From positions 1 through 64,000 of the forward strand of contig NZ_ASSJ01000081.1 of NCBI RefSeq assembly GCF_000473895.1: a stretch of DNA of 64,000 nucleotides, written 5' to 3'. The notes under the pieces are model-generated. The model searched no databases. It had not been told where the DNA came from and saw only the letters and a list, made by a program, of their open reading frames with translations. The translations under genes were made by a program, and so were the position numbers. Origin of the DNA: Rubidibacter lacunae KORDI 51-2 (GTDB lineage Bacteria > Cyanobacteriota > Cyanobacteriia > Cyanobacteriales > Rubidibacteraceae). Each line of letters starts with the position of its first letter. Position 1 is the first letter of the stretch. Below, in pieces: positions 1-64,000 of this stretch.

Positions 1-30
1 AATTCTCTCTGTAGAGGGTGACACGCACCC

Positions 31-133
31 CAGACTTTTTCGCTCAATGACAGTGCGTTTCTATACACGTAGATTGGAGCCTAGTCAGAGCAAGGGTTTG
101 AGGCTTCTTCAAAATCTTCGTGAATAATCCAGG
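31..133. repeat. MITE-like repeat, copy A (partial)
   Basis: This is the right-hand part of the element seen complete at 43839-44000. It shares the internal sequence beginning CAGACTTTTTCGCTCAATGA and the right inverted end TTCGTGAATAATCCAGG, followed by TTAG. The left end is absent, because the similarity begins abruptly at about position 31. It therefore looks truncated or recombined rather than cut by the window edge. Confidence 0.85.
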
Positions 134-539
134 TTAGAGGAGGATGAACGATTTTTACCTCGTACCCAAAGAGTAAAACTACCCTACTTTTCCATGTTCC
201 AGTGGTGGGTGTAAACGGCATCCACCTTGGTGCAGTTTCGCGAAGAAAACAGCAGCAGTGACAGCCTGAGTCGATTAATAGTAATGATGAAATCCTGCTG
301 TGACAGCAGTTTTTTTGTTTGTCCACAATCCTCTAATAGGGAGAAGGACTGCAATATTGACAATCCATCGACTGTCGTATTCGAGATCGAGTTCGACGTT
401 CGGGTGACTAGAGAGTGGACCCAGCATCAGAAGGACTCCTGTACCCACTCTCGCGCTATGGCGATCGCCTCTATTGCTTTAGCTCGAACCAAATTTCTGC
501 TGCAAGTTCGCGAAAGCCGTCTGCAGTAGCACGAGAAGA
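134..539. other. Intergenic stretch, nothing recognised
   Basis: About 400 bases lie between the partial repeat and the end of the aminopeptidase gene. Short open frames on both strands here have no recognisable protein signature. The part next to the repeat could be old insertion-sequence debris, but I cannot support a call. Confidence 0.4.
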
Positions 540-3158
540 TCAAACTGCGCGATCGCTCTCGCTGCCCGACTGGGCTTCTAATTTCGCTAAGCGGCTGCGC
601 AGGTCGAGGTTGTCTTGCTTGAGTGCGTCGAGCTCCTCGCGCAGCTCCTTCACCACCTTGTCGGTACCCAATTTGCGGCGGACGCTGACGATCGCCTCTT
701 CCGCGCGGCGGCGCACGCGTCCGTCGGGCGTGCGCTCGGCCAAACCGCTCAGGATCGCGATCGCCTTGGGGGTCTGCATATGAGACAGCGCGCCGACGAC
801 GGCCACCTGGGTTAGGAAGAACGACTCGCCCGCGATCGCGTCGAGCTGCTCGAGAATCCGTTCCACGCGATCGGGTTCTTGACCGGCCGCCACGGCGCCG
901 AGCGCGCGAATTGCCGCGAGCCGCAGGGCTTGTGGTATGCCGATCTGCACGTACTCCAGAATCGCGTCTGCGGCCTCGGGCGTGGTTTTAAGCTTGCTCA
1001 ACCCGCCGATCGCGCCGGCTCTGACCACTTCGTTCCAACCCGCCCGCGATCGCAGCACGTCTTTCAGCAGCTCCAGAACCTCTGGCGCCCGCGCCTTAAG
1101 CGTCCCCGTTACCATACCGCCGAGGGCGCGCAAGGCAGTTGCCTCGGTGTAGTAGCTCGGGTCGCCGGCCTTGGCAATGCGCGCGATCGCTTCAAAGCTT
1201 TTCTCCGTCTTGAGCTTGCCGAGGGCGTCGAGCACGGCACGGCGGACACGCGCGTCGGCGTCGTCCAACCCGGCGATTAGCTCGGCGGCAGCGCGATCGA
1301 GTTCGACTTTCCCGAGTTGCTTGGCAACTTCCACGCGGACGCCCCAGAACGGGTCGGTTTGCAGGGCTTTTCCCAACGCTTTAACGGCATCCAGGTTGCC
1401 TTGCTTGCCAAGCGCCTCGGCAGCATAGATTCGAGCGATAACATCGCGATCGTGCTGGAGTTGGGCTTTGAGTTCTCGGGCGGGATACGCCAGCTCGACG
1501 GTTTTGAGGTGGGCGTTCCCCGCATCGAAGCTCACATATTGCGGCTGGCGATCGAGCGGGAAGTAAAAGCTGTGCTCGGGCTCGTTCACGCGCAGCGTAA
1601 CGGTTTTGTAGGTCGGCTCGCTGCCGGTCTCGACGTAACCGAATGCTACGGGAATCCGCAGGTCGAAAATTTCGCGTTTGGTCCCGTCTTTGTCGGTTTT
1701 GGCTTGCGACTGGGTAACGGTTAGTTGTGCCAAGTTCGAGGCTGCATCCCAGCTATAAGCAACTTTGAAGTCCGGGTGACCGCCACGGAAAACGTACTGG
1801 TCGAACAGCGGGGCCAGGTTGCGACCGGTAGCGTTGTCGATCGCCCGCAGCAAGTCGATGGTTTCGACCGTTTTGTGAGCGTTATCGCGGACAAAGGCGT
1901 GTATGGCGCGATCGAACTCCGCATCGCCCAATGCAGCACGAATCATGTGGTAGACGCACGCCCCTTTTTCGTAGAGGTGGCGATCGTAAAGTTCGATTGC
2001 CTCGCGGTAGACGTTGGTGACGATCGGGCGGCGGTAGCGCGTACTGTCCTCGTCGAGGTAGCTGCGGGCTTCACCCAGCAAATAGTAAGCCGCATCATCG
2101 TTCCCGTATTCGTGCTCCGTCCATTGCACTTCGGCGTAGGACGCCATCCCTTCTTTGATCCAGGCATGGGACCAGTGCTTGATGACGACCAAGTCGCCAA
2201 ACCACTGGTGTGCCAGCTCGTGGGCAACGAGACTTTCGGAGCGCATGTTGTCGATCTCGGCCCGTTCGTCGAGCAGACAGCGATCGGTGAGCAGCGTGCA
2301 GGAGGTGTTTTCCATGCCGCCGAAGATGAAGTCATCGACGCATACTTGCGCGTACTTCGGAAACGCATAGCGATAGCCGTACTTTTCGCTAAAAAAGGCA
2401 ACCATGCGCGGGGTTTTGCCGAGGGTACGGGCAGCTTGTTCCGCGCGGTCGGGAGCAACGTGGTAAGTGATCGGAATGCCGTCCCACTCGTCCCGGGTTT
2501 CCACGAACTCGCCCGCGGCCAAGGTCATCAGGTAGGTTGGGTGAACCTGCGCTTGGAACCAGTGAAAGATCCGTTCGTTGCCCAGATCGGTCGTATCAGT
2601 TAGCGTGCCGTTAGAAATCGCTGTGTAGGGTTTGGCAACGCGTACGCGCAGCTCAGAGCTAGCAAGCTGGCCGGGATAATCGAAGCACGGGAACCAGAAG
2701 CGAGAATCCTCATCTTCGCCTTGGGTCCAGGCTTGGGTGGGTTTGTCGGGGTAGCGGTCGGTCGGACCGACGAAATAGAGTCCGCGTTGGGGCTGCTCGA
2801 CGCAATAGTCGACCGACAGCTCGATCGCCTCGGTCCCGGTCGGTTGCGCCAGTCGTACGCGCAGTTGCTTGCCGTCGTAGTGGAAGGGTTGCGCGATCGA
2901 TCCGATCCGCACGGCGTCGATCTGTAAATCTTCTGCATCGAGGACCAGGGTATCGATGCCCGCGCGCACCGGGACGAGGACCGTCGTGCAGGTGCCGCTG
3001 AAGCTGCGGTTGTCGAAGTCGATTGCCAGTTCGAGCAGAATGTGTTTGACTCGGCCGGGGCGATCGGGATTGTAGTGAGGCGTCGCGCCGGGTAGTTCGA
3101 AGGCTCTGCGGCTGTCGTCTTCGGTATCGAAGTAAAAGCGGTGCAAGTGGTTCGGCAT
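540..3158 (-). CDS. M1 family zinc aminopeptidase with C-terminal HEAT repeats
   Basis: This 872-residue protein is a probable M1 (gluzincin) aminopeptidase that removes N-terminal residues from peptides. The substrate-recognition motif GGMEN is at residues 280-284. The zinc motif HELAH is at about 313-317, with the downstream glutamate ligand in the KEG motif near 336. From roughly residue 570 the sequence becomes a run of HEAT/PBS-lyase-like helical repeats, and the last 40 residues look like a coiled coil. There is no signal peptide, so it is probably cytoplasmic. The start chosen is the ATG of a typical MPNHLHRFYFDTE opening. It is divergent from the mrp gene across about 410 bases. The family call is strong; the substrate and the role of the HEAT tail are unknown. 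Confidence 0.93.
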   Translation of the reverse strand: MPNHLHRFYFDTEDDSRRAFELPGATPHYNPDRPGRVKHILLELAIDFDNRSFSGTCTTVLVPVRAGIDTLVLDAEDLQIDAVRIGSIAQPFHYDGKQLRVRLAQPTGTEAIELSVDYCVEQPQRGLYFVGPTDRYPDKPTQAWTQGEDEDSRFWFPCFDYPGQLASSELRVRVAKPYTAISNGTLTDTTDLGNERIFHWFQAQVHPTYLMTLAAGEFVETRDEWDGIPITYHVAPDRAEQAARTLGKTPRMVAFFSEKYGYRYAFPKYAQVCVDDFIFGGMENTSCTLLTDRCLLDERAEIDNMRSESLVAHELAHQWFGDLVVIKHWSHAWIKEGMASYAEVQWTEHEYGNDDAAYYLLGEARSYLDEDSTRYRRPIVTNVYREAIELYDRHLYEKGACVYHMIRAALGDAEFDRAIHAFVRDNAHKTVETIDLLRAIDNATGRNLAPLFDQYVFRGGHPDFKVAYSWDAASNLAQLTVTQSQAKTDKDGTKREIFDLRIPVAFGYVETGSEPTYKTVTLRVNEPEHSFYFPLDRQPQYVSFDAGNAHLKTVELAYPARELKAQLQHDRDVIARIYAAEALGKQGNLDAVKALGKALQTDPFWGVRVEVAKQLGKVELDRAAAELIAGLDDADARVRRAVLDALGKLKTEKSFEAIARIAKAGDPSYYTEATALRALGGMVTGTLKARAPEVLELLKDVLRSRAGWNEVVRAGAIGGLSKLKTTPEAADAILEYVQIGIPQALRLAAIRALGAVAAGQEPDRVERILEQLDAIAGESFFLTQVAVVGALSHMQTPKAIAILSGLAERTPDGRVRRRAEEAIVSVRRKLGTDKVVKELREELDALKQDNLDLRSRLAKLEAQSGSESDRAV

Positions 3159-3572
3159 GGCAACGGTGCGCCTTTATCCGGTAGGGTTGCAGCGATCCTC
3201 TCTGGTCTAGCAGACGCGCGCGATCGCCGACAACTCCTATCTAGAACTTCTATCAAGAGTCCCAGGTCAATACTCATCCGCTCGATGCGCGAAGGTACGA
3301 GTCGGTTGCGGCAGGGATAGGTCGCGGAGCATGCGCTTGCCCGGCATATTGGTTGATTGCCCGCGCGCAAACGGCCGGTTATCAGTCGACCGGGCGATCG
3401 CGGTCGCCGGACTGCTGCAGTGAAGGAGCGATCGCGCGGGCTTCCATTCTCAATAGTTTGGTTGGAAAACGGCATTGGTTGAAGCAGTGGAGCGATCCGG
3501 CATGCGCCGGGAGACCGCTACTATCGAGATCGAGGAGATCGCCTTTTCAATCTGCGTGCTTGACCCTAAACA
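3159..3572. other. Divergent intergenic region between the aminopeptidase and mrp
   Basis: About 410 bases separate the two divergent starts and presumably hold both promoters. Several GCGATCGC-type palindromes are present. I see no convincing small gene or RNA structure. Confidence 0.4.
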
Positions 3573-4634
3573 ATGCTCGATACTCAAACCGTTTTAAATG
3601 TGCTGCGTCCGGTCCAAGATCCGGAACTGCAAAAAAGCCTCGTCGAACTGAACATGATCCGCAACGTGCGCGTTGACGGTAGCAAGGTTAGCTTCACCCT
3701 CGTGCTGACGACGCCTGCCTGTCCGCTGCGCGAGTTCATCGTCGAGGACTGTCAAAAAGCCGTCAAGCAACTGCCCGGCATCGAAACCGTAGATGTAGAC
3801 GTTACAGCCGAAACGCCGCAACAAAAATCCCTGCCCGATCGCCAGTCGGTTCCCGGCATCCGCAACATCATCGCCGTGTCTAGCGGTAAAGGCGGCGTCG
3901 GCAAAAGCTCGGTTGCCGTCAATCTTGCCGTCGCCCTAGCGCAAGCGGGTTCTCGCGTGGGCTTGCTTGATGCCGATATTTATGGACCCAACGCGCCGGG
4001 CATGCTCGGTCTTGACGGTGCCAAGGTCACCGTTCGCAACGGCGCACAGGGCGAGGTACTCGAACCGGCCTTTAACTACGGAGTCAAACTGGTGTCGATG
4101 GGATTCCTGATCGACCCCGATCAACCCGTGATCTGGCGCGGACCGATGCTAAACGGCATCATCCGACAATTTCTATACCAGGTCGAGTGGGGCGAGCTCG
4201 ACTACCTGATTGTCGACATGCCACCGGGGACGGGGGATGCACAGCTTACCCTCGCGCAAGCCGTGCCCATGTCCGGTGCCGTGATCGTGACTACGCCGCA
4301 GTCCGTTGCGCTTGCCGACGCGCGCCGGGGGTTGATGATGTTCCGGCAGCTCGGCGCCCAGGTGCTGGGTATCGTCGAGAACATGAGCTATTTCATTCCA
4401 CCAGACCAGCCGGATCGCCAATACGACCTTTTCGGGTCGGGCGGCGGCGAAAAGACCGCTCGGGAGTTGGACGTTCCGTTGCTCGGCTGCATTCCCCTCG
4501 AAATAGCCCTGCGCGAAGGGGGCGATCGCGGCACGCCAATCGTGCTTGCCGACCCCGATTCGGCATCGGCTCAGGCGCTGACAGAAATTGCCGGCCGCGT
4601 GGCTGCCCGCGTCTCCGTGGTCGCTCTAACCTAA
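3573..4634 (+). CDS. mrp: Mrp/ApbC family P-loop ATPase, iron-sulfur cluster carrier
   Basis: This 353-residue protein starts with a MIP18/DUF59 domain (about residues 1-80, with the ACPL motif near 49-52). It continues with a deviant Walker A GKGGVGKS at 105-112 and the ParA/MinD-like fold, including the DMPPGTGD motif. Proteins with this architecture carry or insert Fe-S clusters onto apoproteins in the cytoplasm. Length and domain order are normal for the cyanobacterial family. The start ATG precedes the standard LDTQTVLNVLRPVQDPEL opening. It lies upstream of and parallel to the SLC13 transporter, with a hairpin between them that may separate transcription. Confidence 0.93.
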   Translation: MLDTQTVLNVLRPVQDPELQKSLVELNMIRNVRVDGSKVSFTLVLTTPACPLREFIVEDCQKAVKQLPGIETVDVDVTAETPQQKSLPDRQSVPGIRNIIAVSSGKGGVGKSSVAVNLAVALAQAGSRVGLLDADIYGPNAPGMLGLDGAKVTVRNGAQGEVLEPAFNYGVKLVSMGFLIDPDQPVIWRGPMLNGIIRQFLYQVEWGELDYLIVDMPPGTGDAQLTLAQAVPMSGAVIVTTPQSVALADARRGLMMFRQLGAQVLGIVENMSYFIPPDQPDRQYDLFGSGGGEKTARELDVPLLGCIPLEIALREGGDRGTPIVLADPDSASAQALTEIAGRVAARVSVVALT

Positions 4635-4642
4635 CCGTGCCC

Positions 4643-4674
4643 CGTCCCCGATCGATCTGTGTCGGTCGGGGACG
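4643..4674 (+). terminator. GC-rich hairpin after mrp
   Basis: A 9-bp perfect stem (CGTCCCCGA / TCGGGGACG) begins 9 bases after the mrp stop codon. No T-run follows, so termination is inferred from position only. Confidence 0.4.
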
Positions 4675-4793
4675 CGGCGACCCATTGGTCTGCAGGTGAG
4701 CGCGTTTACCCCAAACCGAGGTGCGTGCGAGGATGCACTCTCCAGGATCGCTTGCATGCCCTATCTTGTGGCAGTCCCAGACAGAATATCCAC

Positions 4794-6653
4794 ATGTCCG
4801 TATTTCTTACGCTTGGCGTCATTGCGATCGCGCTAATTTTTTTCGTTGGCGAGTGGTGGCCGGTTGACTTCACCGCGTTAATGGTTGCGATCGCCCTGAT
4901 GGTATTGGGGTTGGTAACGCCCGAAGAGGGCATCTCCGGTTTCGGCAACACGGCAACGGTGACCGTGATGGCTATGTTCGTCCTCAGTGCCGGGGTGGCG
5001 CGGACGGGAGCCTTGCAGACTGCACGGGACTTTTTGATCCGCTGGGGCGGGCGATCGCCGCGCCGTCAAATCGCCGTCATGAGCCTGGTCGTCGGGCCGA
5101 TTTCCGCCATTATCAACAACACGGCCGTTGTCGCAGTGTTTTTGCCGATCGTCGAAGATTGGTGCAAGAAACAGGGCATGTCGGTCTCGCGGCTGCTGAT
5201 GCCGCTGTCGTTTGCAGCAATTCTTGGCGGCACGATGACTGTTGTCGGCACGTCCACGAACGTCCTGGCCAGCAACCTCTCGCGACAGTTGGGCTACGGA
5301 GAGTTCCACCTCCTGCAGTTTGCCGGAATGGGCGCGCTCACCTTCGTAATTGGAGCAGCCTATCTGACATTTGTAGTGCCGCGCCTGCTCGGCCGGCGTC
5401 CAAGCTCGGGCGTGCGAGCGGCGGCCGAGCAGGCAAGTATTTCCAACGTTAGTGAAAACGTGGTTTGGGGCGATCGCGACTACGGACTGAACGATTACGT
5501 CAGCGAACTCGTTGTTGCCCAGCGCTCGAACTTGGTGGGGCAGACCCTGCGAGCGAGCGAGCTGCAGCGGAAGTTCGACGTTGACGTGCTGGAGCTAATT
5601 CGCGACGGCGTGCATTTCCCTCAGCCCCTAGCCGATAAGGTGCTTAAGGCCGGCGATATTTTGCTCGTGCGCGGGACCAGCGCCGATCTCCTGCAGATTC
5701 GCGACGAGCGCGGTCTCGACATTCTCCCCGAGGTTAAGTTTGGCAAAGAGGCGATCGCCGCGCAGCTTGAGACCGGCGAGGAACGCATTGCCGAAGTGCT
5801 GATCTTATCGAACTCGCGTCTGATTAGCTCTACGCTCAAAGACTTACGTTTTCGCCAGCGCTACAACGTGACCGTGTTGGCAATCCGGCGCGGTCAGGAC
5901 GTCCTGCGCGAGCGCTTGGGACGCGTTCCCCTGCGTTTTGGCGACTTGCTGTTAGTGCAGGGACCGCGCGAGAGCATCCTGGGCTTAAAAACCACCCGCG
6001 AGCTGCTCGTGATCGACCAAGCCGATCGCGAAAGTTTGCGAACGAACAAGGCTGCGATCGCTGTGGCAATTGTGGCCGGGGTGGTGGGGCTGGCAGCGCT
6101 GAATTGGTTGCCGATCGTCGTCGGGTCGCTGTTGGGCGCGGTCTTCATGGTGCTAACCGGTTGTTTGCGTCCGGGCGAAATCTACGGGGCCGTGCGCTGG
6201 GACGTAATTTTTTTGCTGGCGGGGCTAATTCCACTGGGGATTGCGATGGAGAAGTCGGGGACGACGCGCTGGCTGGCCGATTGCCTGCTCGCTCTCGGCG
6301 GCAACTTGTCTGGATATTGGGTGCTGTTCTTTTTCTACGTGGCGACGGCTCTGCTCACCGCCGTGCTCTCGAATAATGCATCGGTGGTGCTGATGTTACC
6401 CGTTGCCGTTAACGTTGCGAACTCGCTACAGCTCAACGCGATCGCCTTCATGTTTGCCGTGGTGTTTGCTGCCTCGCATAGCTACATGACGCCCCTCGGC
6501 TACCAGACGAATACGATGGTCTACGGTCCGGGCGGCTATCGGTTTACGGACTTTATTCGCGTCGGCGCACCGCTGAGCCTGTTACTCGCCGCGACGACCC
6601 CGCTGCTGACGATTTGGATTTACGGGTTGGAGATGCCTGCACCGCTGCCTTGA
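4794..6653 (+). CDS. SLC13/DASS family anion transporter with two RCK_C domains
   Basis: This predicted inner-membrane protein of 619 residues is counted from the ATG at 4794; an in-frame ATG at 4659 would add 45 polar residues with no membrane character. Two hydrophobic halves of SLC13/ArsB-type transmembrane helices flank a cytoplasmic middle that holds two consecutive TrkA-C (RCK_C) domains. Each has the usual VGQTLRASEL-like or ISSTLKDLRF-like opening and an LLVRG or LLVQG end. The first half carries NNTAVVAVFLP and GTSTNVLAS, and the second half SNNASVVLMLP, the helical-hairpin motifs of the family. Known cyanobacterial relatives transport sulfate or other anions with sodium. The substrate here is not decided by sequence. 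Confidence 0.88.
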   Translation: MSVFLTLGVIAIALIFFVGEWWPVDFTALMVAIALMVLGLVTPEEGISGFGNTATVTVMAMFVLSAGVARTGALQTARDFLIRWGGRSPRRQIAVMSLVVGPISAIINNTAVVAVFLPIVEDWCKKQGMSVSRLLMPLSFAAILGGTMTVVGTSTNVLASNLSRQLGYGEFHLLQFAGMGALTFVIGAAYLTFVVPRLLGRRPSSGVRAAAEQASISNVSENVVWGDRDYGLNDYVSELVVAQRSNLVGQTLRASELQRKFDVDVLELIRDGVHFPQPLADKVLKAGDILLVRGTSADLLQIRDERGLDILPEVKFGKEAIAAQLETGEERIAEVLILSNSRLISSTLKDLRFRQRYNVTVLAIRRGQDVLRERLGRVPLRFGDLLLVQGPRESILGLKTTRELLVIDQADRESLRTNKAAIAVAIVAGVVGLAALNWLPIVVGSLLGAVFMVLTGCLRPGEIYGAVRWDVIFLLAGLIPLGIAMEKSGTTRWLADCLLALGGNLSGYWVLFFFYVATALLTAVLSNNASVVLMLPVAVNVANSLQLNAIAFMFAVVFAASHSYMTPLGYQTNTMVYGPGGYRFTDFIRVGAPLSLLLAATTPLLTIWIYGLEMPAPLP

Positions 6654-6761
6654 ACCTGCTCCTAACGCGATCGCGGTCCTCCAAGAGCTGAGGTGGAGGT
6701 CGGCTCTCTGGATAGAGGCGCAGTTAATGGCGATTGGGGCTGTAGATCGGCGCGATCGGTT

Positions 6762-6775
6762 GGGGCGATCGCCCC
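6762..6775. repeat. Extended HIP1 palindrome GGGGCGATCGCCCC
   Basis: This perfect 14-bp palindrome contains the cyanobacterial HIP1 octamer GCGATCGC. It lies about 70 bases before the Bax-inhibitor-1 gene. HIP1 copies are scattered across the whole window; this is one of the longest perfect ones I noticed. Confidence 0.7.
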
Positions 6776-6846
6776 ATAGGCACTGCTTGGAACTGTGGGC
6801 TAGACTCGGGGTGCAACACTCTGTTTGCACTAGGGGATTGAAGAAC

Positions 6847-7539
6847 ATGGTTATTGCCGCAAGCGCGCGTCCGAGCGAACGCGCCGAGTTTATTCAGAAG
6901 ACCTACTTGCACCTGGCAGGTGCGGTCGCTGCGTTTATCGTCTTTGAATTCTTGCTGTTTGAAACGGGAATTGCTCAAGGGCTGACGGCACTGCTCTTCG
7001 GCAATGGCGGACTCGCTTGGCTGCTCGTTCTGGGAGCGTTCATGCTGATCGGATGGCTGTCGCGCGGTCTGGCTGCGCGTGCCGATGACACGAATCTGCA
7101 GTACCTGGGACTCGGGTTGTATGTCTTCATCCAGGGCATCATCTTCGCGCCGATGTTGTTTGTCGCCCACACCTACTTCCAGGGCGAAAACATCATTGCC
7201 ACTGCCGGCGTGCTGACCGTAGCGATGTTCGGCGGGCTGACGGCGATCGCCTTCACGACAGGCAAGGATTTCACCTTCCTGGGCGGCATTCTCCGGATTG
7301 CCGGATTTGTGGCGCTGGGGCTGATCGTCTGCTCGCTGATTTTCGGATTCTCGCTGGGACTGTGGTTCTCGGCTGCGATGATTATCTTCGCGTCGGGTGC
7401 CATTTTGTACGACACCTCAAACGTCCTGCATCACTTCCAAACTCATCAGCACGTGGCCGCAGCCCTCGAACTGTTTGCGTCGGTAGCACTGCTCTTTTGG
7501 TACATCCTGCGGTTGCTAATGCAGCTTTCGCGGAATTAA
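6847..7539 (+). CDS. Bax inhibitor-1 / YccA family membrane protein
   Basis: This 230-residue protein is almost entirely hydrophobic, with about seven predicted membrane helices. It has the Bax-inhibitor-1 pattern of small-residue-rich helices and the late DTSNVLHHF segment followed by a final hydrophobic helix and a short basic tail. Bacterial members are inner-membrane proteins, some shown to conduct calcium or to bind the FtsH protease; the role here is unknown. The start at 6847 removes an arginine-rich extension unlike the family. It converges with the DedA gene. Confidence 0.88.
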   Translation: MVIAASARPSERAEFIQKTYLHLAGAVAAFIVFEFLLFETGIAQGLTALLFGNGGLAWLLVLGAFMLIGWLSRGLAARADDTNLQYLGLGLYVFIQGIIFAPMLFVAHTYFQGENIIATAGVLTVAMFGGLTAIAFTTGKDFTFLGGILRIAGFVALGLIVCSLIFGFSLGLWFSAAMIIFASGAILYDTSNVLHHFQTHQHVAAALELFASVALLFWYILRLLMQLSRN

Positions 7540-7571
7540 ACGCGACGAATCGCGCAGGTTTCCGAGTGAGG

Positions 7572-8207
7572 TTACTGCTCGACCGATTCGCCGACCGGAC
7601 GCCGATTGCGGCGCGTCTCCCACCACCACGCCAGGAGAATTACCGCGATCGCCAAAACCAGGGCAAGCACTCCGAACTGCGCGACCCAGCTCGCGATTTG
7701 CCCCAAAGGTACGACGCGGCCGAGACCGAACGCCAGAGTGACCATTGCTAGAGCCCAAAACGCCGCTCCAGCAGCATTACAGACTAAGAATTCCAGATAG
7801 GGCATCCGTGCGATACCGGCCAGCGGTCCGGCAAAAATGCGCAGCAGCGTCACGAATCGCCCGAAGAAGACGGCTTGGCGCGCGCTGCGACCGAAGCGAT
7901 CGCGGGCAGTTTGCAGTTGCACTTCAGAGATGCGGAACCAGCTGCCGACGCGAACTACGAGCGGCCAGCCACCAGTCCGTCCCAACCAATACCCGCAAGT
8001 GTCGCCGAGGATGGCGCCGGCGATCGCACTGCCGAGGACGCGGCCATAGTCCAGTTCGCCATTGCCTGCCAGATAACCGCCGGTGAGTGCAATCGTTTCG
8101 CCCGGGAGCGGCAGTCCGGTATTTTCCAGCGCGATGCCGAGGAAAACTGCCCCGTAGCCGTAACTGCGGGCGAGTTCTTGCCAGGTCTCGAGCGATAACC
8201 AATCCAT
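7572..8207 (-). CDS. DedA family membrane protein (SNARE-associated / VTT domain)
   Basis: This 211-residue membrane protein shows the DedA pattern. An N-terminal re-entrant segment contains ENTGLPLPGETIAL, followed by GDTCGYWLGR and then FFGRFVTLLRIFAGPLAGIARM with the conserved arginines. Hydrophobic helices at the end precede a basic tail. DedA proteins act in membrane homeostasis and several are polyprenyl- or phospholipid transporters or scramblases; the substrate is not assignable here. It is transcribed away from ligA in the same direction, with a gap of about 100 bases. Confidence 0.92.
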   Translation of the reverse strand: MDWLSLETWQELARSYGYGAVFLGIALENTGLPLPGETIALTGGYLAGNGELDYGRVLGSAIAGAILGDTCGYWLGRTGGWPLVVRVGSWFRISEVQLQTARDRFGRSARQAVFFGRFVTLLRIFAGPLAGIARMPYLEFLVCNAAGAAFWALAMVTLAFGLGRVVPLGQIASWVAQFGVLALVLAIAVILLAWWWETRRNRRPVGESVEQ

Positions 8208-8313
8208 TGTGTACCTTGTCGGATGCAGAGAGCGTCGCTCGCCCGTCGATCTTGCGGATGTTTGAGGATAAGGGCGATGCGATCGGCAGCAATCCTAACG
8301 TACCTCCGCGGGC

Positions 8314-10981
<2,668 letters not shown>

Positions 10982-11602
10982 ATGCCCGCCTATATAAATC
11001 GACTCTCGCTCATCCCGATCGCCGGCTTGACTGCGATCGCGATCGCGCCGGCCGCTGCGGAACCTCCAAGCAGGTCAGGAATTCAGTTCCGCTGCACCTT
11101 CGATGCAGGGCTGCCAACGACGGTCGCCCACAACCCTTCCATCAGTCGCGCGATGCCCATCATCCGCTGGCAATCTCAGTACTTCGCCGAGTCAGGGTTC
11201 GACAATCTCACGCGCTGCCAGCAAGTGACCGCTCGTTTTCAGCAGGCCTACGCTCGCGGGGACCTGAATTACATCACGGCCGGCGTTGTGAACGGCTTAC
11301 CTGTTATCTGCGCGACCCACCAACGCGGCACGTGTAATCACAGTAACGTGCTGTTCACGCTCGAACCCGACCGGAATGCCGCGACGACCCTGAAGGAGTT
11401 GTTTGCCGTTCGCCATCAAAGTGGCGGTCCGCTCGTCCGCGGCGGAGAGCCGACGTATCCGTATATCGACGTGCGCGAAGCCCTCGCGCCGCTGGCAACC
11501 GAATTGGGAACCCAAAGCGAGCCGACACCGGATTCCTGGCGTGAGGAAACCCTCGACGAGTCTGCTGACGTGCCCGAAGCCAAGCCGGAGCAGCTGTTTT
11601 AG
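10982..11602 (+). CDS. COP23-type exported protein
   Basis: This 206-residue protein has an N-terminal signal peptide (hydrophobic LSLIPIAGLTAIAIAPAAA, probable cleavage after AAA). The remainder resembles the COP23 domain: an early FRCT cysteine, a PIIRWQS motif, RCQQVTARFQQAY, and a pair of later cysteines (PVICATHQRGTCNHSNVLFTL). The founding member, circadian oscillating protein of 23 kDa, was described in unicellular cyanobacteria as a membrane-associated protein with a circadian rhythm; its biochemical role is unknown. The four cysteines could form disulfides in the periplasm or lumen. The C-terminal 40 residues are acidic and variable. Confidence 0.75.
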   Translation: MPAYINRLSLIPIAGLTAIAIAPAAAEPPSRSGIQFRCTFDAGLPTTVAHNPSISRAMPIIRWQSQYFAESGFDNLTRCQQVTARFQQAYARGDLNYITAGVVNGLPVICATHQRGTCNHSNVLFTLEPDRNAATTLKELFAVRHQSGGPLVRGGEPTYPYIDVREALAPLATELGTQSEPTPDSWREETLDESADVPEAKPEQLF

Positions 11603-11731
11603 CAGCGATGTTGTGGATTCGAACAAACTCGACTCTGCTGCGGGCTGCGGTCTCGCCGCTCGCCTGCGCCCTACCCGTTGTGCTGCCGAACGTCAACCAT
11701 CCTGCTCGATCGATGAGCTGGCCCGGATGCG

Positions 11732-12796
11732 TTAGTTGATATTCTCTAAGCGAATGCGTGGGTCCGCAAACTTAAGGGCGAGATCCGCTAAGAAGTTGCC
11801 GACAATCAACATCAACGCGCCCATCAATAAGCTTGCCATTACCAGGTAGATGTCCTGAGCGAATACGGCTTGCAAGATTAATCGGCCCAACCCCGGCCAG
11901 CTAAAGAAATACTCGGCAATAAACGCTCCGCCAAGCAGACTCGCAAACTCGAAGCCGAGCAACGTAATCAGCGGGTTAATGGCGTTGCGGAGTGCGTGAA
12001 CGTAGAGCACTCGATTTTCGGGCAAGCCCTTGGCGCGAGCAGTTTGGATGTAATCCTGACGCAAGACGTCGAGCAACTCGCCGCGGGCGATCCGCTGAAG
12101 GCCGGCAAAGCTAGTGATGCTCAATGCGACGGTGGGCAGGAGAGCGTGCCAGGCAACATCCAAAACTTTCTGCGGCAGCGAAAGCGAATCGAAATCAAGA
12201 CTCGTCATGCCGCCAACCGGGAATAGCGGCGACGTATTCTGAGCCAGGATTAACAGCAGCAATGCCGTGATAAAACTCGGGAAGCCCTGCCCCAAATAAC
12301 TCAGCGTGCGGAGGACGCGATCGCTGAATTGGTTTTGCTGCACCGCGCCGACAATTCCCAAGGGAATCGCGATCGCCCAGGTCGCGATCGTCGACGTCAC
12401 GGCTAGTAAAAGCGTTGCCGGCACCCGCTCGGCAATCAGTGCCGTTACGGAACGGTTATAAATGAAGCTTTCCCCGAAGTCGCCGCGCAGAATGACGTTG
12501 CGCAGCCATAAACCGTACTGAACGATCGCGGGTTTGTCCAAGCCAAAGCGGGCGGTCAGGTCCGCAATCGTTTCCGGCGAAATTTGCGGATTTTGCCGCA
12601 GCGTATCGAGATAGTTGCCCGGTGCTAATTGAATGATGGCAAAACTAAGCAACGACGCCAGCAGTAGCGTTAGCAGGGCCTGTCCCACTCGCTTGAGCGC
12701 ATAGAGCGCGGTGTCATTACTGGCAATTGCGTCGACTCGCGATTGCCAGCGACTGACGCGCTGCGACCGATTGGGTTGAGGAGTTGAGTCCGTCAT
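11732..12796 (-). CDS. Peptide/nickel-type ABC transporter permease (DppB/OppB family)
   Basis: This 354-residue inner-membrane permease has a polar, basic N-terminal extension of about 35 residues and then the DppB-type first helix (YALKRVGQALLTLLLASLLSF). The periplasmic LAPGN and GLDKP motifs follow. The EAA loop, which contacts the ATPase, is at the segment DYIQTARAKGLPENRVLYVH. The family moves oligopeptides, dipeptides or nickel together with a partner permease, two ATPases and a binding protein. None of those partners is adjacent, which is common for cyanobacterial peptide-type permeases. The substrate is unknown. Confidence 0.9.
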   Translation of the reverse strand: MTDSTPQPNRSQRVSRWQSRVDAIASNDTALYALKRVGQALLTLLLASLLSFAIIQLAPGNYLDTLRQNPQISPETIADLTARFGLDKPAIVQYGLWLRNVILRGDFGESFIYNRSVTALIAERVPATLLLAVTSTIATWAIAIPLGIVGAVQQNQFSDRVLRTLSYLGQGFPSFITALLLLILAQNTSPLFPVGGMTSLDFDSLSLPQKVLDVAWHALLPTVALSITSFAGLQRIARGELLDVLRQDYIQTARAKGLPENRVLYVHALRNAINPLITLLGFEFASLLGGAFIAEYFFSWPGLGRLILQAVFAQDIYLVMASLLMGALMLIVGNFLADLALKFADPRIRLENIN

Positions 12797-12858
12797 GATG
12801 CGCTCCTAGCTCGAGCGAACAACCGCAAGACCGAACCGGGCCCGGAACGTTGCCCGGT

Positions 12859-13392
12859 TCAATATTCTAAAAGCGTAACGATCGGGACATCGGGCAGCTG
12901 CGATCGCCCGCCGAGGTCGCGGAGCTCGATAACGAAAGCAAAGCCAACGACGTAACAGCCGATGTTGTCGATCAAGTTTGCCGTTGCCCGTGCCGTCCCG
13001 CCAGTGGCGATCAAGTCATCTACGACCAACGCCTTGCTTCCGGCAGGCATTGCATCTTGGTGAACTTCGAGGCGATCGGTGCCGTATTCTAGGTCGTACT
13101 CGATCGTGTGGACGGCCGCTGGGAGTTTACCCGGCTTGCGGACGGGGACGAACCCAGCGCCGAGGGCGCAAGCCAGCGTGGGCGCGAACATAAAGCCGCG
13201 CGACTCGATGCCGATGACGTAGTTGGGCGCGATACCGGAGTTCTGGATGCGCTCGACTAGGAGGTCGAACGTTATCTGCAAAGCATCGGGGTTGTGCAGC
13301 AGTGTCGTGATGTCGCGAAACTGAATGCCGGGCTTGGGAAAGTCCGGAACGGTTCGGACCGACGCCTTGAGGATTTCTAACTTAGACTCCAT
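12859..13392 (-). CDS. apt: Adenine phosphoribosyltransferase
   Basis: This 177-residue cytoplasmic salvage enzyme makes AMP from adenine and PRPP. The PRPP-binding motif [12 protein letters not shown] is intact, as are the N-terminal [15 protein letters not shown] signature and the ESRGF loop. I chose the ATG at 13392 ([19 protein letters not shown]); a GC-rich upstream extension of 17 codons is not typical. Length matches the family. Confidence 0.95.
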
Positions 13393-13719
13393 CACATCCA
13401 CCAGTAACAAGTCGGGTTGCGATCTCGCGCGATCGCACCGCACGGAGATCTTCGGCTGCGCGATCGCGTCGCTCGATCGTCATCTCAACGGATACGCCTC
13501 AATGCGCATCTGAAAAAGTGTAAACTATGGCGTTGCTAGCCGCTGTCGGTTGACTACCAACGCGTTAGCGTTGGGCGACCCGCTAGAGTGGAACTGTTTA
13601 TGCTGTAATTGCACTCCTGCCGTATCAGCTGCCTATAGCCGCGATCGCCTCGGTGGAGCCATCTGCCGTTCGACAGTCACTTGCATACGTCACGCGCCCG
13701 GTTTCACGTACTCGGTTTC
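13393..13719. other. Divergent intergenic region with a small perfect hairpin
   Basis: About 330 bases lie between apt and the DUF3038 gene. A perfect 7-bp stem with a GTTA loop (CCAACGC / GCGTTGG) sits at 13557-13574. No gene is supported. Confidence 0.4.
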
Positions 13720-14364
13720 ATGAGTCAATCAGCGAGCGTTACTTCCGAACAACAACCCGACTGGCACAGCCCGCCCGCGCCCACGGTGCCGTCTATTCTG
13801 GAGAGCTTACCGGACTTCGCGCTCGCCGACGATCGCTGCTCGCCTCACGTGCAACAGCGGATCGATTTGTTTTTGCTGGCTCTCGAAGCCCTCGAACTCG
13901 GTGGCTCCGAGCGAATGCTTGTTGCGGCACGAGATCTGCAACTGCAATCTCTAGTCAGCAACCGCGTCGTCCTCTGGCGCTTGCGCTGCACCAATCCCTG
14001 GCGTCGCTCCTATGCGCGGCGATCGCTGACGCAGGCCGAGGCAAAAGCGCTGACGCTGGTTGCCACGCGCCGCGCCAAACAGCTCACCGTCGCGATCCGG
14101 CAACTTGTCATGGTGCAGACGCAGCTGCGAGACAAAAAATTGACCATAAATAGCCACGTGCGTCTGACGCAGTATCTCGATCGCTTCAGCGCGCATTTTC
14201 GCGGACGCATGAACCCGCGACGCGCGAAGGTCGCCATGTATCTGGGCGATCGCGCTCAGCTCGACGCGCTGGCATTGTTGCTACTGTCCCGGTTGCTGTT
14301 TTTGACCGGTACGACGGGCGCCCAGCGGCTGTGGAGCAGCCTGTTTGACGGAGAGATTCGGTAG
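13720..14364 (+). CDS. DUF3038 protein (cyanobacterial conserved)
   Basis: This 214-residue protein is largely alpha-helical and rich in leucine and arginine. It has the DUF3038 pattern of a short variable N-terminus followed by a helical core containing RIDLFLLALEALELGGSE and VVLWRLRCTNPWR. No signal peptide or membrane helix is seen. I use the ATG at 13720. The next gene, 31 bases downstream, encodes DUF4335; the two are commonly neighbours in cyanobacterial genomes, which supports both calls. The function is not known. Confidence 0.75.
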   Translation: MSQSASVTSEQQPDWHSPPAPTVPSILESLPDFALADDRCSPHVQQRIDLFLLALEALELGGSERMLVAARDLQLQSLVSNRVVLWRLRCTNPWRRSYARRSLTQAEAKALTLVATRRAKQLTVAIRQLVMVQTQLRDKKLTINSHVRLTQYLDRFSAHFRGRMNPRRAKVAMYLGDRAQLDALALLLLSRLLFLTGTTGAQRLWSSLFDGEIR

Positions 14365-14395
14365 ACACGTTTGCGAACTTTGACGGAGAGAGCGG

Positions 14396-15427
14396 ATGAG
14401 CATCCGGCGTCAGTACAGCTTGCCCAACTGCACCCTCACTCTTGACGGATGGAGCCATGAAGCCGACGCGCTTGAGTTGCGTCCGCCCCTATCGATCTTG
14501 ACCGGTGTCGAGTGCCGTTTCCTCGGTCGAGACGAGCATCTCAGCGGCGATCGCGACTTCCTCACCAACTTGGTTGCGGCAGCCAATGCTTACGCTCAAG
14601 CGCTGCTCAGCGGCATCGCGCCCAATCAACCCGATCGCGGCGATCGCGCAATTTCCTTCACCGCCGGCGACGATGAGGGTACCCACCTCCTGCTCGTGCA
14701 CGCACCCGATGCGCGTATGCCCGACGACACCAGCAAGGACGATGGCGACCGGGGCCCGGGCGAGCTGCTGCAAGTCGAGTTAACGACGGTGCAGTTGTTC
14801 GATCTCGTCGAGGCGATCGACCAATTCTTGACCGATCGCGCGACACTTCCGGATATGTCCCTTGAGCTGACGCCGCTGCCGAAGCACCTGCGCAAACCGG
14901 ACAAACCCCTCGCCGAGCGTGCGAAACCGGCCGCGATCGGTGCTGCGGGCTTTGTGGCTGCGGCTCTCGCCTTCTACATGCTCCCCGTTCCCGAGACACG
15001 AGCGCCCGAATCGACCGAGCCCCAACAAGAGTCGGCTCTTGACCCGAGCGAATTCGGCGCGGTCGGCGCAACGTTCCCCGACGATATCGAAACCGTCCTC
15101 GCCACGGCACTGACCGTCTCCGATGCCGCAGAGCAAAGCGCATTGGGCGCGCGCCTCCGCGACGAGATTGAAGCCGCCTGGGACAGCAACGCGAATGCGC
15201 TCGATACACCGTTGGAATATCGTATCTGGGCGGACGCCACCGGCAACCTATTGGGCTATCAGGCACTCGAACGAAGCAATCGCCCGCTTGCTGCCGCTCC
15301 CGTACTGCCACGCCTCGTCACGCCACCGGATGTTAGCGGTACCGAGCCGTTGCACGTGGCTCAGTTTCAGCTCACCTTCAACCCCGATGGCAGCGTCGCG
15401 ATCGCGCCGCAGTCTGTTGAACCGTAA
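14396..15427 (+). CDS. DUF4335 protein (cyanobacterial conserved, one membrane helix)
   Basis: This 343-residue protein begins with the conserved block RRQYSLPNCTLTLDGW and LSILTGVECRF. The next 120 residues look like a soluble domain. One clear hydrophobic segment follows (AAIGAAGFVAAALAFYMLP, about residues 179-197), then an acidic linker and a C-terminal domain. It follows the DUF3038 gene by 31 bases on the same strand, so the two are probably co-transcribed and may act together at a membrane. No biochemical role is known to me. Confidence 0.75.
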   Translation: MSIRRQYSLPNCTLTLDGWSHEADALELRPPLSILTGVECRFLGRDEHLSGDRDFLTNLVAAANAYAQALLSGIAPNQPDRGDRAISFTAGDDEGTHLLLVHAPDARMPDDTSKDDGDRGPGELLQVELTTVQLFDLVEAIDQFLTDRATLPDMSLELTPLPKHLRKPDKPLAERAKPAAIGAAGFVAAALAFYMLPVPETRAPESTEPQQESALDPSEFGAVGATFPDDIETVLATALTVSDAAEQSALGARLRDEIEAAWDSNANALDTPLEYRIWADATGNLLGYQALERSNRPLAAAPVLPRLVTPPDVSGTEPLHVAQFQLTFNPDGSVAIAPQSVEP

Positions 15428-15696
15428 CGGACGAAATTAACCTTACGGGAGGGATCGGTCGTGCTCGTGCCCGACACGGGATCTGTTCGGGCAGTCAGGA
15501 TGAGGCGATCGTCCGATCGCGCTCGGAGGCCGTTCCCGGAACTATTGGGAATTCCTTTGTTCTGAAATAACTACTCTGCTCGGAGCCGCAGCAGTCAGTC
15601 TGGAGACTACCCGGTCGCAAGTTGACGATCCCCAGCTCGACCAGTAGCGTATATCCATCGCATCGACCAAACGCGTTAGAGGAGCGACCGGACCCT

Positions 15697-17598
<1,902 letters not shown>

Positions 17599-17668
17599 CG
17601 TCCGATTGTCTCGAAAGTTTGATTTTGTTGGATAGTGTCGGGCGAACGACGGCTGGATTTACCTATCC

Positions 17669-18355
17669 TCAAGTCGCCCCGCGTTTCCGCAAAATCACTT
17701 CCGCGATCGCCAGATCGACTGGCGTCGTCACCTTCAGATTCGTCTCCTCCCCTTCCACCACCTGCACTGGCAACTCGCAGCGCTCGAACAACGCTGCATC
17801 GTCCGTGACTTGCCAGCCGCGCGCGCGTCCTTCCCGGTGGCAGCGCAACAGCTCCGGAACCGCAAATCCCTGCGGGGTCTGTGCTGCCCACATGCGCGTG
17901 CGATCGGGCGTTGCGCAAATCATCCGCTGCTCGTTCACCAACTTGAGTGTATCCTTGACCGGTACCGCCGCGATCGCCCCCAGGTGCTCCGCCAGCGACT
18001 CGCTCAGGCGATCGAATAACGCTGGCGTCGCCAAACAACGCGCCCCATCGTGAATCGCCACCTGCGTCGCCCCTGCCGGTAACGCCTGCAATCCTGCGAA
18101 CACCGACTCCTGGCGCGTTGCCCCGCCGATCGCGAATTGCACCGGCACCGCAAGCGTTAACTCCGCCAAGATCGCTTCAAATGCCGGAAAATCCTCTGGC
18201 TGACCGATCAACCCGATCCAGCTTACCGACGATGCTGCTGCGACAGCCTCTAGGGTCCAGCTCATCAGCGGACGGTCCATCAGCGGCAAGAGCAGCTTGT
18301 TCTTCTTCGCGCCCATGCGCCGGCCGCGACCGGCAGCGGGGATCAGTAAATGCAT
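17669..18355 (-). CDS. ispD: 2-C-methyl-D-erythritol 4-phosphate cytidylyltransferase
   Basis: This 228-residue enzyme transfers CMP to methylerythritol phosphate in the non-mevalonate isoprenoid pathway, which supplies carotenoids, phytyl chains and quinones. The nucleotidyltransferase signature IPAAGRGRRMGAKKNKLLLPL is present at the N-terminus, with the downstream IHDGARCL and DDAALFE motifs. The ATG at 18355 is chosen over one eight codons upstream because the hydrophobic HLLIPAAG strand then starts normally. It converges with glmS. Confidence 0.93.
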   Translation of the reverse strand: MHLLIPAAGRGRRMGAKKNKLLLPLMDRPLMSWTLEAVAAASSVSWIGLIGQPEDFPAFEAILAELTLAVPVQFAIGGATRQESVFAGLQALPAGATQVAIHDGARCLATPALFDRLSESLAEHLGAIAAVPVKDTLKLVNEQRMICATPDRTRMWAAQTPQGFAVPELLRCHREGRARGWQVTDDAALFERCELPVQVVEGEETNLKVTTPVDLAIAEVILRKRGAT

Positions 18356-18456
18356 AGCAGGAGTTAGCTCTAGGTGCAAGGAATCGCGTGCGCGCGCATT
18401 CCATACACCATGTTTCTATAAAATTGAGCTGAATCTATCCCGCAGGCTCCGAAAAG

Positions 18457-19413
18457 ATGCGTATTTTAGCCCTCGTCCCCGGCGGTATCGGCGATCAAAT
18501 TCTATTCTTCCCCACCCTCGCCGACCTCCATCAAAAGTACCCCGATGCCTCCATCGACGTTATCGCCGAGCCGCGCGCGATCGCTGCCTACCGCGTGTGC
18601 CCCTACGTCCGTGCCGTGCCCTTTGACTTTAAGGGTCGCAACAGCCTTGCCGACTTTGTCAATCTCCTCGGCATCATCCGCGATCGCGAATACGAAGTTG
18701 CCCTTGCCCTGGGGCAACGCTGGACTGTCGGGCTGCTGCTATGGCTCAACGGCATCCCCAATCGCATCGGTTACGCCACGAATCCATCTTGGTTCCTCAC
18801 CAACCCCGTTCCGCTCAAAAACGAGCAATACGCCGCCTACATGTACCACGACCTGCTGCGCGGGCTCGACATCGCAACGCCGTGCAAGCCGCCGGAGCTC
18901 GTTCTGGCCAAAACTGACATCACCTGGGCCGAAAACGAACAACAACGCCTCGGTCTCGGCGACGGGTACATCCTCGTCCACGGCGGCTCCAGCCGGCTTG
19001 CGATCGCTAAGGGCATCGACAAGATCTACCCCGTTGAAAAATGGCAACAGGTGCTGGCCGATATCCGCACCAAACAACCCGACCTGCCGATCGTCGTCCT
19101 GCAGGGTCCGGAAGACACCGAGTTCGTTGCCGAGATCGCTCAAACCGTTCCGAACTTGAAAGTGACCTCGCCCCCGGACATCGGCAAGCTCGCTGCCTTC
19201 ATAGGCGGCGCCAACCTCATGCTTTGCACGGACAGCGCGCCCATGCACCTCGCCGTTGCCGTCGGCACCTATACCATTGCTTTGTTCGGACCCACCCAAG
19301 CAGCGAAGCTACTGCCGCCCGAAAGCAAAACGTGCGTCGGCATCCAATCGCCCAGCGATCGCATCGCCGACATTCCCGTGGATGCCATTCTTAAAGCAAT
19401 TTGGGGAAACTAG
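18457..19413 (+). CDS. Glycosyltransferase family 9 (heptosyltransferase-like)
   Basis: This 318-residue protein resembles the ADP-heptose:LPS heptosyltransferase (RfaF/WaaF) family. It opens with RILALVPGGIGDQILFFPTL, has ILVHGGSSRLA in the middle, and has the donor-site segment LMLCTDSAPMHLAVAVGTYTIALFGPT near the end. Such enzymes add sugars to the lipopolysaccharide core or similar envelope glycans at the inner membrane face. The next gene starts four bases after its stop and encodes a GmhB-like phosphatase, which fits a nucleotide-activated heptose pathway. The actual sugar is inferred. Confidence 0.88.
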   Translation: MRILALVPGGIGDQILFFPTLADLHQKYPDASIDVIAEPRAIAAYRVCPYVRAVPFDFKGRNSLADFVNLLGIIRDREYEVALALGQRWTVGLLLWLNGIPNRIGYATNPSWFLTNPVPLKNEQYAAYMYHDLLRGLDIATPCKPPELVLAKTDITWAENEQQRLGLGDGYILVHGGSSRLAIAKGIDKIYPVEKWQQVLADIRTKQPDLPIVVLQGPEDTEFVAEIAQTVPNLKVTSPPDIGKLAAFIGGANLMLCTDSAPMHLAVAVGTYTIALFGPTQAAKLLPPESKTCVGIQSPSDRIADIPVDAILKAIWGN

Positions 19414-19416
19414 CCC

Positions 19417-20010
19417 GTGTCTGCAGCCGTCTTTCTCGACCGCGATGGCGTTCTCAATATTGAAGCCGGGTACATCCACGATGTTGCCGATCTCCAGCTC
19501 GTACCCGGTGCTGCCGCTGCCGTGCGCCAGCTCAACGAGCGCGGCTACTTCTGCTGTCTGGTATCCAATCAATCCGGACCCGCCCGCGGCTATTACCCCG
19601 TTGCCCACGTCGAAGCCCTCCACACCCGCTTGTGCAACTTGCTCTATGCCGACGCCGGAGCCAGGCTCGACGCCCTGTATTTCTGCCCGTACCTGAGTCC
19701 GCCTGCCGGGGGCAGCAATCCCGAGCTTGCCTGCTGGAGTACGTGGCGCAAGCCCAATACCGGCATGCTTGTTGCTGCCGCCTGGCAACACGAGCTTGAC
19801 TTATCCCGGAGTATTGTCATCGGCGATAAAGCGACCGATGTCGATCTAGCGCATAATGCTGGCGCAACCGGCATCCTTGTTCGAACGGGCTACGGGGCAC
19901 AAGTCCTCGGCGGGCGTTACCAACACGCCACGCGCCCGGACTACATCGCCGACGACCTCAGTGCCGCCGTGGCTTGGATTCTGGGAAACCGAGCGATCGC
20001 CCCGCTCTAA
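19417..20010 (+). CDS. HAD-IIIA phosphatase, GmhB-like (heptose 1,7-bisphosphatase)
   Basis: This 197-residue HAD hydrolase carries the catalytic motif FLDRDGVLN at the N-terminus, VSNQSGPARGYY as motif II, and GDKATDVDLA as motif IV. The pattern matches D-glycero-D-manno-heptose 1,7-bisphosphatase and histidinol-phosphate phosphatase relatives. The start is GTG, only three bases after the stop of the upstream glycosyltransferase, so the two are likely translationally coupled. The neighbour favours a heptose role over histidine synthesis. The expected zinc-loop cysteines (CPY ... PELACWSTW) are present but spaced differently from the textbook form. Confidence 0.85.
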   Translation: MSAAVFLDRDGVLNIEAGYIHDVADLQLVPGAAAAVRQLNERGYFCCLVSNQSGPARGYYPVAHVEALHTRLCNLLYADAGARLDALYFCPYLSPPAGGSNPELACWSTWRKPNTGMLVAAAWQHELDLSRSIVIGDKATDVDLAHNAGATGILVRTGYGAQVLGGRYQHATRPDYIADDLSAAVAWILGNRAIAPL

Positions 20011-20170
20011 GAGCGAGCAACTCGCGCTCTAAGGTTCGTTATTCGACCTCAATAACTGCTTGCGGTTGCTGCGGACGTATCCCTATCCAGCTCGCCATCG
20101 TCGAGATGCCAGCATCCACCTCTGTCATAATTATCGACGCCGCCGAGATCTTCAGCCGCCAGCACCACCG

Positions 20171-20893
20171 TTATTCAGCCACCAAAACCACCGTAATATT
20201 ATCCGAACCGCCTTTATCCTTAGCTGCTTCCACTAGTCGGTAAGCGGCTTCTTGACACGATGGACTGGTCTCGATGTACGAACAGATGAGATCTTCAGAC
20301 AACTCGCCGGTCAAACCGTCGCTGCAAAGCAACAGGCGATCGCCGGAGGCGATGTCGAGCTGTTGAATCTCAATGTTGTCTAACTCTTGACGTCCCAAAC
20401 ACTGCGACAGCACGTGCCGCCAGGGATGCACGCTGGCTTCCTCAGGGGTAATCGTCCCTGCCCGCAGCGCCCAGCTCACCCAAGTGTGGTCCTCAGTCAC
20501 AAGCTCCAGTTTGGAATCGCGCAACACGTAGAGGCGCGAATCGCCCACGTGCGCGCACCAAGCTTCGTTATCCCGGAACAGGGCCAAGACTACCGTCGTT
20601 CCCATTTCTGCCCGCTCGGGATTGACTTGTTGGTCCTCAAGAATTGCTTGGTTAGCCTGAATGATGGCATTGCGGAGCAGCAAGTCCGAAACCGCTCCCG
20701 AGTCGGTCCAGTATTGGTCAATGTAGGCACTAATGCACTCGGTTGCCAGCTTACTGGCTTCCTGACCGCCGGCATGCCCGCCCATGCCGTCTGCGACGAT
20801 GAAAAAACGGCCGTCAGGATCGGCATAGTAGCTGTCTTGGTTGACAGCTCGTACGAGTCCCGTATCGGTGAGCCCTACGAAGCAACGTCCCAT
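20171..20893 (-). CDS. PP2C-type serine/threonine protein phosphatase
   Basis: This 240-residue metal-dependent phosphatase has the standard PPM motifs: VRAVNQDSYY, FIVADGMGGHAGG (metal aspartate), GTTVVLAL, AHVGDSRLYV, LLCSDGLTGEL and GGSDNITVVLV. It has no extra sensor or membrane domain, so it is a stand-alone cytoplasmic phosphatase acting against Ser/Thr kinases or on anti-sigma partners. The start at 20893 (MGRCFVGLTDTGLVR) is preferred over one nine codons upstream. It lies downstream of the ABC1 kinase gene on the same strand with a gap of about 170 bases. Confidence 0.93.
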   Translation of the reverse strand: MGRCFVGLTDTGLVRAVNQDSYYADPDGRFFIVADGMGGHAGGQEASKLATECISAYIDQYWTDSGAVSDLLLRNAIIQANQAILEDQQVNPERAEMGTTVVLALFRDNEAWCAHVGDSRLYVLRDSKLELVTEDHTWVSWALRAGTITPEEASVHPWRHVLSQCLGRQELDNIEIQQLDIASGDRLLLCSDGLTGELSEDLICSYIETSPSCQEAAYRLVEAAKDKGGSDNITVVLVAE

Positions 20894-21062
20894 AACTTGC
20901 GAAGATAACGCAACACACAACGAGGAAAATTGATATCTTGCTCTTTAGTCTATAAGTTAAGCCTATTGAGCCAGCCCGTTACAGCTGCTAAAAACAGCAG
21001 ATTGTCGGAGCAATTCCGCCAACTCTAGCACGTCCGGAAGCGTCTGAAGCACCAGGGAACAG

Positions 21063-22814
21063 CTACGGCATGCGATCCCAACGGTCGAGTCGCTTGAGCA
21101 AGCGAATGTAGCTAAACCCGATTGCAGCCGCGGCACCGACAACGATGAGCGCAAGCAGAATCTGCTCGTGGACAATGAGAATCGTCGCGGACAGGGCAAA
21201 TGCCGCAATCAGGATTGCGTAATGCGTGCCTAATTGGACCCCGCTAATCCGGCGCAGGATACGCTCGGTTTCAATCGAGCGCACCCGCACGCGCAGGTCG
21301 CCCCGCTCGAGCTTGTCGATCGCTTCTTCCAGACGACGGGGCAAACCGAGGGCGGTCGAACTCACCTGAGCAGCTTGCCGTCCAAGCTCATCGAGAATGG
21401 TGTTGCCGTTGTTGCCGTTTCCAGTAGTCATAAGCTCTAGTGCAAAAGGTTGCGCGACTTCCATAAAGTTAAAATGCGGATCGAGCCCTTTACCGACGCC
21501 CTCAAGCGTAGAAAAAGCTCGCATCACGAAGGTAAAGGTTGCTGGGAAGCGAAAAGGTTGGTTGTAAGCAATTTCGTACAGATCCTCGCTGATAGCAGCC
21601 ACGGACTGCTCCTCAAATGGCTCGTCCATAAAGTGATCGAGCATGTACTGCACCGATCGTCGAACGGGACCCATGTCTTCAGCCGGCTCGATCGCGCCCA
21701 GCTCGACTAAAGAGTCGATGACGCGGTTGGCGTTGCGCTCGGCAATCCCGAAGAGGGTATCCATTAGCTGCTCGCGCACGTTCGCTTCGATACGCCCCAT
21801 CATCCCGAAGTCGTAGAAGATGAGTTCGCCAGCAGGGGTCACGGCCAGATTGCCGGGATGGGGATCGGCATGAAAGAAGCCGTCATAAAGTAATTGCTGC
21901 AGGTAGGTTTCGGCCCCCAAGCGCGCGACTTCGGAGCGATCCACGCCCGCTGCCTCTAGAGCGTCGTAATGACTGACCTTAATACCGGGTACATACTCCA
22001 GAGTCAGAACCCGCAGCGAGGTGAAGCGCCAGTACACGCGAGGTACCCGCACGTGGGAGTGACGGCGGAAGTTTCGGCGAAACGTATCGGCATTGCGCCC
22101 TTCGTTAAGGTAGTCGGCTTCTTGCCAGAGAATGCGACAGCATTCGTCGTAGATGCCAAGCCAGTCGCGCCCCTCTCCCCATCGCGGATGGTTCTGAAAG
22201 TAATGTGCGATGTATTTGAGGATGGCTAGGTCGATCGAGAACAGCTGCTTGAGTCCGGGCCGCTGGACCTTGACAACCACCTCCTCACCCGTATGCAACT
22301 GCGCTCGGTGGACCTGTCCGAGGCTGGCTGCAGCGAGCGGCATCGGGTCGAAGCTGCGAAATAAGCCTTCCACCGGCTTGCCGAGTTCCTCGGCAACAAT
22401 TGTGGTAGCCTGCTCGCGCTCGAAAGCCGGGACGCGATCCTGTAACTTCGCTAACTCGTCGACGTATTCGCTCGGGAAGATGTCGGCACGCGTTGAGAAC
22501 AGCTGCCCAACTTTGATGAACGTCGGACCGAGTTCGAGTAAGCTCTCGCGAATCCAGGCAGCACGCGCGCGTCGGCGCGCCAGTTTTTTGTCGTCGCTAT
22601 AACCGCCGAGATAGCTCCATTGCTTATCTTCGAGCTGCAAGCTAACGATCAGCGCGATCGCGAACGTCCAAATGTCGGTCCGCCGCCGCCAGCGCGAGTA
22701 GTGCTTGCGGTTCCAACGATAGGAGCGCTTGGCCGGCGGCAGTGCGGGGGCCGACTGTGTCGGCTCGGGAGGGCTAGCGAGAGCGGCTTGAGAGTCTTGA
22801 GAAAGTGCAGACAC
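21063..22814 (-). CDS. ABC1/UbiB (AarF) atypical kinase family protein
   Basis: This 583-residue protein has the family motifs: the KxGQ helix (PTFIKVGQLFSTR), the alanine-rich loop as AAASLGQVHRAQL, the lysine strand VVVKVQRPG, and the catalytic and metal segments GFFHADPHPGN and YDFGMMG. Two hydrophobic helices near the C-terminus suggest membrane anchoring. Family members act in quinone or prenyl-lipid metabolism in bacteria, and in thylakoid lipid and plastoglobule biology in plants; cyanobacteria carry several paralogues. The exact substrate is unknown. The N-terminus is proline/alanine rich and unconserved. A small conserved gene lies about 100 bases upstream on the same strand. Confidence 0.92.
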   Translation of the reverse strand: MSALSQDSQAALASPPEPTQSAPALPPAKRSYRWNRKHYSRWRRRTDIWTFAIALIVSLQLEDKQWSYLGGYSDDKKLARRRARAAWIRESLLELGPTFIKVGQLFSTRADIFPSEYVDELAKLQDRVPAFEREQATTIVAEELGKPVEGLFRSFDPMPLAAASLGQVHRAQLHTGEEVVVKVQRPGLKQLFSIDLAILKYIAHYFQNHPRWGEGRDWLGIYDECCRILWQEADYLNEGRNADTFRRNFRRHSHVRVPRVYWRFTSLRVLTLEYVPGIKVSHYDALEAAGVDRSEVARLGAETYLQQLLYDGFFHADPHPGNLAVTPAGELIFYDFGMMGRIEANVREQLMDTLFGIAERNANRVIDSLVELGAIEPAEDMGPVRRSVQYMLDHFMDEPFEEQSVAAISEDLYEIAYNQPFRFPATFTFVMRAFSTLEGVGKGLDPHFNFMEVAQPFALELMTTGNGNNGNTILDELGRQAAQVSSTALGLPRRLEEAIDKLERGDLRVRVRSIETERILRRISGVQLGTHYAILIAAFALSATILIVHEQILLALIVVGAAAAIGFSYIRLLKRLDRWDRMP

Positions 22815-22919
22815 GCTGGTTCCAGGCTCGATGAGTGCCTCAGAGGCAGGATGCGATCGCGGGGAGCGGGCTTGGAAGGCGCGAGACGCACTTGGTCGCA
22901 GACGCCAGACCCCTTGGGA

Positions 22920-23258
22920 TTACCCCTTGGATTTCTGGACTTTGTAAGCATTGAGCTCGGCACGCGCGCTGGCAATCGAAGCACGCAGGTCGTCGATCGC
23001 GGCTTGCGTATCGGCTGGGGTATTAGCAGCCATAGGAGTCCCGCTTCCCATAGGATCGTTTTCGGCAATCGTGCTGCCGGCAACGCGATCGGCACGGGCG
23101 AGCACGTCGGCACTAAACTGCCGTAAACGTTCGCGCTGCTCGGCGTCGAACTTCCCGAGTTCGCTGAGCGCTTCCGTGACGGTGCGCTCGACCTGCTCGA
23201 ACATCATCTCAGCCAAAGCACGACCGATATAGAAGGCGCGATGGGTGGGATTGGTCAT
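22920..23258 (-). CDS. Conserved cyanobacterial small helical protein, function unknown
   Basis: This 112-residue protein opens MTNPTHRAFYIGRALAEMMFEQVERTV, followed by a long amphipathic helix (EALSELGKFDAEQRERLRQF), a flexible Gly/Thr/Pro-rich linker and a final helix. There is no signal peptide. It resembles a family of short cyanobacterial/plastid proteins of unknown function (possibly DUF6825, from memory only). It is just upstream of the ABC1 kinase in the same direction and may share a transcript. Confidence 0.6.
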   Translation of the reverse strand: MTNPTHRAFYIGRALAEMMFEQVERTVTEALSELGKFDAEQRERLRQFSADVLARADRVAGSTIAENDPMGSGTPMAANTPADTQAAIDDLRASIASARAELNAYKVQKSKG

Positions 23259-23705
23259 AAGAAGAAGAGGATTCGTGCATTTCGTAACAAATTATATCTT
23301 GGTTCTTAATCTTCCTTCTTGAAAATCCGCCAATCGTGTAGAATCCCGACCCACAAAACTGCAGTTGACCGCTCTGCCCAGACGTGAATCCGATGGCTCT
23401 CTACTGTCCAATTTTCAGGTCAGAATTTCTTGACATAGGCGCGAGATCGAAATGTCGAGATTCCTTGACTTTTCGATCCCCGCAGGCTTGAGATTCCGTT
23501 AAATGGCAGGAAATCATAGGATTGCCCCCTCGACCTCCACGGGAAGGGTTTGCTATAAATCGGTAACAGGACGGTCCCCAGCGATCCCAAAAACATATGG
23601 ACAGCCTCCGGACGCACCACCAGTGCGGATTGGGATCGGGCCCGGACGACCAGTCCGGGCGGTCCAAGCTAGAACGTCATCCCCTTATGCGGAGACCTCA
23701 GTCTC
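23259..23705. other. Divergent 5' region of the DUF4912 gene with hairpins
   Basis: About 450 bases lie between divergent genes. An 8-bp perfect stem (GCCCGGAC / GTCCGGGC, loop GACCA) is at 23640-23660. A second small stem (GGAGAC / GTCTC) ends directly at the start codon. No protein gene is supported here. Confidence 0.45.
23691..23705 (+). promoter_or_regulatory. Shine-Dalgarno in a small hairpin before the DUF4912 start
   Basis: The likely ribosome-binding sequence GGAGA (23691-23695) is part of a 5-bp stem, GAGAC with GTCTC across a CTCA loop, which ends on the base before the ATG at 23706. Pairing could limit initiation. This is read from sequence only. Confidence 0.35.
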
Positions 23706-25112
23706 ATGGCTAAAGAACGCCCGCTTCTCGAAGAAATGACCCTGCGCCAACTCCGCAAGGTAGCAAGCGAGTGCAACATCTCGCGTTACAGCCGCATGCG
23801 TAAGGCACAGCTCCTAGCTGCCATTCAAGCTGTCGAACGCGATCGCCGTCGCGCCCCATCCCCCAGTCCATCTCCCTTATCGGAGGCACAAGAAGTTATG
23901 GAAGCATCCAAGTTCGAACTCGGCTCAATCGATCGCGCTGAAGAGACTCTCGCCTCGGTCGATGAAGGACTACCCGAGCTGCCCGAAGGATATGGCGAGA
24001 GTCGCATCGTCTTATTGCCCCGCGACCCGCAGTGGTCTTACACCTATTGGGATATTCCCAACGAGCACAAGGAAGAACTCCGCCGTCAAGGCGGCCAGCA
24101 ACTGGCATTACGTCTTTACGATGTGACCGATGTCAGTCTGGATTTCCAGTCCCCCCATAGCGTTCAAGAATATCTAGTCGACGAGCTGGCGCGGGAGTGG
24201 TATTTGCCAATTCCGGTTAGCGATCGCGACTATGTCGTCGAGATTGGCTATCGCTGCGCAGATGGTCGCTGGTTGGTGTTGGCGCGATCCACCCCGGTTC
24301 ATACACCGCCGGTTTACCCCTCTGATTGGGTCGAGGACACCTTTATCACTGTTGACTGGGAGCAAGACTTGCGCGGTCAGACGCTCTACGGGCTGGTTCC
24401 ACCTCGCCAACGAGCGGGCAACGCCTACGGTCGGGTTCACGACGAGATTTTCGAGATGACAGAGTCGGTCGAAGCCCAGCGAGTGGCCGGCTCCCTCTAC
24501 GGCTCGATGCAGCAAGCCCCGAGTTCTGCGGTCAGCTCTTATGTCTTCCCCTCAGGGGTTGGCATGTGGGCGTCGGGTGCTGGTGCAGTTGGCGTGCCGA
24601 CCATGTCAGGTTTGAGCGGCATGACTATGTCCGGAGTCGGTGCAGTTGGCGTGCCGACCATGTCGGGCGTGAGCGGCGTGATGTCGGGTGTTGGGATGAG
24701 CGGTATGACTCTTTCCGGTGTCGGTATGGGTTTAGCCGGCATGACCATGTCGGGCGCGAGCGGCATGACCATGTCCGGTGTCGGCATGATGTCGGGTGTC
24801 GGCATGTTCTCTGCATCGGCAGCCCCCGTGCGTCCGCGTCAGTTCTGGTTAGTTGCAGATGCAGAGCTTATCGTCTATGGTGCAACGGAGCCAGATGCAA
24901 CGGTCACGATCGGCGGTCGCCCGATCAAGCTCAATCCAGACGGCACGTTCCGCTTCCAGATGTCTTTCCAGGACGGTCTCATTGACTATCCGATCATGGC
25001 GGTGGCGGCTGACGGCGAGCAGACGCGCTCTATTCATATGAAGTTCGAGCGCGAAACACCGTCGCGCAACACCAATACGAAGGAAGACGCCGTGCTGGAG
25101 TGGATGGGTTGA
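23706..25112 (+). CDS. DUF4912 protein with SAP/Rho-N-like start and Met/Gly/Ser/Val repeat
   Basis: This 468-residue protein has three visible parts. Residues 1-45 look like a SAP/Rho-N helical motif (MTLRQLRKVASECNISRYSRMRKAQLL), a type that often binds nucleic acid. Residues about 98-230 are the DUF4912 domain (RIVLLPRDPQWSYTYWDI, then LRLYDVT and YVVEIGYR). Residues 281-370 are a low-complexity run built from MSGVG, GMTMSG and GAVGVPTMSG units. The last 90 residues return to a compact beta-rich, Ig-like segment (ADAELIVYGATEPDATVTIGG). There is no signal peptide. The function is unknown. A strong terminator follows 32 bases after the stop. Confidence 0.85.
   Translation: MAKERPLLEEMTLRQLRKVASECNISRYSRMRKAQLLAAIQAVERDRRRAPSPSPSPLSEAQEVMEASKFELGSIDRAEETLASVDEGLPELPEGYGESRIVLLPRDPQWSYTYWDIPNEHKEELRRQGGQQLALRLYDVTDVSLDFQSPHSVQEYLVDELAREWYLPIPVSDRDYVVEIGYRCADGRWLVLARSTPVHTPPVYPSDWVEDTFITVDWEQDLRGQTLYGLVPPRQRAGNAYGRVHDEIFEMTESVEAQRVAGSLYGSMQQAPSSAVSSYVFPSGVGMWASGAGAVGVPTMSGLSGMTMSGVGAVGVPTMSGVSGVMSGVGMSGMTLSGVGMGLAGMTMSGASGMTMSGVGMMSGVGMFSASAAPVRPRQFWLVADAELIVYGATEPDATVTIGGRPIKLNPDGTFRFQMSFQDGLIDYPIMAVAADGEQTRSIHMKFERETPSRNTNTKEDAVLEWMG
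24546..24815 (+). repeat. In-gene repeat encoding Met/Gly/Ser/Val units
   Basis: These 270 bases encode repeated GMTMSG, MSGVG and AVGVPTMSG blocks. The block that encodes GAVGVPTMSG occurs twice, 57 bases apart, nearly identical at DNA level. The array should be prone to slippage, so its length may vary between strains. Confidence 0.75.
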
Positions 25113-25144
25113 TCGTCCCCTGAAAAGTTCTCGCTACGTTCTCT

Positions 25145-25183
25145 AAAAAAAACACCCCTGGCTTCAGCCAGGGGTGTTTTTTT
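25145..25183. terminator. Strong bidirectional rho-independent terminator
   Basis: A 12-bp perfect stem (AACACCCCTGGC / GCCAGGGGTGTT) with a TTCA loop is flanked by an A-run on the left and a T-run on the right. It can therefore end transcription of the DUF4912 gene and also of leftward transcripts. Confidence 0.92.
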
Positions 25184-25400
25184 AGATGTAATACGTAAAC
25201 GGCTTACCATGACACAAACTCCAGAGATTTTTACAAAATGTATGGTCAAATCGAGGTTCCCACAGGCTTGGAGCAAATTGTTTTCGATAAATTTCGAGAA
25301 GTTGTCTCACTCTCTTCTGTCGCTCCTGGTGTTTAAAACGTGAATGTCCTGACCGTTAAGCAACTGGAATGCGAGCTCGCCGCCAAGACATTTGCTAGCA

Positions 25401-26621
25401 TCAGCGTCCGAGTCGGTTTGGAACCCCCTCGCAGCCACCAGGAACAGTCGCGCGCGATCGCTCTCCACACCAGGCACAGCAGTAGTAACGCTGTTCCTCA
25501 CTCAGTCCCTGCGCGCCGGTAAAGTCAGCATTTTCGACCACGGCACCCGTAAACTCACCGGAATGATAGTCCGGCAGGAGGGCGCGGCTGCGCGGGGTCG
25601 CGTCCTCCAAGCGTCCGTAGAACAGACGCGCGCTCCGTAAGTTGGCATCGGCCAAGCATGCTTCAAACAGCACGGACCGCGACAGATTCGCCCGATAGAG
25701 GTCGCATCCGCGGAGATTCGCTCGAACGGCATTCGCCTCGCTTAACTCTACCCAGCGCAAATCCGAGCCGGCCAAATCCGAACCGGCAAGCATCACGCCC
25801 AAATCAACGACGCGCACTCCACCTTCGCGATCCTCAGCGTAGCCGCCGCGACCGTCGAGAATCGGACGTCCGAGATGGCCGTCTCGCCGGAGTGGCGTTA
25901 GCAGCTTCGACTGCGAAAGAAACCGCAACACCTTTGCCTTGCCCCGAGCATCCACACTACTTAAAATTGCGGCCGTACGGCCCTCTGCAAACACCCGCTC
26001 CTGCGGCCAGTCTTCGAGCAAACCCTCATCACTTAATGCCAGATCGGATATGCCTTGGAAGTAGGAATCGATGGTTTGCTGTTGCGTAATGAGATTTTGC
26101 TGAATGGTGAGGTCGCGCGAAATCACGTATTGCCGCCAGGCTACATATACTGCCAGCACCGCGATCGCGATCTGCCCGAACGCTCCTACCCAGTCTGCCC
26201 AGGAACCGAACTCGTCCCACGCCACCCGGTCGAGCCATCGATCGGTTGCCAAGAGCGCGCCCGAATACTTCAGCAGGCCCGCAAGTGCCGCTATTGCAGC
26301 AATCCACGCAAGCACCACGTTGCGTGCATTAGGTGCCAGCGATTGCTGCAGCCACTGCCGCCCGATCGGCACCAGTGTTCTCGAGGCGATCGTTGTTAGC
26401 AACAGCGTACCGACCACACCTAGCCACGGCCAATTCAAACACCATCCCAATACGAGGACGCCCGTACTACCGAGTAGTCGCTGGACCGGCGACAAGCGCG
26501 ATGCAGAAGAGATCGGCGCGCTCTCGGGGGGCTTGCCATCATCTGGATCGTCCGGTAGGTGTTGAAGAGGTACCGCTGGCGGTGGACTCGATTCAGATTG
26601 TTCGCTAGTACTCATGACCAT
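25401..26621 (-). CDS. Membrane protein with pentapeptide repeats
   Basis: This 406-residue protein has a proline- and serine-rich N-terminus, then three or four hydrophobic segments (about residues 50-165; for example VLVLGWCLNWPWLGVVGTLLL, and IAIAVLAVYVAWRQYV just before a polar helix rich in Gln and Thr). The C-terminal third contains pentapeptide repeats of the A(D/N)Lxx form (AGSDLAGSDL, AVRANLRGCDLYRANL, ACLADANLRSARL) that should fold as a right-handed beta-helix. The tail has a Cys-x-x-Cys (CAWCGE). Similar proteins are common in cyanobacteria without known function. Either of two close ATGs could be the start (26621 or 26615). Confidence 0.8.
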   Translation of the reverse strand: MVMSTSEQSESSPPPAVPLQHLPDDPDDGKPPESAPISSASRLSPVQRLLGSTGVLVLGWCLNWPWLGVVGTLLLTTIASRTLVPIGRQWLQQSLAPNARNVVLAWIAAIAALAGLLKYSGALLATDRWLDRVAWDEFGSWADWVGAFGQIAIAVLAVYVAWRQYVISRDLTIQQNLITQQQTIDSYFQGISDLALSDEGLLEDWPQERVFAEGRTAAILSSVDARGKAKVLRFLSQSKLLTPLRRDGHLGRPILDGRGGYAEDREGGVRVVDLGVMLAGSDLAGSDLRWVELSEANAVRANLRGCDLYRANLSRSVLFEACLADANLRSARLFYGRLEDATPRSRALLPDYHSGEFTGAVVENADFTGAQGLSEEQRYYCCAWCGERSRATVPGGCEGVPNRLGR

Positions 26622-26744
26622 TCCACGTGTAGCTGCTTATTCGCGAGGCAATCGCTTTAATGCCATCGGATAAATCTCACTGGAGTCGTCTCGCAAGCAG
26701 ACTAGAATAGAGCCTAACGCGCTCGCGTATGAGGTTTGTGAACC

Positions 26745-27089
26745 GTGCTTCTACTGCAACGCTTTCTTACGGTTGGCTGTGCCCTTGGGGTCGGTACATC
26801 GGTTTGGCTGATCGACAGCGTTCGTTCTGCTAGCGCCCAATTGACTGACGGAACCCTGACCGGTCAACAGGATAGTGAGTTCGGTTCTTTAGACGGTCCT
26901 GAAGGTCTCAATCCTATAGACCTTCTTCACCGTTCCCGCCTCAGTAATGGTCGGTCGCTCCAAGATTTCTCCAATGACAGCGAACGCAGTCTCAACAACG
27001 CGAGCTCCGATTTCCGCCAGCAGCAGCAGCAGCAACTGCGCCAGACCGAACAATCTGCTAGCGACACCGAGCCAGATGTGGGGCTTTAA
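26745..27089 (+). CDS. Small secreted Gln-rich protein, unknown
   Basis: A GTG start gives 114 residues with a convincing signal peptide (LLLQRFLTVGCALGVGTSVWLI, cleavage likely after SASA). The mature part is short, polar and disordered-looking, with a run of five glutamines near the end. The name of the family is not recognised. Its separate position and codon use like its neighbours support a real gene. Confidence 0.55.
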   Translation: MLLLQRFLTVGCALGVGTSVWLIDSVRSASAQLTDGTLTGQQDSEFGSLDGPEGLNPIDLLHRSRLSNGRSLQDFSNDSERSLNNASSDFRQQQQQQLRQTEQSASDTEPDVGL

Positions 27090-27397
27090 CCGATAAACTG
27101 CCTTCCGAGCAAGTCGTTAGTGAGTCGGCTGGTTGCGGTTCTGGGGTAGGTATCGGTTGTGTCGTCTATCCCAGAGAGAAGTTTGCCCTTGACTGAGGGC
27201 TGGCATAAATCAACCGCATAATTTTGTGCATTGACTCTAACTTTGATGAATTTCGCGGTGCCTTCCCTTCGGCAGGACTATGCCGGGTTTCGGGAGCGGT
27301 CGCTCCATGCGAAGGGCTCACAACCGAGGCACCTAGCAACACGGGTAAACTGCAATCCCGGTGCAGCAGATCTTAGGTTAAACTGGATGGGCGAAAT
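27090..27397. other. Intergenic region before tRNA-Pro
   Basis: About 310 bases hold no open frame I can support. The promoter of the tRNA gene is presumably in the last 100 bases. Confidence 0.35.
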
Positions 27398-27471
27398 CGG
27401 GATGTAGCGCAGCTTGGTAGCGCGCCTGCTTTGGGAGCAGGATGCCGCAGGTTCAAATCCTGTCATCCCGA
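27398..27471 (+). tRNA. tRNA-Pro (anticodon TGG)
   Basis: This 74-nt cloverleaf has the acceptor stem CGGGATG paired with CATCCCG, the D-arm GCGCAGCTTGGTAGCGC, the anticodon stem CCTGC/GCAGG enclosing TTTGGGA (anticodon TGG), and the T-arm with TTCAAAT. The CCA end is not encoded; discriminator base A follows. Confidence 0.97.
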
Positions 27472-27582
27472 CTCGATCCCTCGCTCTGGAAACCTCAGTC
27501 CCGCCAGGCGATCGTGCCACAGTTTTCACGGTACTGCTTGCAGCTACGTTTGGCTCAACTATCCACCTAGGTTTACCCGTAC

Positions 27583-27765
27583 ATGAGCTCCGAGCCTGCT
27601 TCACCACTGCCGAGCATGACATCTGCCCCAGAAGAGCCGGGGTTCGGCTTGACGGCATATGCCGAGCGCCTGAACGGTCGTTTTGCGATGGTGGGGTTTG
27701 TCGCCTTACTAGTTATTGAGGTGCTGACCGGACAGGGTTTACTGCACTGGATGGGCGTGTTTTAA
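27583..27765 (+). CDS. High-light-inducible protein (HLIP / one-helix chlorophyll-binding)
   Basis: This 60-residue protein has the chlorophyll-binding signature [17 protein letters not shown], in which Glu, Asn and Arg ligate pigment and pair helices, followed by one membrane helix and a short GLLHWMGVF end. HLIPs sit in thylakoid membranes and protect photosystem II and chlorophyll intermediates under excess light. The N-terminal 25 residues are a flexible Pro/Ser/Glu-rich lead; a second ATG at residue 12 is an alternative start. It lies about 110 bases after tRNA-Pro. I did not see a clear HLR1 box upstream. Confidence 0.92.
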
Positions 27766-27863
27766 GAGTCAGAGCTGCGAACGATGCCCGCGCGGTTAGT
27801 TCGCGATCGTTCAGGTCGATGTAGGAGTTTATTCCCGAACGTTTTAGAATCGCGAGCGATTGC

Positions 27864-28814
27864 TTAGCTTCGAAACAAGCAAAAAATACCCGCGAGTGCG
27901 ACACCCGCTCCGAGGACCGCCCGCAAGCTAAGTTTGTCGCCAAGGGCAAACGCGATCGGCAACACGAACAGGGGGCTGGTGGCACTGAGGGTTTGCGCAA
28001 TGCCGGCAGGGGCGTGTTTAAGAGCGGTTTGCTGCAGCCAAATGCCCAGGTAGGTCCCGAGAAAAGCGGCAAGGGTAACGGTGGCGAGCAAGCGCGGCGA
28101 TCGCACCAGCGAGGGGTGTTTTGCGGTTCGTTCCTGTGGGTCTTTATCTATGAGGACTGCCGATGTTCGTGGGGTGCCAGACCGAAACGACATCAGTGGC
28201 ACCAAGCAAACCGTACCGGCTATAAGACGCAGAAGTGCGCTCCAAAGTGGCGAAATCTCCGTATCGACTAGGGCGGCGCGCGATAGCGATGCTCCGCCGG
28301 CTTGGGAGCCGGCAGCAAGCAATCCCCAGGCAATGCCGCGGGCAGTTTGGCGTCGGACCCGTGAAGACTCCACCCGTCGTTCGCCGATGGTCCAAGCAAC
28401 ACCGATCGCAGTTAGAGCAATCCCGAACCACGCACCGGGAGAGAGCACTTCGCCGAGACAGGTCAGGGCGAGGAGTGCGGTCAGGGGGGGAGCGAGGGTT
28501 TCGAAAAGTAATGCGCGGCGCGCGCCCAACGCATCGATCGAGTTAAAGAATGCTGTGTCGCCGATCCCAATGCCGACAGCCCCGCTTACCAACAGCAAGC
28601 CAACTGGTTGCCTGTCGATATCTGGAAACTCCGCCCCTGCGATCGGCAGGGTTGCGGCCAGGAACCCGATCGCAATGACGCCCTTGAGAAAGTTGAGTTG
28701 CAGGGGTGGCAGACGCTGCCCCAGACGTTCGTAAATTGCTGAGGCGATCGCCCAACACAATGCGGCCAGCAATGCCGCCAATTCTCCGCGATAGTTGACG
28801 TTCGAGTCGGTCAT
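27864..28814 (-). CDS. EamA/DMT family transporter
   Basis: This 316-residue inner-membrane protein has two EamA repeats of five helices each. The first begins GELAALLAALCWAIASAIYE and the second SRAALVDTEISPLWSALLRLI. The family exports amino acids, metabolites or other small organics, and the substrate cannot be predicted. The ATG at 28814 (MTDSNVNYRGEL) is chosen; the open frame runs 141 codons further, but that part overlaps the divergent promoter of the decarboxylase gene and is not membrane-like. Confidence 0.88.
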   Translation of the reverse strand: MTDSNVNYRGELAALLAALCWAIASAIYERLGQRLPPLQLNFLKGVIAIGFLAATLPIAGAEFPDIDRQPVGLLLVSGAVGIGIGDTAFFNSIDALGARRALLFETLAPPLTALLALTCLGEVLSPGAWFGIALTAIGVAWTIGERRVESSRVRRQTARGIAWGLLAAGSQAGGASLSRAALVDTEISPLWSALLRLIAGTVCLVPLMSFRSGTPRTSAVLIDKDPQERTAKHPSLVRSPRLLATVTLAAFLGTYLGIWLQQTALKHAPAGIAQTLSATSPLFVLPIAFALGDKLSLRAVLGAGVALAGIFCLFRS

Positions 28815-29047
28815 GGAAGGGATTGTCAATGTCTCGCGGGCGTTCGCATTAGCATATGGATTGGGCAATTGTGCGTCCAAACTGTCGAGCCGGCTCGCGC
28901 GATCGCCACCTGCAGCTTGTGAGCCCGTCCAACTGCGGACACATTGTAGATCTTGCAAGTCGGCTGCAGTTGAATATTGCGAGTGTTTTCGCTCCGCGGT
29001 CGAGTAATTGCGGCACAATCGGGACGACGTGTTTGTCTGCTGCCGGG

Positions 29048-30484
29048 ATGTCCGACCAATCTCGCACTCCCTTGCTAGACGCCCTGCGATCGCGTGCCGA
29101 GCGTTCCCACGCGGCATTTTACCTACCGGGACACAAACAAGGCTGCGGTAGCTCACCTGCTTTGCGCGCCCTGCTCGGGAAATTGGCCTTGCAGGCCGAC
29201 CTGCCCGAACTGCCGGAATTCGGCAACTTATTTCCACCAGACGGCCCGATACAGGATGCGCAGGAGCTAGCAGCTGCAGCGTTTGGGGCCGATCGCACTT
29301 GGTTTTCGGTAAATGGCTCGACGGCAGGAGTCATCGCGGCGATCGCGGCGGTTTGCGGACCTGATGACAAACTAGTGCTGCCGCGCAACGCCCATCGCTG
29401 CGCCCTCGCCGGGCTGATGCTGTCTGGGGCGCACCCGATTTTCGTGATGCCGGAACGCGATCGGACGAGAGATTTTCTGTTACCCGTGACGCCTGAAGCA
29501 ATTGGGGCGGCACTGGACGCTCATCCCGACGCGCGGGCAGTGTTAGTGGTTTCGCCCACCTACCGCGGGGCAAGTGCAGATCTTAAGGCGATCGCGTCCT
29601 TGACCCACGCGCGGGATTTACCGTTGGTCGTCGACGAAGCGCACGGCGCGCATTTCGGGTTTCATCCAGCATTTCCGTCGCCAGCGCTGGCAGCAGGTGC
29701 CGATGCAGCGGTGCAATCTTGGCATAAAACTTTGGGCGCGCTCGTGCAAGCGGCCGCGGTGCACGTGCGGGGGACGCGGATCGATCGCGATCGCTTGAGC
29801 AATGCTCTGCAGATGGTGCACTCCAGCAGCCCCAGTCATTTGCTGCTGGCATCGCTGGATGCAGCCCGCCAACAGATTGCTGTGGGCGGACGAGATTTGC
29901 TGGATGGGGCTTTGCACCTGGCGGCAGAAGCCCGTGTGCGTCTGCAGTCGGTACCTGGGGTGTTACTGGCGGAAAGTGTTGACCCCTGCGATCCGCTTAG
30001 GCTGACGGTTGACCTTACCGGCGTGGGGCTGAGCGGCTACGAAGCGGATGAGTTGCTACATGCGGACTTTGATGTAACGGCCGAACTGCCAACGCTACAG
30101 GCACTAACGTTTGTGGTGACGTTTGGGAACGCGATCGCCGATATCGATCGCCTGGGGGGAGCACTGCAGGCGCTCGCTCGGACGCCGCGTTCCGCTCGGA
30201 CGTTTCCTCACCTGCCGCTGCCACCCGGTGCTGTCGCCATGCGATCGCCTCGGGTTGCCTTCTTTACTCCCTCAGAAAGGGTGTTTTCAGGAGAGGCAAT
30301 CGGGCGAGCAAGCGCGGAATCGATTTGCCTCTATCCACCGGGGATCCCGGTTTTGATTCCGGGGGAGGCGATCTCCGCGGAGAGCTTGAATTATCTAAAA
30401 TCTGCGCGCGCGCTTGGTCATAGCGTCGCGATCGACGGCTGCAGCGACCCGAGCTTGGAAACGCTGCGCGTGCTGAGGGATTAG
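29048..30484 (+). CDS. Orn/Lys/Arg-type PLP decarboxylase
   Basis: This 478-residue enzyme has the fold-type I PLP decarboxylase layout of the short (biosynthetic-like) ornithine/lysine/arginine family. The substrate-side opening FYLPGHKQG is present, then VNGSTAGVIAAI, the cofactor aspartate in VVDEAHGAHFG, and the PLP-binding lysine in QSWHKTLGAL. The C-terminal domain is present (CLYPPGIPVLIPGE). Its likely role is polyamine or related diamine/agmatine synthesis. The exact amino acid is undecided. The ATG at 29048 gives the normal start; upstream in-frame sequence is spurious. Confidence 0.9.
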   Translation: MSDQSRTPLLDALRSRAERSHAAFYLPGHKQGCGSSPALRALLGKLALQADLPELPEFGNLFPPDGPIQDAQELAAAAFGADRTWFSVNGSTAGVIAAIAAVCGPDDKLVLPRNAHRCALAGLMLSGAHPIFVMPERDRTRDFLLPVTPEAIGAALDAHPDARAVLVVSPTYRGASADLKAIASLTHARDLPLVVDEAHGAHFGFHPAFPSPALAAGADAAVQSWHKTLGALVQAAAVHVRGTRIDRDRLSNALQMVHSSSPSHLLLASLDAARQQIAVGGRDLLDGALHLAAEARVRLQSVPGVLLAESVDPCDPLRLTVDLTGVGLSGYEADELLHADFDVTAELPTLQALTFVVTFGNAIADIDRLGGALQALARTPRSARTFPHLPLPPGAVAMRSPRVAFFTPSERVFSGEAIGRASAESICLYPPGIPVLIPGEAISAESLNYLKSARALGHSVAIDGCSDPSLETLRVLRD

Positions 30485-31047
30485 AGAGCACTTTTTGCGA
30501 TTAACCGTTGCCGCATTACCGGCGATCGCCAAGCAGATAAAGGTTCATAGTGCATGCGTCCATCAAAGGCTTTCCTTGTCACTTCTCTAAGATCGGGCAG
30601 TAAGATCGCCAGTCCCCCGACGATCTTGCAAGTCCCTAACGACAAGGTGCGCCTATACGCCAAACCGCGTGCGACTCGGTTGCAGGCAATCGCCTCAGCC
30701 GCGCCCAAGACTCGGTAGCGGTAGTGTAAAACCACGACAAGCTCTCTTAGTAAAGTAAATGCCCAGAAGTTGAATGGACGAAAGCAACTCGCGATCGACG
30801 ATAGTAGCTGCAGTCACCACCCCGTCACTCCCGAAAAAATCTCAGGAGCAATACGGCCGTGCTGGAACGAAAGCAAGTCCAGATCCGAGAGTTGCTGTAG
30901 AGATTTACCAAGATTCGCGTTACTGAAAGTACCCACTGCCCCTACCCTATACTCCGGACAAGGGGCAATGAAAGCACTCCACAACCAGCTAGCGTCCGTC
31001 GCGAGCGACTACATATCACTAAAAACCGAGATCCCATTGAGGACAGC
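30485..31047. other. Intergenic stretch, no gene supported
   Basis: About 560 bases lie between the decarboxylase and petG. A leftward open frame of 84 codons at 30481-30735 overlaps the decarboxylase stop and has no recognised features; I leave it uncalled. Confidence 0.35.
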
Positions 31048-31149
31048 TCAGTTACTGCGGCGGTACTGCATGTAAGCTGCCCAGTACAAGCCTGCAAGCG
31101 TTATTGCAACCAGTCCGAGGACGATGCCGAGCAATAGCGGTTCGATCAT
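31048..31149 (-). CDS. petG: Cytochrome b6f complex subunit PetG
   Basis: This 33-residue single-helix membrane protein begins [20 protein letters not shown], followed by [11 protein letters not shown]. It is unmistakably PetG, a small subunit that stabilises the cytochrome b6f complex in thylakoids. A GGGAG ribosome-binding site lies just upstream of the ATG at 31149. The C-terminus ends right after RRSN, a few residues shorter than the usual 37-38. The gene is divergent from cytM, with about 180 bases between them. Confidence 0.95.
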
Positions 31150-31326
31150 GTCATGTCTCCCTTGTTATACTTTTGTTGCGGGTACCGAGCGCCGACACGG
31201 ATGGTATTACGCCCCCTGAGGTAGCCATTTTTACCTAACTTGCCGACAGGGTCAATAAATTTTAAGATATGTATATGGAGTTCGTTAAGATGCGGGCTCC
31301 TAGGTAAATATAACTACTGACAATAA

Positions 31327-31788
31327 ATGAGTGCGATTGCCTCATCGCGTAAGTCGACCTCCCACCCGACTTCCAAGCAGGCCACCCTAAATAATGCGAT
31401 ACGGCAAAACACTGTGGACGAACCGCTCGCACAACCGTCGGATTTAGCGAGACGCCTCGCAGCGGTATTGGTGGTCGTGGTTCTTGCCCTTGTAGTTGCT
31501 TTTGTCGGTACTAATCTTTACCGCCTATCGGATCCCTACGTTCGGGAAGTCTTGGCGCTGACGAGTAACCCGGAGCGTGGTGAGGCAATCTTTCAGATTA
31601 ATTGTGCGGGCTGCCACGGGCGTGGTGCCGACGGAAATGTCGGACCGAGTCTGCATAACCTTTCGCAACGAAAGTCAGAATTCGACATTATTCATCAAGT
31701 TACGAGTGGCAAAACGCCTCCGATGCCTGAGTTTCAGCCAACGTCTCAAGAGATGGCGGACTTACTGGGGTACTTAGAGACTCTATAG
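31327..31788 (+). CDS. cytM: Cytochrome cM
   Basis: This 153-residue membrane-anchored class I c-type cytochrome has a polar N-terminal stretch of about 40 residues. A hydrophobic helix at 43-63 serves as an uncleaved anchor, and the haem site CAGCH is at 93-97. The tail contains VGPSLHNLSQRKS, TSGKTPPMPEF (methionine ligand) and QEMADLLGYLETL. The pattern is that of cytochrome cM, conserved across cyanobacteria and implicated in regulating electron flow and heterotrophic or stress growth rather than photosynthesis directly. The N-terminal extension before the helix is longer than usual; a later start cannot be excluded. Confidence 0.9.
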   Translation: MSAIASSRKSTSHPTSKQATLNNAIRQNTVDEPLAQPSDLARRLAAVLVVVVLALVVAFVGTNLYRLSDPYVREVLALTSNPERGEAIFQINCAGCHGRGADGNVGPSLHNLSQRKSEFDIIHQVTSGKTPPMPEFQPTSQEMADLLGYLETL

Positions 31789-31846
31789 GGCAGTTGGGAG
31801 CGATGATAAAGCGATGTCAAAACTACGATGCTTGCTTTCCGACTAG

Positions 31847-32008
31847 CCTGGATTATTTATGAACTCCTATGCGGAGACCCTAAACCTTTTGCCGAGCAAG
31901 ACTTACAGACTTTTTCTTACAATGACAGTGCGTTTCTGTACACGTAGATTGGAGCCTTGTCAGAGCAAGGTTTTGAGGCTTCGTCAAAATCTTCGTGAAT
32001 TATCCAGG
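31847..32008. repeat. MITE-like repeat, copy B (162 bp)
   Basis: This is a complete copy. The left end CCTGGATTATTTATGAA and right end TTCGTGAATTATCCAGG are near-perfect inverted repeats. It is flanked by CTAG on the left and TTAG on the right, a possible 4-bp target duplication or an extension of the inverted repeat. There is no room for a transposase. Confidence 0.9.
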
Positions 32009-32035
32009 TTAGGTCAGTCGGGCAGATGTCAATAA

Positions 32036-32130
32036 GGCGGATCGATTAATTCGCTCTAGACCTTAGGTTGGCACGGCAGAAAGAACCCTTCAGCCGCCGT
32101 TACGCCACAATCCCGTAATTCTTCGCTGTA
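32036..32130. repeat. Dispersed repeat, IS-terminus-like, copy 1
   Basis: The segment containing ATCGATTAATTCGCTC and the following GGCACGGCAG, GCCGCCGTTACGCCACAAT shares clear similarity with 46008-46100 and, more weakly, 43089-43170. Read leftward it could encode a short protein end (CGVTAAEGFF). It is probably the decayed end of an insertion sequence of unassigned family, and starts 28 bases from repeat copy B. Confidence 0.6.
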
Positions 32131-32321
32131 CCCAATGGTTAGAGGACTATGGGCGCACAGATTGGCGAATGGCCAGTAAATGGTCTGAATGAATAATATG
32201 AGTCGAGAAGCTGGTTCGAGCATCTCAGGGCTAAAATATCGGTCCATCGGGACTTCCAACCCGGAGACAGTAAGGACGCTCCCTCTTGTCGACACTTCTT
32301 TTGAAATATCTACTGGAATAT

Positions 32322-33365
32322 CTACTGCTCGCGCGCATCAGTTTCAACTCGCATCGCAATGCGCAATTTGGCCGAGCGCGCTCGCGAATTGGTCGCCAGC
32401 TCATCTTCGGCTGCAATCAGCGGCTTTTTAGTAAGTACGGTTAGTTCGGGGCAGTTGCGAAAGCAAAGTTTGACACGGCGATCCTCAAGACTGTGAAAGC
32501 TGATAATCCCGATCTTGCCGCCGGGAACAAGCCACTGCCACGCTCGTGCAAGTAACGTATCTAGGGCATCGAGTTCGCCGTTAACGGCGATGCGTAGTGC
32601 CTGGAACGCACGGGTAGCAGGATGAATGCGACCGTAGCGGTATTTGCGTGGGACGCTGCGGGCGATCGCCTCGGCCAAAGCAGTAGTACTCGCAAAAGGT
32701 CGCTGCGCGACGACAGCGCGGGCGATACGGCGCGAGAGACGCTCCTCCCCGAGGTGATAGAAAACATCCGCAAGGGCGTCGGCATCCCAATGATTGACAA
32801 TATCGGCAGCTGTTAGTGACTGGGTGCGGTCCATGCGCATATCGAGCGGTGCCTCGTGCTGAAAGCTAAAGCCGCGTTCGGGGCGATCGAGTTGCGGCGA
32901 ACTGACGCCGAGATCGGCAACGATGCCGTCAAAGCGGGTAGCTCCGGGGTCGAAATCGGCGAAATTTCCGTGCCATAAGACGACTCGATTCTCCCACGCA
33001 CTCAGACGCGAGCGCGCGGCTGCTAGGGCTTGTTCGTCACGATCGATGCCCCACAAGCATACGTCAGCAGCTGCAGCGAGGATGGACCTGGAATGTCCGC
33101 CACCACCGACTGTCACGTCGAGATAAGATCCGCCAGCCCGAACGTCGAGTCCGCCGATCAATTCACGACAGAGGACGGAGACGTGTGCGAAATCGGTCTC
33201 GCGATTGGCAGCGGTGTTGGAATCATGCGGAACACCACTGCCGACGTTAGATATATCCACGTAAAACTCGGCTTTGGACTGATGCAAACATTGTCGCCGA
33301 ACCGCTTGCACGACTGCCCGGTCATGGTGTTGCGATCGGGTAGAGGACCGAAGCTGGAGAGGCAT
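32322..33365 (-). CDS. rsmH: 16S rRNA (cytosine1402-N4)-methyltransferase
   Basis: This protein of about 347 residues is RsmH (MraW), which methylates C1402 of 16S rRNA using SAM. The SAM site [16 protein letters not shown] follows [13 protein letters not shown], and the later motifs [28 protein letters not shown] and [14 protein letters not shown] are all intact. The start is uncertain. The catalytic region begins about 58 residues into this frame, and no clear ribosome-binding site precedes the ATG at 33365; a further ATG at 33458 is also in frame. The 5' part may therefore be over-extended. The tail is normal. Confidence 0.93.
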
Positions 33366-33888
33366 TGTCAACTTAACGGTGTGCTTTAGAAAATCGACAG
33401 TATTTTTCGGATGGATGCCTCGGTCCGTTGGGTACACAGCGGCGTTCATTCCTGTCAAATCTTCCAGCTTTCACATCATTAGCTCGTGACCTCGATATTC
33501 TCCTGCGGTCGGTTGGTGCCGGTCTGACTTTTTCGCAAAGTTCGTAGCTAGCGGCCGGCAGGTTTCAAGCCTTTAGGGATTCCCAACAAGCAGAGGCTAC
33601 TGAGATCGCACAACAGGAATCTTAGGCTTTCGATCGCTCCGAAGACCCACCAATTTTACCCACCAAAAGAAAATAGGAAATGTCATGACGACTGAGCCTA
33701 CAGAGGAGTGTGCTGCTGCCTGGAGTTCCATAACCAACACCACGGCCAATAGCAATATCGGATATCAACGTGGCTCAGTGCGGATAATTTCTGTGGGCGC
33801 GCTTCAAACGCACGCTCAAGATCGTAGGCATCCTCATCGAGCCGAGTTCCAAACTGGCTAGACTGGGACCAGTAATGCTCCGGTTCTG
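33366..33888. other. Intergenic region upstream of rsmH and the lipoprotein
   Basis: About 520 bases of mixed composition lie between divergent genes. No protein or RNA gene can be supported. Confidence 0.35.
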
Positions 33889-34344
33889 ATGCGGGCGATG
33901 CGAAAATGGTTTCGACGGTGGCCGATTAGCGCAATTGCGATCGTTCTGGCTCTGATGCTGGTTGCCTGTGGGAGCGGAACGCCACCGCTGGGTTTCGCGC
34001 CAGGTAAAGGGTTGGTCCGACAGGCGATTGCGTTGCAGCTACAACTTACAGGAGATCGCCTTGCCCGACAGCTCGATGCAGAACGTCCCGCAGCGATCGT
34101 GCGACGCGTCCGCATCCGAGACATGGAGCCAGTTTACGTGGCCAGTCTCCCGACGTACCACGTGCGCGGAACTTTTGCGTTGAAGCTCGACCTGCCGCAG
34201 CAACCGGTCGAACAAACCAATAATGACTTCGACCTCTATCTGCAGCGCCAGAGCGAAGGAAAAACCTGGCTCTTGCTAAGCCGTCAAACCGCTGACAGTG
34301 AGAACGAGGCGCAATGGACGAGCTATTTGCTTAAGCCGTTTTAA
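33889..34344 (+). CDS. Small lipoprotein, function unknown
   Basis: This 151-residue protein starts MRAMRKWFRRW and continues with a hydrophobic signal segment and a lipobox LVAC at about residues 24-27, so it should be a lipid-anchored periplasmic or outer-membrane protein. The mature part has mixed alpha/beta character with the motif VYVASLPTYHVRGTFALKLDLP and ends in a conserved-looking WLLLSRQT. The family is not recognised with certainty. Confidence 0.75.
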   Translation: MRAMRKWFRRWPISAIAIVLALMLVACGSGTPPLGFAPGKGLVRQAIALQLQLTGDRLARQLDAERPAAIVRRVRIRDMEPVYVASLPTYHVRGTFALKLDLPQQPVEQTNNDFDLYLQRQSEGKTWLLLSRQTADSENEAQWTSYLLKPF

Positions 34345-34425
34345 GCCGTTCTAGGTTTGGTTCGAGAGCTTTGAAGGTCTAAAGAAGGTTTAAAGTCTTT
34401 CTGGGACCGAACGTGGGAGGACGGC

Positions 34426-34650
34426 GCGATCGCTACCTGGAGAGACCATATCGTCAGCACGCCCGAGGTTCTGCGCGGCCGGCCGCGCATTGACGGCACG
34501 CGCATTCCCGTTAGTTTGATTTTGGGTTACTTTGCGGCTGGTAAGACCCTGGACGATATTATTTGGGAATTTCCCAACCTGAAGCCCGAGCAAGTCTTGG
34601 CATGTCTGGACTACGCGCGCGCGCTTGCCGAGTTCGACATCATTAGTTGA
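34426..34650 (+). pseudogene. DUF433 (VapB45-like antitoxin family) gene lacking a start codon
   Basis: The frame reads WRDHIVSTPEVLRGRPRIDG, then TRIPVSLILGYFAAGKTLDD and a normal LAEFDIIS end, an intact DUF433 protein of about 75 residues. DUF433 proteins are DNA-binding-like and often antitoxins beside a PIN-type (DUF5615) toxin. The in-frame stop TGA at 34372-34374 and the 17 codons after it contain no ATG, GTG or TTG before the domain begins. Either the gene starts at a near-cognate codon (ATC at 34429 sits where ATG is usual) or it is dead. No toxin follows. Confidence 0.6.
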
Positions 34651-34729
34651 GCGATCGCCACACTTGGGAGTTGGTCCCCGCTGAGCGCTCGCACTCGCGT
34701 CCGGAAACCTCGAGGAATAGGCAGACGAG

Positions 34730-36685
34730 ATGAGTATCTTTACCCTGCAAGATGTCAAGAAAGACTTCGGCACAAAGGAAATCTTGCGCGGGGCCTGCTT
34801 AAGTCTGGATGCAACGGACAAAATTGGTTTGATCGGCGTTAACGGTTCGGGAAAGTCGACGCTGTTGAAAATCCTGGCTGGTATCGAGCCCATTGACGGG
34901 GGCGAGCTCAACGTTAATGCCAATACCCGTCGCATCTACTTGCCGCAGCAGCCAGAAATCGACGGCGATCGCACCGCGATCGAGCAAGTTCTGGCCGACA
35001 GCGGCGAGCAAATCCAGCTGCTGCGCGAGTACGAAAGCGTATCGCGTCAGCTCGCTCAAACACCGGACGACGCGTTGTTAATGGCCCGATTCTCGGCGAT
35101 TTCGCAGCGCCTCGATGCTGCTAGTGCGTGGGAGCTTGAAACCAAAGCCAAAATTATCCTCGGTCAGCTCGGGTTGTTCGACCTCGACATACCTGTCGGG
35201 CAACTGTCCGGGGGCGAACGCAAGCGTTTGGCGATCGCAGCAGCGCTGATCGCCGAACCCGACATGCTGCTGATGGACGAGCCAACCAACCACCTGGATG
35301 CCGATTCAGTGGAATGGCTGCAGGCTTACCTCAGCAGCTTTCGAGGCGCAATTTTGCTGGTCACGCACGATCGCTACTTTCTCGATCGCGTCACCAATCG
35401 CATCCTCGAAGTCGATCGCGGCGACGTGTACAGCTATGCAGGGAACTACGGCTACTACTTGGAGAAGAAAGCCCTGGCTGAAGACGCTGCGGCGAGCGCA
35501 CAGCGCAAGCACCAAGGCGTCCTGCGCCGCGAGTTGGAATGGCTCAAACGCGGGCCGAAAGCACGCAGTACCAAACAAAAAGCTCGCATCGACAGCATCC
35601 GCGAACTCCAAGATACCGAGTTCAAGAGCGCACAGGGTAAGGTCGAGCTTTCCGCCCCCAGCCGGCGCTTAGGCAAGAAGGTCATCGAAGTTACGGGCAT
35701 TGCCAAAACCTACGGCGATCGCGCGCTCGTGACCGACTTCAGCTACCAATTCGGACCGGGCGATCGCGTGGGCATCATCGGCGGCAATGGCGTCGGTAAG
35801 TCGACCCTGCTGGATATCGTGACGGGTCGGTTGGAACCGGATGCAGGGGCAGTCGATATCGGTGCGACGGTCCACATCGGTTACTTCGACCAGCATTCCG
35901 ACCAACTGTGGGAACCGCAACGCGAAAATCAACGGGTTATTGAATATTTGAAGGAAGTAGGTGCGTCCGTGCGGACGGCAGACGGAACGCAAATTTCGGT
36001 CTCGCAAATGCTGGAGCGTTTTTTGTTCCCGCCCAATCAACAGTATTTGCCGATCCACAAACTTTCGGGAGGCGAGCGGCGGCGATTGTTTCTGCTGCGC
36101 GTGCTGATGGGCGCGCCGAATGTTTTGATCCTCGACGAGCCGACGAACGACCTCGACGTGCAAACGCTCTCCGTTCTCGAAGACTACCTCGAAGAATTCG
36201 GCGGCTGCGTCATTACGGTGTCGCACGATCGCTATTTTCTCGATCGCGTCGTCGGGTGCATATTTGCCTTTCGGGGAGACGGCGACATCCTTACGTATCC
36301 AGGCAACTATTCGGACTACTTGCAGCGTAAAGCCATCGAGGATGCCGAAGCAAAGGCACGCCAGGAAACTCCAGCTCCAGCGCCAGTTGCCGCCCAACCG
36401 AGTCCCCCGGGATCGCGGGGCGATAACGGAGATCGCGCCGCGACTAAACGGCGCCGCCTTTCGAATTGGGAACGCCGCGAGTTCGAGCAACTGGAAAACA
36501 AAATTGCCCAGCTCGAAACCGAAAAGACCGACACAGAATGCAAACTCAACTCGACGCCGCCCGCTCAATACGAGCGCATCCAAACCCTGTACGAAAAGCT
36601 TTCGACCCTCGACACGGCGATCGACACGGCAACCGAGCGTTGGATGGAACTTTCCGAACGCGACAGCGCGACAGCCGCCACTTGA
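34730..36685 (+). CDS. ABC-F family ATPase
   Basis: This 651-residue soluble protein has two ATP-binding cassettes and no membrane helices. Walker A sites are GVNGSGKST and GGNGVGKST, signatures are LSGGERKRL and LSGGERRRL, and Walker B sites end in MDEPTNHLD and LDEPTNDLD. The inter-domain linker is basic (GPKARSTKQKARID), and the C-terminus is a charged coiled coil of the Uup type. ABC-F proteins act on ribosomes; Uup-like members are linked to translation or ribosome-associated quality control and to transposon excision. The start ATG follows CAGACGAG. It converges with the flavoprotein gene. Confidence 0.93.
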   Translation: MSIFTLQDVKKDFGTKEILRGACLSLDATDKIGLIGVNGSGKSTLLKILAGIEPIDGGELNVNANTRRIYLPQQPEIDGDRTAIEQVLADSGEQIQLLREYESVSRQLAQTPDDALLMARFSAISQRLDAASAWELETKAKIILGQLGLFDLDIPVGQLSGGERKRLAIAAALIAEPDMLLMDEPTNHLDADSVEWLQAYLSSFRGAILLVTHDRYFLDRVTNRILEVDRGDVYSYAGNYGYYLEKKALAEDAAASAQRKHQGVLRRELEWLKRGPKARSTKQKARIDSIRELQDTEFKSAQGKVELSAPSRRLGKKVIEVTGIAKTYGDRALVTDFSYQFGPGDRVGIIGGNGVGKSTLLDIVTGRLEPDAGAVDIGATVHIGYFDQHSDQLWEPQRENQRVIEYLKEVGASVRTADGTQISVSQMLERFLFPPNQQYLPIHKLSGGERRRLFLLRVLMGAPNVLILDEPTNDLDVQTLSVLEDYLEEFGGCVITVSHDRYFLDRVVGCIFAFRGDGDILTYPGNYSDYLQRKAIEDAEAKARQETPAPAPVAAQPSPPGSRGDNGDRAATKRRRLSNWERREFEQLENKIAQLETEKTDTECKLNSTPPAQYERIQTLYEKLSTLDTAIDTATERWMELSERDSATAAT

Positions 36686-36718
36686 AACAAGTCGCTTCGC
36701 CTCACGCCCGAGTAACCG

Positions 36719-36750
36719 ACCGCTCACGCTCCAGGTAACAGAGCGGTTTT
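36719..36750. terminator. Hairpin between convergent genes
   Basis: A 7-bp stem, ACCGCTC with GAGCGGT, is followed by TTTT on the plus strand, 33 bases after the ABC-F stop. It overlaps the stop codon of the leftward flavoprotein gene. Confidence 0.55.
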
Positions 36751-37863
36751 GAGACGGTCGAGGCCGCGTTGGGCAAGTTCGGAGTACCGAGCCTCGCCGC
36801 TGAGGATTCTGCCGATCGCGCGGGTCGCTCCTGCGCGTTTGACCCCCATTTGATAGCCCAGGCGCGGAAAGCGATAAAACAGGTCTGCTAAACGCCGCGC
36901 CCAAATCATCTCCGTCCCCCACTCGGTCGAGATCGTCTGCGAGTATCCGGCGATCGCGTCGAGATCGCCCGCCAAAGCGCGATCGACAGCTTCGGCCGCT
37001 TTTATACCGCTGAACATGGACGGACGGATGCCTTCAGCCGTGAGCGGATCGACGACACAGGCTGCTTCGCCTGCCAGCAAAGCGTTTTTCACGTGTAGGG
37101 TTTGGTTGCCGTTCCAAACGGAAATCGGGTGCGGGGCCTGGCTGGCCGTTGCCAGATCGACGCCAAAGGACTGCGCATAACGGGCGAGGGTTTGGCGCAA
37201 GTTTTGCGAGCCGCGATCGCCAAAGGCAGCGATGCCGATTGAGTACCCGTCGGCTTTCGGAAAGTTCCACAGATAGCCCTTGCGGACCATGCCAAATTCG
37301 AAGAACGCGCGCCGCTCGCACTGATCGGGGATTGCGAACTCGGCTTCTAGGGCACCCGCGATCGCGCGCTGGCGGTGGGCGAATCCCAGCCAGCGGGCCA
37401 GCGGTCCGCGACCGCCGTCGGCGGCAATCAGGTAGCGGCCGGCGAACTCGCCGATTTTGGTTTTAACGATCGCACCATCGCCGCCCAATTCGACGCCGGT
37501 TACGAGCGTGCCATCGCGCAGTTCGGCCCCTTGGCGTTGCGCTTGCTGCACGAGGAAATGGTCGAAGATGTCACGGCGCACCATCCAAATCGGCTCGCGG
37601 GTTTGCAACTCGACTTCCACGGGATCGCCGTTATTCCAGGTGTGGTGCGTAACGTCGATTTTGAGGGAAATGGCCGGACTGAAGTCGAAGTCGAACCACT
37701 CTTGAACGATCGGCGCGACGCCGCCGCCGCAGGGCTTGTAGCGCGGGAGCGTGGCTTTGTCCAACACGAGTGTCGAACGCCCGCGTTTGGCCAGATGATA
37801 GGCAGCGCTCCCGCCACTCGGGCCGGCGCCGACGATGATGCAATCAAATACGCGATCGGTCAC
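36724..37863 (-). CDS. Geranylgeranyl-reductase-family FAD flavoprotein
   Basis: This 379-residue oxidoreductase starts with the dinucleotide-binding motif CIIVGAGPSGGSAAYHLAKRG and has the family segments KPCGGGVAP and YLIAADGGRGPLARWLG, then GEAACVVDPLTAEGIRPSMFSG near the FAD ribityl site. Relatives saturate the geranylgeranyl chain of chlorophyll, phytyl precursors or archaeal lipids. The cyanobacterial ChlP proper has a slightly different N-terminus, so this may be a paralogue acting on another prenyl substrate. Cytoplasmic, or peripheral at the thylakoid. Confidence 0.88.
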   Translation of the reverse strand: MTDRVFDCIIVGAGPSGGSAAYHLAKRGRSTLVLDKATLPRYKPCGGGVAPIVQEWFDFDFSPAISLKIDVTHHTWNNGDPVEVELQTREPIWMVRRDIFDHFLVQQAQRQGAELRDGTLVTGVELGGDGAIVKTKIGEFAGRYLIAADGGRGPLARWLGFAHRQRAIAGALEAEFAIPDQCERRAFFEFGMVRKGYLWNFPKADGYSIGIAAFGDRGSQNLRQTLARYAQSFGVDLATASQAPHPISVWNGNQTLHVKNALLAGEAACVVDPLTAEGIRPSMFSGIKAAEAVDRALAGDLDAIAGYSQTISTEWGTEMIWARRLADLFYRFPRLGYQMGVKRAGATRAIGRILSGEARYSELAQRGLDRLKTALLPGA

Positions 37864-37924
37864 GATGGGGTCGTCCTATAAAGCGCAACGGAGCGCGCGC
37901 TGCGGTTATCCGGGTCGAGGGACG

Positions 37925-38848
37925 CTAACCGGCAAATCTAGCTCGCGTGCGTGCGTGCAAATAGGCGCGCGCCCGGCGCCCTTCCCGCGCGATCGCCTCG
38001 ACGATCGGCTCTGGCAGCCCATTTGCGAGTTCGGCAGCACGCTCGAAATGGACAATCGCTTGCCGCACTAGTCGGACATCCTCGCGTTCTTTGCCCAGGT
38101 TATACAGAATCTGCGCGTTTAGGTAATGAATTTCGGGGTTTTGCGGGGTCGCGCGCAGAGCCGCTGCGGCGTAGATCTCCGCTTTGGCAAAGGCATCGCG
38201 ATCGCGGTGCGCCAGGGCAATGCCGCGATCGACCAGATACTGCGGTGCGGCGTACCGCTCGAAGCGGGCAATCGCGCCGGCCGGCTCGAACAAGGGCAAG
38301 TTTGAAGCCAGCAGCAACTCCAAGTAGCCGCGCATCAAGTTTAACTCCGGATCCGCGGGCGCTCTTTGCCGGGCGCGCTCGAAGCCATCGAGCACCGCCG
38401 GCAGGTGTTGCACCGCGGCAAATGTCCCCTCGCGTTCGAGCGCATGGGCACCGGCTAGCAGATTCCCAACGGCCTTGTACAAATCCGCGCGTAACGGATC
38501 GCGATCGCGTAAATTTGCGGCCGCTTGCAAGGTGCGTTCGGAATTGGCAAGCAGAGCATCCCAGTCTTCGGCTGTGTAGGCGATCGCGCCTTGCAACGCG
38601 TAAGTTAGTGGGTCGGTATCGGCGGCCGACACGAGTAATTCTTCGGCGCGAGTGTAGTCGCCGTCAACAAAGAGTGCGGCAAATGCGGCTTCAGTTTGGG
38701 CGCCGATCGCGCGGGCATTCAGGGTACGGAACGGATCGGCGATCGCGTTGGTGATGCCGGTCAGCCACAACACCCCGCAGGCGAGACCCGCCCACAGTAT
38801 CCGACCAAACTGATTGTCCGGGCAACTACAATAGCCCAAGGCTCGCAT
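37925..38848 (-). CDS. TPR protein, Sll0314/Alr1548-like
   Basis: Starting from the ATG at 38848 gives a 307-residue protein with a signal-like hydrophobic segment (GRILWAGLACGVLWLTGI, cleavage near AIADP). The rest is built of tetratricopeptide-like helices: DYTRAEELLVSAADTDPLTYALQG, then DPLRADLYKAVGNLLAGAH, DPELNLMRGYLELLLASNLP and NPEIHYLNAQILYNLGKERE. The order of segments matches a cyanobacterial family I know as Sll0314/Alr1548-like, of unknown role, probably periplasmic. The open frame continues 35 codons further upstream without signal-peptide character. Confidence 0.75.
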   Translation of the reverse strand: MRALGYCSCPDNQFGRILWAGLACGVLWLTGITNAIADPFRTLNARAIGAQTEAAFAALFVDGDYTRAEELLVSAADTDPLTYALQGAIAYTAEDWDALLANSERTLQAAANLRDRDPLRADLYKAVGNLLAGAHALEREGTFAAVQHLPAVLDGFERARQRAPADPELNLMRGYLELLLASNLPLFEPAGAIARFERYAAPQYLVDRGIALAHRDRDAFAKAEIYAAAALRATPQNPEIHYLNAQILYNLGKEREDVRLVRQAIVHFERAAELANGLPEPIVEAIAREGRRARAYLHARTRARFAG

Positions 38849-38913
38849 GCGCGAGCGAATTGTCGTCACTGGGCGCGCTCTCTCCTGTCCGGAGGTTGTC
38901 TCTGGGTTCGTCA

Positions 38914-39582
38914 ATGCTAAAGCTCCAAAATCTGGTTTACCATCCCCCGGCAACCTCCGAGCCGATCTTGCGCGACATTAATATGCAGCTCCCTGCAAAG
39001 CAGTTCGGTTTGGTGGTCGGACCGAGCGGTTCCGGGAAAACAACGCTGCTGGAAATCCTCGCCGGGCTGGCCGAGCACTCTAGCGGACACATTTTTTGGG
39101 GCGAGCAGCCGCTGACGTTCCTGCACCTGCAGCAGCTTGCCGGACTCGTCTTCCAGTTTCCCGAACGCCATTTTTGCGGCGACACGATCCTCGAAGAACT
39201 GCGCCTCGGCCACCCGGAACTCGGCATGTCGCAAGTTCGTAAAGTATTACAGGAAGTCGGGCTGGCCGAGGCGCGCCTGGCGACAGCCCCCCACGCTCTT
39301 AGCGGCGGGCAGCAACGCCGCTTGGCACTGGCCGTGCAACTCATCAGGCAACCCAGCATTCTTTTATTAGACGAGCCGACAGCCGGCCTCGATTGGTCGA
39401 TGCGCCGCCAGCTGGCTGGGTTGCTCGGTCGCCTCAAGCAGCACTGGACGTTGTTGGCCGTGACTCACGATCCGGGAGACTTGCTGGCGATCGCCGACTG
39501 CTGTTGGTCGATTAACCAAGGCGAGCTCCGCTCGGTTGCGCCGGCAGAGGTTGCCCGGCCGCTCGCGCGATCGCTTACTTAA
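38914..39582 (+). CDS. ABC transporter ATPase
   Basis: This 222-residue ATPase has Walker A GPSGSGKT, Q-loop FQFPERHFCGDT, signature LSGGQQRRL and Walker B ILLLDEPTAGLD, followed by a short C-terminal tail. The FPERHFCGDT sequence after the Q-loop resembles the cobalt/ECF-type (CbiO/EcfA) ATPases. No permease lies nearby, so substrate and partners are unknown. The ATG at 38914 is taken as the start. A GGAGG at 38891 is too far to be its ribosome site, while a TTG seven codons earlier is an alternative. Confidence 0.85.
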   Translation: MLKLQNLVYHPPATSEPILRDINMQLPAKQFGLVVGPSGSGKTTLLEILAGLAEHSSGHIFWGEQPLTFLHLQQLAGLVFQFPERHFCGDTILEELRLGHPELGMSQVRKVLQEVGLAEARLATAPHALSGGQQRRLALAVQLIRQPSILLLDEPTAGLDWSMRRQLAGLLGRLKQHWTLLAVTHDPGDLLAIADCCWSINQGELRSVAPAEVARPLARSLT

Positions 39583-39666
39583 TCGATGTTGAGAAACAAG
39601 CGAATACCAGTATGCTATGGGACATTCGCAAATTACGATTTCCTTAGAGCGCATAAGGTCTGGACG

Positions 39667-40056
39667 ATGGCACTGGAATATCCCGAGTCGTTGAAGTACG
39701 CCGATAGCCACGAGTACGCAAGCATTGAGGGCGATGTCGCCACGGTCGGACTCAGCGCCTATGCGGTCGACCAGCTAGGCGACATCGTTTTTGTCGAACT
39801 TCCGGAACCGGGAGACACGTTTGAGGCTGGCGAAGAAGTTAGCTCGGTAGAGTCGGTTAAGGCCGTTGGTACGGTGTACGCGCCGGTATCGGGCGAGGTT
39901 GTGGACGTGAACGAAGCACTCGTCGATACACCCGAACTGCTCAACAAGGAGCCCTATGAGGGAGCATGGCTGATCAAAATTCGCATGAGCAACCCATCCG
40001 AACTGGACAAGTTGCTGCCTGTCGATCGCTACCGCCCCCTGGTAGAAGGCGAATAA
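39667..40056 (+). CDS. gcvH: Glycine cleavage system H protein
   Basis: This 129-residue protein carries the lipoyl-lysine motif SSVESVKAVGTVYAPVSGEV and the flanking YADSHEYAS and PYEGAWLIKI blocks. It shuttles the aminomethyl group between the P, T and L proteins during glycine breakdown, which recycles photorespiratory glycine in cyanobacteria. gcvP and gcvT are not in the window. The ATG at 39667 is used, just after GGTCTGGACG. No glycine-riboswitch-like structure is visible in the 85-base gap. Confidence 0.95.
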   Translation: MALEYPESLKYADSHEYASIEGDVATVGLSAYAVDQLGDIVFVELPEPGDTFEAGEEVSSVESVKAVGTVYAPVSGEVVDVNEALVDTPELLNKEPYEGAWLIKIRMSNPSELDKLLPVDRYRPLVEGE

Positions 40057-40216
40057 TTGCGTAGACGAGACAACCGCAGGCGCGATCGCGGCACCAATGA
40101 TGACCGACGTCCCGACCGATCCATGTCCTTCAACTGTTTTTTAGTTAATAACTACTTGTCTGTGAACGGGGAATCTCCAGCTATACACAAAGCTTTAGCT
40201 GGATGAGCGTGAACCT

Positions 40217-41161
40217 CTAACCTACTGCTACCCAGTGGTTCGCGAGCTCGAGCTGGCGGATCAGTTCCAAAACGCGATCGCTTGCTTCTTGGCGACCGCT
40301 GTCGCGATAGGCGATCGCGCCACGCTGTAGGTCCCCGAGCGCGGCCTCGTCGTCACCGAGGCGGTGGCGGGCAAGTCCGCGTGCGACGTAGATTGGGGCA
40401 CGATCGGAGGCGTGGGGTATGGCGCGAGTTAAGTCGGAAACCGCTGCCCGATAGTCGGCAAGCAAATGACAAATGCAGCCGCGGTTGTAAAGCGCGCGGG
40501 AACTCCCGCGGTCGAGAGCGATCGCGTTGGTGAAGTCTTGCCGGGCTTGCTCGTAGCGCCCGAGTTGCCAGTAAACGATGCCGCGATCGGTCAAAATTGC
40601 CGCGCGCTCTCCGCGACTTGGCATACTGTTGCGCGCGGCGAAGTCTAGGGCCTGCGACAAATCGAATAGAGCCCGATCGCTGTCGCCCAAAGCCGAGTAA
40701 GCCAACCCCCGGTTGTAAAGGGCTGGCAAGCGGTGAGCTGCGCTGGCGCTCGCGATCTCAAAGTCCGCGATCGCCTCTTGATGGTCGCTCAACCGATAAC
40801 GAGCCAAGCCGCGATGTAAACGCGCGGCGGCGTCGTCGGGGGCAATCGCAATGACGGCAGTACAGTCAGAGATCGCTTCGCGGTAGTTTCCGGCCTCCAA
40901 CTGCTGCAGGCAAAGGTGATTGCGCGCGGCAATCTCGCCTGCAGCTGGAGGAACAACTGCCTCAGTTGCTAGCCACGGGGGTGCGATCGCAACATCGATT
41001 GTTAAGGTTAGCGCTAGTAAGCAAGTAGCGAAAATCAAGCGCAACAATTGCTTTATTCCTGGTAGGCGTTCGCCAATGGTGACCGAACGTTCGCGAGGCT
41101 CTACTTCCACAAGCACCTTGCTGACACGTTCTTCAATAACCCCAAAGGGTGCGGAACGCAA
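40217..41161 (-). CDS. TPR-repeat protein with N-terminal hydrophobic segment
   Basis: This 314-residue protein has one N-terminal hydrophobic segment (IKQLLRLIFATCLLALTLTIDVAIA, signal anchor or signal peptide). At least six tetratricopeptide repeats of the form GNYREAISDCTAVIAIAPDDAA, AALYNRG and YRAAVSDLTRAIP follow. TPR arrays bind partner proteins; location is periplasmic or membrane-associated. The partner and function are unknown. The 40 residues before the hydrophobic segment are basic and may come from an over-early start. Confidence 0.82.
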   Translation of the reverse strand: MRSAPFGVIEERVSKVLVEVEPRERSVTIGERLPGIKQLLRLIFATCLLALTLTIDVAIAPPWLATEAVVPPAAGEIAARNHLCLQQLEAGNYREAISDCTAVIAIAPDDAAARLHRGLARYRLSDHQEAIADFEIASASAAHRLPALYNRGLAYSALGDSDRALFDLSQALDFAARNSMPSRGERAAILTDRGIVYWQLGRYEQARQDFTNAIALDRGSSRALYNRGCICHLLADYRAAVSDLTRAIPHASDRAPIYVARGLARHRLGDDEAALGDLQRGAIAYRDSGRQEASDRVLELIRQLELANHWVAVG

Positions 41162-41218
41162 GGCGATCGCCTCGAAAGTAGCGCGATCGCCTTGCGGTAA
41201 AGTAGCTCTGCAATATGG

Positions 41219-41562
41219 TTAGGAACGCGGCCAGCCTTTTTCGGCTGGGTAGAGAACGTACCCAGCGACCGTCTCGGTCTGAGCGTCGGTCAGGCGTCCC
41301 TGAAATCGCGGCATTGCATTTTTCCATAGGTTACTTGCTTGACGATTGCTTCTTGCGAATACATACCGAACTGCTCCAAAGCATCCATCTTCAAGGTCTT
41401 GTTTGCCATGATGTGGTTGATTCACGAAGCGTGGCAAGCTGCGCAGTTCGACTGAAAGAGTTGTGCGCCGTTCGGTTCCGCCAATGCCGGACGCGTCCAG
41501 ATCCAGGTCAAACAGGGCGCAAGCAGACAGGTAGAAACAACAATTTGTTTCAGGGCTATCAA
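41219..41562 (-). pseudogene. petJ: Cytochrome c6 (petJ) pseudogene, one nonsense and one frameshift
   Basis: Reading leftward from a TTG at 41562, the frame gives a signal peptide (IVVSTCLLAPCLTW, cleavage after PALA) and GAQLFQSNCAACHAS with the haem motif CAACH at 41431-41445. A TGA then stops it at 41422-41424. The same frame resumes with [20 protein letters not shown] and VKQVTYGK until a run of five T on the plus strand (41319-41323). One extra base there restores [23 protein letters not shown] and the AEKGW end, which finishes at 41219. Every hallmark of plastocyanin-replacing cytochrome c6 is present, broken by just two changes. Confidence 0.85.
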
Positions 41563-41572
41563 GTCTCTCCAA

Positions 41573-41989
41573 CGGGAAGCAAGTGTAAGCCGGTCACAAC
41601 GTTAAAGGCGGACAGCCATTACAGTCAACAGACAGCTCGTCATAGTAAACATGAAAAGATGTCCTAAACCGTGATTCGTCTGATGACATCTTGGCTCCAA
41701 GCCGCCGCTTTTTGGGGGACGTGGGAGTGTTGTCTCGACCGTCAATTGCGGTCGCCGAAAGATGCGAAGCATGTTTTGAATAGTTCTGACCTCGAGTCAA
41801 TGCCGACACTTTGCCTGTCAAAAAAGTCTCAGCATGTAATTAGTTTTCATATTAAGAAGATATGACTCGGCATAGCTTGACTACCACCCCGAGCAGTGAT
41901 TGGCTCGATATTAGGTGGATCGAGCGTTGCTATGCTTTGCGTGAAGTCGATAGCCTTTTTTGTATTGAATCCTCGCCTGTTGCAGGATA
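41573..41989. other. AT-richer intergenic stretch
   Basis: About 420 bases between the cytochrome c6 remnant and purU are clearly lower in GC than most of the window. A 60-codon rightward frame at 41862-42044 overlaps the purU end and is not supported. Confidence 0.35.
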
Positions 41990-42853
41990 TCAGTCGAAAA
42001 CAACTGTACGATTGTTATATTCAAGTACGCGATTCTGTAGGTGAAGCCAAACTGCCTTAGATAAAACAATCCGCTCTACATCTTTACCTTTTCTGATCAG
42101 GTCGATTTCCGAGTCGCGGTGGCTTACTCTTATCACTTCTTGATCGATGATAGGACCACCATCAAGTTCCTCGGTAACGTAATGGGCGGTTGCACCGACA
42201 ATTTTGACGCCGCGTTGATAAGCTCGCCGATAAGGGTGTGCGCCGGGGAAAGCCGGGAGGAATGAGTGGTGAATATTAATGACTCTAGAAAACTTAGCAA
42301 GGAATGCAGGACTGAGGATCTGCATGTATTTAGCAAGTACCACTAAGTCAATGTCATATTTATGGAGCAGCTCGAGCTGTTGTCTCTCTCGATCGCCCCT
42401 GTTTGTTTTATCGATGGGTATGTAATGGAAGTCAATTTCAAACTGTTTGGCAATTGGTTCTAATTTTCGATGGTTGCTGATGATTAAAGGGATGGTAGCT
42501 CGCAGTTCACCAGATTGATGTCGCCATAACAAATCAAGTAGACAATGCTCTTGTTTGCTAACCCAGATAGCCAGTCGAGGAATGCTATCTGAAAAATGTA
42601 GTTGCCAACTAGCTTCTAGCTCTGAAGCCAGCTTGGAAAACTCATATTCGATCGCTTTGCGCTCGAGCTCGAACCCATCCATGCTCCATTCTAGACGGGT
42701 GAGAAATACTCCTTGAACCCGATCGGTATGGTGGTCGGCATGAATGATATTACCGTTGTTGGCATGAATAAAACCTGAAAGAGTGGCAACCAGTCCGCGT
42801 CTGTCCGGACAGGAAACTAATATTGTTGCTGTTGGCGGGAGTGTGCTAGACAT
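41990..42853 (-). CDS. purU: Formyltetrahydrofolate deformylase
   Basis: This 287-residue enzyme hydrolyses 10-formyl-THF to formate and THF, balancing one-carbon pools. An N-terminal ACT domain (ATILVSCPDRRGLVATLSGFI) precedes the formyltransferase-like domain, with ISNH (the family's SNH site), VVLAKYMQIL, HHSFLPAFPGAHPYRRAY and the HYVTEELDGGPII loop with its conserved aspartate. The ATG at 42853 gives the usual start. The gene is more AT-rich than its neighbours, which may indicate recent acquisition, though PurU is also found as a native gene in other bacteria. Confidence 0.95.
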   Translation of the reverse strand: MSSTLPPTATILVSCPDRRGLVATLSGFIHANNGNIIHADHHTDRVQGVFLTRLEWSMDGFELERKAIEYEFSKLASELEASWQLHFSDSIPRLAIWVSKQEHCLLDLLWRHQSGELRATIPLIISNHRKLEPIAKQFEIDFHYIPIDKTNRGDRERQQLELLHKYDIDLVVLAKYMQILSPAFLAKFSRVINIHHSFLPAFPGAHPYRRAYQRGVKIVGATAHYVTEELDGGPIIDQEVIRVSHRDSEIDLIRKGKDVERIVLSKAVWLHLQNRVLEYNNRTVVFD

Positions 42854-43838
42854 CTTGGGAGAGCTATGGTGCAACTATGACTTCCTCGATTAGCGAAACG
42901 CAACGAGGAATTTCTACACTTGCATACCGGCACTAGCAGCCATGTGCAGCGATCGCGAGAAAACTGGTTCCAGAAGTTCCCTTAAACCGCGGTGCATAGT
43001 AAACAAGCAAGGACTATTGCACGAATAATAGCTGGCATCGTTCCCAGGAAGCCAAACGTTGAAACAAACCTTTAATCAAAAAGCTATTGGGCACCTCGAT
43101 TAATTCGCTCAAGATCGAAGTTCAGCACAGCAGCCTAGGCATTTCAGTAGCCAATACACTAAATTCCCGCAATCTATAGAGGTCCCTTATTAGAACAGCA
43201 GGAGTTCCTGGAGCTTCGATCTTACTGACTCAGCTCCATTGTCTGGTGGCATCGAATTGGGTTTGCATGCTGTCGTCGATTATGGCTTGCTCCTCATGCG
43301 AAAAAGCGTATTTGTGATATCCTCTGGGCAGAGCCCTGACACTTCAATTATTCCTCCAGATTGAGAAGACACCCAAGACTATCATTGCCGTAACTGGTCT
43401 TTCGCTGACTGCACAGAACGGGCGGGCCATAGCTATACAAAATAGCTGGAGCGGAAAACAGCCGGAACGACTGGTTTTGCCTCCAGAAAACATGCCGTGC
43501 TCTCCCGCAGTAGTCGGAGATTATATAAAACACACGCAGTTTGCCGAAGAGATAGCAACGTCCGTCCGATTCAATTGTGGTCGCGCCTCCGCTTGCCCCA
43601 ACCGACTGTCTCCTAACTTGCTCGCAGGAGATCGGGGGCCGTGGTTCGTTGCTGGCTAACGTCGATGCCGCAAAATGGCAGAACAACGAGCAAATTGTTG
43701 GAGTCGATGCCACCGTGACCGATCTTTCCATAACGTCTGTCCACGGGGGCTGCTGTGAAAACTGAACTTTGACGCGATCGCCGGGGTTGCATTCCACCGA
43801 TGTCTGCGACAACACGATGTATTCGCGAGATTGTCTAG
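42854..43838. other. Long AT-richer spacer
   Basis: This spacer of nearly 1 kb holds one dispersed repeat (43089-43170) and a leftward 155-codon frame (43348-43815) without any recognised motif. I do not call that frame a gene. Confidence 0.35.
43089..43170. repeat. Dispersed repeat, IS-terminus-like, copy 2
   Basis: It starts GGGCACCTCGATTAATTCGC, identical in its first 26 bases to 46008 onward, and stays recognisably similar for about 80 bases before fading. The same core ATTAATTCGCTC is at 32036. It is probably the end of a decayed insertion sequence. Confidence 0.6.
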
Positions 43839-44000
43839 CCTGGATTATTCATGAACTCTTATGCGGAGACCCTAAACCTTTTGCCGTGCAAGGCTTGCAG
43901 ACTTTTTCGCTCAATGACAGTGCGTTTCTATACACGTAGATTGGAGCCTAGTCAGAGCAAGGGTTTGAGGCTTCTTCAAAATCTTCGTGAATAATCCAGG
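43839..44000. repeat. MITE-like repeat, copy C (162 bp)
   Basis: This is the best-preserved copy. The ends are inverted repeats of CCTGGATTATTCATGAA and TTCGTGAATAATCCAGG, and both flanks are CTAG, so the palindrome reads CTAGCCTGGATTATTCA. An inner, imperfect inverted repeat pairs AAACCTTTTGC with GCAAGGGTTT. It contains no protein frame of note. Confidence 0.9.
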
Positions 44001-44242
44001 CTAGGTCGCCATTGGTTGCTGCCTACCCTCAGAGATGGGGGTATACTGTCCGTTTTAGATGTTGGTGCTGGAGGGCTAAGCTATGTCACCGCATTTTCTG
44101 CATCGCCCCCCCCGGACGGAAGTTTTTTAGATACCGACCGGAGTGACAAACTCATCTGCGAGCGAGTAGACTTCCGCCTCGTGCTGTCCGGTTAGATTTA
44201 TTGCGAGCAGGATTAAGCATGAAGTGTCTTTAGTGTGGTGCG

Positions 44243-45643
44243 ATGAATACCAAAGAAGAGCGAACCGAGCCTCAAGGTCAATACCATCAACGCAAGCAGC
44301 GCTTGACCGTTTTCAATCCTCGTGAACGCGATCCCGGACGCGGACAGTTTAGCGATCGCTTCTTCGCCAGTAGCCTGACGTTACTCTCGGACGGCGATCG
44401 GTTTTTCTTCACGCGCGAGCAACTCGCCTATGTCCTCGAAAAACGCCTCAAATCCAGGCAATTCCCAGTCTTTGCTGGCACGAGCATCTTGGCTTCGGTC
44501 GGCACGCTGGCGGTTGGTGCGGCTGGCTTGTTGTTAGCATTTGGCATCTTCATCTTTACAGTCGATCGCTTGTTTTGGTTCGCGATCGCGATCGCGATCG
44601 CCAGTTGCATTCTTTTGAACGTTTTTTATCGCATTCTGCGCGTTGGCATTCGCCTCAGCTTTTCTCCCGAGCGGACCAACCATGCCGTCCGACAAGGCGG
44701 GGCGGCTGCTCTTTTGCTCTCAGGCAGTGCGCTCTTGCTAGTTGCCCTTCTTGCTCCTGCTCTCCTTATCAAAATTACCTGTGGGATTATCGGTGCGATC
44801 GGGCTCGGATCGGGGATCTGGAACCTGCGGCGAGCGCGCTTGTTTCATCAGTCACCGGACGTGGATGCAACCAACCTTGCCGAGTGGCTCGAACGCTGGC
44901 AAGAAGCCGGCTACGGTTGCGAAAAGCTCCTACCCCCAGGCGGAAACGAGGCGATCGTTAACCTGCCCGTACATTGCACTCGCGTCGTCATTTGCGATTC
45001 TCCAGATACCGCCCATTTGTTGATTGCTAACGGCATCTGCCGTGATTTTAATTGCGCGGTTATTGGTCTTTCTGCGGAGGAACTCTTGCAACCTCCTGCG
45101 TCGGTGAAAGAGGCGATTCTCGATCTTAAATGCATGTCGGAACTAAGCGTTTTCGTTTTGCACGATGCTAGCGGTAATGGAGTTAAGTACGTTCCAAGTC
45201 TTTGCAGCAACCTAACGTGGTTTTCCGATACCTCCTTCATCATTTATGACTTGGGATTGCTGCCCAGGCAGATATTCAAACGCGGTCACTTCACGATCCG
45301 CAAATCATCTGCTGCTGCAGAATCGGCGCAGCGCTTGACGGAAACGGTTCGTAAAGAGCTTGCTAATAGCGAACTAGCTTGGCTCGATGCCGGATATCAT
45401 GTAGAGCTGGCATCTCTGATGCCGAGACGTCTCCTCCAGATCGTCTCGCAAGGTATCAAAAACAGTGCGGTTCCTAGCGGAATCGCTGCGCCTATCCGCG
45501 GAGGTGAAGTTCGCTCGAACCAAAGTTCGGGTAACCTCTCTGCGGATGCCTTCGAAATGAACGATTCAGTCAGATGCGATCGCCCGGAAGCGAGCGACGG
45601 GGTGCAGTCGGAAGCTCCTGCAACGGATGAATTGGGCACGTAG
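44243..45643 (+). CDS. Four-helix membrane protein with soluble C-terminal domain, unknown
   Basis: This 466-residue protein is not one I recognise. Residues 1-75 are polar and basic. Four hydrophobic segments follow, at about 76-104, 108-134, 154-176 and 178-196, separated by a short loop with RTNHAVRQGG. From 200 to about 410 lies a cytoplasmic-looking alpha/beta domain (RVVICDSPDTAHLLIANGIC, then FNCAVIGLSAEELLQP and LSVFVLHDASGNGVKYVP). The tail is disordered and acidic. The alternation of strands with acidic ends (VVICDSPD, VFVLHDASGNG) is reminiscent of Rossmann- or Toprim-type folds, but that is only an impression. It stands alone between repeat-rich spacers. Confidence 0.6.
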   Translation: MNTKEERTEPQGQYHQRKQRLTVFNPRERDPGRGQFSDRFFASSLTLLSDGDRFFFTREQLAYVLEKRLKSRQFPVFAGTSILASVGTLAVGAAGLLLAFGIFIFTVDRLFWFAIAIAIASCILLNVFYRILRVGIRLSFSPERTNHAVRQGGAAALLLSGSALLLVALLAPALLIKITCGIIGAIGLGSGIWNLRRARLFHQSPDVDATNLAEWLERWQEAGYGCEKLLPPGGNEAIVNLPVHCTRVVICDSPDTAHLLIANGICRDFNCAVIGLSAEELLQPPASVKEAILDLKCMSELSVFVLHDASGNGVKYVPSLCSNLTWFSDTSFIIYDLGLLPRQIFKRGHFTIRKSSAAAESAQRLTETVRKELANSELAWLDAGYHVELASLMPRRLLQIVSQGIKNSAVPSGIAAPIRGGEVRSNQSSGNLSADAFEMNDSVRCDRPEASDGVQSEAPATDELGT

Positions 45644-46007
45644 CCGTGGAACGGCGGGCTTGTCCATAGCAGTAGCTAGCCCAAGCGCAGGGATCTCTGC
45701 TGCTCAATAATCCTTTCTATACGACTCTAGCCTTCTACCCCAACAAGTCCTCCACTGTAAAAATGTAACGTTTGCCAAGACCCGCGCAAGGCAAGTGATG
45801 TAGATCGCTTTACCCGGACTGCGTCCCGATTGCATCACGTCGTATTGGAAGGCTGCGCGCCGGTAACTCGTCGAACTCAAACCCTTCGGACCGCACCGCA
45901 CCGCACCCCTTAGTCAGCTTTAGGCGGGCTCTCTCGCCGCCAGCTGTGGGATCTCACGGGCGATGAGGACAGCTCAGCAGATCGCTCATACACCGACTTT
46001 ATCCGTA

Positions 46008-46100
46008 GGGCACCTCGATTAATTCGCTCAAGACCCAAGATCGTCACGGCAGCACGGGCTTTCAACCGCCGGTACGCCACATTCCGGCAATTTTTCTGGT
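46008..46100. repeat. Dispersed repeat, IS-terminus-like, copy 3
   Basis: It starts GGGCACCTCGATTAATTCGC and continues with similarity to both 32036-32130 and 43089-43170. Read leftward it encodes CGVPAVES, close to CGVTAAEG at copy 1. It is most likely the 3' end of an old transposase gene plus its terminal repeat. Confidence 0.6.
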
Positions 46101-46254
46101 GCCCTGTAGCGCTCTCGGCGCGACTGTCTCTAATTCTTTTACGTCCGAATCATTTGGTTGACGTTTCGGAGCGCCGCAATCGGATGCGCGATCGCTAGCA
46201 TCTTACTCAACCTTTAATCCCGCTAGATTGCTACGAGCTCGTGTTTGCTAAAAG

Positions 46255-46406
46255 CAGTTGAGAATCTCATTCGGACACTTCAAGTCTGCAATGACGATAC
46301 ATAGACTTCCATTCTGGAGATCGTCCCGACCAACCTTTCCGTTGCTATTGCTAATAGACTTCCATTCTGGAGATCGTCCCGACCAACCTTTCCGTTGCTA
46401 TTGCTA
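46255..46406. repeat. Interspersed repeat with 53-bp tandem duplication, copy 1
   Basis: The first 46 bases contain CATTCGGACACTTCAAGTCTGC. They are followed by two identical 53-bp units at 46301-46353 and 46354-46406, each starting ATAGACTTCCATTCTGGAGA. A single-unit relative lies inverted at 57035-57120. The two units are identical, so the duplication is recent. Confidence 0.85.
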
Positions 46407-46433
46407 GCCGTTGCAGGACGCGCAGTCGTCACG

Positions 46434-47237
46434 CTAAATGTCGATTTTATCGATCTCGGCGTCCAAACCGGCATCGCGTAATTCTCCCCGCCAGGCACGT
46501 GCCACCGACCGCGATGGAAACGGACCCACAGTCACTACCTTTTCGCCATCGAGTTCCCGCGACTGCACCGTACAGGGAAATGCACCGGCTGCTTGCACGG
46601 CGGCGGCAACAGTCTCCACTTCTTCAGGCGATGCGGAAACGGTCACAAAGAACATGCGGCCTTCAATAGGATTGAACCGGGCGGTTTCTTCAGGCGCGAT
46701 GGCAACCGGCGAGGTGCCGGGCTGGGATGGTACTGGCGGAGCCGGTAACTGACCGGGGGGCGTCAAGCCCGACTCGAAGGGGGTGCTGGCAATCGGCGGC
46801 GCACCGTTTAGCGGCACGATCTGTGCGGCTACGCCCATAACGCTGAGATCTTGAGCGAGCTGCAGCGCGTTCACGGACTCGGAAAACAATCCGGCTTGAA
46901 TAATTCCTTCCCCTTTGCGCACGAAGGCATTGGGGACGACTGCCTGGACGCGCCACAGCATTTGCGAGTCGTTGGCCGGCACCTGCACTCGGTAAATCCC
47001 TGCTCGCGTCGTCGGTGCTGGTGCCGGAGTTGGCGTGCCATAACTTGGGGTACCCGGCGAAGCGGGCGGCGGCTCGAAGGTGAACCCGCCATCGGGTGGC
47101 GGCGGTGGCGGGAGCTGTGCGCCGGCAGGGGAGGCCGATGTCAGGATGCTACCGACGACAGCGATCGCGCAGGCGAGCACCGCTGTCGGGCTTGGGAACA
47201 GGAAACGAGCCGGCTGCAAACGAGGGTGACGGGTCAT
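46434..47237 (-). CDS. Secreted proline-rich protein with two SPOR-like segments
   Basis: Starting from the ATG at 47237 gives 267 residues with a signal peptide (TAVLACAIAVVGSILTSASP, cleavage near AGA). A proline-rich linker (LPPPPPPDGG, SYGTPTPAPAP) follows, then two similar blocks: YRVQVPANDSQMLWRVQAVVPNAF to AQIVP, and FFVTVSASPEEVETVAAAVQAAG to LDAEIDKID. Each block looks like a SPOR-type ~70-residue fold that binds peptidoglycan glycan strands, but family membership is an inference. The open frame extends 32 codons upstream without signal character. Confidence 0.65.
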   Translation of the reverse strand: MTRHPRLQPARFLFPSPTAVLACAIAVVGSILTSASPAGAQLPPPPPPDGGFTFEPPPASPGTPSYGTPTPAPAPTTRAGIYRVQVPANDSQMLWRVQAVVPNAFVRKGEGIIQAGLFSESVNALQLAQDLSVMGVAAQIVPLNGAPPIASTPFESGLTPPGQLPAPPVPSQPGTSPVAIAPEETARFNPIEGRMFFVTVSASPEEVETVAAAVQAAGAFPCTVQSRELDGEKVVTVGPFPSRSVARAWRGELRDAGLDAEIDKIDI

Positions 47238-47561
47238 TGTTCTTGGTCTGCGTAATAGATGGGTTTTCGGCAAACGGGCAGGTGTTTTACCTGCGAATGG
47301 ACGGTGCGGGTTGAGTCGGTTGCTGCGATCCATCCAATCAAACCAGCGGAACCATTAGGGGGCGAACTGGCAATGGATATGCGAGAAGTGCAACCCGGAA
47401 GCGGGCGCGACAGCGGGAGGCGACCGGAGAACCCGAGGCGGTCAGGGGGGCAGGGGCTGAGCTCCCGAATGCTAGCCTGAGGGAAGTAAACACTTCGCAC
47501 GGGCGTCCAGAAAGACATTGCGAGATGGTTATCGAGACGAATAGAAACGCGCACGCGATCC

Positions 47562-48623
47562 ATGAGCAGTAAGAAAATCGTCGTCGGACTGTCGGGCGGC
47601 GTAGACAGCTCCACCGCCGCTGCTGTCCTTCATCACCAGGGCTACGACGCGATCGGACTCACGCTTTGGTTGATGAAGGGCAAGGGTCAGTGCTGCTCGG
47701 AAGGCATGGTGGATGCTGCCTCTATCTGCGAACAGTTAGGCATTCCCCATCACATCGTCGACAGCCGCGACCTCTTTCAGAACGCAATCATTGATTACCT
47801 CGTTTCAGGATACGGAAGCGGGACGACCCCGCTACCCTGCTCGCGATGCAATAAGACGGTAAAATTTGGTCCGATGTTGCATTACGCTCGCGAGCATTTT
47901 GGGGTAGATCGCATTGCCACGGGCCATTACGCGCGCATTCTCTACGATGCCGATCGCGAGCGCTACCAACTCCTCCGGGCTCGCGATCGGCGTAAGGATC
48001 AGTCGTATTTCCTGTACGACCTGTCCCAGGAGATGCTTGCGGGTTCGCTGTTCCCGCTCGGCGAGCATGATAAGGATGCAACGCGGCGCCTGGCGCGGCA
48101 GTACGGTCTCAGCACGGCCGATAAGCCCGAAAGCCAGGATCTGTGTTTGATCGAAGCTCATGGCTCCATGCAGCAGTTTCTCGATCGCTACATAGGCCAG
48201 CAGGAAGGCGAAATTGTCGATCTCGACGGTAAGGTGCTCGGCCGTCACACCGGCATCCATCACTACACCGTCGGCCAGCGCAAGGGGTTGGGCATCGCGG
48301 CGCCCGAACCGCTTTACGTGGTTGCGCTCGACCCACCGCGAAATCGCGTGATCGTGGGCGATCGCAGCAGTGCTAGCCGCCCGGACTGCACTATGGGCTA
48401 TTTGAACTGGGTGTCGATTCCAGAACCATCGACCCCGCTGCGAGCGCAGGTCCAGGTCCGCTACCGCACGCCACCTGTGGAAGCGGTATTGGTGCCGCTG
48501 GAAGGTGGTCGCATCAAGCTGGTGTTTGACGAACCGCAGTTTGGCATCACACCCGGTCAAGCGGCCGTTGCCTATGATGGCGACGTGCTACTCGGCGGCG
48601 GACTCATCGAGCGGCCGAACTGA
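47562..48623 (+). CDS. mnmA: tRNA 2-thiouridine synthase MnmA
   Basis: This 353-residue enzyme thiolates U34 of Lys, Glu and Gln tRNAs. The PP-loop [10 protein letters not shown], the catalytic cysteine in [14 protein letters not shown] and the second in SQDLCLIE, plus IATGHYARI and [20 protein letters not shown], are all intact. The C-terminal beta-barrel ([13 protein letters not shown] and later) is complete. The ATG at 47562 gives the usual [13 protein letters not shown] start. Confidence 0.96.
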
Positions 48624-49189
48624 GGCTCGTCAATCCAGCAAGACATGTTGGTCGAGCTGCAAGGAAGCTGTTTTGAGCGCTCGCCGCTGGCAAAATCTCG
48701 ACGTACCTGGGGCTTTAAGAGCCGGCATATAGTGTCGAGCTGGGAGCAGCCTAGAAATCTATAATTAGTGGTGGGCTGCAGCTAGGTCATGACATGGCTT
48801 ACAGGAAATTTTGGCTGAACGATCGCCGGGTAATTTACACCCCCATATTGGTTTAGTAGTCATGAACAAAGATGGAACTGCGCACGGATTTCACTGTTGT
48901 ATTGGTGGATGAAATGCCAGAATGCTCCACTGTGATTCTCCAGCTTGAAGGAAACGCTGGAATTTTGCAATCCAATTGTGAAACACAATGGCGAAGGGAT
49001 TATCAAGATTTTTGTGTAATCGAGTAAACCTAATTCCAAATACAAATCTGGATTCTCCATAGCAAATCGAGCCTGGTCTGCCTACCAATAGTGAATCGGC
49101 ACTGCCTAGCTCCTGAAGCTGGGCTTAGGTATCCCGCGTCGGGTTGCTGGTGTGCAGACGGAGAGCATCTTTTCGTCTAGTCAGGCTAG
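48624..49189. other. Spacer without supported gene
   Basis: About 570 bases between mnmA and repeat copy D; the middle part is AT-richer. Leftward 65-codon frames at 48860-49088 overlap each other and match nothing recognised. Confidence 0.35.
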
Positions 49190-49350
49190 CCTGGATTATT
49201 CATGAACTCTTATGCGGAGACCCTAAACCTATTGCCTTGCAAGGCTTGCAGACTTTTTCGCTCAATGACAGTGCGTTTCTATACACGCAGATTGGAGCTT
49301 AGTCAGAGCAAGGGTTTGAGGCTTCGAAAAATCTTCGTGAATAATCCAGG
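49190..49350. repeat. MITE-like repeat, copy D (161 bp)
   Basis: This is a complete copy one base shorter than copies B and C, with a small internal change near its right side (CTTCGAAAAATCTTCG). Both flanks are CTAG. It sits next to a decayed transposase gene and may have cut it. Confidence 0.9.
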
Positions 49351-49383
49351 CTAGGCAGGTCGCGGTTTTCTTTGCTGGGTTCT

Positions 49384-49900
49384 TCATCGTCGTGCACCGC
49401 TTACCACAAGAATCTTGAGACTCGGGTGCTGGAAACGACTGGTGATGGACCAAGCGGTGTTGAGTATGGGTGCTGACCGGGCAACCAGCGAGTAGTTCGA
49501 TGTCCGCCGCCACCGCCTGGAAGGAAACAGAGCGCTCACGCCCAGGCAACAGCGCCCGAGCAGCGGGCTCAGTTGGCTGCGGGGCTTGAGTTGCAGGCCT
49601 TGGGCTGGCTCGATGGTGAGGGTCAAAGATCTAAAGATGCCTATCACCTGTCCGGGGTAGCCGGCGGTTGCCTGCGGAGTTGCCGCGAGAAAAAATCTCA
49701 GTTGGGGAAGAACAGTCTGTTGGTCTTTGGCGGGCACAGGCTGCTCGTTCCCTTCGAGGGTCTGGAGCTGGTCTGCGGTGTGTTGCGATAGGAGGAAGCG
49801 ATTGCTGCCAATGTAAATGGAGTTGAGCGTGGTTCGCAGGGGTTAAGAGGCACTCCGAGCATTGGGTCACTTGCAGCTTGATTTTCTTCTCCAGAAGGTT
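49384..49900 (-). pseudogene. Transposase remnant, ISKra4-like
   Basis: Leftward frames give LSPLLGRCCLGVSAL in one frame and then, after a shift near 49540, SFQAVAADIELLAGCPVSTHTQ and HRLVHHQSFPAPE in another. This order resembles the ISKra4-family pattern of LSP-LLxxCCL, the AExDLxxLTG motif and STxQRLV. The 5' part is unrecognisable and the 3' end is lost where repeat copy D begins. It is clearly non-functional. Confidence 0.5.
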
Positions 49901-49931
49901 GCCCGCACCCGTAGCCACCTTATCTGAGGCT

Positions 49932-51233
49932 TTACATTCGACCGGCCGATGCCGGGGAAACCGTCAGGTCGGAAGCCGATGACTCGGCGATAACCCGCTC
50001 GTACAAAGCGCTCAACCGATCGGCGACCCCATCCCAACTGAACTCCGCTTGCACTCGCTGCCGTCCGGCTGCTCCCAAGCGATCGCGCCAATCAGGATTG
50101 CCCAGCACACGATCGAGCGCGATCGCAAACCCGGTCGCGTCTTGAGGCGGGACTAGCAGCCCGGTTTCTTCGTGAGCGACAGTGAACTTTAGACCGCCCA
50201 CGTTGCTGGCAATGACCGGCGTCCCACATGCCATGGCTTCGATCGCGACCAACCCGAACGGTTCGTAATGACTTGGCACGACGCAAACATCGGCTGCTGC
50301 GTAGTAAGCCGGTAGATCGGCGTCGGAGATGCGGCCGGAAAATTCTAGGGTGTCCTCCAACCCCAGCTCGCAAGCAAGTGCTCCCAGACGCTCGCGCTCG
50401 CGGCCGTCCGCCTGACCCGGATGGAACCCGCCGCCGATAATTGCCCGCAGCGGAATGTGCCCGAAAGACTCCGAGGCTCGGACCGCCCGCACCAAGGTCT
50501 CGATCCCCTTACGCCGATCAAAGCGCCCGACATAAAATATCACCTTCGCAGCCGGGTCGATGCCGAGGTGCGCGCGCGCATCCAGGCGGGAAATCGAACC
50601 GAAACGGCGCACATCCGTGCCGCAAGGAACGATCTCGATGCGACCGCGCTCCGAGACCAGCGATCGCAAGTCGTCGCGCTCTTGCGGACTCGTAGCGATC
50701 GCGCAATTTGACTGTTCCAAGCAATCGCGCTCGATCTCCAAGCGCTGCTGGGTCGTATGCGGCGGTTCGCTCACAGACCGATACTTCACCGCACCGAGCG
50801 AATGGTAAGTATGCACCAGCGGCATGCGGTCGGCGTGCTTAAGCTGCAAGCCGACCCAACCGGAAATCCAATAGTTGGAGTGGAGTAGGGCGTAGCGGCG
50901 GCCTTCGCGCCGGGCGTATTGCTGCAGCGCTGCCACAAACTCGCCGGCGTGGGTGAAGATTTCCTGGCGCGGAATAAAGCAAGGCGGTCCGGCCGGCAGT
51001 CGGATCGTTCGACAGCTCGGGCCGTGCTCGACAACTGCTTTGGCATCCTGCGTCGCGCGTCGCGTGAACAGATCGACTTGCCAGCCGCGGGCCGCTAGTG
51101 ACTCGCCGACTTGGCGGACGTAAACGTTTTGACCGCCCGCTTCCTCACCACCAATCGCCGCAGCAGGATCGCCGTGTACCGAAATCAGTGCGACATGGGG
51201 GGCAATGGGAGGTCGAGTCGATGCAATCGTCAT
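49932..51233 (-). CDS. GT4 glycosyltransferase (sucrose-phosphate-synthase/MshA-like)
   Basis: This 433-residue GT-B enzyme opens HVALISVHGDPAAAIGGEEAGG and QNVYVRQVGESLAARG, has HSNYWISGWVGLQL and HTYHSLGAVKYRS in the N-domain, then FYVGRFDRRKGIETLVRA. The donor site is VCVVPSHYEPFGLVAIEAMACGTPVIASNVGGL, with the EX7E pattern of GT4. The N-domain resembles sucrose-phosphate synthases and MshA-type enzymes, so a role in sucrose, a compatible solute, or another glycoside is plausible but not decided. No phosphatase domain is fused. Confidence 0.88.
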   Translation of the reverse strand: MTIASTRPPIAPHVALISVHGDPAAAIGGEEAGGQNVYVRQVGESLAARGWQVDLFTRRATQDAKAVVEHGPSCRTIRLPAGPPCFIPRQEIFTHAGEFVAALQQYARREGRRYALLHSNYWISGWVGLQLKHADRMPLVHTYHSLGAVKYRSVSEPPHTTQQRLEIERDCLEQSNCAIATSPQERDDLRSLVSERGRIEIVPCGTDVRRFGSISRLDARAHLGIDPAAKVIFYVGRFDRRKGIETLVRAVRASESFGHIPLRAIIGGGFHPGQADGRERERLGALACELGLEDTLEFSGRISDADLPAYYAAADVCVVPSHYEPFGLVAIEAMACGTPVIASNVGGLKFTVAHEETGLLVPPQDATGFAIALDRVLGNPDWRDRLGAAGRQRVQAEFSWDGVADRLSALYERVIAESSASDLTVSPASAGRM

Positions 51234-51514
51234 GGAACTTGGGAATTGGCTCTCTCAACGTGTCGACGACGCGGCAGCGGCAGTTGATTGAACTTTAGAC
51301 CCGCAAGCGTATCCGCAGCGACTGTACCCAAACTGAATCGAGCTTGCCCGGTCGACCCGCCGCTCTTCAGACCGGAGGTTTAATGCCGCGATCGGTTACT
51401 GCACGATGCACGAATTATTGTAGGGCAGAATTGTAGGGCAAATTTTTGCCACGCTCGCGTTTTCCGCTCGACGGTCGAGGCAGATTTGAGTACAATACGA
51501 TTCTACGACTCTGT

Positions 51515-51603
51515 GGAGAGGTGGCTGAGCGGTTGAAAGCGGCTCCCTGCTAAGGAGTTATGGGGTTTAAACTCCATCGAGGGTTCGAATCCCTCCCTCT
51601 CCG
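51515..51603 (+). tRNA. tRNA-Ser (anticodon GCT)
   Basis: This 89-nt type II tRNA has the acceptor stem GGAGAGG with CCTCTCC, the anticodon loop CTGCTAA (anticodon GCT, reads AGC and AGT), a long variable arm and a GGTTCGAATCC T-arm. The CCA is not encoded. A terminator follows. Confidence 0.97.
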
Positions 51604-51931
51604 TTCTTCTGCCTGGTTCTCAAACTCAGATTGCCCGATCGGAATTTCCCGCGCGCGCTTCCCTGCCGCGCGCTTTTTTTAGTGCGCCTGCGCGATCGAC
51701 AAGGATGCTTTTGACGAACAGAAACACTCTGTCGCAGCAATTTAAAAGATTCAGGTAGAATTCGGGTAGTTCTGCACAGTTCGGGTGGCGTAGGTGCAGA
51801 AACCGCAAGTGTCCTGCTCCTTCCAAACCCTGCAAGAGCACCACGCTTAAGGACTACCAAATTCGATTTCTAGTCGAGCTTGCGAGTACTTTGAAAAACA
51901 ATAAACGCTTATTTAGGGAGCAAACCAACCT
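51604..51931. other. Spacer after tRNA-Ser
   Basis: About 330 bases contain the terminator at 51651-51680 and then the upstream region of the binding-protein gene. No further gene is supported. Confidence 0.4.
51651..51680 (+). terminator. Rho-independent terminator of tRNA-Ser
   Basis: A 7-bp GC-only stem (GCGCGCG / CGCGCGC, loop CTTCCCTGC) is followed by seven T, 48 bases after the tRNA. Confidence 0.88.
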
Positions 51932-53299
51932 ATGACTCGATTTTTCCTCTCGTCAAAGCCCCCAGCTGCCTTCTCTGCAGCTGCGATCGCGCTGTCGGCA
52001 GGGCTCTTGGCAGCAGCCTGCCAGACCAATACTCCAACGGATAGCGAGCCCGAAGCAGGTAGCACCGAAACCCCTGAAGCAAATGCTTCTGCCGACGAGG
52101 GAGGCGACAGCTCAGACAGCGAGCCGCTCAAGCTCGGTTCGCTGCTCCCGACTACGGGCGATTTGGCATCCATCGGGCAAAACATGCCGATCGCGGTCGA
52201 CCTTGCAGTCAAAACGATCAATGCCTGTGGTGGCGTCAACGGTCAGGAAGTCATCCTCATCCAGGAAGACAGCCAGACGGACCCAAACGCCGGTGCGGCA
52301 GCCATGTCCAAACTCGTCGAAGTCGATAAGGTGGCCGGTGTCGTCGGAGCATTTGCTAGCAGCGTCTCCAGTGCCGCAGTAGATACGGCCGTGCGGAACG
52401 AAGTCCTGTTTATTTCACCCGGCAGCACCAGCCCGGTCTTCAGCCAGCGCGCGGAAGCTGGCGAATTCAATGGCTATTGGGCGCGTACCGCCCCGCCGGA
52501 TACCTATCAAGCAGCAGCACTAGCAAAATTGGCCAGCGAGCGCGGTTTCGAAACGGCAGCCACGGTCGCGATCAACAACGACTACGGTGTCGGCTTCGAG
52601 CAGGTGTTCGTCGAGTCCTTCCAGGAAGCTGGTGGCGAAGTGGTCAACAGCGACAGCCCCGTTCGCTACGATCCGAAAGCAACGACCTTCGATACGGAAG
52701 CAGCGGCGGCCTTCGGCGAAGCGCCAGAAGCAGTTCTGGGCGTGTTATACGCAGAGACTGGCAGCCTGTTGCTGAAGTCAGCCTTCGAGCAAGGTTTGAC
52801 TAAAGACATTACAGTCTTGTTGACGGATGGCGTATATTCTCCGGATTTTGTGAAATCAGTCGGAAAGGGGGCGGGCGGCTCATCTGTGCTCGGGGGCGAC
52901 ATCGAGGTGTTGGGAACGGTACCCGGAGCCGACGGTCAAGCGCTGGAGAGCCTGACGACACTCTGGGCCGAGGATACGGGTAAGGAGCTAACGGCATTTG
53001 TCCCGCACTCCTGGGATGCTGCAATACTATTGATGCTGGCTGCACAAGCCGCAGGTGAGAACACGGGTCCGGGTATCCAAGCCAACCTGCAGGCCGTGGC
53101 AAATGAGCCGGGTCAAGAGGTGAGCGACGTCTGCGAGGCTATGGAGCTACTGCGTAATGGCGAAGAGATTAACTATCAAGGTGCCAGTGGCGACATCGAA
53201 CTCGACGATAACGGCGACACAGTCGGCGCGTATGATGTCTGGACGGTGAGCGAAGACGGCTCCCTGGAGACGATTGGCACTGTGAACCCGGGTAGCTAG
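51932..53299 (+). CDS. Branched-chain-type ABC substrate-binding lipoprotein
   Basis: This 455-residue protein has a lipoprotein signal peptide (AAFSAAAIALSAGLLAAACQ, lipobox cysteine near residue 30), then an acidic Thr/Ser/Glu-rich linker. A type I periplasmic binding domain (LKLGSLLPTTGDLASIGQNM, then VIFISPGSTSP-like VLFISPGSTSPVF and RTAPPDTYQAAALA) follows. Such receptors bind branched-chain amino acids, urea or related solutes. No permease or ATPase genes follow, so the transporter components are elsewhere or it serves a different role. The C-terminal VGAYDVWTVSEDGSLETI is intact. Confidence 0.9.
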   Translation: MTRFFLSSKPPAAFSAAAIALSAGLLAAACQTNTPTDSEPEAGSTETPEANASADEGGDSSDSEPLKLGSLLPTTGDLASIGQNMPIAVDLAVKTINACGGVNGQEVILIQEDSQTDPNAGAAAMSKLVEVDKVAGVVGAFASSVSSAAVDTAVRNEVLFISPGSTSPVFSQRAEAGEFNGYWARTAPPDTYQAAALAKLASERGFETAATVAINNDYGVGFEQVFVESFQEAGGEVVNSDSPVRYDPKATTFDTEAAAAFGEAPEAVLGVLYAETGSLLLKSAFEQGLTKDITVLLTDGVYSPDFVKSVGKGAGGSSVLGGDIEVLGTVPGADGQALESLTTLWAEDTGKELTAFVPHSWDAAILLMLAAQAAGENTGPGIQANLQAVANEPGQEVSDVCEAMELLRNGEEINYQGASGDIELDDNGDTVGAYDVWTVSEDGSLETIGTVNPGS

Positions 53300-53343
53300 C
53301 CAGCACTCAGAACTGGAGCGATGGAGCAATCGCCCTTGCCCCT

Positions 53344-53386
53344 TTGCGAACAGCCGTCCGACGCCATATCGTGTGGCTGTTCGCAA
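53344..53386 (+). terminator. 12-bp perfect hairpin after the binding-protein gene
   Basis: The perfect stem TTGCGAACAGCC / GGCTGTTCGCAA begins 45 bases after the stop codon. No T-run is present. Confidence 0.55.
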
Positions 53387-53606
53387 GCAGTTAGTTAGTT
53401 GTTCTCAAACTCGGTCTGTCGATCTGTGACGGGAGAAGCACTAGCGAGTCGCGAACGCCCTCCAAGTCGGTATCGGCTTGCCAATCATCGGGCGAACATC
53501 GCCTGGCGTTCAAAAAAGTAGTCCTGAAGTGTGATGCTCTTGCTGGTTAAGGCGCAAGGCACGTTGTACCTTCTGCACCTGCACCACTATGTCCGTGCGG
53601 CACACC

Positions 53607-53634
53607 CAAAAAAATCGGCGCATTGCGCCGATTC
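53607..53634 (-). terminator. Leftward rho-independent terminator
   Basis: The stem ATCGGCGCA / TGCGCCGAT ends in seven T on the minus strand (AAAAAAA on plus), about 240 bases beyond the aldolase stop. It is oriented to end leftward transcripts. Confidence 0.65.
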
Positions 53635-53870
53635 AGAAGTCCCATGTTGTCGTCTAACGTCAAGAAAATCCCCTATGTCAGGCCTAACAGACCTTCTTAA
53701 GATTTCTTAACAATCCGATTGTAGCAGAAAGTACAGAAGCGCGGTGGGGCGTGGCTTGACGCATCGCGTATCCGCCGTCCGGTGGCAGTGCCAACAATCG
53801 TAGGAGTCGGGTGCGGTAAATCGTTTGCCCTCTAGGTAGGCAGTTAGCTGCCATTTCGCGTTGCAGCCCT

Positions 53871-54515
53871 TCATGCAAGCCAGGGTCTCAAGTTGTGCTG
53901 CAGGGCAGCCGCCCGCGTAGCGATTGCGTCCCAGTCGCGGGCGGCAACGGCGGCTGGTGAAAATAACTGCCCGGACAGGCCGATCGCGATCGCGCCGGCA
54001 GCGAGAAATGCTCGGGCATTATCAAGGGTGATACCTCCGGTCGGGATTAGTGGGATGTAACCGAGCGGACCTTGTAGGCTGCTCACGTACTGACTGCCAC
54101 CCACTGCTTGCACCGGAAATACCTTCACACAGCTAGCACCTGCTTGCCAGGCGGCCACGATTTCCGTCGGCGTCAGTGCGCCTGGCACAATCGGAATCTC
54201 GGCAGCAAGGGCAGCCGCAATCATATCCGGGTCCGCGTGGGGAGCAAACGCAAATTCTGCCCCAGCCGAGATCGCAGCGTCGAGTTGGGCGGTTGTCATA
54301 ATCGTGCCGGTGCCCACGATGCAATCGGGCAATTCCGCACGCAGGCAGGCGATCGACTCGGCAGTCTCCGCACCCGTCCAGGCAATTTCCAGGAGGCGCA
54401 GTCCGCCACGGGCGGCCGCCCGCGCTTGCTGGCAGCACAGTGCTACGTCGGCCGTTCGCACGACCGCGATCGCGCGCCGCGCGCGGAGGGTGTTCAGCCA
54501 GCAGGATTCGGTCAT
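53871..54515 (-). CDS. eda: KDPG/KHG aldolase family protein
   Basis: This 214-residue class I aldolase is of the 2-keto-3-deoxy-6-phosphogluconate / 4-hydroxy-2-oxoglutarate type. The opening RARRAIAVVRTADVALCCQQ, the acid residue in LLEIAWTG, GTGTIMTTAQLDAAISAGAEF, the Schiff-base lysine in CVKVFPVQAVGGSQYV and the phosphate loop IPTGGITLDNA are all visible. It would split KDPG into pyruvate and glyceraldehyde-3-phosphate in the Entner-Doudoroff route. The ATG at 54515 is preferred over one 23 codons upstream. Some positions (AFAPHADPD for the usual SPG) differ, so substrate range is uncertain. Confidence 0.88.
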   Translation of the reverse strand: MTESCWLNTLRARRAIAVVRTADVALCCQQARAAARGGLRLLEIAWTGAETAESIACLRAELPDCIVGTGTIMTTAQLDAAISAGAEFAFAPHADPDMIAAALAAEIPIVPGALTPTEIVAAWQAGASCVKVFPVQAVGGSQYVSSLQGPLGYIPLIPTGGITLDNARAFLAAGAIAIGLSGQLFSPAAVAARDWDAIATRAAALQHNLRPWLA

Positions 54516-54684
54516 GGCGGTGACGAGCAGGAGCCTTGAGAGAGCGACGTTCTTCATGCGGTTGGCACCGACGTGGCAAATCACACGCTTGTCGGCTTAC
54601 AGCATGCTTTCACTGTTGAGCTGTTGCTTATACTACGGGTTATATAAACGGGATATATAGGAAACGCCTTCCTTCGAGCTAACG

Positions 54685-56937
54685 ATGGGCCATTGCATCA
54701 ATCCGCAATGCTTGCAGCCGGACAATCCGACCGAGCAGTCGTTGTGCCTGACCTGCCGCGCGTCGCTGCTGTTGACAGGGCGCGATCGCCTCCAACGCTT
54801 GCTCGGTCGTGCCGGCTGCGGCTCGGTGTATGCGATTGGCCACCGTGGCACCGCACGCGTTCTGAAAGTCCTGCATGATAGGACGCCTATAGCCTTGCAG
54901 CTATTCGAGCAGGAAGCACGCGTCCTGCAGCAACTGCAGCATCCTGGCTTACCGCGTCTCGACCCCGACGGTTACTTCATTTATGCTCACGGCAACGACT
55001 TGCCCGATATGCATTGTTTAGAGATGGAGAAAATCGAGGGCGCCGAACTTGAGTGCTATGCAATCCGGCACATTATGAGACCGAGCTCGCAACGCTCCGC
55101 CCAACGGTGGCTGCAACAGTCGACAGCAATTCTCCACGCCGCTCCCTCCAAGCAATATTTACATCGCGGCATCAAACCGCCCAATATTATCCTGCTTCCA
55201 ACCGCTCAGCATGTCTCGATCGGCTTCGGCACTGACCGCGAGCTTACTCAGACCTATTTGGGCAAAGCCGCTGGACGGCGCATAACGGGGATTCTTACGC
55301 CCGGTTACACGCCGACCGAAAAAGCTAACGTCAGAGCCGTTCCCCAATCCGACTATTTCCTGCTCGGGCGGACGATCATCTTTTTGTTCGCCGGCCAACC
55401 GCCTGACGTACTGCCTGAAGCCCGACGCAGGAGCCTCCGCTGGCGCGATTGCGTCCCGCAGTTGGATGCTGCTGCTTTTGCCAATCCGATCGACGACGCG
55501 ATCGCGCCGTTTCCAGAGGACCGGCCGCAACACGCGATCGAGCTACTAGAACGCCCCAACGGCATCGAGCCGGATACGCTGCCTGCTCATGAGATCGATC
55601 TCGACCGCCCGCCTGCTCGCGATGCTGTCAATGGGGGAGCTTCTGACCCAACATGGCCCGAGCGGGATCGCCGCAACACCCGTCTCCTGCAAATGCTCTT
55701 GACTGCAGTCGGCTCGGCCGGCAAACCTTTGTCAGCGTGCTCAAAAAATCTCCGCGGTGCTGCCCTCGCTCCATATAGTGCCCCTGATATTCCTCCCGAT
55801 ATTGCCTCTGGTGCTGTTGCTGCCTGCGACAACCTTGCCGCGCGGCTGGCCGTCCAACTACGCCGGCTGCGCTGGCTGACTGCCGGCGCGCTCGCGCTGA
55901 CCGCAACGCTAGTAGCTCTGATCGGCACGCTAGCTTGGGAGCGTCGAACCGCGAGCGCACCCGTTGCAGATGCTACACCGGCAATTCCTACTGTTTCCCA
56001 AGGTGAATTCGCGCGGACCTTTGCAATCGAGCAAGCCTTTAGCGCCCATGACGATCTTGTAAGTGCTTTGGCGTTCGTGCCGGATAGCGAACTGCTGGTA
56101 AGCGGGAGTTGGGACGGCACGGTGCGCTTGTGGGACCTCGAGAGCGGCCGGCACCGCGCCGTGCTAACCGCGCCCGGACGGGATATCAATACGGTCGCGA
56201 TCGCCCCGGACGGCCGGATCGTTGCCAGCGGCGGGCAAAATTTGCAGGTGTGGGAGCGCGCCTCCGGTCGGCTGCGTTACGGCAGTGCGGAGCACCGCCA
56301 ATGGGTGCGTGCCTTAGCCTTCGACCCCTCCGGCACGCGCCTGCTGAGCGCGGGCGACGACAACCGAGCGTTCGTGTGGGACGTGCTCGGCGGCGAACGC
56401 CTGGCGACGCGCGAACTGCACGCATTTGATGTTAACGCCCTCTCGATCGCCTCACAGTGCCGTTGTTTTGCCAGTGCTAGCGACGACAATAGCGTGCGCG
56501 TGTGGGACTGGCACGATTGGGAACGAGACCGCCTGTTTCAGTTCGACCACGGCGATGATGTCAGCACGATCGCGATCGCGCCGGACGGACGCTGGTTGGT
56601 CAGCGGCAGCCGCGACGATACAGTGGCAGTTTGGGACTTGCGGACGGGCGAACGGCGCTGGTCTCGACGAGCACATGCCGACGACGTTACGGCCCTCGCG
56701 ATCGCCCCGGACGGGACTTGGTTTGTAACTAGCGGCGACGATGGAGCGCTGCGCGTCTGGGATCTGGCAACAGGAATGTTACTAGCCGTTCCGAGCAGCG
56801 GTGCTGTTGAGAGTAAAGGGAGCAACCGCGCGCTCGGCAGCAATGCTTGGGTTCGAGCCGTTGCCCTGAGTGCTGATGGCACGCGCCTAGCCAGCGGCAG
56901 CGCCGATGGCACTATTCGCGTCTGGCGCATCCGGTAA
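54685..56937 (+). CDS. Predicted pseudokinase with zinc ribbon, membrane helix and WD40 propeller
   Basis: This 750-residue protein has the layout of cyanobacterial Ser/Thr kinases: a four-cysteine ribbon (Cys 4, 9, 21, 24), a kinase-like domain (about 30-290), a helix at 398-418 and seven WD40 repeats (452-750). The kinase core keeps a glycine loop (GRAGCGSVY) and the ATP lysine (K61). However, the HRD aspartate is Gly162 (HRGIKPPN) and the DFG aspartate is Gly180 (GFG). The APE motif is also changed (TPTEK). Both Asp-to-Gly changes are single A-to-G differences. Phosphotransfer is therefore unlikely; a scaffold or regulatory role through the propeller is inferred. Confidence 0.85.
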   Translation: MGHCINPQCLQPDNPTEQSLCLTCRASLLLTGRDRLQRLLGRAGCGSVYAIGHRGTARVLKVLHDRTPIALQLFEQEARVLQQLQHPGLPRLDPDGYFIYAHGNDLPDMHCLEMEKIEGAELECYAIRHIMRPSSQRSAQRWLQQSTAILHAAPSKQYLHRGIKPPNIILLPTAQHVSIGFGTDRELTQTYLGKAAGRRITGILTPGYTPTEKANVRAVPQSDYFLLGRTIIFLFAGQPPDVLPEARRRSLRWRDCVPQLDAAAFANPIDDAIAPFPEDRPQHAIELLERPNGIEPDTLPAHEIDLDRPPARDAVNGGASDPTWPERDRRNTRLLQMLLTAVGSAGKPLSACSKNLRGAALAPYSAPDIPPDIASGAVAACDNLAARLAVQLRRLRWLTAGALALTATLVALIGTLAWERRTASAPVADATPAIPTVSQGEFARTFAIEQAFSAHDDLVSALAFVPDSELLVSGSWDGTVRLWDLESGRHRAVLTAPGRDINTVAIAPDGRIVASGGQNLQVWERASGRLRYGSAEHRQWVRALAFDPSGTRLLSAGDDNRAFVWDVLGGERLATRELHAFDVNALSIASQCRCFASASDDNSVRVWDWHDWERDRLFQFDHGDDVSTIAIAPDGRWLVSGSRDDTVAVWDLRTGERRWSRRAHADDVTALAIAPDGTWFVTSGDDGALRVWDLATGMLLAVPSSGAVESKGSNRALGSNAWVRAVALSADGTRLASGSADGTIRVWRIR

Positions 56938-56960
56938 GCTCCCCGATCGGTTGCAAATAC

Positions 56961-57002
56961 GCTTGCCGCTCCGAGGCGAGCGCGGTGCCCGGAGCGGCAA
57001 GC
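56961..57002 (+). terminator. 13-bp perfect hairpin after the pseudokinase gene
   Basis: The perfect stem GCTTGCCGCTCCG / CGGAGCGGCAAGC begins 24 bases after the stop. No T-run follows; the position suggests termination or 3' stability. Confidence 0.6.
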
Positions 57003-57034
57003 ATCATTCGGGCATAAGAGCCACTGGTAGCTTC

Positions 57035-57120
57035 CTATAGCAACGGAAAGGTTGGTCAGGACGATCTCCAGAATTGAAGTCCAAATCCACTGCCGTTGCA
57101 GGCTTGAAGTGACCGAATAA
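57035..57120. repeat. Interspersed repeat, copy 2 (inverted)
   Basis: Read on the minus strand, this matches 46255-46353, including CACTTCAAG, CTGCAA, GACTTC.ATTCTGGAGATC and CCAACCTTTCCGTTGC, with one unit only and several substitutions. It lies between the pseudokinase gene and ndk. Confidence 0.8.
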
Positions 57121-57186
57121 GCTACTCACTGCTATATGAGTAGCCTCTGCTATTTGTGTACCCTCTATTGGGTAGCCTCGCGCGGG

Positions 57187-57639
57187 CTAATCTTCGTAGA
57201 TCCAAGGGGTAATGCTTGGCTTCCAGCTAGACAGTTCGCCGTCCTCGAACCAGAGGGCAACTTCGCTTTGGGCGGTTTCGATGGCATCGGAGCCGTGAAT
57301 GAGATTGCGCCCGATGCTTACACCGAAGTCGCCGCGAATCGTGCCTGGTTCGGCGGTCAGAGGGTTCGTCGCGCCGATAAGCTTGCGAGCAGAGGCAACG
57401 ACACCGTCTCCTTCCCAAACGCTCGCGACGACCGGACCGGACGTGATAAATTCGACCAAACTTTTGAAGAAAGGCCGCTCTTTATGGACGGCGTAGTGGG
57501 ACTCGGCAAGCTCGCGCGAGACCGTCAATTGCTTGAGACCGACGAGGGTGAAGCCTTTGCACTCCAGACGCTGGATGACTTCGCCGACCAGTCCGCGCTG
57601 GACTCCATCGGGCTTGACCATAATAAACGTGCGTTCCAA
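57187..57639 (-). CDS. ndk: Nucleoside diphosphate kinase
   Basis: This 150-residue enzyme balances nucleoside triphosphate pools through a phosphohistidine. The signature [20 protein letters not shown] holds the active histidine, and [20 protein letters not shown] is the standard opening. Length is normal. A 24-base hairpin (GCTACTCA / TGAGTAGC at 57121-57144) lies beyond the stop and could end its transcript. Confidence 0.97.
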
Positions 57640-57883
57640 AAGTCGCTCCTTGCTGCCAATTCGCTACTCGACTTACAACAACCCAGAGTATCAACAAAGC
57701 GCCTCGACCACCCGCTCCGATCTCGCAAATCCAGTCGATCCTGCTGCTAGCCGTCCCCGTGGCAAGGCAGCGGCAGGATCGCTCTAAACTAACAGACTGC
57801 TCCGTTAGCGGACGCGGTACGCTGCGGGCCGGGCGATCGCCACTTGCCGTGACTCCCAAGTCGATTGCACCCCCAGCTCGAAC

Positions 57884-60800
57884 TTAATCTACGCCGACTG
57901 TGGGACGGTTTGATTCGGGCAGCGCGTGCGGCGGCATTCGATTGCGATCGAACTTGTTTAAAGCCCGCTCGGCTAAAGTCTTAATGATGATGTACAGCAC
58001 CGGCACTAAGCCTAAACTTAAGAAGGTTGCGGCAAACATCCCGCCGAAGACGGCCGTTCCTAACGATTGACGGCTGCCGGCACCGGCACCGGTGGCCACG
58101 ACTAGCGGGAAGATACTGCTCAAGGTCGAAATCGCTGTCATCAAAATCGGGCGCAGGCGCTGCTCGGCTGCCTCGATCGCCGCTCGCGAAATGCTTAGTC
58201 CTTGTTCGTGCAACTGATTGGCAAATTCGACGATCAGAATCGAGTTCTTACTCGCTAAGCCAATCAGCATTACCAACCCGATTTGACCGTACACGTCGTT
58301 AGGGAAGCCCCTCAGGGAGAGCGCCACCAGTGCTCCGAGTACGGCCAGCGGCACTGCGATCATGATTACTGCCGGATCGATGTAGCTCTCGTACTGAGCT
58401 GCTAGCACCAAGAACACCAGTAGCAATCCCAAACCGAAGATCAGCGGCGCTTGCCCGCCCGACTGGATTTCCTCCCGTGATTGGCCCGACCATTCGTAGC
58501 CCAACCCCTGCGGCAGCACCTCTGCAGCCACCTGCTCCATCGCTGCGATCGCCTGACCGGAGCTCGCACCGGGAGCGGGCTTACCATTAATTTCGATCGA
58601 CCGCAAGACGTTGTAGTGATTGATACTCTGCGCGCCGGTTGTCGGCGTCAGCGTCACCAAGTTGCCCAACGGAATCAGCTCATCGCGGTTCGAACGCACG
58701 TAGAACTGTTCGATGGCGTTGGGATTGTCGCGGAAGGGTTCGTCCGCTTGGATGTAAACTCGGTAGGTTCGCCGTGCCAGCGTGAAGTCGTTGACGTAGC
58801 GCGAGCCGAGGTAGCTTTGCAACGTCTCGAAGATGTCATCGACATCTACGTCCAGTGCTTTGGCCCGATCGCGATCGACCTCTACCAACATCTGCGGCGT
58901 ATTCGCCGAATAGGTGCTGAAAACTGCCTGCAGGTCGGGATGCTGATTGGCCGCACCGAGCATCTGACCCATATACTGCACGAGTTCGCCGAGCGCGAAG
59001 CTGCCCTGCTGGTCCTGAAGTTGGAAGGTAAAGCCGCCGAAGCTCCCCAAGCCTTGAATTGTCGGCGGGTTGAGCGGGAGAACGTTCGCCTCGGGAATGT
59101 TTGCGAGCTGCTCGCGCACGCGTTCGATGATTTCCGACGCCGACTGTCCATGTCCAGTGCGCTCCGACCACGGCTCCAGTGTCGTAAATACGATGCCGCT
59201 GTTGGCAACGCTCCCACTAAAACCGAAACCGCCGACGGCGAAAGTGGCGCGCACTTCGGGAATCGGTAGGTATATCTCCTCGATCTGACGCATCACTTGG
59301 CTGGTGTAGCTTAAGGACGACCCTGCCGGTCCACCCACGATCGTGATTATGTAACCTTGATCTTCCTCGGGGAGAAAAGCGCTCGGCACCTGGGCATACA
59401 TCCAAGCCGTTGCCGCTAACAGCACGATGAAGACCCCGACGAGAAATGACTTGAGATGCGAGAAGGACTCCAACATGCTGCGATAGCGCCTGCGGAAGCT
59501 ATCGAGGGCATGATTAAAGGCTCCGAAAATGCGCCCCACCCAGCCGCCGACTGGCGGACTGCTTCGCAATAGTAGTGCCGACAGCGTTGGTGTCAGCGTC
59601 ACGGCGTTGAACGTGGATAAGCCGATCGCGAAGGCGATCGTGAGGGCAAACTGCCGGTACAGCGCGCCGGTCGTGCCCGGGAAAAACGCCACCGGGACGA
59701 ACACTGCCATGAGCACTAGCGACGTAGCGATCACCGCCCCGAACAGTTCCCTCATGGACTCGATCGCCGCCTGCCTCGGCGTCATCCCCAGCTTCTGAAT
59801 CTTCGTGGAGATGTCTTCTACCACCACGATTGCGTCGTCGACAACCATCCCCGTTGCCAACGTCAATCCGAACAGAGTCAGGCTGTTGATCGAAAAGCCG
59901 AACAGCTTGACAAACGCAAACGTGCCGAGCAGCGCTACCGGGATCGTAATCGCTGGAATCAGCGTCGTACGCCAATCTTGCAAAAACACGAAGATCACCA
60001 GCACCACCAACCCGACGGCTTGGAAAAGGGTCGCGATAACCTGCGTCAGCGACTGCTCTACGAAGTCCGTCGTGTCGAAGCCGATATCGTAGGTCATCCC
60101 TGCCGGAAATTCTTCCGACAGCTCGCGCATCCGCTGCTTGATCCCGCGCGCGACCTGCAAGGCGTTGCTACCGGGAACCTGATAAATGCCCAAACCCACT
60201 GCCTCGATACCGCGGAAGCGCAAAAAAGTATTGTAATTTTCAGCTCCCAGTTCGGCGCGACCCACATCGCGCAGCTTGACAAGCGTGCCGTCTGCTGATG
60301 CAGCCAGCACCAGGTTCTCGAATTCTTCTATGCTTTTTAGGCGACTGACCGCGCGCAGGCCGATCTGAAACTCCTGGTCGTCCGGAATCGGCGGCTGTCC
60401 GATGCGCCCGACACCAACCTGAATATTCTGCTCGAGCAAAGCATCGGCGACATCCGATGCCGTCAGCCCGCGACTGGCCAGGCGACCTGGGTCGAGCCAC
60501 AAGCGCATGGCATATTTACGCTCGCCAAAGATAGCCACATTCCCGACCCCAGGAACCCGCTGTAGGGCATCGACCAGATATAAATCTGCGTAGTTGCTCA
60601 GAAAGACGTCGTTGTAGGTGCCCGACTCGCTAAACAATCCAAACGCAAGCAGCGGCGGTCCGCTGGACTCTTTGCTCACCGACACGCCCGTTTGCAACAC
60701 TGCCTCCGGCAGCTGCGGCTCGGCGATCGACACGCGGTTTTGCACGTCTACCGCAGCGATGTTCTGGTCGCTCGATGCGTCGAAGGTTACGGTAATCGAG

Positions 60801-61066
60801 CTAACGCCATCGTTACTGCTCGACGAGGTCATATAGCGCATGCCATCGACCCCGTTGATTTCTCGTTCCAGGACGGTCGTGACGGCGTTTTCGACGGTGA
60901 CGGCGTCGGCACCGATATAGGTGGCAGTGACTTGAACCTGTTTGGGACTGATCTGGGGATACTGCGCTACGGGCAGCGTCGGGATGGTAATGACGCCAAC
61001 CAGTAGAATCAAGATCGCGCAAACTGAGGTCAGTACCGGCCGCTTGATGAAATATTCGATAAACAT
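57884..61066 (-). CDS. RND efflux pump, HAE1 (AcrB) family
   Basis: This 1060-residue inner-membrane pump has the complete HAE1 layout: two sets of six helices and two large periplasmic loops. The opening FIEYFIKRPVLTSVCAILILLVGV, the proton-relay DD in GMVVDDAIVVVED and the QVNRVSI-like QNRVSIAEPQLP are present. The second-half ending TLSSIFPLVVATGAGAGSRQSLGTAVFGGM is complete. It should export hydrophobic compounds using the proton gradient. The adaptor gene lies 74 bases upstream on the same strand. No outer-membrane channel gene is in the window, so TolC is presumably elsewhere. Confidence 0.96.
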   Translation of the reverse strand: MFIEYFIKRPVLTSVCAILILLVGVITIPTLPVAQYPQISPKQVQVTATYIGADAVTVENAVTTVLEREINGVDGMRYMTSSSSNDGVSSITVTFDASSDQNIAAVDVQNRVSIAEPQLPEAVLQTGVSVSKESSGPPLLAFGLFSESGTYNDVFLSNYADLYLVDALQRVPGVGNVAIFGERKYAMRLWLDPGRLASRGLTASDVADALLEQNIQVGVGRIGQPPIPDDQEFQIGLRAVSRLKSIEEFENLVLAASADGTLVKLRDVGRAELGAENYNTFLRFRGIEAVGLGIYQVPGSNALQVARGIKQRMRELSEEFPAGMTYDIGFDTTDFVEQSLTQVIATLFQAVGLVVLVIFVFLQDWRTTLIPAITIPVALLGTFAFVKLFGFSINSLTLFGLTLATGMVVDDAIVVVEDISTKIQKLGMTPRQAAIESMRELFGAVIATSLVLMAVFVPVAFFPGTTGALYRQFALTIAFAIGLSTFNAVTLTPTLSALLLRSSPPVGGWVGRIFGAFNHALDSFRRRYRSMLESFSHLKSFLVGVFIVLLAATAWMYAQVPSAFLPEEDQGYIITIVGGPAGSSLSYTSQVMRQIEEIYLPIPEVRATFAVGGFGFSGSVANSGIVFTTLEPWSERTGHGQSASEIIERVREQLANIPEANVLPLNPPTIQGLGSFGGFTFQLQDQQGSFALGELVQYMGQMLGAANQHPDLQAVFSTYSANTPQMLVEVDRDRAKALDVDVDDIFETLQSYLGSRYVNDFTLARRTYRVYIQADEPFRDNPNAIEQFYVRSNRDELIPLGNLVTLTPTTGAQSINHYNVLRSIEINGKPAPGASSGQAIAAMEQVAAEVLPQGLGYEWSGQSREEIQSGGQAPLIFGLGLLLVFLVLAAQYESYIDPAVIMIAVPLAVLGALVALSLRGFPNDVYGQIGLVMLIGLASKNSILIVEFANQLHEQGLSISRAAIEAAEQRLRPILMTAISTLSSIFPLVVATGAGAGSRQSLGTAVFGGMFAATFLSLGLVPVLYIIIKTLAERALNKFDRNRMPPHALPESNRPTVGVD

Positions 61067-61140
61067 GGGAGCTGAGCAGGACGTGCGTTCCTAAGGCGGG
61101 CGAGGATCGACAGTGCGGAGCCTGACTGACGAGGTTACAG

Positions 61141-62646
61141 CTACCGCCCGGGAGGCACGGGGCCGGCGGCGGTGTCGGGTTGCGGCGCGATCGCCGCGCA
61201 GTCGGTGAGTTTGACGATACCGGACACGATTAGGGTTTCACCAGCTTCGAGTCCCGAGAGCACCTGGTAATTGTTGCCTTGGAGACCGCCGAGTTCGACC
61301 GGACGCTGGCGCGCGACCGGTGCGTCGGATGGCGGACTGCCCGCTGCTCCACCCGGTGCTCTACCACCAGCCGATGGACCTTTGGGAGCGGTACAACCGT
61401 CGCCGCTTTCGGCCGTAAAGACAAATGCCTGTCCGCCGAGGCGGGCAATAGCCGAAGTCGGGACCAGGACGCCATCGCGAGCGTTCCACACAATGCGCGC
61501 GCGGGCAAACTGCTCGTCACGAAACTTGCCGCCGGGGTTGGCAAACCGCGCCTCAACGAGGATCGATTGGGAGCTTTCGTCTACCTTGGGGGAGATGAAC
61601 TCGATTTTGCCAGAGGCAACGGGTTCGTCACTATCGCCCAAGCGCAACTCTACGGGTAACCCCAGCCTCAAGTCGAGGGCGCGCTCGACGGGAACGGCAA
61701 TCTTGAAGTCGAGGCGATCGTTTTGCGTGATGGTCGTGAGTTCGTCGCCCGCCTCTACGTAATCGCCAATTTCAACGGGGATATCGCCGACAATCCCGTC
61801 GATGGGCGTGACAATACGATTGTACTCAAGGTCCTCGCGCAAGGCGTTGATGTCGGCACGAGCTTGATCGAGCGCAGCTTGGCGTTGGCTGACGTTCGTG
61901 CGAGTGGCGATCGACTGCTGTTCGGTTGCAGCAAGGGTATTCCGGGCAACCGAGAGGGTTTCAAGAGATGCTTCGTATTCGGCACGGGCGCTTTCGAGTT
62001 CGCTGGTGCGCTCGTCAAGTGCCTGACGCGCCTGCGCGCCTTCACTGACTAACGGGACGACACGGTCGTAGTTGATCTGTGCTAAATCCAAGTCGGCTTC
62101 GCGGCGGCGAACGTTAGCCTCTGCACGCCGCACCTCTGCTTGGCGGCTGGCAACGTTCGCCTCGACAACGCGCACTTCGGCTTGCGCGCCATTGAGCGCC
62201 GACTGCTGGATGCTCGCGTTCGCGATCGCGGCGTCGACCTCGGCTTGGTTGCGATCGGGACGCAGCTGGATAATCGGCGTCCCGGCACTAACGCGATCGC
62301 CTTCGTTGACGAGAATTTCGACGACGCGACCTTCGATGCGCGGACTCAAGTTCACCCGCTCGCTTGCTTCGAGCAACCCGACGAACTCCGATGTCTCGCG
62401 CACGGTATGGGAAATAACTGGGGCGAGCTTGACGCGAACGGCGGGAACGTCCATCATCGGCGGACCGCCCCCGCGAGCGAAAATGAAGCGCCAGAGCAAG
62501 CCGCCACCGAACAGAAATAATAAGGGGACGAGTAACAACCAAAGGGAGGGTCGGCTACTGCTTTCGTTGGGCACTGGCTGCTGCCCGTTGCCATCGGGCA
62601 ATGGCTCTATGGGCTGCAAGTCGCGATCGGTGTGGGGAGTTGACAT
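61141..62646 (-). CDS. RND periplasmic adaptor (membrane fusion protein)
   Basis: This 501-residue AcrA-type adaptor has a polar cytoplasmic lead, one membrane anchor (LWLLLVPLLFLFGGGLLWRFIF, about residues 35-55) and a barrel-sandwich lipoyl domain split by a long coiled coil (ANASIQQSALNGAQAEVRVVE to RADINALREDLEYNRIVTPIDG). Beta-barrel and membrane-proximal domains follow. A glycine- and proline-rich insert (PKGPSAGGRAPGGAAGSPP) near residue 435 is unusual. It is the first gene of the two-gene unit with the pump. Confidence 0.94.
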   Translation of the reverse strand: MSTPHTDRDLQPIEPLPDGNGQQPVPNESSSRPSLWLLLVPLLFLFGGGLLWRFIFARGGGPPMMDVPAVRVKLAPVISHTVRETSEFVGLLEASERVNLSPRIEGRVVEILVNEGDRVSAGTPIIQLRPDRNQAEVDAAIANASIQQSALNGAQAEVRVVEANVASRQAEVRRAEANVRRREADLDLAQINYDRVVPLVSEGAQARQALDERTSELESARAEYEASLETLSVARNTLAATEQQSIATRTNVSQRQAALDQARADINALREDLEYNRIVTPIDGIVGDIPVEIGDYVEAGDELTTITQNDRLDFKIAVPVERALDLRLGLPVELRLGDSDEPVASGKIEFISPKVDESSQSILVEARFANPGGKFRDEQFARARIVWNARDGVLVPTSAIARLGGQAFVFTAESGDGCTAPKGPSAGGRAPGGAAGSPPSDAPVARQRPVELGGLQGNNYQVLSGLEAGETLIVSGIVKLTDCAAIAPQPDTAAGPVPPGR

Positions 62647-62949
62647 AGCACGTCGGACTCTGGTGGAGAAATTTCCTTAAGAAAATTTTGGGTCGCTGTT
62701 GGCGATTATCGACCGCGCGCGGTGAAACCGAGATTCATATTAGTAAATAGCGATCGAACACGATGCTGGTATCCATCTGAAGCAAAATTGATGTCGGTAA
62801 GCGCGCCGGAAGGTTAACAGGATTGCAACGGACTTGCCAACCAGAGTCCGAACGCCAGTTACGCCGACTGTAGCAAAGAGTTTTAGTTGGGCAGAAGGGT
62901 GACTTGCGTAGGCGGTCAAAGCTCATACCCATCAGCCGACCGACACTCA
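62647..62949. other. Upstream region of the efflux unit
   Basis: About 300 bases contain GCGATCG-type palindromes but no gene. The promoter of the adaptor-pump unit should be here. No repressor gene is adjacent. Confidence 0.35.
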
Positions 62950-64000
62950 TGCCACGCTGCAAGCAAGAACTCTCTATAGCCGGCCAACATCTTGACGAAA
63001 TCCTTCAGGATTATTCCGGTCCGTCGAAATCCCTGTTAAGTCCCGGCTGCTAAACAGCTTACTGCCTGACTCGTCGACCGCGCCCTCCAGGGCTAGTTGA
63101 CCCACCATCTCGACCAGGCTGGTGCTAACCCCGACGCTGCCCGCGACAGCCGCAACGGATCTACACAATAAAACGGTCATACCGATCGGGGCAGCCTCGA
63201 CTTGAAGATTCCCCGCGACCGCTGCAACGAGTTTCAAGCCGTGCTCGCGCCCAAGGGGCTGTGTCACCTCTCCGGACTCGACGAGAAGATTCTCGCCCTC
63301 TCCCCCCGATGAGTCACACCTGCGTTTTTAAAGGCCAACTTCACGACCTCTAAAGGTTGACATTTCCCACGTGTTGCTTAGCCAAGTCACCGACGTCGTC
63401 CTGCCGGAACTGAAACAATGGCAAGCCCGCCCGCCCGCTCTGGTCTACCCCTTCGTCAGGCGCGACGCGCTGCCGGGAAGGTACGCCGCGACGGGGGAGT
63501 GCAGCAGACCGCCATCTACCGGGTGCTGGGAGTTAACCGCGACGGGTACCAGGAACTGCTCGGGATGTGGAGTGCGCCCGATGACAGGGCGAAGTTCTGG
63601 ATGTCGGTGCTGACAGACCTGAAAAATCGGGGCGTGCAGCGCATCTGCATTGCTGGCGTGGACGGTCTGACCGGCTTTCCCGAAGCCATCGCTGCCACGT
63701 TTCCCGAGGCACGAGTGCAATTGTGCATCGGGCATCTGGTGCGGAACTCGCTGAAGTACACGAACTGGAAACACCGCAAGGAAGTTGCCGGTGACCTGAT
63801 GACGATTTACCGTGCCCCGATGGTGTCAGCTGCGGAGGATGCCTTGACGGGGTTCGCGCAGAAATGGGACGAGACGTATCCGACCTCGGCGGGCAGTGGC
63901 TGCGGGAGTGGGAGCAGGTTACCCGCGGTTTGACTACCCGCCGGACATCCGACCGGTAATGTACTCGACCAACCCGCTTGAGTCGTTGAACCGGTCGTTG
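62950..64000 (+). pseudogene. IS256-family transposase, decayed and cut by the window end
   Basis: Pieces of one protein appear in order but in changing frames with stops. A DEILQDYSGPS start near 62985 is followed by LVDRALQG near 63070. GSLDLKIPRDRCNEFQAVLA and PKGLCHLSGLDEKILALSP then run to a TGA at 63310-63312. SQVTDVVLPELKQWQ lies at about 63374 onward, and GVNRDGYQELLGMWSAPDDR with CIAGVDGLTGFPEAI at 63530-63690. WLREWEQVTRGFDYPPDIRP then leads to NPLESLNRSL at the end. The order and motifs match Mutator/IS256 transposases, including the second catalytic aspartate in GVDGL. At least three frameshifts and several stops show that it is inactive. Confidence 0.85.

Follow-up and report, generated by a model that had tools for sequence, protein, structure and literature searches.

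Does the cytochrome c6 gene (petJ) of Rubidibacter lacunae KORDI 51-2 still encode a working protein and, if it does not, what takes its place in photosynthetic electron transport? Cytochrome c6 is an iron-containing electron carrier, and plastocyanin is a copper protein. The remnant of petJ occupies positions 41562-41219, on the minus strand, of the 64,000-nucleotide stretch of DNA analysed here (the window), and its coding sequence is interrupted at two places. We conclude, with a probability of roughly 0.82, that petJ in this strain is a true and probably young pseudogene, and that a single plastocyanin serves instead.

Frame reading and profile matches agree on the extent of the remnant. 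From a TTG start codon (41562-41560), which lies 39 residues ahead of the CxxCH motif, the frame runs for 46 codons to an in-frame TGA at 41424-41422, the third codon past the haem-binding motif CAACH (41445-41431); beyond this TGA the next stop in the same frame is at 41292-41290. Recognizable c6 sequence continues from the TGA as far as a five-base homopolymer (41323-41319), the point at which the frame changes. The second half is read in the new frame through the codons for Ala-Met-Pro (AMP, 41317-41309), whose Met we take to be the expected axial haem ligand, and then KGW, to a terminal stop at 41221-41219. The N-terminus is hydrophobic and, by eye, signal-like, ending in ALA. The original prediction had placed a broken cytochrome c6 gene at 41219-41562 with no strand stated, and had attributed the break to a TGA at 41422-41424 and a frameshift at 41319-41323; its coordinates are right when read on the minus strand, and both lesions are present in the sequence.

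The identity of the remnant is well supported by the models. With X placed at both lesions, the read-through product matches NCBIfam Cytc6PetJCyano (NF045930) with an E-value of 4.7e-34 and Pfam Cytochrome_CBB3 with an E-value of 2.2e-12, the latter above its cut-off. It thus resembles cytochrome c6 in its haem motif, AMP, C-terminal KGW and hydrophobic N-terminus, but differs in a frame that is interrupted twice and in an NF045930 score of 116.6 bits, under the cut-off of 135. Uncorrected DNA returns the same model in two pieces, one at 41299-41544 (E 2.8e-20) with a single TGA inside it and one at 41231-41323 (E 5.6e-7). On these sequence matches, we regard a chance resemblance to c6 as excluded. 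We also considered a lost start codon as a third lesion and rejected it, since a TTG at this position is common: of 30 loci with a c6 frame, 13 have a TTG 38-39 residues ahead of CxxCH, and 12 have an ATG 33-40 residues ahead.

The neighbourhood is also that of a c6 gene, as the c6 genes of relatives likewise lie near a TPR gene. Next to petJ is a gene for a TPR-repeat protein (40217-41161, minus strand), and a relative of this gene was found in the stretches fetched around petJ from five other genomes of the family (G001, G002, G004, G005 and G007). The upstream neighbour, named by eye, is an open PurU-like gene for formyltetrahydrofolate deformylase (41990-42874, minus strand).

Whether the two lesions are biological depends on the quality of the assembly, and here the two differ. 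The draft comprises 4,153,658 bases in 99 contigs and is 99.63% complete; it was built from 454 GS-FLX Titanium reads at 30x with Newbler 2.3, according to the part of the genome paper available to us (PMC3910548). The shift is in doubt because its run is a homopolymer in such an assembly. In the accessible part of a study of 454 metagenome assembly, homopolymer errors affected 2.13-2.78% of genes, were biased toward A and T, and were more frequent in longer runs (PMC3277595). The TGA, in contrast, sits outside any homopolymer, in a column that is Gly in all 29 of the other aligned c6 sequences. A single substitution away from a homopolymer is not a typical consensus error of 454 sequencing. 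The shift is of the classic 454 error type and the TGA is not, which makes a real stop, and with it a dead gene, probable. In our judgement the TGA is very likely genuine, and the balance leans only slightly toward a genuine shift.

These considerations bear on three other accounts of the locus. It is possible, tentatively, that only the TGA is real and that the frameshift stems from a miscalled homopolymer in the 454 reads; this account is nested in the main explanation, as the gene would still be dead. The sequencing platform and the position of the shift in a homopolymer speak for it, but the run is just five bases long in a window that holds 107 runs of five bases and 36 longer ones, and a second lesion in an already dead gene requires no error. 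An account in which assembly errors explain both lesions, and in which the strain makes a working cytochrome c6, is unlikely. Besides the 454 origin of the draft, this account can draw on the retained box upstream of petJ and the open petR and petP frames described below, and on the 283 pseudogenes among 3,790 predicted genes in the draft, given in the part of the genome paper at hand (PMC3910548), a count that may include miscalls. It would, however, need an atypical substitution error outside a homopolymer and two independent errors within one 344-base gene, and a small repeat-protein gene, described below, likewise finds no match in R. lacunae, a hint at further losses from the switch. Finally, some c6 could be made if the message were recoded, by readthrough of the TGA and by ribosomal or transcriptional slippage over the A-run. 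Slippage of frame at A-runs is known from other bacteria, and petJ is readable on either side of each lesion, but one short gene would require two recoding events, and the interrupted petJ of a relative (G001) is shifted elsewhere and has no such TGA. We consider recoding highly improbable.

The relative just mentioned deserves a comment of its own. Its petJ (L038, on G001:C5, 6010-6340) carries one shift, in a seven-A run at another place than in R. lacunae, and the TPR gene that follows (6485-7363) looks, by eye, shifted near its end. We therefore do not take this genome as proof of a shared petJ loss, for which it is too weak; its petJ stretch may reflect poor assembly instead of decay. In the window itself, a Pfam scan of 19 of the 93 gap fragments gave no match, a sample that gives no error rate. 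The segment at 22920-23255 of the window is an open frame with a match to DUF6825.

With petJ read as a pseudogene, the residues that remain can be compared with those of intact relatives. In the remnant, 11 of 82 compared residues are unseen in any of 29 other c6 sequences, whereas 27 of those 29 show 0-6 unseen residues, and two divergent ones show 10 and 25. The remnant departs from three of 35 near-invariant c6 columns; in the same 27 sequences the figure is 0-1 of 36. The earlier statement that the rest of the gene is well conserved is therefore only roughly correct. This deviance need not be decay, because the intact plastocyanin gene (petE) of R. lacunae is similarly deviant: 10 of its 103 residues are unseen elsewhere, which ranks it third among 27, and it differs at 3 of 36 near-invariant columns. 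For the same reason, relaxed selection on petJ is unsupported. The lineage of R. lacunae is divergent as such, and the residue counts of petJ give no sign of decay beyond this and fit a recent loss. The kept box and a remnant only somewhat more deviant than petE are consistent with a short time since the death of the gene; they are also consistent with a working gene that was misread twice.

The loss of petJ would leave the strain in need of another carrier. The original prediction had inferred a reliance on plastocyanin or on another c6 copy, and had proposed a search of the whole genome for petE and further petJ copies; that search yielded one intact petE and zero other c6 genes, which bears the inference out for plastocyanin. 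The single petE match (C8:588-884) lies on another contig than petJ and scores 127.1 bits against TIGR02656 (cut-off 87.85). Its 136-residue frame contains PHNVVF and YCQPHRGAGM, in which the His, Cys, His and Met that are presumably the copper ligands are present, as judged by eye. Searches of the whole draft with three c-type models (PF13442, PF00034 and NF045930) found no second c6 copy. PF13442 matched only a cytM-like gene (at 31567-31776) and the petJ remnant; PF00034 matched the cytM-like gene and a gene on C50 whose frame reads, by eye, as cytochrome c550/PsbV; NF045930 matched the remnant, as two pieces, and weakly the cytM-like gene. The cytM-like gene itself, a name that is our assumption, is an intact c-type cytochrome gene at 31327-31788 on the plus strand of the window. 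A second petJ may yet be hidden in a gap of the 99-contig draft.

Together these data suggest how R. lacunae would transfer its electrons. Translation of petJ would halt two residues past the haem motif, and no working cytochrome c6 would form, whether the downstream frameshift is real or not. Electrons would then pass from cytochrome b6f through the single intact plastocyanin to photosystem I. Every family genome searched has plastocyanin, so c6 would be needed only in copper shortage, and this may be why the loss was tolerated. Three steps of this scheme are inferences: the TGA would be of biological origin, it would not be recoded, and the entire electron flow would go through plastocyanin; photosynthesis in R. 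lacunae very probably depends on plastocyanin. We found no literature on petJ or petE of this organism. The words plastocyanin and cytochrome are absent from the text of the draft-genome paper (PMC3910548), and Rubidibacter goes unmentioned in the portion of a c6 family paper available to us (PMC8358224). In the endosymbiont of R. gibba, as far as the accessible part of the report describes it, petJ and petE are absent, not broken (PMC2246100).

Comparison with the family and the class indicates that this end state is not exceptional. Plastocyanin (TIGR02656) scores above its cut-off in all nine family genomes, while petJ is unbroken in five of the nine (G002 and G004-G007), interrupted in R. 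lacunae (G000) and G001, and without a match of petJ strength to NF045930 in G003 and G008, the last of which is only 85% complete. Across 291 sampled genomes of the class, counted by hand with thresholds chosen in this analysis, 21 lack a petJ match better than 1e-15, and 10 of these have no match at all. R. lacunae belongs to the sample and yet not to the 21, because the petJ remnant scores 2.8e-20. The genomes counted as petJ-bearing include ten small ones of family f34, whose petJ matches reach only 6e-20 to 9e-25. Eighteen of the 21 have a plastocyanin match of 1e-30 or better, two (G130 and G141) have one of about 4e-22 that is perhaps under the model cut-off, and the remaining genome (G294, 87% complete) reaches only 1e-5. 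As 20 of the 21 genomes without clear petJ thus have a plastocyanin match, plastocyanin without clear c6 is a recurrent state, and the end state of R. lacunae is an ordinary one. R. lacunae resembles these 20 of 291 genomes in having plastocyanin and no intact c6 gene, and differs from them in that its dead petJ and upstream box can still be read; R. lacunae also keeps petR-petP.

The copper-sensing petR-petP genes and the box ahead of petJ appear to have outlived petJ itself. In Synechocystis, as far as the portions of the reports available to us describe it, PetR represses petE and activates petJ in copper shortage, whereas in the presence of copper it is degraded by PetP (PMC7896320; PMC12292863). 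The petR gene of R. lacunae (C55:70399-70734) is open and matches PF03965 (BlaI family) with 88.9 bits against a cut-off of 22.6. Directly after it is an open PetP-like frame with HECGH that aligns with 16 frames of relatives; PF05569 (M56) gave no match at 1e-3 in R. lacunae, and the NCBIfam models gave none either. This order, a BlaI-like regulator with a putative BlaR-like protease frame behind it, resembles that of Synechocystis PCC 6803, as do the presence of petE and a box ahead of petJ, to judge from the accessible part of the report (PMC7896320). R. lacunae would differ from PCC 6803 in its broken c6 target and in the lack at petE of a box of the form searched. Among 18 PetR sequences the one from R. 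lacunae deviates most, with 29 of 132 residues unseen elsewhere, and second is that of G003 (18 of 132), which is without petJ; the PetP of R. lacunae is the third most deviant of 17 (56 of 241). With two cases, the deviant PetR of genomes without an intact petJ may be taken as a lead only.

A PetR-like box, GACGAGCTGTCTGTTGAC, with a putative regulatory role, lies at 41624-41641 (minus strand), some 80 bases before the petJ start codon. In a search of the window with a pattern made from this box, the exact match is a self-match and carries no weight. The family pattern ACNNNYTGTCTKTTGMHW was derived from petJ upstream regions, that of R. lacunae included. In the nine family genomes ACNNNYTGTCTKTTGMHW occurs 15 times, against five matches for the reversed pattern. 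Eight of the 15 sites precede petJ or its remnant by construction, and the remaining seven, set against the five control matches, are a modest excess. These seven gain weight because of their positions. A box precedes a small repeat-protein gene in G002, G003 and G004, and in G006 and G007 one precedes the gene of a related protein that looks secreted and has a Met-rich stretch; the extra box of G005 has no frame of at least 60 residues behind it, and the seventh site is that on C27 of R. lacunae, described below. In 14 of the 15 sites the box starts with ACA and contains TCTTTTG, at the second of which places the pattern permits only T or G, and the box of the petJ remnant departs from both. 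No box of the ACNNNYTGTCTKTTGMHW form was found at petE in any of the nine family genomes, which speaks against transferring the Synechocystis scheme unchanged, unless the site at petE has another form.

The small repeat-protein gene, which we would guess to be Slr0601 or Slr0602, has a match in eight of the nine family genomes; R. lacunae has none at 1e-3, with the reservation that the matches in G001 and G003 are only 47-49% identical and a more diverged copy could be missed. In G003 (L069, C31:1984-3688), the small repeat-protein gene with its box adjoins petR and petP, in a genome without a petJ-strength match. The Met-rich secreted-looking protein of G006 (L094) and G007 (L098) is, at a guess, a copper-related outer membrane protein.

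The region upstream of petJ recurs elsewhere in the genome. The 206 bases at 41599-41804 (minus strand) have, by genome comparison, one further copy in R. lacunae, at C27:5210-5415, which is 76% identical, contains the box and lacks petJ; its box is nearer to the family form than petJ's own. A CRP/FNR-type frame (5701-6282 of C27:1-15000, L099) starts 327 bases past the first base of this box, and its closest model is PtrA, at 63.7 bits far under the cut-off of 300. Three genes come next, all on the opposite strand to the CRP/FNR-type gene: dpsA, which scores 323.7 bits against a cut-off of 300; a gene resembling that of a rod-core linker, at 202 bits against 430; and one that fuses a CP43-like antenna (350.4 bits, cut-off 335) to a PsaL-like domain (149.8 bits, cut-off 231). 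It is tempting to speculate that the R. lacunae copper switch is not just idle but rewired, such that PetR would tie copper status to this iron- or stress-response cluster and not to cytochrome c6. The reading draws on the dead petJ, the repeat-protein gene without a match, the most deviant PetR and the copied box on C27, and we regard it as doubtful.

In summary, the petJ remnant of R. lacunae appears to be a snapshot of a lineage that is dropping the iron carrier and keeping the copper carrier, and the TGA is its decisive lesion. With 20 of 291 genomes carrying plastocyanin without clear c6, the loss of petJ is unsurprising and of a known kind of evolutionary outcome. This analysis adds the open petR-petP pair, the surviving PetR-like box, the absent match to the repeat-protein gene and the 206-base upstream copy. 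More than the broken petJ itself, it is the copy of its upstream region and the regulators left behind that are of interest, and the regulators raise the question of what role a copper-sensing repressor-protease pair would have after the death of its c6 target.
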